Shown piece after piece: positions 1 through 38,687 of a stretch of 38,687 bases of DNA. The notes beneath the pieces were generated by a model, which ran no database searches, was not told the origin of the DNA, and saw nothing but the letters and a program-made list of their open reading frames with translations. Origin of the DNA: Methylomonas rivi (GTDB taxonomy: Bacteria; Pseudomonadota; Gammaproteobacteria; Methylococcales; Methylomonadaceae); the NCBI RefSeq assembly GCF_024505165.1, contig NZ_JANIBK010000027.1, positions 1 through 38,687 on the forward strand, read 5' to 3'. Position 1 is the first letter of the stretch. Each line of letters opens with the position of its first letter. A program made the translations under genes and the position numbers.

Positions 1-565
1 GATCCGGCGGCGCGACGATTAACACCACGCCGCCGGCCGGCATGGCTTGCAGTTGCCGGGCCAATAAGGCTGTCTGCGGCCCCGCCTGCCAGGCATGCGG
101 AAACACATTCGCCATGGCGGGCGTATGGCCGGCTATGGCATCCCATTGAAAAGCGATGCCGGGAGACAGTATTAAACGGTCGTAAGGCAACGCTTGCCCG
201 CCGGACAAGCGTAATTGTCGCCGGTCGCGGTCAATCGATGCCACGCTATCGGCCACCACGCCAATACGGTGGCGGCCTTTCAAAGCCTGGTAGTCGACAG
301 TTAATTGCGGCAGGGTCTTCAGACCGGCAAACAGCCAGTTACTGCCGGGACAGGTGATATAGGCGGCTTTCGGTTCGACCAGGGTGATGTCGAGACCGGC
401 ATCCAGACTCCGCAGCGTTTTCGCCGCCGTGGCGCCGCCGAAACCGCCGCCCACCACCACCACATGAGCTGTTGAACCTTTACGGAACAGGTTTTCGCAA
501 CCGCTCAAAGCGCCCGTCCCGGCGGCCATGGCTTGCAAGAAGAGTCTTCTGGAAATGCCGCTCAC
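1..565 (-). CDS. fccB: Flavocytochrome c sulfide dehydrogenase, FAD subunit (partial, 3' end outside window)
   Basis: About 188 N-terminal residues are readable from a GTG start at 565; the rest lies beyond base 1. The N-terminus has a twin-arginine signal (SRRLFLQ) followed by a small-residue stretch ending in SGC. Next comes an FAD-binding dinucleotide fold (VVVVGGGFGG, about residues 35-45) and then YITCPGSNW, which matches the conserved region around the redox-active cysteine of flavocytochrome c flavoprotein subunits. In that family the enzyme oxidises sulfide to sulfur in the periplasm and passes electrons to a cytochrome c subunit. The preceding gene is a small c-type cytochrome whose TAA stop lies three bases upstream of this GTG, which supports the pairing. 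The start is chosen because it puts the Tat motif at the very N-terminus. A related FAD/NAD(P)-dependent oxidoreductase is possible, but the cytochrome neighbour favours FccB. Confidence 0.85.
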   Translation of the reverse strand, partial: MSGISRRLFLQAMAAGTGALSGCENLFRKGSTAHVVVVGGGFGGATAAKTLRSLDAGLDITLVEPKAAYITCPGSNWLFAGLKTLPQLTVDYQALKGRHRIGVVADSVASIDRDRRQLRLSGGQALPYDRLILSPGIAFQWDAIAGHTPAMANVFPHAWQAGPQTALLARQLQAMPAGGVVLIVAPPD

Positions 566-568
566 GGT

Positions 569-853
569 TTAATCTCGAGCGAGATAATCGGCGATAAGCC
601 GCAAGTCGTCGTCGCTAAAACCCTTGGCGATACGCGGCATCAGCGTCGCCGACTTTCTGCCGTATTTAAAATCCAACAGATCCTGTTGGATTTTTTGCGC
701 CGGCAAACCGGCCAGCAACGGTATATCCCGCTCCGAAGCGGAATGATCTTGATGGCAAGTTAGGCAATTATCAGCCAAGAGTTGCGGATTAAGCTCCGCA
801 AAAACCGGCAAACTCCACATCAGGCACAAAGCCGGTAAACGCCGCTTCAACAT
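569..853 (-). CDS. fccA: Small periplasmic c-type cytochrome, likely sulfide dehydrogenase cytochrome subunit
   Basis: A 94-residue protein with a cleavable signal peptide (cut predicted after VFA, residue 19), one haem c site CLTCH at residues 30-34 and a probable methionine ligand at Met72 in a TLMPR context. The C-terminal helix (DDDLRLIADYLARD) is typical of class I monohaem cytochromes c. It should carry electrons from the flavoprotein encoded immediately downstream. Its start is five bases from the rlmB stop, so it probably shares the rnr-rlmB transcript. Single-haem subunits are one of the known FccA forms (others are dihaem). The family call is firm; the specific role as FccA rests on the fccB neighbour. 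Confidence 0.87.
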   Translation of the reverse strand: MLKRRLPALCLMWSLPVFAELNPQLLADNCLTCHQDHSASERDIPLLAGLPAQKIQQDLLDFKYGRKSATLMPRIAKGFSDDDLRLIADYLARD

Positions 854-858
854 CGGGT

Positions 859-1602
859 TTATCGGGCATGTTTTTGCCGGAATACTTCATACAGCAACAC
901 GCCGGCGGCTACCGACACGTTCAGGCTTTCCACTTGGCCCGCCATCGGAATTTTGACCAAAAAGTCGCAATGCTGCCGGGTCAAGTGCCGCATGCCGGTG
1001 CCTTCCGTCCCCATCACCACGGCCAGCGGCATATCCAGCTTCATGTCGTAGAGGGTCTGTTCGGCTTCGCCGGCGGCGCCCATGATCCAGACGTTTTGTT
1101 CCTTCAACCAGCGTAAAACCCGCGCCAAATTGGTCACTTGATAAACCGGCACGGTTTCCGCCGCGCCGCTGGCCACTTTACAGACCGTGGGTGTTATACC
1201 GGCCGCGTTATCCTTGGTGACGATGATGCCATGCGCACCCACCGCATCCGCCGTACGTAAACAGGCGCCCAAATTATGCGGGTCTTGCACTTGGTCCAAA
1301 ACCAGATAAAAAGCCGTTTCGGTCAATGCCTCCACATCCCGCTTTAACTGATCTTCGCCTCGCATGGCCGGCAATTCCACCGCCACCACGATACCCTGAT
1401 GGTTTTTGCCGTCGGCCATGCGATCCAGTTTTTTACGTTCGGTTTTCTCCGGCCGGATACCTAAAGCCGACAAATCGTCCAGCACTTGTTTGAGGCGGGC
1501 ATCCTGTCTTTGTTGGTCGGTCCAAGCTTGTTTGATTTTTTGCGGCGAATAATCCAGCGCCGCCTGCACGGCGTGAATGCCGAATAATTGGGTTAAACTC
1601 AT
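859..1602 (-). CDS. rlmB: 23S rRNA (guanosine-2'-O)-methyltransferase RlmB
   Basis: A 247-residue SpoU-family (SPOUT) RNA methyltransferase, the usual length for RlmB, which methylates the ribose of G2251 in the 23S rRNA P loop using S-adenosylmethionine. The three family motifs are visible: NLGACLRTADA with the catalytic Arg/Asn near residue 110, VMGTEGTGMRHL near residue 195, and IPMAGQVESLNVSVAAGVL near residue 217, which forms the trefoil-knot cofactor pocket. An N-terminal substrate-binding domain (GIHAVQAALD) precedes them. The ATG overlaps the rnr stop codon in an ATGA arrangement (1599-1602), so translation is probably coupled. The rnr-rlmB order is the classic enterobacterial one. 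Confidence 0.96.
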   Translation of the reverse strand: MSLTQLFGIHAVQAALDYSPQKIKQAWTDQQRQDARLKQVLDDLSALGIRPEKTERKKLDRMADGKNHQGIVVAVELPAMRGEDQLKRDVEALTETAFYLVLDQVQDPHNLGACLRTADAVGAHGIIVTKDNAAGITPTVCKVASGAAETVPVYQVTNLARVLRWLKEQNVWIMGAAGEAEQTLYDMKLDMPLAVVMGTEGTGMRHLTRQHCDFLVKIPMAGQVESLNVSVAAGVLLYEVFRQKHAR

Positions 1603-3914
1603 GGTTTCCGGCGTCTTTTGGATTTGGGTCTGGTTGAGCTTTTAGCCTCTTTTTGCGGTTCGCTTTTTTTGCCGCGACTTTTGTCAGAGGGAGATTTGCC
1701 GGTTTTTTTAGCGCTTTTACCGCTCTGCAGCAGTTCGAAATCGATTTTTTTGTCGTCCAGATTAACCCGCACCACTCTGACTTTGACCAAATCCCCCAAT
1801 CGATAACGTACCCCGGTACGCTCGCCGTACAACTGATGCCGACCGGCATCGAAATCGAAATAATCGTTATGCAGCGAGGCAATGTGTACCAAGCCTTCGA
1901 CATAAATGGATTGCAACTCGACGAAAAAACCGAAACCGGTCACGGCGCTGATAATGCCGTCGAATTCCTCGCCGATTTTATCCATCATGTATTCGCATTT
2001 CAGCCAGCTAACCACATCGCGGGTGGCGTCGTCGGCCCGGCGTTCGTTGGCGGAACAATGCTCGCCCAGTAACACCATATCGGGGTGGGTATAGTGAAAT
2101 TCGCCGACTTTTTTGCCCGACAGGCAATGCCGTATGGCCCTATGCACCAACAAATCCGGGTAACGGCGTATCGGCGAGGTAAAGTGGGTATAGGCCTCCA
2201 AAGCCAGGCCGAAATGGCCTTTGGTGTCGGGGCTGTATACCGCCTGAGACATGGAACGCAACAAGATGGTCTGAATCAGATGGGCGTCTTTTCTGTCCTT
2301 AACGGATTCCAGCAAATGCATGTAATCCAGCGGCGTCGGCTGAGCGCCGCCGCCCAAATGCAAACCCAATTCTCCCAGAAAGGTTTTTAGGGCCAACAGT
2401 TTTTCAGCCCCCGGGCCGTCGTGAATGCGCAGCAGACGCGGCATTTTTTTGCGGTTTAAAAATTTCGCCGCCGCGGTATTGGCCGTGATCATGAACTCTT
2501 CGATCAATTTGTGCGCATCGTTGCGCACCACCGGCACGATTTGTTCGATTTTCCGCTGCGCTCCGAATACGATACGGGTTTCTTGGGTATCGAAATCCAT
2601 CGCGCCGCGCATGTCGCGCTGCTGCCGCATGACCTGATACAAGCCGTACAAACTCTGTAAATGCGGCATCAGCGCCGCGTATTGTCGGGCCAGCTTTTGA
2701 TCGCCGTCCACCAGCATTTTGGCAACTTGGGTATAGGTCAAGCGGGCATGCGACCGCATCACGGCTTCATAAAAACGGGAGCGCAATACAGTGCCTTCCG
2801 CATTGATGACCATTTCGCAAACCATGCACAAACGGTCGACTTGCGGATTGAGCGAACACAGGCCGTTGGATAAAATCTCCGGCAGCATCGGAATCACTTT
2901 TTCCGGAAAATAAACCGAGGTGCTGCGGTTTCTGGCTTCCGCGTCCAGCGCGGTGTTGACGCGTACATAATGCGACACGTCGGCGATGGCGACCAACAGC
3001 TTCCAGCCCTTGGCGGTTTTTTGCGCGTAAACCGCGTCGTCGAAGTCCCGCGCATCCTCGCCGTCTATCGTCACCAAGGGTAATTGGCGAATATCTTCCC
3101 TGCCCTGCTTAGCTTGTTCCGGCACTTCCGGGGTTAGGGATTTAATCTCTTCCAGCAAGGCGTCGGGCCACTGGTTGGGTAAATCGTAGGAGCGAATCGC
3201 CATTTCGATTTCCATGCCAGGCGCCATGTGCATGCCCAATACTTCCGCCACCCGCCCGATGGGTTGGCAATGGGCGGTAGGTTGCTGGACGATCTCCGCC
3301 ACCACAATCTGGCCTTTTTTGGCGCCGCCGGTATCTTCTTGAGGAATCAAGACTTCATGGGCGATTTTTTTATTATCCGGTACCACATAGGCGACCCGGC
3401 CCTCGACGAAAAAACGCCCTACAATTTGGTGAGTATTGCGCTCGCTGATTTCCACGACGGCCGCTTCCCGGCGCCCCTTGCGGTCGATACCGGAAACGCG
3501 CGCAACCACTCTGTCGTTATGCAGCAAGGGTTTCATTTCCCGCGGGGATAAAAACAGGTCGTCGCTGCCGTCGTCCGGCTTTAAAAAACCGAAACCGTCG
3601 GGGTGTCCCAGTACCCGGCCGCCGATGGTGTTGTGGCCATCGCCCGGACTGTATTTTTGCCGGCTATTGAAAACCAGTTGTCCATCGCGTTCCATGGCGC
3701 GCAGCCGGCGTCTTAATGCCTCGAGTGCGTCCGGACTTTCCAGGCCGAATTGTTGGGCAATTTGTTGGCGGCGCAGCGGCTTTTGCGCTTGCGTAATCAG
3801 CTGCAGAATCAGCTCGCGGCTGGGGATGGGGTTTTCATATTTCTCGGCCTCACGCTGAGCGTGGGGATCTTCGAGTTTTTTGAAATCAGTTTCCTGATCT
3901 TGAATGTCTGTCAT
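1599..3914 (-). CDS. rnr: Exoribonuclease R (RNase R)
   Basis: A 771-residue 3'-to-5' hydrolytic exoribonuclease that degrades structured RNA and takes part in rRNA and tmRNA-linked quality control in the cytoplasm. Domain order is as expected: an N-terminal winged-helix region (RELILQLITQAQKPLRRQQI, about residue 33), cold-shock OB folds (GFGFLKPDDGSDDLFLS near residue 108), the RNB catalytic domain with the metal-binding signature DGEDARDFDDAVYA (about residue 285), a C-terminal S1 domain (GIISAVTGFGFFVEL), and a long Lys/Arg/Ser-rich tail of about 35 residues. Length is close to E. coli RNase R (about 800). It is the first gene of the rnr-rlmB-fccA-fccB string. The Shine-Dalgarno sequence before the ATG is poor, so the start is set by homology of the N-terminus. 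Confidence 0.97.
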   Translation of the reverse strand: MTDIQDQETDFKKLEDPHAQREAEKYENPIPSRELILQLITQAQKPLRRQQIAQQFGLESPDALEALRRRLRAMERDGQLVFNSRQKYSPGDGHNTIGGRVLGHPDGFGFLKPDDGSDDLFLSPREMKPLLHNDRVVARVSGIDRKGRREAAVVEISERNTHQIVGRFFVEGRVAYVVPDNKKIAHEVLIPQEDTGGAKKGQIVVAEIVQQPTAHCQPIGRVAEVLGMHMAPGMEIEMAIRSYDLPNQWPDALLEEIKSLTPEVPEQAKQGREDIRQLPLVTIDGEDARDFDDAVYAQKTAKGWKLLVAIADVSHYVRVNTALDAEARNRSTSVYFPEKVIPMLPEILSNGLCSLNPQVDRLCMVCEMVINAEGTVLRSRFYEAVMRSHARLTYTQVAKMLVDGDQKLARQYAALMPHLQSLYGLYQVMRQQRDMRGAMDFDTQETRIVFGAQRKIEQIVPVVRNDAHKLIEEFMITANTAAAKFLNRKKMPRLLRIHDGPGAEKLLALKTFLGELGLHLGGGAQPTPLDYMHLLESVKDRKDAHLIQTILLRSMSQAVYSPDTKGHFGLALEAYTHFTSPIRRYPDLLVHRAIRHCLSGKKVGEFHYTHPDMVLLGEHCSANERRADDATRDVVSWLKCEYMMDKIGEEFDGIISAVTGFGFFVELQSIYVEGLVHIASLHNDYFDFDAGRHQLYGERTGVRYRLGDLVKVRVVRVNLDDKKIDFELLQSGKSAKKTGKSPSDKSRGKKSEPQKEAKSSTRPKSKRRRKP

Positions 3915-3979
3915 TTATTTTCAGTGAATAAAACGTGCGCCGAAATTGGCGTGTGACTGTCCGATGACAGCCGCGGATG

Positions 3980-5569
3980 TTAGATAAAATCATAACCTTT
4001 TTTGCTTCCCTGTTGCTGGCCGGGCTGCTCCATGATACGCCGGCATTCAAATTGCCAATATCCCAGCCCTACATTTTTACGGCCATTCAGAATGATGGGG
4101 AAATTCTCTTGCCCCATGAACATGCGCAATATATCGCCGTCTTTTACCATGAAGGATTCGATGATGATATAGCTTCTTTCTTCGTCGTTATGCTTTATGC
4201 CGTATAACAAAGCCTTGCGGGGTTCGGATTCCGCCGCCGCGTCCGGCTCCTGGTAAGTGACCGAATAAGATTGCGCGGCAAGCACGGTCACCTCAAAAAT
4301 CAGCTTGCTATCCTGCTTGGGCAGCAGGATTTTACACACCACGCCCAAACAACGCTGCTGCGGTAAGGCGTCGGTTTTTCTAAAACTGACCAGACTGCCG
4401 ATCGACAAAACGCCTTCTTTTTCGAAATGGCAATACAGGGCGCGATCCGAATCCGTTTCCGCCAATACTTCCACATCCGCGGCAACAGGATGACCCGGGG
4501 TTTGCAATTCGTGCGTCGCATCCAAGCCGATGGCCAGATAGCGGCTTAAGCGGTCGGTGAAATACGCCGTACCCTGCGGCTCCTTGCCTTCCCAACGCTG
4601 CATCAGGTATTCGAACAATTCGATCGATAATTTTTGGTTATCGATTTTGTGCGCGTCCAGGGAGCTAAAGCGCGCCTCATCCTTGCTGCAAAATTTTTCG
4701 GGTTGTTTGACGATTTTATGCAGCCGGCCGAGATTCAAATACATTTTTGCCGAATCGGCCCGCCGGTCTTGGCCTTCGCTGGCCAGCGAAAAACTGGGCG
4801 GCAAATCCTCATCCATTAAAATCAGGCATTGGGCCGCTTGGTCGGCCACCGGTTTTTTTTCGATCAACACCAAGTCGCTGATTTTTTCGATGAAATCGTA
4901 AACCAACTGAAACTCTTTCTGCATCAATCCGGAAGGATAGGCCAGGCTCAACAGCAATATTTGTTTGTAACTTTCTTCAATGCTGCCGGATTTACCGAAC
5001 AGCCCGGCCTGGTCGCCGACCTTGGCGGTTTCCTTGCCGAGTTTCACCGCCAATTTATACAGCGAATGCAGATCGAACCATATCCAGTCCGGGACCGGAT
5101 ATTTCATAATGTAATGCGTGATAATGATGCTGCTGAGACCTTTGACGGTGCGTTGTATCGATAATGCGGTATTCTTGCCCTGCAGCCAGCCCACCTCGCG
5201 CCGCGTCAAATCGCGGGCCACGCTCCAGTAGCCGATGGTGAACTGTTTTTCCACCAAAACCACCAGGCCGAAAATTTTTTTTTCAATTTCTCCCTTGGGA
5301 AAACCCGATTTAATCAGCCTGGAACGTAAATACTCCTCTATCATCAAAAACTGCGGCCGCAATACCTCCAGCGCATTCAGGCGGTTTGCCGTGGTCATGT
5401 CCAATGAAATCAGATCATTGAGCAAATCCTGGAATAAGCGGGTGGCCAAACCGGGGTTGGCGGTAGGCAGCTCCGCTACCCATTGCCGCAAGGCGGGTTC
5501 GGCAAAGGTAGCCACTAACTGCGGATCGATTTTTCGCTCGGGAATGACCAGAAAAAAAGAGTTTTTCAC
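3980..5569 (-). CDS. Unrecognised 529-residue soluble protein, possible C-terminal PilZ-like beta domain
   Basis: I do not recognise this protein. It starts with GTG at 5569 (no nearby ATG in frame; the next Met is residue 58). Residues 1 to about 330 look alpha-helical with many Leu/Lys/Glu and no signal peptide or membrane segment. From about residue 380 to the end the composition changes to short beta-type strands (VGSLVSFRK, CLGVVCKILLP, LIFEVTVLAAQSYSVTY, YIIIESFMV, GLGYWQFECRRI), which could be a PilZ- or OB-like barrel, although the RxxxR...DxSxxG signature of c-di-GMP-binding PilZ domains is not seen. It stands between rnr and a small exported protein with 65 bases to the rnr start, so it may be transcribed alone. 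The long, intact frame supports a real gene. Confidence 0.72.
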   Translation of the reverse strand: MKNSFFLVIPERKIDPQLVATFAEPALRQWVAELPTANPGLATRLFQDLLNDLISLDMTTANRLNALEVLRPQFLMIEEYLRSRLIKSGFPKGEIEKKIFGLVVLVEKQFTIGYWSVARDLTRREVGWLQGKNTALSIQRTVKGLSSIIITHYIMKYPVPDWIWFDLHSLYKLAVKLGKETAKVGDQAGLFGKSGSIEESYKQILLLSLAYPSGLMQKEFQLVYDFIEKISDLVLIEKKPVADQAAQCLILMDEDLPPSFSLASEGQDRRADSAKMYLNLGRLHKIVKQPEKFCSKDEARFSSLDAHKIDNQKLSIELFEYLMQRWEGKEPQGTAYFTDRLSRYLAIGLDATHELQTPGHPVAADVEVLAETDSDRALYCHFEKEGVLSIGSLVSFRKTDALPQQRCLGVVCKILLPKQDSKLIFEVTVLAAQSYSVTYQEPDAAAESEPRKALLYGIKHNDEERSYIIIESFMVKDGDILRMFMGQENFPIILNGRKNVGLGYWQFECRRIMEQPGQQQGSKKGYDFI

Positions 5570-5848
5570 ACACTGTCCAGATTATGGATTAGCCGACCGG
5601 TTCCGCATCGGTTTGGACCAAGAAACGCATGCAGGTTATCGAAGGTTCTCAAACCGGCATTAAAATCAAAATACTTCGCGGGTAATTGAAAATGCACCGA
5701 TTGATGCGATCAGGCTTCGACGGCCGAAAAAGACCGGTTTAATTGCAAACGTCTGATGGCGGCTTTACGAAGGCCCCGGCATGCCGGGAAAGCACGCGGG
5801 GCCCGATCGTTGCAACGTCCGGAATCGACCACGCTTTTCCCTCCCGGC
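5570..5848. other. Intergenic region with GC-rich palindromes, no gene seen
   Basis: No convincing reading frame lies here. A perfect 14-base palindrome (CCCGGCATGCCGGG) occupies 5775-5788. An alternative, overlapping hairpin pairs GGCCCCG at 5772-5778 with CGGGGCC at 5797-5803. The site is 46-77 bases past the stop of the minus-strand gene ending at 5849, where a terminator or REP-type element would be expected, but neither strand has a T run after the stem. Confidence 0.4.
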
Positions 5849-6295
5849 TTACCGGGGTGAAATGGTCAGAGCGCCCAGCGTGACCCCGATATCGATACCG
5901 CGCCCTTTTCCGGATAATGCCAACGATATTTCACCGGAGGTCAACACCTGGCCATCCACGGATTTTGTAACGCCCGCGTGTCCTTCCAGCGCCGCATAAT
6001 GCCCGTAAATTTCATTCAGGTTCCGCACGTCGGAAAACACCCCGGTGCCTTCGATTTCGGATTTGCCTATGGTAAAGCCTATGCTTTTGGAGGACAGGCC
6101 TACCTGGGCCCGCTGGCCGTTTCTGCAGCTGACATGCCCCACGCCATCGTATTGTTTATAAACAAAAGACCAACCGCTTAATTTATAAGTCATGGTGCAG
6201 GATGTCATTGGATCGGCAAATGCGGGCATGGCAATCATATTAAATAATACGGCCATCGATACGCACGCCAAGGTTTGGAAAAATCGGGTTTTCAT
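5849..6295 (-). CDS. Small exported protein of unknown function
   Basis: A 148-residue protein starting at the ATG at 6293-6295. This start is preferred over one ten codons upstream because it has a GGAG ribosome-binding site about eight bases upstream and places a classical signal peptide at the N-terminus (charged MKTR, hydrophobic core, cleavage after AFA at residue 27). The mature part is about 120 residues, rich in Gly/Ser, with two Cys at about residues 33 and 56 that could form a disulfide, and it ends in glycine-rich strands (LSGKGRGIDIGVTLGALTI), suggesting a beta-structured periplasmic protein. It recalls DUF1134/SYLF-like exported proteins, but no diagnostic motif is seen. It stands alone between the 529-residue gene and the DUF748 gene. 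Confidence 0.7.
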   Translation of the reverse strand: MKTRFFQTLACVSMAVLFNMIAMPAFADPMTSCTMTYKLSGWSFVYKQYDGVGHVSCRNGQRAQVGLSSKSIGFTIGKSEIEGTGVFSDVRNLNEIYGHYAALEGHAGVTKSVDGQVLTSGEISLALSGKGRGIDIGVTLGALTISPR

Positions 6296-6380
6296 TTTAT
6301 CTCCACACACTCCCCTATCGAACAATACGGGATTTTAGTTTTATGAATGGGCAATTATAGTACAAACAGTCGCTTACCGG

Positions 6381-9317
6381 TCATGACGCCACATTCAACG
6401 ACAATATGGCCGTGATACCGCCTTCGGCGGCCTTGTTATTCAACTCGGTAGCCAAAATGTAAATCCGACTCCTGTCCACGCCGGCCTTTTCGGTCAAATA
6501 TTTGGCGATATGGTTTGCCCGGCTGACAGCCAGATCGTTCAACCGTTCCGGCTCCGGCGGCATGATGGCCTCCAATTCCCGCCGGGCCAGCGCATAAAAA
6601 TCGGCATCCGGATTGCTTTTGACCCGCGGCGCGCCGAATAAGGTGCGGTCGAAATTTTGCGGAAACACTTCCGCATAAAATTTGGCTAACAAACGCTTAT
6701 ATTCGTCGTCCGACAATTCGATATATTCGGAACGAATTTTCTCGCCCTTATCGCGCAGCTCGCCGGACTTCATTTTTTTTAAAATATCTTTCAAGGCGTC
6801 GAAGCGCATCACCGGCCAATCCTGAATCTCGTACGCCACGCCCTTGATCTCCAGCACCAACTCCGGTTTGGTTGTTAAGGCTTTGGCAATCCGGTCCAGT
6901 TTCGCGCTTTCTTCCGTACTCAGATCGCTGCTACCGGCGGCAAAGCTCACGGTACTGTAATCGTTATCGTCATCAAACAACGAGGCCAGCGCCTTGAAGG
7001 GCGAAGTAACCGCCTTGGTGATCAAATTGACCAGCACATCAGCCACCAAAGACCCCACACTGAATTCAGGATCTTCCAGACTGCCGGTAATGGGAAAATC
7101 CAGATTGATTTTACCGTCGCCGTCCTTCAATAGGGCCACGCCCAATTCCAAAGGCAAGGAGACCGCTTTGGGGTTTTCCACCTTTTCCCCTAATACCAAT
7201 TGATCGATAAATACCTTGTTTTGCGCGGACAACTGGCCTTTTTTGATGCTGTAGGCCAAATTTAGCGCCATTTGGCCTTTCTCGATTCTATAACCGGCAA
7301 ATTCCGCCATATAGGGGGTCACCAATGCTAAAGGCATATGACTAAAATCCAGCGTGATGTCAGAATCGCCGCTTTGCAGGCGATAGTTGCCTTTGATTTT
7401 CACGGTCGCCAGATCATGCACCTTCCCCAGTAATTTCAACTTGACGTCGTCGTCGCTATTGGAGGCAAAACCGTCCACCTCGCCATTCAAGCTGTTCATC
7501 TTGACCACAAAGGGCAAAATCAAAGAATAATCGGCAAAATCAGACTGCCCGTTCTTCATTTCGATTTTGCCTATTTTAACCACAGGCTCTGGACTTTTAG
7601 GCTGTGGTGCAATGGCTTTAACGGCCGTTTTGCTGTCTGACTTGGCGGCTGGTTGCGCCACCAAAATGTCGGCGACGTTGTTGGTACTGTCTTTTTTGAT
7701 CATGAAGCGGATATAGGGCCGGTCGAAAATAACCTTGCCCAATTTAAAATCCTGCTTAGGCACGTCCAACAGCATTTGTTGCACGTCCAATTTGGTCCAT
7801 TTGACAAAGTCTTTGTTATTGGCTTTGTCCCGGGTAATCAGTTGATCGATATTGGCATCGCCCCGATAAGTCAATTGCAGCGGCTCCGTGGCCGACACGT
7901 TTAATTGACCCTGGGTATCGAAATCGCCATCCACCAACTCAAGTTTGACAAATGGCTCCAGATAACTCTGAAAGGTTTTTAACTTGATGTCTTGCAGTTC
8001 CAAGCGCAAATTCGTCGAAAACGGCGCCAGCACCATGTCGCCAGCAAATTTCACATTGCCGGTTTGGTTAAAACGGCTGCTGAATTGCAAAGGCAATCTG
8101 ATACCGTCCTGATTGCGGTAATCCTTTAAGCTGGCATTCAGCTCGCTTAGCTGCAATTGGAGAGGCTTGGGCTGGGTAAAATCCGTAAAGTCGACTTGAT
8201 AATTCGCCAAGGTCAACTCCCCGAGCCGGATATCCCAAGGTTTGACGGCTTCATTTTCCGAAGCCACGGCAGTTGCGGCAGTCTGGTCGCCGGCAAACAA
8301 GCTTTGGTAATTGATTTGACCATCCGCTTGCAGCCAGGATTTGATCAGCGCATTGCTGCTGCTCACGCTGGCAATATCCAGCTGTTGTTTTTGCAAGTCC
8401 AGTTTGATGCCATCGACAGCCAATGAGGCTAAATTAATCAAGCTTTCCGATTTGCCCGGCTCGGTCAGGCTGAGCTGTTTGACATCCACACCGGCGTTAG
8501 TCAATAAAACCTGTGTACCGGCGTCCGTGCTGGAGAAAGCATAATCGGTTTGCAAAGCCAACTGGCCGTCGACAATTTCCAGCGGCAGTTGGTCTTTTAA
8601 AAAAAGTTGCCAAACTTTGGTTAAGGCCAAGCCATCCAGTTTGAGCTGCCCTTTTGAACTCAAGGCCGTCAAATCCAAATCCCCCCGCCACGTTAAATTG
8701 CCTCCCGAACCCAGCTTAAAGCTCAGATCGACTTTTGCCAGCGCGCCGGGTTGAGTGCCGACGCCCGTCACGGTGAGATTAAGCGGACTCACGTTTTCCC
8801 CTGCGTTTGGCCCGGCTTGCAGATCCAGCCAGCCAATTTGGCCTTCTTCCATGGCAAGCTGATGAATCAATATCGGCAGATCGGTGGATTCCGCCGTTGG
8901 CGGAGGTTGCTCATCCTCGGCGGCCGGCGCGGAAAGCTTTTCCATTACCTCGGAAAAATTGAAGCGGCCATCGGCCCGCCGCTCCAGACTGGCGACAGGC
9001 TTGGTTAATTTCACGGCCGCCAAAATCAAACCGCTTTGCTTGATAGACTCAATGACATCAACATCGACAGTCAGTTGCTCGAAACCGAGCAAACTGCCGC
9101 CTTCCGGCAAGGCAACGCTGAAACCCCGCAGTTCCGCATTCAACTCAAAGGGATTGAGATGCACGGCTTGCAACTTTACGCTTAGTCCGGTTTTTTCGGC
9201 CAACAGCACAGGCAATTTATCCGCAGCCAATTTAGGCAAAAGATAAAAACCGGCTCCCGCATAGACTGCCAATAATAACGCTATGACCGCGCAGAAAATC
9301 AGTGTTTTTTTAAGCAT
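6381..9317 (-). CDS. AsmA-like DUF748 inner-membrane protein with OmpA-like C-terminal region
   Basis: A 978-residue protein. One N-terminal transmembrane anchor (about residues 5-27) is followed by the AsmA/DUF748-type opening (LPKLAADKLPVLLAEKTG, then NPFELNAELRGFSV). A very long periplasmic region of repeated amphipathic beta strands follows, typical of AsmA/TamB/YhdP-type bridge proteins that carry phospholipids between membranes. About residues 800-960 contain FAAGSSDLSTEESAKLDRIA and YEIQDWPVMR, the OmpA-like peptidoglycan-binding-type segment often found in DUF748 proteins. The start is 13 bases after the stop of the lipoprotein gene, so the two are probably co-transcribed and may act together in the envelope. 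A role in lipid transport is inferred from the family and has not been shown for DUF748 itself. Confidence 0.88.
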   Translation of the reverse strand: MLKKTLIFCAVIALLLAVYAGAGFYLLPKLAADKLPVLLAEKTGLSVKLQAVHLNPFELNAELRGFSVALPEGGSLLGFEQLTVDVDVIESIKQSGLILAAVKLTKPVASLERRADGRFNFSEVMEKLSAPAAEDEQPPPTAESTDLPILIHQLAMEEGQIGWLDLQAGPNAGENVSPLNLTVTGVGTQPGALAKVDLSFKLGSGGNLTWRGDLDLTALSSKGQLKLDGLALTKVWQLFLKDQLPLEIVDGQLALQTDYAFSSTDAGTQVLLTNAGVDVKQLSLTEPGKSESLINLASLAVDGIKLDLQKQQLDIASVSSSNALIKSWLQADGQINYQSLFAGDQTAATAVASENEAVKPWDIRLGELTLANYQVDFTDFTQPKPLQLQLSELNASLKDYRNQDGIRLPLQFSSRFNQTGNVKFAGDMVLAPFSTNLRLELQDIKLKTFQSYLEPFVKLELVDGDFDTQGQLNVSATEPLQLTYRGDANIDQLITRDKANNKDFVKWTKLDVQQMLLDVPKQDFKLGKVIFDRPYIRFMIKKDSTNNVADILVAQPAAKSDSKTAVKAIAPQPKSPEPVVKIGKIEMKNGQSDFADYSLILPFVVKMNSLNGEVDGFASNSDDDVKLKLLGKVHDLATVKIKGNYRLQSGDSDITLDFSHMPLALVTPYMAEFAGYRIEKGQMALNLAYSIKKGQLSAQNKVFIDQLVLGEKVENPKAVSLPLELGVALLKDGDGKINLDFPITGSLEDPEFSVGSLVADVLVNLITKAVTSPFKALASLFDDDNDYSTVSFAAGSSDLSTEESAKLDRIAKALTTKPELVLEIKGVAYEIQDWPVMRFDALKDILKKMKSGELRDKGEKIRSEYIELSDDEYKRLLAKFYAEVFPQNFDRTLFGAPRVKSNPDADFYALARRELEAIMPPEPERLNDLAVSRANHIAKYLTEKAGVDRSRIYILATELNNKAAEGGITAILSLNVAS

Positions 9318-9330
9318 TAAAACACCCGCT

Positions 9331-11109
9331 CTAATGCAATTGTTTTAAAAACTCGGCTTCAATGCGGCAGCCTCCCAAATCGGGATAATCGGTAATATTT
9401 TGTTCAAAATCCCGATAGGATGAATGCTGGAAAGCCAATCGGGTAATTTTGTCCCGCACCACTTCAAACTCCAGCGCGCCGCCTTTCTCGCGCGGACTGC
9501 CCGGCTTGCCGACAAATAAGGTAATACCAATGTTTGCCAGAGGCTGACCTTGGTTCATGGCCGGCCTGACGCAACTGAAACTATCGACATTTAAGCCGGC
9601 GATCACAGCCGCGAATTGCGCGGCGCTGATGACTACCCCTTCGTCGGGAATAGCGGGTAGCTGCAATAAAGCTTCCAGTCCAAAATTTCCCAGATGATTT
9701 TGCAGCAACACACTGCCGTTGCCGCCATTGTCCGCCGTCAGCAGCGGATACAATTGCCGGGCGACTTCTTCCTTGTCCGGATGGCTCAAAGCTGTCAGCA
9801 ATTGCCGCCCCACGGATTGCACGGAACTGATCACGCCCTCTTTTTTTTGCCGGTTACTGCTCAGATTATCCCAGTCTTGCACCGTATTGACCGGCAGCCG
9901 CATGCTTTGCATGGCGACATAATCCTCAGTGGCCAGGCAGCCGGCAAAATCCTTGCTGCGATACTGTTCCAAGACGCGGGGCCGAATGGCATCGGCCATG
10001 GCTTTTTGCGGGGTGATATTAAAATTTTTCCAATCCGCTGATTTGGCAAGAAAGTAATACAACACTGCATTGCGGTCATATTTATTAAAGCCCAGCCCCT
10101 TCAAAACCAGTTTCAGGCGACGACATTGATTTTCCACTTCGTCATATTGTTGCCAATCCGGGTTTAAGTTGGGTTTTTCCGCCTGATCGACTTGATCGAT
10201 CAGCTGCCGTAATGGCATTTCGCCCGCAGCGGTTTGAATCGGCAAACGTAATAATTCATCCAACGATAAATCGTGCGCATCCGGCACTCCTTCAACGATA
10301 GACTTTAGTAACAAAGACGGCAGCAATTCCGGATAAACCCGCATTTCACCCAATAATTTGGTTTCGCTGGCCCAGGCTTTCATACCGCCATCCACCACTT
10401 CGTAGACCGTCAAGCGACTTTGGTTTAGTTGACCGCCCTGACTGCCCAAGGTGACACTGGCTGGAAGATTGTGGGTTTCCGAACTGTATTTGGCGGCAGC
10501 GGAGGGCTTGTTGACAGCCGGTTGAGCCGCGCTGGCCTCAACCCAACTGCCGGCCAGTTTACCCATCACGGCAATCCCTGTGCCCACTCCGGTTAACGCC
10601 ATCAAGCCACTGGCGGCATTGATGTCGCCCACCAATTGGGACAGATTGGCTTCGTGATTATTGCTGGTCAAAAAACTGTATTCGACCTGTGTATCCTTTG
10701 CGGAATCCAGTCTTAGCCAGGGGGTTAAATTCACTTTTTTGGTTTCCAGCTTGAAATTGCATTTCCCGGTGGTGGCTTGATACAAAAAACCGCTGGTTTC
10801 GCGTTTGAGCTTGAGTGCATCGTTATGAATGTTAAACAACAACGCGGCGGATAAATCCCCCGACTCATACGAGGCACCGATATCGCTACAGCCGCCTTTC
10901 AGCGCGTTGTCGCCCTTAAATTCAAATTCGGACACAATTTGCACATAATAATCGTCCGCCGTTACCGATGACTGCCCCTTGATAGGGCTCAGGGGCGAGG
11001 TCTCGGTTTTGGGATAATCGACGGCAATTTGCCGACTGGTGGCGCAGGCGGACAGTAAACCGCCGGAAAGCAGAGCAACATGAATCAATAATGCGGGGCG
11101 TATCGACAT
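9331..11109 (-). CDS. Large predicted outer-membrane lipoprotein of unknown function
   Basis: A 592-residue protein with a clear lipoprotein signal: hydrophobic segment then lipobox LSAC with the lipidated Cys at residue 22. The residue after Cys is Ala, which does not fit the Asp+2 inner-membrane retention rule, so outer-membrane sorting is expected. The rest is a mix of beta-rich (residues 50-230) and helical (300-480) sequence without a motif I recognise. A short Gly/Ala-rich stretch (GLMALTGVGTGIAVMGKLAG, about residue 168) could lie in or on a membrane. It is transcribed directly ahead of the DUF748 gene, and the pairing suggests a shared envelope function. No frameshift or truncation is visible. 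Confidence 0.78.
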   Translation of the reverse strand: MSIRPALLIHVALLSGGLLSACATSRQIAVDYPKTETSPLSPIKGQSSVTADDYYVQIVSEFEFKGDNALKGGCSDIGASYESGDLSAALLFNIHNDALKLKRETSGFLYQATTGKCNFKLETKKVNLTPWLRLDSAKDTQVEYSFLTSNNHEANLSQLVGDINAASGLMALTGVGTGIAVMGKLAGSWVEASAAQPAVNKPSAAAKYSSETHNLPASVTLGSQGGQLNQSRLTVYEVVDGGMKAWASETKLLGEMRVYPELLPSLLLKSIVEGVPDAHDLSLDELLRLPIQTAAGEMPLRQLIDQVDQAEKPNLNPDWQQYDEVENQCRRLKLVLKGLGFNKYDRNAVLYYFLAKSADWKNFNITPQKAMADAIRPRVLEQYRSKDFAGCLATEDYVAMQSMRLPVNTVQDWDNLSSNRQKKEGVISSVQSVGRQLLTALSHPDKEEVARQLYPLLTADNGGNGSVLLQNHLGNFGLEALLQLPAIPDEGVVISAAQFAAVIAGLNVDSFSCVRPAMNQGQPLANIGITLFVGKPGSPREKGGALEFEVVRDKITRLAFQHSSYRDFEQNITDYPDLGGCRIEAEFLKQLH

Positions 11110-11231
11110 TGAGTATCCTGTTTAGTGACGCAAACCTCGCGCCAATCAAATGAAATACTTGCCGCGAAGCAATCCGGAAATGATAAATTGAAGTAGTTGT
11201 TGTGGCTATGTTTTTATGGCTACCGGCGCAA

Positions 11232-11642
11232 TTATCCTGCGTCTTGCTTGAAACGATGAATTTGCCGGCGCTGTTTTTTATTGGGTTTGCGCTCCCGTTC
11301 CGAGGGATGCAAAAAAGCTTGCTGCTGCTTATGCAATTCCATTTGCTCTTGGCGCTTGGTAGCGCTGGCTTCATCTTCTCGATAAAGCAAAACGGCTTCC
11401 TTGGCGGGCCGCCGCTGCTTGTTCAGATCGGTAACCTGAATTTCCCAGGTATATTGGTCCTTGGTGACGGTAATGACATCGCCCAGCTTGATATCCTTAC
11501 CCGGTTTGCAGCGTTGGCCGTTGACATGGACTTTGCCGCCGTTAACGGCATCGGCCGCCAAGCCGCGGGTTTTGAAAAACCGCGCGGCCCACAGCCACTT
11601 GTCGATGCGAAGCTCGGACACTTCAACCAAGCGGCAAACCAC
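11232..11642 (-). CDS. hslR: Heat-shock protein 15 homologue (S4 RNA-binding domain)
   Basis: A 136-residue protein at most. The S4 domain begins at ELRIDKWLWAARFFKTRG and continues with NGGKVHVNGQRCKPGKDIKLGD. The downstream region QRRPAKEAVLLY and a basic tail (RKPNKKQRRQIHRFK) match E. coli Hsp15, which binds 50S subunits carrying stalled peptidyl-tRNA and helps recycle them. The start is uncertain: GTG at 11642 overlaps the rhodanese gene by 20 bases, while another GTG at 11621 lies directly after the rhodanese stop and would shorten the protein by seven residues. Neither has an ideal ribosome-binding site. The rhodanese-Hsp15 pairing suggests a two-gene transcript. Confidence 0.9.
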   Translation of the reverse strand: MVCRLVEVSELRIDKWLWAARFFKTRGLAADAVNGGKVHVNGQRCKPGKDIKLGDVITVTKDQYTWEIQVTDLNKQRRPAKEAVLLYREDEASATKRQEQMELHKQQQAFLHPSERERKPNKKQRRQIHRFKQDAG

Positions 11643-11982
11643 TCTCCGACCAAGCCTTAAAGCCGCCGGCCATGCTGACCGCTTGGGTATAGCCCAATTG
11701 ATTTAAAGCGAGGGCGGCCAATGCGGAGCGGCCGCCGGTTTGACAGTAGACGACGATGGACTCTTGCTGCTTGCCTTGAAACTCGGGGGTGGCATCGATT
11801 TTAAACTCCAACACCCCGCGCGGAATGTTGATAGCGCCGGGCAAATGCCCGGCGGCATATTCGGCCGGCTCCCGAACATCGAGAATCAAGCTGCTTTGCA
11901 ACTGACCCTTTGCTGTTGCCGTGTCTACTTCTTTGATCTGTTGCTTGGCGTTGGCAACCATCTCCATTGCGGTTAAAGCCAT
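11623..11982 (-). CDS. Single-domain rhodanese-like sulfurtransferase
   Basis: A 119-residue cytoplasmic protein with one rhodanese domain. LILDVREPAEYAAGHLPGAINIPRG is the family's first signature, and the active-site loop VVYCQTGGRSALAA holds the catalytic Cys (about residue 79) in a six-residue CQTGGR cradle. Such proteins accept a sulfane sulfur on the Cys and pass it to acceptors; the physiological partner here cannot be told. No signal peptide is seen. The ATG has a GGAGG-type site just upstream (AAGGAGGATCA in the minus strand), a strong and well-placed signal. It overlaps the 5' end of hslR. Confidence 0.93.
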   Translation of the reverse strand: MALTAMEMVANAKQQIKEVDTATAKGQLQSSLILDVREPAEYAAGHLPGAINIPRGVLEFKIDATPEFQGKQQESIVVYCQTGGRSALAALALNQLGYTQAVSMAGGFKAWSESGLPLG

Positions 11983-12020
11983 TGATCCTCCTTATGGACG
12001 GTTATAAAAAGACTGAAAAA

Positions 12021-12977
12021 CTAAGCTTCCATATGCTTTTTCAATTCCTTGGGAATCGAAAATACCACTTTTTCTTCGATACCGGTGTTTTCCCGAACCG
12101 AAGTGGTTTCGCCGCCCCAGGCTTTCAATTGGTTAATCACTTCCTGCACCAACACTTCCGGCGCGGAAGCGCCCGCGGTGACACCCACCACGTCGATGCC
12201 GTCCAGCCATTCCTGTTGCAAATCCTTATAGGTATCGATCAAATAGGCCGGCTTGCCGAGCTGTTCGGCAATTTCGCGCAAGCGGTTGGAATTGGAGCTG
12301 TTGGGCGAACCCACCACCAGAATCAAATCGGAGATTTTCGACAAATCGTGCACGGCATCCTGGCGATTCTGCGTGGCGTAACAAATGTCGTCTTTTTTCT
12401 GTTCCTTGATGGAAGAAAAGCGTTCGCGCAATGCATCCACCATCACCTTGGTATCGGTCATCGACAGGGTGGTTTGGGTCACATAGGCCAGATTGTCTGG
12501 ATTGTTAACCTTCAGGTTTTTCACATCTTCCGGGGTTTCCACCAAATAAATGTCGCCATGCTCGGTACATTTATCGTACTGACCCATGGTGCCTTCCACT
12601 TCCGGATGGCCGGCGTGACCGATCAAGATCACTTCCCGGTCTTGCTTGGCATGTTTGGCGACCTGCATGTGCACCTTGGTCACCAAGGGACAAGTGGCAT
12701 CGAACACGGTCAATTGCCTTTCCTCGGCTTCTTTTTGCACTTCCTTGGATACGCCGTGGGCACTGAAAATCAGATACGAGCCCACCGGTACATCGCTTAA
12801 ATCCTCGATAAAAATCGCCCCTTTTTCCTTCAGGCCATCCACCACGGTACGGTTATGCACCACCTCATGGCGCACGTAAATAGGCGCGCCGAAGGTATCG
12901 ATGGCCTGATCGACAATTTCAATTGCCCGGTCGACGCCGGCACAGAATCCACGAGGGTTTGCGAGTACGATTTGCAT
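12021..12977 (-). CDS. ispH: 4-hydroxy-3-methylbut-2-enyl diphosphate reductase
   Basis: A 318-residue protein, the normal length for IspH/LytB. This [4Fe-4S] enzyme performs the last step of the MEP isoprenoid pathway, reducing HMBPP to IPP and DMAPP. All three cluster cysteines are present in family contexts: [10 protein letters not shown] (Cys12), [11 protein letters not shown], and [10 protein letters not shown]. Substrate-binding motifs [26 protein letters not shown] with the key acid, TQTTLS and [12 protein letters not shown] are intact. The start ATG gives the canonical [13 protein letters not shown]-terminus. It lies between rraA and the rhodanese gene with gaps of 38 bases on each side, consistent with one transcript. 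No anomalies seen. Confidence 0.98.
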
Positions 12978-13015
12978 AATTCTTGAGTATTTTACTTGGT
13001 TAAGACAACGGGATT

Positions 13016-13501
13016 TTAATCCAATTTTGTATCCGAGACGATAATTCCGTCGCCATCGGCATAAATATAATGATCTTTTTTAAAATTGACGCCGGCGAAC
13101 GTAATCATCTTGTCCCTATCGCCGTGCCCGTGTTTATTGCTGCGCAACGGGTGCGTATTCAGGGCCATGACGCCGACGGGCATTTTGCCGAGCAAATCCG
13201 CACCGCGTACGCAACCGTACACCACGATACCTTCCCATGCATTTTTCACCGCCAAGGAGGCCAATGTATCGCCCAACAAAGCGCAACGCCGGGAGCCGCC
13301 GCCGTCGATGACCAGCACCCGTCCCTGGCCGTTTTCTTCCAGCGTGGTACGTACCAGGGAATTATCCTCAAACACCTTTAGGGTGGTGATAAGGCCGGAA
13401 AACCGGCATTTTCCGCCGAAGTGCCTCAGCATGGGCTCGGCTATCTGAAAATTTTCCTGTTCGGAAAAACGGTCGCAAAGATCAGCGGTGGCTATCGGCA
13501 T
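13016..13501 (-). CDS. rraA: RraA family protein (regulator of RNase E activity)
   Basis: A 161-residue protein of typical RraA length. Family features are the N-terminal ATADLCDRF, the glycine-rich [23 protein letters not shown], and [14 protein letters not shown], where the Arg belongs to the conserved anion-binding pocket. In E. coli RraA forms a trimer that binds RNase E and slows RNA turnover. Close relatives act as 4-hydroxy-4-methyl-2-oxoglutarate/oxaloacetate aldolases and keep a Gly-x3-Asp-x20-Arg-Asp metal site; here the Arg is followed by Gly (VRGAD) rather than Asp, which favours the regulator over the aldolase. It sits between trhP and ispH with small gaps. Confidence 0.9.
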
Positions 13502-13519
13502 GGCAATGCTCCCGGATAC

Positions 13520-14875
13520 CTAGAAATAACGCGCCAACAGGCCGTATTGGCACTCCGCATCGGGCAAGGGGATACGGACTTCATAGCCGCCGCCCGAGGC
13601 CTCCTGCATGGGGTTGCCGTATTTATCGAACATACGGTCAACGGTGATATCGCTATTGCCTTTCGGCAAAATCAATTCCAATTTATCGCCCACGCTAAAT
13701 TTATTTTTCACGTTGATCTCGGCCAGGCCGGTGGCTGCGTCGTAGGCGGCGATTTCGCCGCAAAACTGCTGCTGGTGGCTTTTGGAATAGCCGGAAATAT
13801 AGTTTTGGTGCTCGTGAGTATGGTGCCTTTGGTAGAAGCCGTCGGTATAGCCCCGATTGGCCAGATTATCCAACACGCCGATCAGTTCCGGCTGAAACGG
13901 CCTGCCCGCCAAGGCATCATCGATCGCCTGCCGATACGTTTGCGCCGTGCGCGCAACATAATAGTGGGACTTGGTGCGGCCTTCTATTTTCAAGCTATCC
14001 ACGCCGATTTCCACCAAGCGCTGCACATGTTCTATGGCGCGCAAATCCTTTGAATTCATGATGTAGGTGCCGTTTTCGTCCTCCATGACCGGCAGCAACT
14101 CGCCTTTACGGCCTTCCTCTTCCAGAAAATAGATGTTATCCGCCAGAGGATGCCGCTCCGCGCCGCCGCAACTGGCCGTACTCAAGGTTTCGTTGAGCGC
14201 GTCCATCGACAAAACCGCATGCTCGTCCAGCACATAATCGCCCTCGGCATTTTCCTGGGCCGGCTTGGTATCGTATTTCCAACGGCAGGAATTGGTGCAG
14301 GTGCCTTGATTAGGGTCGCGATGGTTGAAATAACCGGACAACAAACAACGGCCGGAATAGGCGATGCACAAGGCGCCATGCACGAATACTTCCAATTCCA
14401 TATCCGGGCATTCCTGGCGAATTTCGGCGATTTCATCCAGCGACAATTCGCGGGACAAGATCACCCGCTCCACGCCCATGCTTTTCCAGAATTTTACGCT
14501 GGCATAGTTGACGGTATTGGCCTGCACCGATAAATGCACCGGCATGTCCGGCCATTGCTCGCGGGTCAGCATGATCAGGCCGGGATCGGCCATGATCAAG
14601 GCGTCCGGCCGCATGGCAATGATCGGCGCCATATCCTTGACAAAGGTTTTAACCTTGGCGTTGTGCGGAATCACGTTGGCCGCCAGAAAAAATTTTTTCC
14701 CCAGTTGATGCGCTTCCGCAATCCCCTTAGCCAAGTTGTCGGCCAGAAAATCGTTATTGCGGACTCTCAGGCTATAGCGCGGCTGGCCGGCATAAACGGC
14801 ATCGGCACCGAACGCGAAAGCGTAACGCATGTTGCGGATGGTGCCGGCGGGGGAAAGCAGTTCGATGTGTTTCAT
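13520..14875 (-). CDS. trhP: U32 peptidase-like tRNA 5-hydroxyuridine synthesis protein (YegQ/TrhP)
   Basis: A 451-residue protein from the ATG at 14873-14875, chosen because it yields the family N-terminus MKHIELLSPAGTIRNMRYAFAFGADAVYAG; a start 13 codons upstream has no family-like sequence. Motifs include RYSLRVRNNDF, HLSVQANTVNYASVKFW, the U32 signature ELEVFVHGALCIAYSGRCLLSGY, and the cysteine motif NQGTCTNSCRWKYD. In E. coli TrhP (YegQ) is needed for prephenate-dependent, oxygen-independent 5-hydroxylation of uridine 34 in tRNA, although the fold was named as a peptidase. An internal segment of about 35 residues (NETLSTASCGGAERHPLADNI region, about residue 240) may be an insertion relative to E. 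coli. It leads a string with rraA and ispH. Confidence 0.92.
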   Translation of the reverse strand: MKHIELLSPAGTIRNMRYAFAFGADAVYAGQPRYSLRVRNNDFLADNLAKGIAEAHQLGKKFFLAANVIPHNAKVKTFVKDMAPIIAMRPDALIMADPGLIMLTREQWPDMPVHLSVQANTVNYASVKFWKSMGVERVILSRELSLDEIAEIRQECPDMELEVFVHGALCIAYSGRCLLSGYFNHRDPNQGTCTNSCRWKYDTKPAQENAEGDYVLDEHAVLSMDALNETLSTASCGGAERHPLADNIYFLEEEGRKGELLPVMEDENGTYIMNSKDLRAIEHVQRLVEIGVDSLKIEGRTKSHYYVARTAQTYRQAIDDALAGRPFQPELIGVLDNLANRGYTDGFYQRHHTHEHQNYISGYSKSHQQQFCGEIAAYDAATGLAEINVKNKFSVGDKLELILPKGNSDITVDRMFDKYGNPMQEASGGGYEVRIPLPDAECQYGLLARYF

Positions 14876-15011
14876 AAAATGTTTGTAGTCAACCCAAGAA
14901 CCGCATTTTAGCAAATTCAGTTTAATCCAGCCCGACTTCTAAATATTTTACGACTCTAAAAACAAGTATCCGACTGGGGTTTTTGTGCTTTTCCGCCGCG
15001 AAAAACCGTTC

Positions 15012-15563
15012 TCAGTCATACAGTTCCGCCATGGAAAACGGTTGGCCTTGCCGGTCCTTGGCGGAAAGTTGCGGTATTGCGATGGCTGCCGGCCACTGCA
15101 CGCCGATATCGGCATCGTTCCACAAGATGCAGCGTTCGTGAGCGGGCGAGTAGTATTCCGTGGTTTTATACAGAAATTCGGCAGTGTCCGATAATGTCAG
15201 GAAACCATGCGCAAAACCAACCGGTATCCACAGCTGCTGCTTGTTATGCGCCGATAGATTGACGCCCACCCATTGCCCGAAAGTCGGCGAATGTTTACGA
15301 ATATCCACCACCACATCGAACACCTCGCCCTGCACCGCCCGCACCAGCTTGCCTTGCCCCTTCGGCGGCAACTGGTAGTGCAAGCCGCGCAACACGCCTT
15401 GCTGCGATTTGGAGTGATTGTCCTGCACGAATTGCGGCTTCAGCCCGGTCAGCTCCTCGAACAGCGATTGATTGAAACTTTCGTAAAAAAAACCCCGCTC
15501 ATCGCCAAACACTTTCGGCGTGAATAAAATCACATCCGGAATGGATAGTCGCTTTGCTTGCAC
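15012..15563 (-). CDS. rfbC: dTDP-4-dehydrorhamnose 3,5-epimerase
   Basis: A 183-residue cupin epimerase of normal length, the third enzyme of dTDP-L-rhamnose synthesis. It epimerises C3 and C5 of dTDP-4-keto-6-deoxyglucose. Visible motifs are DERGFFYESFN, QDNHSKSQQGVLRGLHYQ with the catalytic His of the RGLHYQ motif, GEVFDVVVDIRKHSPTFG, and IPVGFAHGFLTLSD. It starts with GTG at 15561-15563, overlapping the rfbA TAG stop by one base (TAGTG), so it is last in the rhamnose operon and likely translationally coupled. No clear rho-independent terminator follows its stop. Confidence 0.97.
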   Translation of the reverse strand: MQAKRLSIPDVILFTPKVFGDERGFFYESFNQSLFEELTGLKPQFVQDNHSKSQQGVLRGLHYQLPPKGQGKLVRAVQGEVFDVVVDIRKHSPTFGQWVGVNLSAHNKQQLWIPVGFAHGFLTLSDTAEFLYKTTEYYSPAHERCILWNDADIGVQWPAAIAIPQLSAKDRQGQPFSMAELYD

Positions 15564-16450
15564 TAAAACACCTGTTGATCAAGAAGACGCATAAGATACT
15601 GGCCATAGCCGTTTTTAATCAGCGGCCTTGCCAATTGTTCGATTTTTTCCTTGCCGATCCAGCCGCTACGCCAGGCGATTTCTTCCAGGCACGCCACTTT
15701 CAGGCCCTGGCGATTTTCGATGGTTTCTATGAAATTGCCCGCTTCGATCAAACTGCCGTGGGTGCCCGTGTCGAGCCAAGCATAGCCGCGCCCCATGATT
15801 TCCACGCTGAGTTGTTTTTGAGCCAAATAGGCTTTGTTAACGTCGGTGATTTCCAATTCGCCGCGCGGAGACGGTGTTAAATTGCCGGCAATATCGACGA
15901 CCTGGTTATCGTAAAAATACAGCCCGGTAACCGCATAATTGCTTTTGGGTTTGGCGGGTTTTTCCTCCAACGAGGTTGCTTGGCCTTGGTTATCGAAATT
16001 GACCACGCCGTAGCGTTCCGGATCGTTGACATGATACGCAAATACCGTGGCCCCGCTGTCTCGGCTGCCGGCCTTTTTAAGTTGTACATGCAGATCGTGG
16101 CCATAAAAGATATTATCGCCCAGCACCAACGCGCTAGGGCAATTGCCGATAAAGCCGCGCCCTATGATAAAGGCTTGGGCCAGACCGTCCGGGCTGGGCT
16201 GCACGGCATAAGACAAATTGATCCCCCAATCGCTACCGTCGCCCAAAAGATGCTGAAACAACGGCGTGTCTTGCGGGGTGGATATGATCAAAATATCCCG
16301 GATACCCGCCAGCATTAAGGTACTGAGCGGATAATAAATCATCGGTTTATCGTAAATCGGCAACAGTTGTTTGGATACGGCTTTGGTCACCGGATACAGG
16401 CGGGTACCCGAACCGCCAGCCAGAATAATGCCTTTACGTTGCGTCGTCAT
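15563..16450 (-). CDS. rfbA: Glucose-1-phosphate thymidylyltransferase
   Basis: A 295-residue nucleotidyltransferase, the usual RfbA length, which makes dTDP-glucose from dTTP and glucose-1-phosphate. The N-terminal nucleotide-binding signature [25 protein letters not shown] is intact, as are [28 protein letters not shown] and [16 protein letters not shown]. Its ATG overlaps the rfbD stop in ATGA form and its own stop overlaps the rfbC start. It supplies the first intermediate for the O-antigen or other rhamnose-containing surface glycans. Confidence 0.97.
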
Positions 16451-17346
16451 GATTTTCCTTGTATTTCCGTTAGCATGCGCTCTACCCCGCTTCGCCAGTC
16501 CGGCAAACGCAAATCGAAGGTGGTTTGGAGTTTTTCCGTGTTCAATCGGGAGTTTAACGGCCTGCCGGCCGGCGTGGGATACTGGCTGGTCGGTATCGCG
16601 ATTAAAGCGTCCTTGGCCAGCTTAAGCGGCATGCCCGCGTCCCTGGCAAAATTCAGCACATAATCCGCATACTCGAACCAAGTGGTTTCGCCGTCGGCCG
16701 CCAAATGATAAAGTCCCGCAACGTCTTGCCGGTAACAAGCGGTACGAATGGCGTGCGCGGTCACATCCGCCAGCAATTCGGCGCCGGTGGGCGAACCGAA
16801 TTGATCGTTAATGACCGACAGGCTTTCGCGCTCCCGGGCCAAACGAAGCATGGTTTTGGCAAAATTATTCCCCCTTGCCGCGTACACCCAGCTGGTGCGA
16901 AAAATCAGATGCCAGCAGCCGGATTGTTGTATCGCCCGCTCGCCCGCCAGTTTGGTCCGTCCGTAGACGTTCAACGGCTTGACCGCATCGTCTTCGCGCC
17001 ACGGCCGCTTGCCGCTGCCGTCGAACACATAGTCGGTCGAATAATGCACCAGCCAGGCGCCATGAGTTTTTGCCGCATCCGCCAGCACCTCCGGCGCCCG
17101 GGCGTTGATAAGATCGGCCAGTTCGGTCTCGGTTTCCGCTTTGTCCACCGCAGTGTAGGCGGCCGCATTGACAATGACGTCCGGCAGTACATCGCGTACG
17201 GTTTGCACGATGCCACTCAGATTGCCGAGATCGCCGCAATGAGTTTGGCTATGCCGATCCAACGCAATCAGTTCACCCAGCGGCGCCAAGCTGCGCTGCA
17301 ACTCCCAACCTACTTGGCCGTTTTTCCCGAACAACAGTATCTTCAT
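16447..17346 (-). CDS. rfbD: dTDP-4-dehydrorhamnose reductase
   Basis: A 299-residue short-chain dehydrogenase/reductase-type enzyme (the same length as in enteric bacteria) that reduces dTDP-4-keto-L-rhamnose to dTDP-L-rhamnose with NAD(P)H. The ATG at 17344-17346 is preferred: it yields [16 protein letters not shown] with the nucleotide-binding GxxGxxG at the N-terminus and lies about 25 bases after the rfbB stop. A longer frame from 17433 would overlap rfbB by 62 bases and add 29 unrelated residues. The catalytic motifs YSTDYVFDG (Thr/Tyr region) and YGRTKLAGE (Tyr-x3-Lys) are present. Confidence 0.95.
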
Positions 17347-17371
17347 GCCCATCGGTAACAGCGACCAGTAG

Positions 17372-18442
17372 TCACGCGTCCCGTCCGGCATAATTTTTTT
17401 CCAACCAGGATTGGTAATCGCCGGACAGCACATTATTCACCCAAGCCTGATGGTCCAGATACCATTGCACGGTTTTGCGGATACCGGTTTCAAAGGTTTC
17501 AGCCGGTTTCCAGCCCAATTCGCGCTCCAATTTGGTAGCGTCGATGGCATAACGCCGGTCATGGCCCGGCCTGTCGGTCACGTAGGTTATTTGCTCGGCA
17601 TAAGACTTGCCGTCGGCGCGCGGTTTTAAGTCGTCCAGCATGCCGCACAGGGTATGCACCACCTCCAGATTGGCTTTTTCGTTCCAGCCGCCGATGTTAT
17701 AAACCTCGCCCACCCGTCCTTCCGCCAATACCCGCCGAATCGCGCTGCAATGATCCTTGACATACAGCCAATCGCGAATCTGCCGACCGTCGCCGTATAT
17801 CGGCAACGCTTGGCCGGTCAATGCATTTTGAATGCACAGCGGAATCAGTTTTTCCGGAAAGTGATACGGCCCGTAATTGTTGGAACAATTGGTGGTCAAC
17901 ACCGGCAAACCGTAGGTATGGTGATAGGCGCGCACCAAGTGGTCGCTGGCCGCCTTGCTGGCCGAATAAGGGCTATTGGGCTGGTATTGGTTGGCTTCCG
18001 AAAACGGCGGGTCGGCTTTTTCCAGGGAACCGTACACCTCGTCGGTGGAGACATGCAGCAAGCGAAAAGCCTGTTTTGCCGCATCCTGCAGGCCATTCCA
18101 ATAGCAACGCACCGCTTCCAATAACCTGAAACTACCCAAAATATTGGTTTGAATAAAATCTTCCGGGCCGTGGATGGAGCGGTCCACGTGCGACTCGGCG
18201 GCAAAATTGACCACCGCGCGAATATTGTGCCGTGTCAGCAAGTCCAGCACTACCTCGTAATCGCCGATGTCGGCTTTTACGAAAATATGCCTGGCATCGT
18301 CCCGCAGGGAAGCCAGATTTTCCGGATTGCCGGCATAGGTGAGTTTATCGAGATTAACCACCGCCTCATCGGAACCGGCCAGCCAATCCAAAACAAAATT
18401 ACTGCCGATAAAACCGGCGCCGCCGGTTACTAAAATAGTCAT
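17372..18442 (-). CDS. rfbB: dTDP-glucose 4,6-dehydratase
   Basis: A 356-residue extended short-chain dehydrogenase with the NAD-binding TGGAGFIGSNF at residues 6-16, VNFAAESHVDRSIHGPEDF, LHVSTDEVYGSL (catalytic Asp/Glu region) and YSASKAASDHLVRAY (Tyr-x3-Lys). It converts dTDP-glucose to the 4-keto-6-deoxy sugar, the second step of the pathway. It is the first gene of the rfbB-rfbD-rfbA-rfbC transcript. Upstream, 109 bases separate it from the histidine kinase gene, and this gap holds an imperfect stem (GCCCTT 18463-18468 with AAGGGC 18483-18488). It is a complete, ordinary family member. Confidence 0.97.
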   Translation of the reverse strand: MTILVTGGAGFIGSNFVLDWLAGSDEAVVNLDKLTYAGNPENLASLRDDARHIFVKADIGDYEVVLDLLTRHNIRAVVNFAAESHVDRSIHGPEDFIQTNILGSFRLLEAVRCYWNGLQDAAKQAFRLLHVSTDEVYGSLEKADPPFSEANQYQPNSPYSASKAASDHLVRAYHHTYGLPVLTTNCSNNYGPYHFPEKLIPLCIQNALTGQALPIYGDGRQIRDWLYVKDHCSAIRRVLAEGRVGEVYNIGGWNEKANLEVVHTLCGMLDDLKPRADGKSYAEQITYVTDRPGHDRRYAIDATKLERELGWKPAETFETGIRKTVQWYLDHQAWVNNVLSGDYQSWLEKNYAGRDA

Positions 18443-18462
18443 GAAGTTCTAATTATGGTGTT

Positions 18463-18488
18463 GCCCTTAACCTGGATAAGGTAAGGGC
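18463..18488. terminator. Imperfect stem-loop between the two-component operon and the rhamnose operon
   Basis: GCCCTT followed by ACC pairs with GGT followed by AAGGGC, with one bulged A on the 5' arm. It lies after the histidine kinase stop and just upstream of rfbB on the minus strand. No T run follows on the minus strand, so a rho-independent terminator is not well supported; a leader structure or chance stem are alternatives. Confidence 0.25.
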
Positions 18489-18551
18489 GGATGAATACGC
18501 GCGGGAATTTTAATGTATAGTTAATCGATACGTGAGTTAAATTTCAAGCGC

Positions 18552-19238
18552 TCACGGCAGATACAGGCTGAATCTGGCCCCGCCCAAGCGGCTATGGTTG
18601 TCGATCTCGACATAGCCGGTTTTATCGCGGTTTTTATGAAAGCCAGCAATCGCCGCTACAAAATACAGGCCCAAGCCCGTGTTACCGCTGACCCAATCCA
18701 CGTCGGCCGGGTTAGTCAAATCAGCCTCGAGCAGATGGGGCGGATAGCCTAGGCCGTCGTCTTCAATGCAAAACCGCAAATACCCGTCCGCTTCGCTTGC
18801 AGAGATGAGCACCGCATTTTTGGTATAGCGCTGGGCATTATTCAGCACGGTTCCCAGCGCATTGCTGATCTGTTGATAATCGCAATAACACAATAAATCG
18901 TCGCGGCATTCGCTACGCACTTCGATATTTTGCAATCGAGACAAGCGGTCTTGCTGAGCTTTCGCCTCGTTGATCAAATCCAGCGCCGCGTATTCGTCCT
19001 CCATCAAACTGAACTTGCGGCTGTCGATTTTATACATCACCAATAACTGCATCAGGCTGTGGTTGATGCGGTTGGCTTCGAACTCCAATTGCCGGACCTC
19101 GTCAACCTGGCCGGCCGACTGCTTTAAACTCATTTGCTGAATCAGGCCCAACAAGGTGCCCAAGGAATTTTTGATGTCGTGCACGGTGGCCCCCAATATC
19201 ACCGGAAACAGCGCATCTTCTTTTAAACCGGCGTTCAT
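18552..19238 (-). CDS. Soluble histidine kinase lacking a sensor domain
   Basis: A 228-residue protein consisting only of a dimerisation/phosphoacceptor segment and an ATPase domain. The H box is VHDIKNSLGTLLG with the phosphoacceptor His20. The N box is NALGTVLNNAQRY (about residue 127), G1 is DDGLGYPPHLL (about residue 163) and G2 is GNTGLGLYFVAAI (about residue 191). No transmembrane segment, PAS or GAF domain precedes the H box, so any signal must come through a partner. Its ATG overlaps the stop of the upstream response regulator (19235-19238), so the two are coupled and probably cognate. The output is unknown; the neighbouring rhamnose genes are only a positional hint. Confidence 0.9.
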   Translation of the reverse strand: MNAGLKEDALFPVILGATVHDIKNSLGTLLGLIQQMSLKQSAGQVDEVRQLEFEANRINHSLMQLLVMYKIDSRKFSLMEDEYAALDLINEAKAQQDRLSRLQNIEVRSECRDDLLCYCDYQQISNALGTVLNNAQRYTKNAVLISASEADGYLRFCIEDDGLGYPPHLLEADLTNPADVDWVSGNTGLGLYFVAAIAGFHKNRDKTGYVEIDNHSRLGGARFSLYLP

Positions 19239-20869
19239 ACCCTGGCACCCTCGTGATATTGCCGCAGCAGATTGGAAAATTCCATTTGTAAAATACCCAA
19301 TTTATGCCGGTCGATATGGATCTGCCGGGCTTTTTTAAACAGCGCTTGCGCTCTCAGCAACTTTTCTTCCTCTATCCCGCTGGCCTTGAGGTCATGCAAA
19401 ATAATTTTCAACATATTGATTATGATGGTCTTGTTATCCGGCATGCTGGCGATGGCCGTTTCGAATAAGGCCATCGCCTCCTTAAACTTGCCCTGCTTAT
19501 ACAAAGCCACGCCCTTGTTGTTGGTTGCTACCAAGGCTCGTTTGGTATTTTGAATCAAATCCTCCGAATGGTTTTCCAGACCGACGCTCGACTGCATGCG
19601 GCGCACATCGTCCAGAAACTGTTCATCGTCGATATGCGTCTTGATCAAACCGTCCAAAATCGTTTCCGCTTGCCCGGCTTGGTTTTGCAAAAAACAGCCT
19701 CGGGCGATGTCCAGTTGTAAATCCTTGGGCGTATTGGCCCCCAGCTGCTGGTGCAGCAGCAAGGCTTTTTGCAAACACAGGCCGGCCTTTTCGGTATCGC
19801 CGCCATTTTGGTGTAATTCAGCTTCCAGCGTGGTGGCGCGCAATTCGGCTTCCGGATCGTTATGAAACTCCTTGCGCATGTGGGCCAGGGTTTTTAACGC
19901 CTCATCCCCGGAGTGGGTCTTGGTGTACAACTTAGCCAGATTGGTAAAATCGCTACAAGACCGGTAGATCGAGTGCTTTCCCAAAGTTACGGCGGCTTTA
20001 TAGGCTTTTTCCGCCACTGCCACGTTGCCGATTTTGTCCGCCGTTTCGGCGAGCTTCTTTTGCCGCAATATCGATTGCGGCGACAAGTCCACCGCCTGAT
20101 TGACCACCTCTTGTACTTCTTGCAGTTTGTCTTCGGCTTCATACACTTTGGACAGCCAATCGTAACCTTCCAAAAACAACGGATGCGCGCGCAACAAGTC
20201 CTCAAAATGCGAAGCTGCCCCGGCAAGATCGCCGACTTGAAAATCGATGATGCCCAAGCCCAGCCTTGCCCAAGGCAAATCGCGCTCTTGCAGAATTTCC
20301 GCGTAAATCCCGCGCCCCGTGTCGAAATCGCCCACCAAGGTAGCCAATTCGGCGCGCATTTTTAATAAATGCGTCCTGACTTTTTTATGATTACCGGCCA
20401 ACAATTTATCGCATTGTTGAATGGCTTGCGATAAATTGCCGCGCTCGACCTCCTTCTCTATGCTATTCAACAAGGTTTTGCGGCTCAGATTGCGCTCCAA
20501 GCGCGCGAATAATTGCTGGGCATTGAAAGGCTTGGCCAAATACTCGTCGGGCTTGCTGTCCATGGCGCCCAATACCATGCTGGCGCTTTGCTCGGCGGCG
20601 ATAATGATAAACACGCAGTGATAGCCGATCAGCTTTTGCAGGCGCGCCTCCTCCAGCACCTGCTGGCCGTTCTTGCCGGCGCCCAAATTGTAATCGCACA
20701 ACACCACATCGAAGCTGGTTTTACTCATGGCAAGCAGCGCATTCTCGCCATTATCGGCCTCGGTAATCAGGTCGGCGTCCAGGGTATACAGCATATTGCG
20801 GATGGCCTTCCGCATCGCGGGATAATCTTCGACGATTAATATGGACTTACCGGCCAGAATCGGCTTCAT
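19235..20869 (-). CDS. Response regulator with a long TPR effector region
   Basis: A 544-residue protein with an N-terminal receiver domain (about residues 9-125): acidic pocket VEDY (Asp15 region), phosphoacceptor LCDYN with Asp59, and KPF with Lys113. At the usual Thr/Ser switch position it has Ala (IIIAAEQ, Ala91). The remainder is a series of helical TPR-like repeats, for example LAGAASHFEDLLRAHPLFLE, NVAVAEKAYKAAV and ALYKQGKFKEAMALFETAI, with no DNA-binding or enzymatic output domain. In known REC-TPR proteins the output is protein-protein interaction. It is the first gene of a two-gene operon with the kinase that follows. Confidence 0.9.
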   Translation of the reverse strand: MKPILAGKSILIVEDYPAMRKAIRNMLYTLDADLITEADNGENALLAMSKTSFDVVLCDYNLGAGKNGQQVLEEARLQKLIGYHCVFIIIAAEQSASMVLGAMDSKPDEYLAKPFNAQQLFARLERNLSRKTLLNSIEKEVERGNLSQAIQQCDKLLAGNHKKVRTHLLKMRAELATLVGDFDTGRGIYAEILQERDLPWARLGLGIIDFQVGDLAGAASHFEDLLRAHPLFLEGYDWLSKVYEAEDKLQEVQEVVNQAVDLSPQSILRQKKLAETADKIGNVAVAEKAYKAAVTLGKHSIYRSCSDFTNLAKLYTKTHSGDEALKTLAHMRKEFHNDPEAELRATTLEAELHQNGGDTEKAGLCLQKALLLHQQLGANTPKDLQLDIARGCFLQNQAGQAETILDGLIKTHIDDEQFLDDVRRMQSSVGLENHSEDLIQNTKRALVATNNKGVALYKQGKFKEAMALFETAIASMPDNKTIIINMLKIILHDLKASGIEEEKLLRAQALFKKARQIHIDRHKLGILQMEFSNLLRQYHEGARV

Positions 20870-21021
20870 GTTGCTACGCGAAATTTGAAAATAATCGGCA
20901 ATTCTAGTCCCGGCCAGCGATTCTGTCTCGGCATGCGGTTAATTTTCCTAACGCTGCGGTTTTGCCATGCCGGTTTACCGATGCCGCCAACGCATGGCGA
21001 AACCGAACGGATCGGGCCCAT

Positions 21022-21495
21022 TCAAGGATCGGGCTGTTGCAGATCGACCTGCATCACCGTCACCGCGCACCCCCGGTAGTCTTCCTCGGACACGATTTGC
21101 CAACCCAACTTTCGATAAAACGCCGCCCGATCCGGAGTAAACAGATAAAGACGCCGTATACCGGCCAACGCGGCTTGCCGCATCGCATGTTTGACCAACT
21201 CGCCGCCCAAGCCCCGGCGGCGAAATGCCGGCGCCACGAACACGCTGGCCAGCCAAGGCGTCAATTCCGGCCGGGTGTCCATATCGCTTTCCACAATCGC
21301 CGCTGAACCGGCCAGCTGGCCGTCGTACTTGCAGACAAAGGTGCTCGGCAGCAAGCCGTCATCCAGATAACGCCGCATCTTGTCCATGCGCTTTTCCAGG
21401 GTACCGCCGGGATTCAAATGCGCCCATTCCCGCTGATGCCACGCGGCCAGGGTTGGAATATGTTCGGGTTCGGCGGCTAGGTTGATGATGTTCAT
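21022..21495 (-). CDS. GNAT-family N-acetyltransferase
   Basis: A 157-residue acetyltransferase from the ATG at 21493-21495; a GTG three codons upstream is an alternative. The acetyl-CoA-binding motif A is clear: LASVFVAPAFRRRGLGGELVKHAM, containing the R/Q-x-x-G-x-G/A signature. Motif B follows (LYLFTPDRAAFYRKLGW), where the FYRKLGW ending is common in small-molecule and peptide GNATs. The substrate cannot be told. It is flanked by the REC-TPR gene (152-base gap) and by the repeat element at 21530. Codon use resembles the surrounding core genes. Confidence 0.9.
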   Translation of the reverse strand: MNIINLAAEPEHIPTLAAWHQREWAHLNPGGTLEKRMDKMRRYLDDGLLPSTFVCKYDGQLAGSAAIVESDMDTRPELTPWLASVFVAPAFRRRGLGGELVKHAMRQAALAGIRRLYLFTPDRAAFYRKLGWQIVSEEDYRGCAVTVMQVDLQQPDP

Positions 21496-21504
21496 TTCAA
21501 ACAC

Positions 21505-21920
21505 AGAATACCAAAAAGCTTTATCGACTCATTTAATCCGCGTGGGCACAAAAACCGTGCCCACCCTACCGGATTTCCCGGTTATGCTTAGCTTTCCCGG
21601 TGAGGCCGTGGGGTTTGTCCCGTTATGCCGCGCCGAGCACCGGAGGGTTTGAACGGATTTGCCCTTTAGGGGCGATGCAGGGATGCATCGAGTTTTTCGC
21701 AGGGGCTGGGATGCCCCTTCGAAAAACCCCGTTCAAAGCCTTCGGCGCGCAGGATCAACGCGGCATCCGGGTGTCTTTTCTTTTGGATACTTTTCTTTGG
21801 ACAAGCAAAGAAAAGTATCGCGGTTGCCGGTCCGCGAACCGGCGTTAAATCTGGCTTCGCGATAGCGAATCATTTATTCCGCGTGGGCACAAAAACCGTG
21901 CCCACCCTACCGTACTACTA
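21505..21920. repeat. Folded composite repeat element bounded by 42-bp direct repeats
   Basis: This 416-base gap has no believable gene; short open frames in it are low-complexity readings of the repeat. Two 42-base direct repeats, 21530-21571 and 21871-21912, differ at one base; each contains the palindrome GTGGGCAC/GTGCCCAC around AAAAACC. The 299 bases between them contain nested and successive inverted repeats: GCGCCGA 21630-21636 with TCGGCGC 21742-21748; TTTGAACGG 21648-21656 with CCGTTCAAA 21729-21737; CGATGCA 21673-21679 with TGCATCG 21684-21690; GTTTTTCG 21692-21699 with CGAAAAAC 21720-21727; and a perfect 14-bp stem 21786-21799 with 21806-21819. This looks like a non-coding dispersed repeat of the kind common in gammaproteobacterial genomes. 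Copy number cannot be judged from one window. Confidence 0.8.
21786..21819. repeat. Perfect 14-bp hairpin with 6-base loop inside the composite repeat
   Basis: GATACTTTTCTTTG (21786-21799) and CAAAGAAAAGTATC (21806-21819) are exact reverse complements separated by GACAAG. The stem is AT-rich and has no adjacent T run, so it is more like a mobile or structural repeat hairpin than a terminator. Confidence 0.85.
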
Positions 21921-22682
21921 TCACGCTTCAAGGAAAGCTACTTCAAAGCGATCCTTTCCTTGAACGGCTTGATAAAATTGAACATCACAGCCTCTCGCTG
22001 ACACCCAATCTCTAATTTTTTCCTTGTGATCAGTCAACATTCTTATTCCAAACGTCACACTTTTCATAAGTTCGGCTGGATAAGTACGGGTTCCCGAACC
22101 AATATCATGATCCAAAATTCGCCACTCTCTTTCATAATTCCAATCAGTGAACTTTGTTAGCAAGCTAAGCTTAACTTTGTCCTCAATTGGCGTGTTATAG
22201 AAGTTTATTTCTGGGTACTCTTTTTCATAAGAAACCTGTTGGGCACCACCAAACACTGGAGTGTAATCTGTAGCTTCGAATTCTATGCAGAAGCCTTTGT
22301 GATCATCCGCATAATGAGACCACATCAAAATACTATCACGCCGCTCTGTAAGGCAATAAATCCCAACACAATGGCGAAATTCGTGAATCAAATCGTTCTT
22401 TAGAGCCTCCCAAACTGCAGGATTACGATGCCTATCTTCAAGATAGATAGCCAAAGCTTCAGCGCTAGCTGAATGGTGAGTAAGACGTGGGTTATTTGCT
22501 AAAACTGCCCGAACAAGCTGATCCATGATCTTATCTGGCTCATGGGTGAATTCGAATGAAGGAGTACATTCAAATGGGTCATTAAACTCAGCTGCTGATG
22601 AGAAATATACCGATGCTGTCGAGAAAAGAGCCTCACTGAATTCGTTAAGTTTTCCAAATTTATATAACCGTTCAATGGTCAT
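21921..22682 (-). CDS. DUF2971 domain protein
   Basis: A 253-residue cytoplasmic protein. The layout fits the DUF2971 family: an N-terminal LYKFGKLNEFSEALFS, then YFSSAAEFNDPFECTPSF, CLTERRDSILMWSHYADDHKGFCIEFE in the middle, and FTDWNYEREWRI near residue 190. The biochemical function of the family is not established; members are frequent in accessory and defence-rich regions. The gene is noticeably richer in A and T than its neighbours and sits between the repeat element (ending at 21912) and kdsB, which suggests acquisition by transfer. An AGGAC site lies about nine bases before the ATG. It is not part of the kdsB operon's coupled series. Confidence 0.85.
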   Translation of the reverse strand: MTIERLYKFGKLNEFSEALFSTASVYFSSAAEFNDPFECTPSFEFTHEPDKIMDQLVRAVLANNPRLTHHSASAEALAIYLEDRHRNPAVWEALKNDLIHEFRHCVGIYCLTERRDSILMWSHYADDHKGFCIEFEATDYTPVFGGAQQVSYEKEYPEINFYNTPIEDKVKLSLLTKFTDWNYEREWRILDHDIGSGTRTYPAELMKSVTFGIRMLTDHKEKIRDWVSARGCDVQFYQAVQGKDRFEVAFLEA

Positions 22683-22726
22683 TTAAAAAGTCCTGGTGCC
22701 ACGCTAAATAACGCAAAGTCAGAGGC

Positions 22727-23491
22727 CTAAACCTGCCCCAACCTCAACCCCACCCGCCATAAATCTTCCTCGGTATCCACGCCGGCTTCCGGGGTTTGTT
22801 CGACGATATTTACCAGCACTTTTTCGCCATACCACAAAATTCTTAGCTGCTCCAGGGATTCGACGCTTTCCAGCGGCGATGCCGGCCAGCTGCAGTAGCG
22901 TTGCAAAAAACCGACCGTATAGGCATACATGCCGATGTGGCGGTAATGCGGATCGCTGGCGTCGCCGATTACATGATGCTCCGGGAAACTGGCGCGGTTC
23001 CACGGTATCGGCGCCCGGCTGAAATACAGCGCGTAACCGTTTTTATCCAGCACCACTTTCACCGCGTTGGGGTTGAAGATTTCGTCGGCATCCTGGATTT
23101 TGGCGGCCAGAGTGGCGATGCCGGCCTGGGTTTGTCCGGCCAACGCGGCGGCCACGTCGCGAATGTAGGCCGGCGGAATCAAGGGCTCGTCGCCTTGCAG
23201 ATTCACCACAATATCGTCGGCCCGCCAACCCAATTTTTCCGCCACTTCGGCAATGCGCTCGGTGCCGGACTGGTGATTCGGATCGGTCATCGCCACTTGT
23301 ATACCCAGAGCGGAAACGGTATCGAAGATGCGTTGATCGTCAGTCGCCACCACCACCTGCCCGGCATCCGCTTCCAACGCCCGTTCGCAGACGTGCACTA
23401 TCATCGGCTTGCCGGCAATATCCAGCAAGGGCTTGCCGGGCAAGCGGGTCGAGGCGTAGCGGGCCGGAATGACGACTTTGAACCCGCTCAT
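22727..23491 (-). CDS. kdsB: 3-deoxy-manno-octulosonate cytidylyltransferase
   Basis: A 254-residue CMP-KDO synthetase of standard length that activates KDO with CTP for attachment to lipid A. The N-terminal nucleotide-binding loop [19 protein letters not shown] is intact, followed by [38 protein letters not shown] and [13 protein letters not shown], all family signatures. Its ATG overlaps the trm112 stop by four bases. It is the last gene of the exbB-exbD-lpxK-trm112-kdsB operon; transcription then runs towards the DUF2971 gene with only 44 bases between. Confidence 0.97.
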
Positions 23492-23679
23492 TTGCGCAAG
23501 GCGTCCGCTTCGTCGAAACTCAGTTGGCGAGCTTCGTCTTCCAGCATCACCGGAATATCGTCGCGAATCGGGAAAGCCAGATTATCGGCCTTGCAGATCA
23601 GTTCCTGTTTGTCCTTATCGTAAATCAGCGGGCTTTTGCACAATGGGCAAGCCAGAATATCAAGCAGTTTTTTGTCCAC
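23488..23679 (-). CDS. Trm112-family small zinc-ribbon-like protein
   Basis: A 63-residue protein starting with GTG at 23677-23679 (sequence [18 protein letters not shown]). The GTG is chosen over an upstream ATG because the family begins exactly at the M/V-D-x-K-L-L motif, and an AAGGAC site lies a few bases upstream. CPLCKSPL and [21 protein letters not shown] are the family signatures; the typical C-terminal CxxC pair is reduced here to one Cys. The bacterial YcaR-type proteins are nearly always encoded between lpxK and kdsB, as here. Their role is unclear, although eukaryotic Trm112 activates methyltransferases. The gene overlaps lpxK by 20 bases. Confidence 0.93.
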
Positions 23680-24673
23680 GGGTTTTGTCCTTGAGTAGTG
23701 TGAGTAATTGTTCGGCAAAGGCTTCCGGCAACACGGCATCGATCGGCAAATACCAATATTGCGGCTGGGCAAAATCGGCGCATTTGACGGCGTCCTTTTC
23801 GGTCATGACGACCGGTTTGGCGTCATTGAATTGTAAATCGGCGGCGGCGAAGGCGTGGTGATCGGGAAAGGCATGGGTTTGGCAATTCAGACCGGCCGCC
23901 GCAAGCTGGTCGAAAAACCGTTGCGGATTGCCGATGCCGGCCACGGCGTGGCACGCTTTGCCGGCAAACGCGGCCAACGGTTGCCGCTCGCCGCTTTGCA
24001 GATTGCGCAGACTGTCGCCCTTGCATTGCATGGCGATTTCGCCTTCCAGGAGTTCTTTTGGCGTATTGACCACCACCAAGTCCACGCTGTTGACCCGCTC
24101 GGGCGGCTCGCGCAACGGCCCTACCGGCAGGCAATAACCGTTGCCGAAACGGCGCTGGCCGTCGATCACCACGATTTCGATGTCGCGTTGCAAGGCGTAG
24201 TGCTGTAAACCGTCGTCGGAAATAATCACGTCGCAGGCGTTTTCCGCCAGCAGGTGCCGGGCAGCTGCCGGCCTATCGGCGCATACGGCTACCGGGCAGT
24301 CGCAGCGTCTGGCCAGCAACAAGGCTTCGTCGCCCACCTGGCGCGGATCGCTGTCGGCCGTTACGGACAGCGGCTGTTGATTTTCGTCGCCGGCATAACC
24401 ACGACTGATCACACCCGGTTTGTAGCCTTGTTGTTTTAACAGCTGCACCAGCCAAATCACCAACGGCGTTTTGCCGGTACCGCCCACGGTTAAATTGCCG
24501 ACGATGATTACCGGCACCGGCAAGCGAACCGATTTTTTCAGGCCGGTGCGGTACAAAAAACGCCGCAAACGCACCGCATCCACATAAAACATCGACAGCG
24601 GCATAAACCAGGCGGAAATATACATTTCCTTATACCAGGCATCCTCGAACCAGCGGGTTATTTTGGCCTTCAT
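23660..24673 (-). CDS. lpxK: Tetraacyldisaccharide 4'-kinase
   Basis: A 337-residue inner-membrane-associated kinase of the lipid A pathway that phosphorylates the 4' position of the disaccharide precursor. An N-terminal hydrophobic anchor ([10 protein letters not shown], about residue 22) precedes a P-loop ([13 protein letters not shown], about residue 63), then [24 protein letters not shown], and [24 protein letters not shown], the LpxK signatures. ExbD overlaps its start and trm112 overlaps its end. The usual gammaproteobacterial msbA upstream neighbour is replaced by exbBD in this operon. Confidence 0.97.
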
Positions 24674-25107
24674 TTGTGCTCCGGCGGATTGATGGCAAAG
24701 GTTATATGATGAAAACCCAGTTGGTTGGCAATATCCAAGGCACTCACCACGGCCTGGTGCGGGGTTTTGCCGTCGGCACTGATAATGAACGGCAGCTGGC
24801 GCGAATCGCCGGACAAACCGGCCAAGGCACTTTTTAGGCTATCCGGACTCTGTTCGGCCAAAGGTTGCGGTTTGCCGTCCTCGCCCGCCAAGGCATATTT
24901 GCCGTCGGCATCGATAAACAAATTAACCGATTTGGCCGCCTGATCGACTTCTTCGCCATCGGCTTCCGGCAAATTGATTTTTAGATCGGTATGGTGGCGA
25001 AAGGTGGTGGCCACCATGAAAAAAAACAACAGCACCAGCAGCACGTCTATCATCGGAATTAAGCCGATTTCCACCGGCGCGCGTTTTTTGCGGCGGAATT
25101 CCATCAA
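24670..25107 (-). CDS. exbD: ExbD/TolR-family biopolymer transport protein
   Basis: A 145-residue protein with a short basic cytoplasmic N-terminus (RRKKRAPVEIG), a single membrane helix (LIPMIDVLLVLLFFFMVATTF, about residues 16-36) containing the conserved proton-path Asp, and a periplasmic domain. With ExbB it forms a proton-driven motor that energises TonB-type or related envelope processes. Its ATG overlaps the exbB stop by four bases and its own stop overlaps lpxK. The lipid A context is common for this ExbBD subtype. Whether it serves TonB or an envelope-specific partner cannot be told, since no tonB gene is present. Confidence 0.94.
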   Translation of the reverse strand: MMEFRRKKRAPVEIGLIPMIDVLLVLLFFFMVATTFRHHTDLKINLPEADGEEVDQAAKSVNLFIDADGKYALAGEDGKPQPLAEQSPDSLKSALAGLSGDSRQLPFIISADGKTPHQAVVSALDIANQLGFHHITFAINPPEHK

Positions 25108-25718
25108 ACGTCCTCTCTGTTACCCTGCATGATGTCGATCAAACGCAGCGACTCTTCTTCCATCCGCACCACATGGTCGTCGACCAGCCGTTCGAAATAG
25201 CGGTGAAAAAACAGACTGGGAATCGCCACCGTCAAGCCGGAGGCGGTGCAAATCAGCGCCTCGGAGATGCCGGCGCTTAAGATGCCGGGGTCGCCCATGC
25301 CGCCGACGGCGATGTCGGAAAACACCCGGATGATGCCGTCCACCGTACCCAGCAAGCCCAGCAATGGGGTAATCGAGGCCAAACTGCCCAGCGCATTCAA
25401 ATAGCGCTCCAACTCGAAGGCCACTTGGCGGCCGACTTCCTCGATGCTGGTTTTCATCATGTCCCGGCCGTGTTTGCGGTTCAGCAAACCCGCCGCCAGC
25501 ACCCGCCCCAGCGGCGAACTCATTCGTATCCGGCGTATGGTGGCATCGTCAAGTTTGTTGTCCCTGTGCAGTTGCCAAATGTAAGGCACCAGTTCGGCCG
25601 GTATGATGCGTTTGCGCTGCAGCGACCAGAAACGTTCGCCGATGATCGCCATCGCCGCAATGGAACATAAAATAATCGGCAGCATCATCCAGCCGCCGCT
25701 TTTAATGATTTCAAACAC
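25104..25718 (-). CDS. exbB: ExbB/TolQ/MotA-family proton channel protein
   Basis: A 204-residue inner-membrane protein with three predicted helices: about residues 10-28 (MMLPIILCSIAAMAIIG), 112-132 (SITPLLGLLGTVDGII) and 150-172 (SEALICTASGLTVAIPSLFF). The MotA/ExbB signature LLGLLGTVDGIIRVF and the GISEALICTASGLTVAIPSL segment are clear. It forms the pentameric channel of the ExbBD motor. It is the first gene of the five-gene operon ending with kdsB; 33 bases separate it from the stop of the MFS gene upstream, so read-through from that gene is possible. Confidence 0.95.
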   Translation of the reverse strand: MFEIIKSGGWMMLPIILCSIAAMAIIGERFWSLQRKRIIPAELVPYIWQLHRDNKLDDATIRRIRMSSPLGRVLAAGLLNRKHGRDMMKTSIEEVGRQVAFELERYLNALGSLASITPLLGLLGTVDGIIRVFSDIAVGGMGDPGILSAGISEALICTASGLTVAIPSLFFHRYFERLVDDHVVRMEEESLRLIDIMQGNREDV

Positions 25719-25751
25719 CTAGAGTTTCCTCATGAATAAGTTGCCGCAATT

Positions 25752-26906
25752 TTAACCCAATGTAACAGGCTTTTGCCGAGCCACGCCGATAAAGGCGATT
25801 AAAAACGCCACCCCGCTGGCCAGCGCCGCCATCACAAACACCGGCCCGCCGCCCAGCGCATCCCACAAATAGCCGCTATAGAAACTGCCCAACATACCGC
25901 CCAGGCCGAAACTGAGGCTACTGTACAGTGCTTGGCCCTTGCTTTGATGCCTGTCGCCGAAATAGCGATGCAACAATTGCATGGCCACCACATGCGCAAT
26001 GCCGAAGCTGGCCGCATGCAGCAATTGGGCCGCCACAATCACCGGCAGCGAATCCACCCCATGGGCGATCATCAGCCAACGCAAGGTACTCAAGGCCAAA
26101 CTGCCCAACAGCAAACCGCGCAGGCTGATACGCTTGAACAAGCCATACATCCAGATAAACACCAGGATTTCCGCGCAAACCCCCAAGGCCCACAGGAACC
26201 CGGTCAGCGTGGTTGAATAAGCATGTTGTTGCAGAAACACCGAATAGAACACGTAATACGGGCCATGGGCGACTTGCAGCAGCATATAGACGCTAAAAAA
26301 CGCCAGCAACTCAGGTTTGAATAATATCCGCAGCACGCTGGCGGCTGCGTCGTGATCATGGCTGGCGACGGCTTCCGGCGTAACCAGCGCCATCAGCCAG
26401 TTACTCAGCAGCAAAGCGCTAATGATCCAGGGCAGATATTCGATACTGAAATCGTCCAAAAAACGGCCGATTCCCAATACCGAGGCGATAAACCCGACCG
26501 AACCCCACAACCTGATCCGGCTATAGCGTTGCGGTTCGGTTTTAAGATGGCGCAAGGTAGCCGCTTCGAATTGCGGCAAGGTGGCATTCCAAAAAAAGCT
26601 GAAGACCACGGTCACGCCGGCTACCCACGGGTAATCGTGCCGCACTAAAAAACCGCTGAAAATCAAGGCCGAAAATAGCGAGGTGATGCGTATCAGCCGC
26701 AGGCAACGGCCGGTTTTATCGGCCAGCCAGCTCCATAAATAGGGGGCGACGATTTTGGTCGCCACCAGCAGGGCGGTCAATTCGCCGATGTCGGTAGCGG
26801 CGAAGCCTATTCGCTTGAGATACAAACTCCAAAAGGGTAGGAATGCCCCCAGGGTGGCAAAGTAGCAAAAGTAAAAGCCGGATAATCGCCAATACGGCAG
26901 CTTCAT
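25752..26906 (-). CDS. MFS transporter, HcaT/phenylpropionate-permease-like
   Basis: A 384-residue membrane protein with about twelve hydrophobic helices in the MFS arrangement. The opening LSGFYFCYFATLGAFLPFWSLYLKRIGF is typical of the MFS_1-like/HcaT (3-phenylpropionate permease, nucleoside:H+ symporter-like) group, as are LWSWLADKTGR (loop 2-3 motif A), FFWNATLPQFEAATLRHL and RIRLWGSVGFI. The substrate is not predictable from sequence; in many proteobacteria such genes are orphans beside housekeeping genes. Its start abuts the aroC stop directly. Confidence 0.9.
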   Translation of the reverse strand: MKLPYWRLSGFYFCYFATLGAFLPFWSLYLKRIGFAATDIGELTALLVATKIVAPYLWSWLADKTGRCLRLIRITSLFSALIFSGFLVRHDYPWVAGVTVVFSFFWNATLPQFEAATLRHLKTEPQRYSRIRLWGSVGFIASVLGIGRFLDDFSIEYLPWIISALLLSNWLMALVTPEAVASHDHDAAASVLRILFKPELLAFFSVYMLLQVAHGPYYVFYSVFLQQHAYSTTLTGFLWALGVCAEILVFIWMYGLFKRISLRGLLLGSLALSTLRWLMIAHGVDSLPVIVAAQLLHAASFGIAHVVAMQLLHRYFGDRHQSKGQALYSSLSFGLGGMLGSFYSGYLWDALGGGPVFVMAALASGVAFLIAFIGVARQKPVTLG

Positions 26907-27995
<1,089 letters not shown>

Positions 27996-27998
27996 GCT

Positions 27999-28928
27999 TT
28001 ATACCGCGCTTGCAAATAGAGAGTGATAATCGTTGACCTGTTGCGCCGTCAGCAGAAAGACGCCGTCGCCGCCGCGTTCGAACTCCAGCCACTGGAAAGG
28101 CACGTTGGGGAATAGCTCCTGTAACGTTTCCGCGCTGCTGCCCACTTCCACGATCAGTATGCCCTGCTCCGCCAAATAGCGCTTGGCATCCGCCAGAATA
28201 CGGATCACCAAATCCAGGCCGCTGTCGCCGCCGGTAAAGCCCATTTCCGGTTCGGCATGAAATTCGGCCGGCAAGTTTTCCCATTCGCTAATCGCCACAT
28301 AAGGCGGATTGCTGACGATGATGTCGTAGGGTTTGCGCGGCAGCTCGGCAAACAAATCGGATTGATATAAAGTCACCTGTTCGGCCAGATCGTGTTTGTC
28401 CACATTAATGGCCGCCACGACCAACGCATCGTCGGATAGCTCCACCGCATCGACTTGCGCATCGGGGAAAGCATAGGCGCAAGCAATGGCAATACAGGCG
28501 CTGCCGGTGCATAAATCCAGGATATTGAACACCCGGTCTTCATCCGCCCAAGGTTCGAAGCGTTCGGCTATCAGTTCGGCGATCGGCGAACGCGGCACCA
28601 GCACCCGCTCGTCGACATAAAAAGACAAGCCGGCGAACAGGGCTTCGTTGGTCAGATAAGCGGACGGCTTGCGCTCGCGGATGCGGCGCTCGATCAAGGT
28701 CAACACCGCTTGGCGTTCCGGCATGGTCAAAACGCTGTCAAGATAACTATCGGCCAAATCGTAGGGTTGGTTAAGGGTGTGCAAAACGATGGCCGCCGCT
28801 TCGTCCAAGGGTGTCAGCGTGCCGTGCCCTAGAAAGACATTATGTTCGGCAAAACGGCTGGCGCCCCAGCGAATATAGTCTCTGATGCTGTTCAGGGTTG
28901 TGATAACATCCGGCGAAGTGATAGTCAT
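27999..28928 (-). CDS. prmB: 50S ribosomal protein L3 N5-glutamine methyltransferase
   Basis: A 309-residue SAM-dependent methyltransferase. Motif I is NILDLCTGSACIAIACAYAFPDA (about residue 135), and the catalytic motif is NPPYVAISEWENLPAEFHAEPEMGF, the N-P-P-Y pocket that holds the glutamine amide, as in the HemK/PrmC/PrmB family. The length, an N-terminal domain without a PrmC-type start, and position directly before aroC favour PrmB (L3 modification) over PrmC (release factor modification). Its promoter should lie in the 68-base divergent gap shared with the HDOD gene. Confidence 0.94.
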   Translation of the reverse strand: MTITSPDVITTLNSIRDYIRWGASRFAEHNVFLGHGTLTPLDEAAAIVLHTLNQPYDLADSYLDSVLTMPERQAVLTLIERRIRERKPSAYLTNEALFAGLSFYVDERVLVPRSPIAELIAERFEPWADEDRVFNILDLCTGSACIAIACAYAFPDAQVDAVELSDDALVVAAINVDKHDLAEQVTLYQSDLFAELPRKPYDIIVSNPPYVAISEWENLPAEFHAEPEMGFTGGDSGLDLVIRILADAKRYLAEQGILIVEVGSSAETLQELFPNVPFQWLEFERGGDGVFLLTAQQVNDYHSLFASAV

Positions 28929-28996
28929 GTGCTGCCCGCAGATAAAAAGGCTGCAAATTTTAAACTAAACCCGACCCGCTTGTCCGAATAAAGCAA

Positions 28997-29881
28997 ATGC
29001 CGATGACCGAGGCCATCCCCAATCCCAAATCCAGCAAACTTGCCAAAAACCGCTTATATCTGGATTGTTACAAATACATGCAATCCGAAAAACTGGATTT
29101 ACCGACTATCCCGGATGTGTCCGTCAAAATTCGCCGCGCCATCAACGAACCCAGTGCCAACAGCAGCAAAATCGCCCGCGTGGTGCAGATCGACCCCAGC
29201 ATTACCGCCCGTCTGATCAAAATTTCCAACAGCCCGCTGTATCGCGGCCGCCGCAAGATAGAAAGCTGCCCGGAAGCCATTACCCGGCTCGGTTTGAAAG
29301 CCGCCCAGGACATCATCACCGTATTTGCGCTAAAAGCCGTGTTCAACGCCAAAACCGGGATTATTCGCCGCAAAATGCAGGAGCTGTGGGCCCACAGCAG
29401 CCATGTCGCCGCCATCAGCGCGGTGTTGGCGCATAAAACCCCCGGCTTCGACCCGGACCGGGCCATGCTGGCCGGCTTGATCCATGACATCGGCATTGTG
29501 CCGATACTGGGCTATGCCGATCGGCAGCCGGATATTTTGGCCTCGCCCACCGATCTTGCCGAAACCGTCAAAGAGCTGCGCAGCGAAATCGGCGTGCAAA
29601 TCATCCGCAGATGGGACTTTCCGACCGACTTTGAAGATGTCGTAAACCATGCGGAAAACTGGTATCGCGACAGCGGCCCGCAGGCCACTTATAGCGACAT
29701 CGTGATGGTTTCGCAACTGCATAGCTTTATCGGCAAGGTCGACATCAAGAAAATGCCGAAGATGGATGAGTTGCCCGCCTATAAAAAACTGGCCGCCGGC
29801 AATCTGGACGCCGACCTCAGCATCAATATTCTCGATCAGGTCAAGGATGAGATCGAACACGTGCGCGCCATGTTGAATTGA
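28997..29881 (+). CDS. HDOD domain signalling protein
   Basis: A 294-residue soluble protein, the first plus-strand gene in the window. The HDOD domain starts at LDLPTIPDVSVKIRRAINEP, continues with VVQIDPSITARLIKISNSPLY and AITRLGLKAAQDIITVFAL, and includes LIHDIGIVPI (about residue 160). HDOD proteins are HD-fold relatives thought to act in signalling networks linked to nucleotide second messengers and stress; no extra GGDEF, EAL or REC domain is attached. An in-frame ATG two codons downstream (29003) is an alternative start. It is divergent from prmB and converges with the amidohydrolase, whose stop lies two bases away. Confidence 0.9.
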   Translation: MPMTEAIPNPKSSKLAKNRLYLDCYKYMQSEKLDLPTIPDVSVKIRRAINEPSANSSKIARVVQIDPSITARLIKISNSPLYRGRRKIESCPEAITRLGLKAAQDIITVFALKAVFNAKTGIIRRKMQELWAHSSHVAAISAVLAHKTPGFDPDRAMLAGLIHDIGIVPILGYADRQPDILASPTDLAETVKELRSEIGVQIIRRWDFPTDFEDVVNHAENWYRDSGPQATYSDIVMVSQLHSFIGKVDIKKMPKMDELPAYKKLAAGNLDADLSINILDQVKDEIEHVRAMLN

Positions 29882-29883
29882 GC

Positions 29884-31110
29884 TTACTCCGCAACGGCCA
29901 GGCAGGTTTCCACCAGCCTCACCCAATAAGTCGCCCCCAGCGGCAATATCGCGTCGTTAAAATCGTAACTGGCATTATGCAAAGTACATGGGCCGGCGCC
30001 GTGATCGGGCAAACGGTGCTCGCCTTCGCCATTGCCGATGAAACAATAGCAGCCCGGCAATTGTTGCAGCATGTAGGCAAAATCCTCCGCGCCCATCACC
30101 GGCTGCTGCGGCAGTACATTTTCCTTGCCGACAATGCCCGCCATCACCTGCCGGCATAATGCCGTCTGTTCCGGATGATTGACGGTAGCGGGATACCCTT
30201 TGGTAAATTCAATCTCCCCCGTCATAGCGTGCGCCAGACAAGTATGCTCGACGATATCCGCCATGCGTCGCTGTATCAAAGCCATCAATTCAGCCGAAAA
30301 CGTCCGCAAGGTGCCGGTCATTTCGCAACTGTCGGCAATGACGTTTTTTGTCTCGCCCACATGTACCGTGGTTATCGACAACACGCCAGCATCCAGCGGG
30401 TTGGCGCTGCGGGTGAGTATGGTTTGAAAAGCCATGATGATTTGCGCCGCCACCGGCACCGGATCCAAACCTAAATGCGGTAGCGCGGCATGGCAGCCCT
30501 TGCCGCGAATAACGATCCGAAAGGTATCGAAGGCCGCCATTACAGGCCCCACGCCGACCGCGAATTGCCCGACCGGTATACCGGGCCAGTTATGCATGCC
30601 GTAGACCGCCTGCATGGGAAACAGGTCAAACAATCCGTCTTTGATCATGGCATCCGCCCCGCCGCCGCCCTCTTCGGCCGGTTGAAAAATCAGATGTACC
30701 GTACCGTCGAAATTTTTATGCCGGGCCAAATACTGCGCGGCAGCCAACAACATGGCGGTATGGCCATCATGCCCGCAGGCGTGCATCTTGCCGAGATACA
30801 CCGATGCATGGGCAAAGCCGTTTTGTTCCAAAATCGGCAAGGCATCCATGTCGGCCCTTAGGCCGATGGCGTGCGCTGAACGGCCGGCTTGTATCGTCCC
30901 CACCACGCCGGTCTTGCCCAAACCGCGATGCACGGGAATACCCCAACCTTGCAAAGCCGCCGCCACCCGCTCGGCAGTACGCAGCTCCTCAAAACATAAT
31001 TCGGGATGCGCGTGAATATCGCGGCGCAAGTCTTCGATTGCCGCTGTCTCGGCAACAATGCCCGGCAACAGTTGCGCCTGAGTCATGGGCTGCTTAGTCA
31101 ACTCGTCCAT
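29884..31110 (-). CDS. M20-family amidohydrolase (hippurate hydrolase-like)
   Basis: A 408-residue metallopeptidase-fold enzyme of the M20D/amidohydrolase group (HipO, IAA-amino acid hydrolase, N-acyl amino acid amidohydrolase). Metal ligands are in family contexts: HAHPELCFEE, ALRADMDALPI, GKMHACGHDGHTAMLLAAA, and FQPAEEGGGGADAMI; VMGAEDFAYMLQQLPGCYCFIGNG is the C-terminal signature. It hydrolyses N-acyl amino acid amide bonds, with unknown exact substrate. No signal peptide is seen. An AGGA site lies just upstream of the ATG. It is the last core-type gene before the tRNA and the accessory region. Confidence 0.93.
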   Translation of the reverse strand: MDELTKQPMTQAQLLPGIVAETAAIEDLRRDIHAHPELCFEELRTAERVAAALQGWGIPVHRGLGKTGVVGTIQAGRSAHAIGLRADMDALPILEQNGFAHASVYLGKMHACGHDGHTAMLLAAAQYLARHKNFDGTVHLIFQPAEEGGGGADAMIKDGLFDLFPMQAVYGMHNWPGIPVGQFAVGVGPVMAAFDTFRIVIRGKGCHAALPHLGLDPVPVAAQIIMAFQTILTRSANPLDAGVLSITTVHVGETKNVIADSCEMTGTLRTFSAELMALIQRRMADIVEHTCLAHAMTGEIEFTKGYPATVNHPEQTALCRQVMAGIVGKENVLPQQPVMGAEDFAYMLQQLPGCYCFIGNGEGEHRLPDHGAGPCTLHNASYDFNDAILPLGATYWVRLVETCLAVAE

Positions 31111-31246
31111 ACCATATCCTTTCTATCAATGAACCAAAACGATTTGAACAACGCTTGCAAGCATAGCTAAAAACAGTCCTTCAAGCCGGAATTCGATTAT
31201 TTCCGGCTTTGATCAAGCGATTTTCGGCTAAATTATATAAACAGGA

Positions 31247-31281
31247 TTGCATAAAACCTATATTTCATTCATAATGCGCGG
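31247..31281 (+). promoter_or_regulatory. Sigma-70-type promoter of tRNA-Ser
   Basis: TTGCAT (-35, 31247-31252), a 17-base spacer, and CATAAT (-10, 31270-31275), followed by a GC-rich discriminator GCGCGG (31276-31281). Transcription would begin around 31282, about 15 bases before the mature tRNA end. A GC-rich discriminator is typical of stringently controlled stable RNA promoters. Confidence 0.8.
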
Positions 31282-31296
31282 CTGAAATATTGATCC

Positions 31297-31384
31297 GGAG
31301 AGATGGCCGAGCGGTCGAAGGCGCACGCCTGGAAAGTGTGTATACGGAAACGTATCGAGGGTTCGAATCCCTCTTTCTCCGCCA
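31297..31384 (+). tRNA. tRNA-Ser (anticodon GGA)
   Basis: An 88-base class II tRNA including an encoded CCA (31382-31384). The acceptor stem is GGAGAGA with TTTCTCC (one G-T pair), the T arm is GAGGG-TTCGAAT-CCCTC, and the anticodon loop CTGGAAA carries GGA at 31331-31333, reading UCC/UCU serine codons. A long variable arm (TATACG-GAAA-CGTATC region) is typical of serine tRNAs. A truncated phage-type integrase gene starts 105 bases downstream, so its 3' end is a likely integration site. Confidence 0.97.
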
Positions 31385-31396
31385 CATTGTTAAGCA

Positions 31397-31428
31397 GTTG
31401 ATTTTAAATAAATTTTAAAAAAATCAAC
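31397..31428. repeat. AT-rich inverted repeat after tRNA-Ser
   Basis: GTTGATTTT (31397-31405) and AAAATCAAC (31420-31428) are exact reverse complements with a 14-base AT loop. The site may end the tRNA transcript or be a protein-binding site near an attachment region; the sequence alone does not decide. Confidence 0.5.
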
Positions 31429-31451
31429 ACAAATTCAGCCTCAAAAAGCGG

Positions 31452-31478
31452 CTTTTGTTACACAAAAGTGCTACACAA
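31452..31478. promoter_or_regulatory. Repeated motif cluster upstream of the integrase fragment
   Basis: CTTTTGT (31452-31458) and ACAAAAG (31462-31468) form a 7-bp inverted repeat, and TACACAA occurs twice in the same direction at 31459-31465 and 31472-31478, spaced 13 bases start to start. The cluster lies 12-38 bases before the integrase ATG. Direct repeats here resemble integrase arm-type binding sites, by inference only. Confidence 0.4.
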
Positions 31479-31489
31479 GAGGCTTAAAA

Positions 31490-31849
31490 ATGGCGAAAAT
31501 CCCCTACCTCGTCAAACGAAATAACATTTATTATTTTCGTATCCGCATCCCCGCAAAACATCGCGACTCTTTAAATTTTCAAGAAATTGTCCGCAGCTTA
31601 AAGACGGAAAATCGAGAAGAAGCTACCCTGAAAGCTTTGAAGCTCGCCGCTAATTTCAAAGCCTTATTGCATGATTTAAAAACCGGCATGACCGACAAAA
31701 TCAGCCGAGTTAAGTTACTGGATAGTTCGCTCGACACGCCTTCTAAGCAGTTCGAAGAAAATTCACCGCCGGTCGTTGCTTGCTCAACCACTTTAACCGG
31801 TGATTTTTCGTATGGAAAAAGGTCATCGAGACCTAAGTCATCGATGTAG
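31490..31849 (+). pseudogene. N-terminal fragment of a tyrosine-type integrase
   Basis: A 119-codon frame with an AGAGG ribosome-binding site before the ATG. Residues 1 to about 65 (MAKIPYLVKRNNIYYFRIRI, then IVRSLKTENREEATLKALKLA) match the N-terminal domain (DUF6538-type) of phage and island integrases, which bind arm-type DNA. A full integrase has about 400-500 residues with a catalytic Arg...His-x-x-Arg...Tyr domain; none of this follows, and the frame ends at 31849 just before the hexanucleotide array. It is therefore a remnant. Its position behind tRNA-Ser fits an island that integrated at the tRNA 3' end. Its last 40 or so residues may not be integrase-derived. Confidence 0.75.
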
Positions 31850-32175
31850 TCTTCGTCGAGATCGTCTAAATCTAGGTCTGGGTCTGGGTCTGGGTCTGGG
31901 TCTAGGTCTAGGTCTAGGTCTAGGTCTAGGTCTAGGTCTAGGTCTAGGTCTAGGTCTGGGTCTAGGTCTAGGTCTAGGTCTGGGTCTGGGTCTGGGTTTT
32001 CTAGATATGTCAGTTTTTCTGAAAGACAATACCTTTCACGAGCCAAACTATCTCGTTTTCCATACGCACCTATCTCGTTAAAATCCAAATTCTTTATTTC
32101 ACGCTCAATATCTTTTATTCTCTTGGCTATATTTTCAGGCGTAACATCACTTGCATTATCGATTCCATTTATCAT
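31579..32175 (-). CDS. Protein with 21-unit Asp-Leu/Asp-Pro repeat, antisense to the integrase fragment
   Basis: A 198-residue frame with a good ribosome-binding site (GGAAGGAAG six bases before the ATG). Residues 1-59 are charged and helical (VTPENIAKRIKDIEREIKNL). They are followed by about 45 residues of strictly alternating Asp with Leu or Pro, then an acidic stretch (DDLDEDYIDDLGLDDLFPYE), and a Ser/Val-rich tail of about 75 residues. That tail is encoded by the strand opposite the integrase fragment (31579-31849), so it is probably a chance extension unless the integrase is dead. I do not recognise the N-terminal domain. The repeat would be highly acidic and probably extended, perhaps metal-binding, which is speculation. 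The ribosome-binding site and intact frame through the repeat are the main support. Confidence 0.55.
   Translation of the reverse strand: MINGIDNASDVTPENIAKRIKDIEREIKNLDFNEIGAYGKRDSLARERYCLSEKLTYLENPDPDPDLDLDLDPDLDLDLDLDLDLDLDLDLDPDPDPDPDLDLDDLDEDYIDDLGLDDLFPYEKSPVKVVEQATTGGEFSSNCLEGVSSELSSNLTRLILSVMPVFKSCNKALKLAASFKAFRVASSRFSVFKLRTIS
31871..31996. repeat. Hexanucleotide tandem repeat, 21 units of TCTRGG
   Basis: An uninterrupted 126-base array: 13 units TCTAGG and 8 units TCTGGG, with no other variation. The order from left to right is one A-type, four G-type, nine A-type, one G-type, three A-type, three G-type. On the minus strand the units read GAC CTA or GAC CCA. Because the unit length is a multiple of three, copy-number change would lengthen or shorten the encoded repeat without a frameshift. 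Each A-type unit carries the tetranucleotide CTAG, which is usually rare in proteobacteria. Confidence 0.97.
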
Positions 32176-32481
32176 ATAAAACTTCCTTCCATATTAAATT
32201 AATTACATGTAATTACCAGATTAGCCTTCTCCACCATCCGAGATAGTTCATGCCCACTTACCATAAAAATACTCAAAACATCATACAAGTGATTTTTTTT
32301 AAAACAGACTACTGACACTTATCCGTTAATTCGTCGAGACCATTAGCGCAATATAATAAAAAATACTACCGCCATTACATGGCCTCCTCAAAAAACAGCG
32401 AACTATTATAACACATAGATAACTATTCTTATTCCCTCAGCCACCGACCAAATATTGAATAGTTTGAAAATCTTGCTGCCA
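32176..32481. other. AT-rich intergenic region, possible leader peptide
   Basis: No gene of normal size is seen. On the minus strand a strong ribosome-binding site GAGGAGG (32383-32389) stands seven bases before an ATG (32373-32375) that opens a ten-codon hydrophobic frame, MAVVFFIILR, ending at 32343. The rest is AT-rich and should contain the promoter of the repeat-protein gene starting at 32175. Confidence 0.35.
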
Positions 32482-33093
32482 CTAAATACCAACCTCAAAA
32501 ATAAATTCCTTGATATACCATTTTTCTGTATCTTCCAGGAATAAAATATGATCCTTGATGATGGCAAACGCCTTTTCGCCTCCTATTGAGTCGAAATCAG
32601 CGTGACAACATAGCTCCATTCCACGCGATGACACATGGGAGTGATCGAATGTGCAGTCGCTCAAATAGTGTAAAAAGTGACAAACCACATGCCTCACCAC
32701 CGTTCCACCAAGCCCTCTCTTATCAGGCCTAACCCATAACAGTGGTAAATCGAGGAACGCAGTATTGATTTTTTTTGTCCGCGTCTCAGTCCAAAGCCAA
32801 CCGAATACAATAAATCCAAGCGGTGCATCTGATTCAGGCTGATTAGCATCCCAAACCGCTATGATGGCATTGGAATCAAAATTCCATTTTTCATCGAACG
32901 ATCTCATGAGCGTAGTCAATTCAGAAGCGCTCCATTGGGCGTTATTCAGACTAGACTTGGTAATCAAATCGCTGGATGGGTTGATTTCACCAGAAAGTTC
33001 AGCCACAGTATCAGCAACCATCGCGGGATAAGTCCAATTTTGCGGGAAAATATCAGGCCTCAAATTAACATCACACAATAAGACATCTTTCAT
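32482..33093 (-). CDS. Predicted GNAT-fold protein, possible partner of the XRE regulator
   Basis: A 203-residue protein. The central segment AFLDLPLLWVRPDKRGLGGTVVRHVVCHFL (about residues 112-141) has the beta strand, R-G-x-G-G turn and following helix of GNAT motif A, and the preceding APLGFIVFGWLW strand fits the fold. The remaining sequence is not recognised, and the substrate is unknown. A GAGAGG site lies close to the ATG. The gene follows the XRE regulator by 53 bases on the same strand and is AT-rich, as is typical of the accessory region. A toxin-antitoxin role is possible, because GNAT toxins exist, but their usual partner is a ribbon-helix-helix protein, not XRE. Confidence 0.65.
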   Translation of the reverse strand: MKDVLLCDVNLRPDIFPQNWTYPAMVADTVAELSGEINPSSDLITKSSLNNAQWSASELTTLMRSFDEKWNFDSNAIIAVWDANQPESDAPLGFIVFGWLWTETRTKKINTAFLDLPLLWVRPDKRGLGGTVVRHVVCHFLHYLSDCTFDHSHVSSRGMELCCHADFDSIGGEKAFAIIKDHILFLEDTEKWYIKEFIFEVGI

Positions 33094-33146
33094 CCCAACC
33101 TCTCTTACTAAAAATTTAATTGATAAACTATAAAAATAAATATTAA

Positions 33147-33548
33147 TTAACGATCAAACTTGAACTCGACAATTAAACACCCTGTTTTTTCTGATTTTAC
33201 CAATGACATTTTTGGGTCATTATTATTGGTTAGCCGCCTTAGCTCACCCAACATCACACGCTCGTTCTCGGTAATGACCACACCTAAATGCGGTTCAATG
33301 GCATCCAATAACTTAGTCTCGTATTCCGCCAAATAACGCCTTAACATAAACCCAGGATCGACACCGAAAACCTTGGCCAACATAGGCACTTTATATATTG
33401 GCACTCTGGTTCTGCCTTTTTTAAATAGCGTGATAATATTTGGATTCACATAACCAATTTTATCGGCTATTTCGTTTTGCTTAAACGGTGACTGATTGAT
33501 CAAGACTTCCAAGTATTTACTGAAATTTACTTTCGATGCATATTTCAT
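33147..33548 (-). CDS. XRE-like helix-turn-helix regulator
   Basis: A 133-residue protein. The N-terminal helix-turn-helix spans about residues 10-62 (FKQNEIADKIGYVNPNIITLFKKGRTRVPIYKVPMLAKVFGV), with the Q-x-x-x-A-x-x-x-x-x-x-x-x-x-I pattern of Cro/CI/XRE proteins. The C-terminal half (ETKLLDAIEPHLGVVITENERVMLGELRRL) is helical, ending in a short strand. It is divergent from hsdM, with 287 bases between them. TATTTCAT occurs twice close to its start (33541-33548 and 33558-33565) and ATGAAATA once in inverse orientation (33653-33660), which could be operator half-sites. It probably controls itself and the GNAT-like gene, possibly also hsdMS. Confidence 0.82.
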   Translation of the reverse strand: MKYASKVNFSKYLEVLINQSPFKQNEIADKIGYVNPNIITLFKKGRTRVPIYKVPMLAKVFGVDPGFMLRRYLAEYETKLLDAIEPHLGVVITENERVMLGELRRLTNNNDPKMSLVKSEKTGCLIVEFKFDR

Positions 33549-33835
33549 GATTTAATCTATTTCATAGTTGTTACTTAAAAAACACTTTTATAACACAGCA
33601 AAAATACAATCTTTACTACAAAATATTGGCAAATTAACTAAAACAATAACCCATGAAATAAATATCAATATTTGCAAATTTCCAGCTCAGTATCGAGTTT
33701 TGAAAGTGAATAAGTTTGGCACTAATGGTAATCATCCCTTAGAATCGACACGCTTTGGCGCAGTGCATTGATAGGCAATCTGTGCACATCCTTACTAAAT
33801 GTCGCCAGCCACAATCATTCGAAAATCAAGGACGC
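33549..33835. promoter_or_regulatory. Divergent control region between XRE regulator and hsdM
   Basis: A 287-base AT-rich stretch. It contains a second copy of TATTTCAT (33558-33565) and the inverse ATGAAATA (33653-33660), candidate operator half-sites for the adjacent HTH protein. A TTGGCA (33715-33720) could be a -35 box for hsdM, but the matching -10 is weak. A 67-codon frame across the region has no family-like sequence and is not called. Confidence 0.35.
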
Positions 33836-35596
33836 ATGAATCATCAATCCCTTTCCGCCTTCATATGGGCGGTAGCCGACTTATTGCGCGGCGATTACAA
33901 ACAATCCGAATACGGCAAAGTTATCCTGCCCTTCACGGTATTACGCCGTCTGGACTGCGTGCTGGAAGAAACCAAAGACCCGGTGCTGGCCGAATACGCC
34001 GACAAACAAAAGCTCGGCATCAACCCGGAAGCCTTTTTGTTGCGCAAGGCTGGGCAAAGCTTCTTTAACACCTCGCCGCTAGACATCAAAAAGCTGATGG
34101 GCGATCAGGACCACATCAAGGAAAACCTGTTTGCCTATATCCAAGGCTTTTCGGTCGAGGTGAGGGACATTTTCGAGCGCTTCGACTTCTACAACCAAGT
34201 CGAGCGCTTGCATAAATCCGGTCTGCTCTATCAGGTCACCGAAAAATTCGCTCAGATCGATCTGCATCCGGACAAGGTCGACAACCACCAAATGGGTTTG
34301 GTGTTCGAGGAACTTATCCGCAAGTTTGCGGAAATCTCGAATGAAACCGCCGGCGAGCATTTCACCCCGCGCGAAGTGATTAAATTGATGGTCAACCTGT
34401 TGTTCATCGAAGATGACGACGTGCTGGCCAAGCCTGGCGTGGTGCGCACCATTTATGACCCCACGGCCGGCACTGGCGGCATGTTGTCAGTCGCTGGCGA
34501 ATATCTGGAAGAGCATAATCCGGAAGCGCGTTTGACCATGTTCGGGCAGGAACTCAATCCGGAATCCTACGCCATCTGCAAAGCCGATATGCTGATCAAG
34601 GGGCAGGATGTCGCCAATATCGTGTTCGGCAACACTTTCTCCGACGACGGCCATATCCTGAAGAAGTTTGACTATATGCTGTCCAATCCGCCGTTTGGGG
34701 TGGAATGGAAGAAAGTCGAAAAAGAAATCCGCAACGAACACGAGAAGCAAGGCTTCAACGGCCGCTTCGGACCCGGGCTACCGCGCGTGTCCGACGGCTC
34801 CTTGCTGTTCCTGCTGCATCTCATCAGTAAGATGCGTCCCTCCCATGACGGCGGCAGTCGCTTTGGTATCGTCTTGAATGGCTCGCCCTTGTTCACCGGC
34901 GGCGCCGCTTCCGGCGAAAGCGAAATCCGCCGCTATGTGCTGGAAAACGATTTGGTCGAAGCCATCATCGGCTTACCGACCGACATGTTCTACAACACCG
35001 GTATTTCCACCTATGTGTGGATACTCTCCAACCGCAAACCGGAACACCGCAAAGGTAAACTGCAACTGATTGATGCCAGTGGTTTCTGGCAGAAGATGCG
35101 CAAAAGCCTGGGCTCCAAGCGCAAGGAATTGTCGGATGAGCATATTGTGGAAATCACCCGCTTGTTTGGGCAATTCATTGAATACCCTGAAGGGCATAAA
35201 GCCAGTGACGGCAAGAAACCCATCTCCAAAATCTTCAAAAACAGCGATTTTGGCTATCGCACCATCACCGTCGAACGCCCGCTCAGAGATGAACAAGGCA
35301 ACATCCTGCTCGGCACAAAAGGCAAGCTGAAAGGCAAACCACAACCCGACTCCAGCTTACGCGATACTGAAAACGTGCCGCTGTCGGAAGACGTGGAAAG
35401 CTACTTCAAGCGCGAGGTGCTGCCTCATGCGCCGGATGCGTGGATAGATCACGACAAAACCAAGGTCGGCTACGAAATACCCTTCAACCGGCATTTCTAT
35501 GTGTTCGAGCCGCCACGGGAGTTGGCCGCGATTGATGCAGACCTCAAACAATGCACCGATCGCATTCTAACCATGATTGCGGGGCTGTCGGCATGA
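33836..35596 (+). CDS. hsdM: Type I restriction-modification system DNA N6-adenine methyltransferase subunit
   Basis: A 586-residue HsdM from the ATG at 33836, chosen for its AAGGA site and the family N-terminus [19 protein letters not shown]; a frame opening at 33755 would add 27 unrelated residues. The N-terminal HsdM_N helical domain (about 1-140) is followed by the SAM-binding motif [10 protein letters not shown] (Asp208) and the catalytic NPPF (Asn284) of N6-adenine gamma-type methyltransferases. The C-terminal part ([19 protein letters not shown]-type end) is also HsdM-like. It works as M2S with hsdS to methylate a bipartite target. It is intact and overlaps hsdS by four bases. Confidence 0.97.
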
Positions 35597-36897
35597 GTTT
35601 TCCGCGTTACCCTAGCTACAAGGACAGCGGCGTCGAATGGTTGGGCGAAGTACCGGAGCATTGGAATGTCACACGTTTGAGATTTCTATGCCAAATTGAA
35701 ACTGGAGATGCAGATACTGTAGACGCAGTTGAAGATGGAGAATATCCATTTTTCGTTCGCTCATCGACTGTAGAAAGAATTGGCAGATTTACCCATGACT
35801 GCGAGGCAGTATTAACGGCAGGCGACGGGGTTGGCGTTGGCAAAGTATTTCATCATTTTGAAGGAAAGTTTTGCGCTCATCAGAGGGTCTATATCTTTAG
35901 AGATTTTCGAGATATAAAAGGGCGATTTTTTTATAACTACATTAAAGAATTATTTCTGCGCGTAGTATTAGAAGGCACGGCAAAATCAACCGTTGATTCT
36001 CTAAGACGGCCCATGATTGCGGATTTTCAGATAACTGTGCCTCCGCTTTCTGAACAACAACAAATCGCCGCCTTCCTCGACGGCGAAACCGCCAAGATTG
36101 ACGCGCTGATTGCCGAACAGCAACAGCTGATCGAACTGCTGAAAGAAAAGCGGCAGGCGGTGATTTCCCACGTCGTCACCAAAGGCCTCAACCCCGATGC
36201 GCCAATGAAGGATTCCGGCATAGCATGGCTGGGCGAGGTGCCGGAGCATTGGGAAATTTCACGGCTAGGCTATGAATCTTGGGTTAGGGCTAGATTGGGC
36301 TGGAAGGGGCTGAAAGCTGAGGAATACGTAGATGATGGATTTGTTTTTCTTGCAACACCTAATATCAAAGGGTTGAGCATTGATTTTGAGAACGTCAATT
36401 TCATCAATGAACATCGCTATGATGAATCACCCGAAATTAAGCTCAGAGTTGGTGATGTCTTATTAGCTAAAGACGGCTCAACTCTTGGCACCGTCAATGT
36501 GGTTCGCTCTCTGCCGAGACCAACAACAGTAAATAGTTCGATTGCCGTCATTACGCCCAATCTATCCTTAAGCGGCATTTTTCTTTTTTACTTATTTCAA
36601 GGATTCTATATGGAGAACACCATACAGAGGATCAAAGGCGGCATGGGAGTTCCACATCTTTTCCAAGCAGATTTGAACAAGTTCTACATTCCACTACCGC
36701 CATTTAAAGAACAACAATCGATTGCAACCTTCCTCGACAACGAAACCACTAAACTCGACACCCTCACTGCCGAAGCCAAACGCGGCATTGAGCTACTGCA
36801 AGAACGCCGCACCGCTCTGATTTCCGCCGCCGTCACCGGCAAGATTGACGTGCGCGGTCTAGTCTCTACGGCAATACCGGAGGAAGCCGCCGCATGA
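35593..36897 (+). CDS. hsdS: Type I restriction-modification specificity subunit
   Basis: A 434-residue HsdS from the ATG at 35593, overlapping the hsdM stop as ATGA; an earlier frame start at 35551 lies inside hsdM. It has two half-repeats, each with an opening motif ([32 protein letters not shown]), a variable target recognition domain (about residues 25-150 and 225-365), and a conserved helical spacer ([39 protein letters not shown]). Each recognition domain reads one half of a bipartite target. The variable domains are AT-richer than the conserved blocks, a sign of domain exchange. Its TGA overlaps the ATG of the hsdR remnant. Confidence 0.96.
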
Positions 36898-37073
36898 GAA
36901 ATCTGCACCGGGAAGTTAATTTCGAAAATGAAATCTGCGAACACCTCGCCGTCACTGGTAAGATCGATGTTAGATATTCATCCTTTAGTTGGAGTCTTCA
37001 ACATGCAAGCCATCGAACTCGAAACCGACATTACGCCGGATGGCCATATTCAATTGCCCAGCCCATTGCGTAA
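36894..37073 (+). pseudogene. hsdR remnant fused to an hsdS-like 3' relic
   Basis: A 59-codon frame starting at the ATGA overlap with hsdS, exactly where hsdR belongs. The first 19 residues, [19 protein letters not shown], match the N-terminus of type I restriction endonuclease subunits (HsdR, about 1000 residues). The frame then continues as AVTGKIDVR (36948-36974), which repeats the C-terminal motif of the intact hsdS (36829-36855) at protein level (9 of 9) but only 20 of 27 bases. After that it reads out of frame through the start of vapB to a TAA at 37071. The nuclease/ATPase motor is therefore missing here. An intact hsdR elsewhere cannot be excluded. Confidence 0.8.
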
Positions 37074-37266
37074 CGTCTTTGGTCGCCATGCGCGCTTGAT
37101 TTTGCTATTGGACGAGCGGCAACCTGCAGATTCCCCCTCACTCCGTCAAGCCAATGATACGGACGCTTTTCTCGCCGCGTTGGCCGGTGGTTTAAGCGAG
37201 GATTTTCCCAATGATATTGACGAAACTGATTTAGGTATCGACACTCCGCGACGAGAATTGGATTGA
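37003..37266 (+). CDS. VapB-like antitoxin
   Basis: An 87-residue protein starting at the ATG at 37003 with TTGGAG upstream; the frame is open from 36928, but the earlier part lies in the hsdR relic. The N-terminal half (MQAIELETDITPDGHIQLP, then SPLRNVFGRHARLILLLDE) resembles an AbrB-type swapped-hairpin DNA-binding domain. The acidic C-terminus (DFPNDIDETDLGIDTPRRELD) would wrap the toxin. The neighbouring PIN-domain toxin begins at its last base, so they form a coupled pair, probably autoregulated. Confidence 0.82.
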   Translation: MQAIELETDITPDGHIQLPSPLRNVFGRHARLILLLDERQPADSPSLRQANDTDAFLAALAGGLSEDFPNDIDETDLGIDTPRRELD

Positions 37267-37667
37267 TGCGCTATTTACTGGACACTAATGCCGCTATTGC
37301 GTTGCTGAAAGAGCATCCGGGGGTTCTGCATCATGTTCGGCGAGTCGGCAGTTCCGCCTTATTACTTTGTGCGCCAGTCGAAGCCGAGTTGTGGTATGGC
37401 GTCTTTAAAAGTGCCCAACAGCAACGCAACCAGATGCGTGTGACCACCTTGTTGGAATGGTTACCAAGCTTGCCCTTTGCGGGACAGGCACCGCGTCATT
37501 TTGGGAAAATTCGTGCCGATCTGGCAAGGCTAGGCACGCCGATAGGCCCTTATGATTTACAAATTGCCGCCATTGCCCGCGCCCATAATTTAGTTTTGGT
37601 TACACACAACACCCGCGAATTCTCTCGGGTTCAAGGTTTGATTTTGGAGGATTGGGAAACGGATTGA
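37266..37667 (+). CDS. VapC-like PIN-domain ribonuclease toxin
   Basis: A 133-residue protein from the ATG at 37266 (one base overlaps the antitoxin stop; a TTG one codon upstream is also in frame). PIN-domain acidic residues appear in order: YLLDTNAAIALL (Asp6), APVEAELWYGV (Glu about 40), GPYDLQIAAIARAHNLVLVTHNTREFSRV (Asp about 97, then the Thr-His-Asn-Thr strand), and VQGLILEDW at the end. The family cleaves tRNA or rRNA and is held inactive by its antitoxin. The pair sits at the place of the missing hsdR, a plausible scar-stabilising insertion. Confidence 0.92.
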   Translation: MRYLLDTNAAIALLKEHPGVLHHVRRVGSSALLLCAPVEAELWYGVFKSAQQQRNQMRVTTLLEWLPSLPFAGQAPRHFGKIRADLARLGTPIGPYDLQIAAIARAHNLVLVTHNTREFSRVQGLILEDWETD

Positions 37668-37713
37668 TCAGCAAAACCCAAACCTTGAATATTCCAACCC
37701 CGCTTAGCATCTT

Positions 37714-38382
37714 ATGACACAAATCACTTTCACCCCCGCCGATTACACCGAAATTCGCCGCCGTAGCGTGGACCTACACAGCAAAATTTTCAAGAAGCTC
37801 ACCAAAGATGACGACAAAACCTGCGCCAAACATCTCGGCGTTTGGCGGAACAAAGCCGTTGCTCTGGAAAGCGACGAGGAAGTCGATTTGTTTGCCGATT
37901 ACGCTATTTATGGTTACCGGCCGCGCGGTTTCAATATGGCGGAAAAATATCTGCGCCTGTTCAGCCGGGACGCCGACGAATTTGAACTGGCCTTGCTTCG
38001 CCACATGCGCCATGCCCACTATGCGATTTATCAAGCCGATGAAACCGACGGCAACGAATTTTTGCAGGCCACCGATGTGTTCAGCAAGCAGACTTATCGA
38101 TTATTGGATCGGCAAATGGCTCAAACTGCTTACACAGGGCTCATGCTAGCGGGTTACCTGATCGACTTTGACGATTTCACGATACAAACCGGTGGCACAG
38201 TGAAAGTCACACGCGAAATCTTGCAGGCCGACGAAGTGGTTCATGTGATCGATCATATCGAGGATGAACAATTGGCCAGCTTTCTCAGCGACGCCGCGAA
38301 CGGCGCCAAACTGGCGCGTGCGGTTGTTTCCGCGGCGTTCAGGCTGGGACAAACCGGTAATTTCCAACATCAGGCGGTTTAA
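37714..38382 (+). CDS. Unrecognised 222-residue protein in the restriction-modification locus
   Basis: I do not recognise this protein. It is soluble, mostly helical, with a basic N-terminal part (SVDLHSKIFKKLTKDDDKTC), a tyrosine- and arginine-rich middle (DYAIYGYRPRGFNMAEKYLRLF) and HMRHAHYAIYQADETDGNEFL, where His and Asp residues could bind metal. Codon use is close to hsdM and hsdS and there is no frame disruption. The ATG lacks a good ribosome-binding site and 46 bases separate it from vapC. Because it lies in the same direction after vapBC it may be a defence accessory gene, but no function is supported by sequence. Confidence 0.7.
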   Translation: MTQITFTPADYTEIRRRSVDLHSKIFKKLTKDDDKTCAKHLGVWRNKAVALESDEEVDLFADYAIYGYRPRGFNMAEKYLRLFSRDADEFELALLRHMRHAHYAIYQADETDGNEFLQATDVFSKQTYRLLDRQMAQTAYTGLMLAGYLIDFDDFTIQTGGTVKVTREILQADEVVHVIDHIEDEQLASFLSDAANGAKLARAVVSAAFRLGQTGNFQHQAV

Positions 38383-38632
38383 TCGATCAACGCATCAAAT
38401 CATGCGCATACCTGCTAGACATACCCACGCCGAAAGTAATAACATTGTTAGCACAATTGTAACTATTCAGCGTAGGTTGGGTTAGGCGCTAGCCGTAACC
38501 CAACGCATCGGCTTATGGCGGTGCAATGGCTTCAATAGTTGGGTTACGCTCTATCGAGCTAACCCAACCTACGCAATTGATCCGCATCGGCCGGCATTCA
38601 CTGAATAGTTACGCACAATTAAGGAGGTTGTC
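38383..38632. other. Intergenic region holding a palindromic element
   Basis: It carries the nested palindrome listed separately, and the strong ribosome-binding site AAGGAGG (38621-38627) for the next gene. No gene of its own is seen in these 250 bases. Confidence 0.6.
38455..38620. mobile_element. MITE-like nested palindrome
   Basis: Perfect 16-base inverted termini GCGTAGGTTGGGTTAG (38470-38485) and CTAACCCAACCTACGC (38559-38574) enclose a 105-base element that also contains inverted CGTAACCCAACG/GTTGGGTTACG copies. Outside it, AATTGT plus AACTATTCAG (38455-38470) is mirrored by CTGAATAGTT plus ACGCACAATT (38601-38620), with a four-base difference. The TAGGTTGGGTTAG core is a recurrent palindromic repeat in many proteobacteria. 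No transposase is present, so any mobility would be in trans. Confidence 0.75.
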
Positions 38633-38687
38633 ATGCGCAGTCAATTAAGAAAAATCGGCAATTCACGCGGCGTCATCATCCCAGCCT
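38633..38687 (+). CDS. MazE/AbrB-type antitoxin, partial (runs off right edge)
   Basis: Only 18 residues are available: MRSQLRKIGNSRGVIIPA. The KIGNSRGVIIP sequence is the opening of the SpoVT-AbrB swapped-hairpin domain in MazE/PemI-type antitoxins (L-x-K-x-G-N-S-x-G-V-x-I-P). The start is supported by the Shine-Dalgarno AAGGAGG five bases upstream. A toxin gene (MazF/ChpB or PIN) is expected just beyond the window. It is the second antitoxin-type gene in this locus. Confidence 0.85.
   Translation, partial: MRSQLRKIGNSRGVIIPA

Follow-up and report, generated by a model that had tools for sequence, protein, structure and literature searches.

The type I restriction locus and its cargo

The stretch of DNA analysed here (the window, 38687 bases) is the entire contig C27 of a draft genome of 382 contigs and 4.52 Mb that is 99.97% complete. 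It carries a type I restriction operon (Table 1) in which hsdM and hsdS are intact and overlap by ATGA. HsdM possesses both the HsdM_N and the N6-methylase domains (PF12161, PF02384), and HsdS contains two target recognition domains, seen as two stretches matching PF01420. HsdM is 73-88% identical to its counterparts in the best 80 of 587 loci, with a maximum of 91% among genomes of its own order. Before the contig ends, hsdR is represented at this locus by a head of 19 codons.

Downstream lies a putative VapBC pair, in which the PIN-domain toxin overlaps a small upstream gene at TGATG (37264-37268), although the assignment of that gene as the antitoxin is weak. The vapB-like gene has a weak match to the RelN antitoxin (0.0075, under the cut-off), while vapC matches the NCBIfam model for tRNA(fMet)-specific VapC at 5.7e-37, also under the cut-off. 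No family in Pfam or PADLOC was found for the 222-aa gene that follows (37714-38382), a candidate defence-associated gene that has a relative among the cargo between hsdS and hsdR at locus L130. The contig then continues through a dispersed repeat, presumably MITE-like, into the start of a gene that we take to be mazE-like.

Table 1. Features of the restriction locus and the adjoining cargo, in window coordinates
Feature	Position	Strand	Evidence or remark
hsdM, 586 aa	33836..35596	+	PF02384 4.5e-61, PF12161 4.1e-26, PADLOC MTase_I 4.4e-278
hsdS, 434 aa	35593..36897	+	ATGA overlap with hsdM; PF01420 1.6e-27 (two stretches), PADLOC Specificity_I 1.5e-120
Scar micro-ORF, 59 aa, hsdR head and hsdS tail fused in frame	36894..37073	+	Start coupled to the hsdS stop by ATGA
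hsdR head relic, first 19 codons, putative recipient hsdR start	36894..36951	+	Matrix 57.5 bits; BLASTN ends near 36951
CGCCG pentamer present in both the hsdR start and the hsdS tail, a probable microhomology	36947..36951	+	hsdR starts of L126/L125, hsdS tails
Putatively foreign hsdS tail relic, AVTGKIDVR	36947..36974	+	28 nt 93% to G026 hsdS tail; 35.9 bits
vapB-like antitoxin gene	37003..37266	+	28 nt past the AVTGKIDVR codons; 57% (residues 32-87) to L127 cargo antitoxin
vapC, PIN-domain toxin	37266..37667	+	PF01850 2e-16; 74% to VapC in the L127 hsdS-hsdR slot
222-aa cargo gene	37714..38382	+	49% full-length to the gene directly 3' of hsdS in L130
Dispersed repeat	38457..38612	.	44 matches in its own genome, itself counted
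Start of presumed mazE-like gene, cut by contig end	38633..38687	+	80% DNA identity, 56 nt, to L126 slot gene

A chimeric reading frame downstream of hsdS

The 59-aa frame that follows hsdS is a composite of two gene ends. A position matrix built from the hsdR starts of 85 relatives, with the window left out, scores 57.5 bits at 36903, compared with approximately 0 at the next-best site on either strand of the window and a maximum of 7.8 bits on mononucleotide shuffles (n=20). A second matrix, representing the last nine columns of hsdS in 86 relatives, scores 35.9 bits at 36948, which equals the score of the real hsdS tail at 36829; the next-best site in the window reaches 6.7 and the shuffles at most 11.3. 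The first-pass annotation had described a frame that starts in the ATGA overlap with the hsdS stop, reads as HsdR for 19 residues and continues as the HsdS terminus AVTGKIDVR, and the join that it reported is thus confirmed. Its left boundary of 36829 falls within the tail of the intact hsdS, and the scar frame itself occupies 36894-37073.

The breakpoint can be placed to within a few bases. Across 14 distinct loci, among them L204 with a presumed hsdR, BLASTN matches to hsdR starts end at 36949-36951 in 8 cases and within 36946-36958 in all; a fifteenth match, to L017, is itself a relic. DNA of the hsdS type begins by 36947, from which point 28 nt are 93% identical to the hsdS tail in genome G026. 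Since homology to hsdR ends near 36951 and hsdS-type DNA extends from 36947 on, the pentamer CGCCG (36947-36951) is common to both. The tail portion is 74% identical (20/27) to the DNA of the neighbouring hsdS, compared with 85% for the best others, and the neighbour ranks 33rd among the 96 tails compared. Accordingly, the tail is no recent local copy, as the first-pass annotation had also held, and derives from a different hsdS.

It is very improbable that this frame is an independent gene, encoding, for instance, a small peptide modulator of HsdR-HsdS assembly. The frame is open, its start is coupled to hsdS, and the chimeras of loci L058, L061 and L019 described below are likewise in frame. 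However, breakpoints vary by locus, and the vapB start precedes the end of the frame by 71 nt, such that the 3' half overlaps vapB out of frame. Even at an E-value limit of 1, Pfam assigned no family to the 59-aa product. When E was allowed to reach 10, some match to the frame was found in 64 of 151 genomes (its own included), the best six after its own being hsdR starts in long frames; a match over the whole frame was found in none of the 150 other genomes at E <0.01. An independent, conserved small gene was therefore rejected, and the agreement of the first 19 residues with the hsdR starts of 85 relatives upholds the composite reading.

The hsdS-hsdR slot in relatives

Relatives were collected through HsdM from named genomes, of whose 587 loci the best 80 were kept, from genomes of the same order and of the same phylum, and from plasmids. 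Among the 89 relatives with both genes, the gap between hsdS and hsdR is <60 bp in 15, 71 bp in one and at least 300 bp in 73; the slot between these genes usually carries extra genes. Eight plasmid loci were fetched, seven of which have both genes, two of these directly coupled, and no relics were found in these seven. The 97 phage records were all <60% identical to HsdM.

The vapC, the 222-aa gene and the mazE-like gene of the window are all cargo of this slot in relatives. A vapC gene lies between hsdS and hsdR in L127, in L011 (an Allochromatium plasmid) and in L246, and in L127, where VapC is 74% identical to that of the window, hsdR comes directly after it. A relative of the 222-aa gene directly follows hsdS in L130, with hsdR downstream. 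In L126, which belongs to the same genus as the window, a mazE-like gene starts at 6438 and precedes a mazF-like gene; an intact hsdR of 1106 codons begins 1.37 kb after the start of the mazE-like gene. The same locus holds two hsdS-tail relics approximately 150 bp apart just before its mazE-like gene (L126:6188-6382).

The distance from the DVR codons of hsdS to the vapB ATG is 27 nt in G069 and 28 nt in the window, and the tail of the second hsdS (hsdS') together with vapBC thus looks like one imported block. This spacing, which matches that of a real locus, and the fit of both sides of the join to one operon slot speak against an assembly artefact in which two unrelated stretches were joined at CGCCG. 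The distribution of the genome over 382 contigs is what recommends such an artefact, to which we give very little credence.

Equivalent joins at other loci

The slots of 74 relatives (those of at least 60 bp, leaving out L246-L251 and loci lacking hsdS or hsdR) were scanned for relics with the HsdR start and HsdS tail of each locus itself and with generic queries. Relics of hsdS tails, hsdR heads or both were found in 8 of the 74, and the reverse strand of the same 74 intervals, used as a control, gave no relic matches. The thresholds are such that the scan misses the tail of the window itself (43 vs 44), the head in L019 and the tail in L017. In a scan of 62 intervals at lower thresholds, the top scores of the reverse-strand control were 40 (tails) and 34 (heads), so that scores in the high thirties were ignored.

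An adjacent, in-frame head and tail were returned by the automatic scan in two relatives. The join in L058 reads MSLHKEIGFESEICPHFAA and continues in frame as an hsdS tail, while that in L061 passes from a decayed HQEHHFESA, in frame, to NRGTSLLMEHRAVLISAIGTGRIHIRG. Two more were recognised by eye. L019 has a short MSLQREN-like head, below threshold, followed by an in-frame hsdS tail, and L017 has MSNLHKEINFETEI followed by a decayed GKIDVR, below threshold and in another frame. Tails alone occur in L078 (two), L126 (two) and L231, with another in L019; a head alone occurs in L044, the hsdR frame of which stops after 815 codons. The four hosts of the joins are distant from one another, being a member of the Verrucomicrobia, a Zoogloea, a Gallionella and a Gammaproteobacterium. 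Because the breakpoints also differ, we infer that the joins arose independently.

All four joins are followed downstream by an hsdR frame, of 1037 codons in L061, 1112 in L019 and 1063 in L017; in L058 the frame remains open throughout the 1.76 kb of sequence examined. No hsdS tail was found 3' of hsdR within up to 4 kb in 76 loci, of which 36 offered the full 4 kb; the highest score was 40, with the threshold set at 60. Taken together, these results indicate that the join arises within the slot and does not by itself signify loss of hsdR. They run counter to the first-pass annotation, which had taken the join as the mark of an hsdR deletion, had placed a second hsdS downstream of hsdR, and had proposed that relatives be compared for an hsdM-hsdS-hsdR-hsdS order.

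The scar appears to be uncommon. The chimeric peptide of L058, searched at E up to 0.001, had matches in 71 of 311 genomes of the order and in 44 of 398 of the phylum, its own genome being included in each. Every match that began at residue 8 or earlier and reached the tail lay in a frame of at least 440 codons, and the 10 loci with shorter or truncated frames that were inspected proved to be hsdS; no further head-tail join was seen with this peptide among these matches.

The relics of L058 are nearest to the hsdR (84%) and hsdS (89%) of their own locus, which rank first in each case, and those of L078 are nearest to the local hsdS. Local duplication may therefore act at these loci. It would also be predicted if type I loci had briefly stood in tandem, or the slot had been duplicated, and a deletion had fused the start of the first hsdR to the tail of the second hsdS. 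Such a history would leave the second hsdR in place, and thus yield by another route the same end product as the insertion of cargo discussed below. It is nevertheless an improbable origin for the scar in the window, where the tail is unlike that of the local hsdS (33rd of 96), and the locus map shows no further intact locus of this family alongside.

Other gene-end relics were noted in the course of these comparisons. L078 holds relic arrays in both the hsdM-hsdS and the hsdS-hsdR slots (L078:13035-14243 and 15785-16233). Between hsdM and hsdS, there are five copies of the hsdS start 302 bp apart, comprising four relics and the real one, and between hsdS and hsdR there are two hsdS-tail relics. 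In L058, a 40-codon relic of the hsdM tail lies in the hsdM-hsdS slot (L058:4711-4830), and gene-end relics therefore occur in that slot as well. Contig C32 of genome G302 has three hsdS-tail matches approximately 200 bp apart (22489-22977), possibly a tandem array of the L078 kind.

The fate of hsdR in this strain

A cognate hsdR was not found in the strain's own assembly. The best candidate is a homologue on contig C68, which is only 46% identical and lies with other hsdM and hsdS genes; it was rejected as the cognate subunit. Position 38687, where the contig stops, falls in the mazE-like gene, and hence within the slot. The rest of mazE was likewise not found in the assembly, by a search weak enough to miss the window's own 18 residues too. 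Neither was a mazF orthologue, the only MazF-like match in the assembly being 40% identical and located on C80. Since neither the remainder of mazE nor mazF was found, the absent stretch looks like an assembly gap, and hsdR probably lies within it, past 38687.

These results bear directly on the history proposed by the first-pass annotation, in which a locus of the order hsdM-hsdS-hsdR-hsdS2-vapBC lost hsdR and most of hsdS2 by a deletion at short homology, leaving a methyltransferase without a nuclease. The in-frame join with its 5-bp overlap stands and would fit a deletion equally well, and the search of the genome for hsdR, which that annotation had recommended, found no cognate gene; the sequence beyond 38687 was not found in the assembly either. 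Against a deletion stand the 76 loci without an hsdS tail 3' of hsdR (36 with the full 4 kb), the occupation of the hsdS-hsdR slot by vapC and the 222-aa gene in relatives, the coexistence of equivalent joins with a downstream hsdR frame, and the end of the contig within the slot. The deletion is thus one of several readings, unlikely and not the best supported. An orphan methyltransferase is not accepted, because the contig stops in the slot and what should follow (the rest of mazE, mazF and hsdR) was not found in the assembly. A truncated hsdR beside hsdS need not mean loss of restriction.

Insertion of cargo as the probable origin of the scar

The reading that we favour, with a probability of roughly 0.68, is that the scar is the join left by an insertion of cargo into the hsdS-hsdR slot of a type I restriction operon. 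Before the event, the recipient locus would have read hsdM-hsdS-hsdR, the last two genes coupled by ATGA as they are in G126 (L125), and the incoming DNA would have been that of a related locus arranged as hsdS'-vapBC-...-hsdR'. The left end of this DNA, within the hsdS' tail, would have been joined illegitimately to codon 19 of the resident hsdR at the 5-bp CGCCG, and the right end would probably have entered by homologous recombination in hsdR. Such a one-sided capture would be the simplest mechanism. The predicted product is hsdM-hsdS-[19 codons of the old hsdR / 9 codons of hsdS']-vapBC-222-aa gene-mazE...-hsdR, with an intact hsdR expected beyond 38687. Microhomology at the one illegitimate end is seen as CGCCG at 36947-36951, with the ancestral sequences deduced from relatives; five base pairs are short evidence for a mechanism.

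Several observations count against an insertion. A cognate hsdR was not found in the assembly, the right end of the insert is situated beyond the contig, and the scar appears uncommon. The relics of L058 and L078, being nearest to local genes, are at those loci better explained by local duplication than by DNA from elsewhere. Additionally, the L017 join is out of frame, and the hsdR frame of L044 is interrupted after 815 codons.

Relation to known systems

Genes embedded between hsdS and hsdR serve the discovery of defence systems. To our knowledge, the route by which genes enter this slot is not settled. If the insertion of cargo is the correct reading, joins of a recipient hsdR start to a donor hsdS tail are physical records of capture, which allow such events to be counted, ordered and oriented.

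Embedding itself is already known. In an E. coli type I system, DarTG2 is embedded between hsdS and hsdR within the RptR defence island, and the account of this system describes the slot as a possible hotspot of recombination (PMC12255303). The window shares with it a toxin-antitoxin pair between hsdS and hsdR, but gene-end relics or joins of an hsdR start to an hsdS tail are not described in the portion of that report covered here (PMC12255303). Toxin-like genes are also closely associated with HsdR/M/S operons in the case of the PIN-GNAT-EVE genes, although these are other genes, and the part of the source consulted describes no insertion scar (PMC7641849). The variable hsd region of Campylobacter jejuni similarly has an extra gene at a variable type I locus, whereas no scar of the window's kind is described in the sections considered (PMC5183652). 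Type I systems whose duplicated hsdS genes allow switching through recombination resemble the window, as far as the excerpted account goes, in having more than one hsdS sequence per locus (PMC7394358). The second hsdS of the window consists of nine codons and lacks a target recognition domain, and therefore, unlike those systems, does not permit specificity switching.

The proposed mechanism has a counterpart in homology-facilitated illegitimate recombination, which, according to the part of the report available, involves one homologous and one illegitimate end (PMC3240628). Exactly one scarred end would therefore be expected. That process was described for small DNA at low frequency in E. coli, whereas the event in the window is deduced from a natural join (PMC3240628). 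No description of gene-end scars of cargo capture was seen in the open-access literature, as judged mostly from titles and the starts of abstracts, with wording for hsdS fragments or truncated hsdS covered only in small part.

A possible translational relay

The in-frame joins invite a more tentative proposal, possible but doubtful, in which scars of hsdR heads and hsdS tails are a recurrent and selected by-product of cargo capture and the micro-ORF acts as a translational relay. The upstream stop would overlap the start retained in the hsdR head, and the next start would overlap the stop retained in the hsdS tail, such that an otherwise useless micro-ORF would keep captured defence genes coupled to the operon by passing ribosomes on. 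The ATG of the scar frame overlaps the stop of the upstream gene in the window, L061, L019 and L017, and its stop overlaps the start of the next gene in the latter three. In the window, the frame overlaps the end of hsdS and extends past the vapB start; L058 is without overlap. Four of the five joins preserve the reading frame (those of the window, L058, L061 and L019; that of L017 does not), and L019 was recognised partly through its frame. The micro-ORF may be a relay in this sense; these numbers are too small for a claim. Were it so, gene-end relics could tell the order of past cargo insertions.

Further observations in the window

A segment of the window hsdS (36208-36849, HsdS residues 206-419), which contains the second recognition domain, aligns at 79% with the first half of the G126 HsdS; the hsdS genes of L113 and L125 were the loci compared with these residues. 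This match suggests movement of a domain between HsdS positions, and can be likened to the domain movement described for Helicobacter in the part of that report drawn on here (PMC3077401). Upstream of the operon, on the reverse strand, an ORF at 31579-32175 contains a long DP/DL dipeptide repeat.
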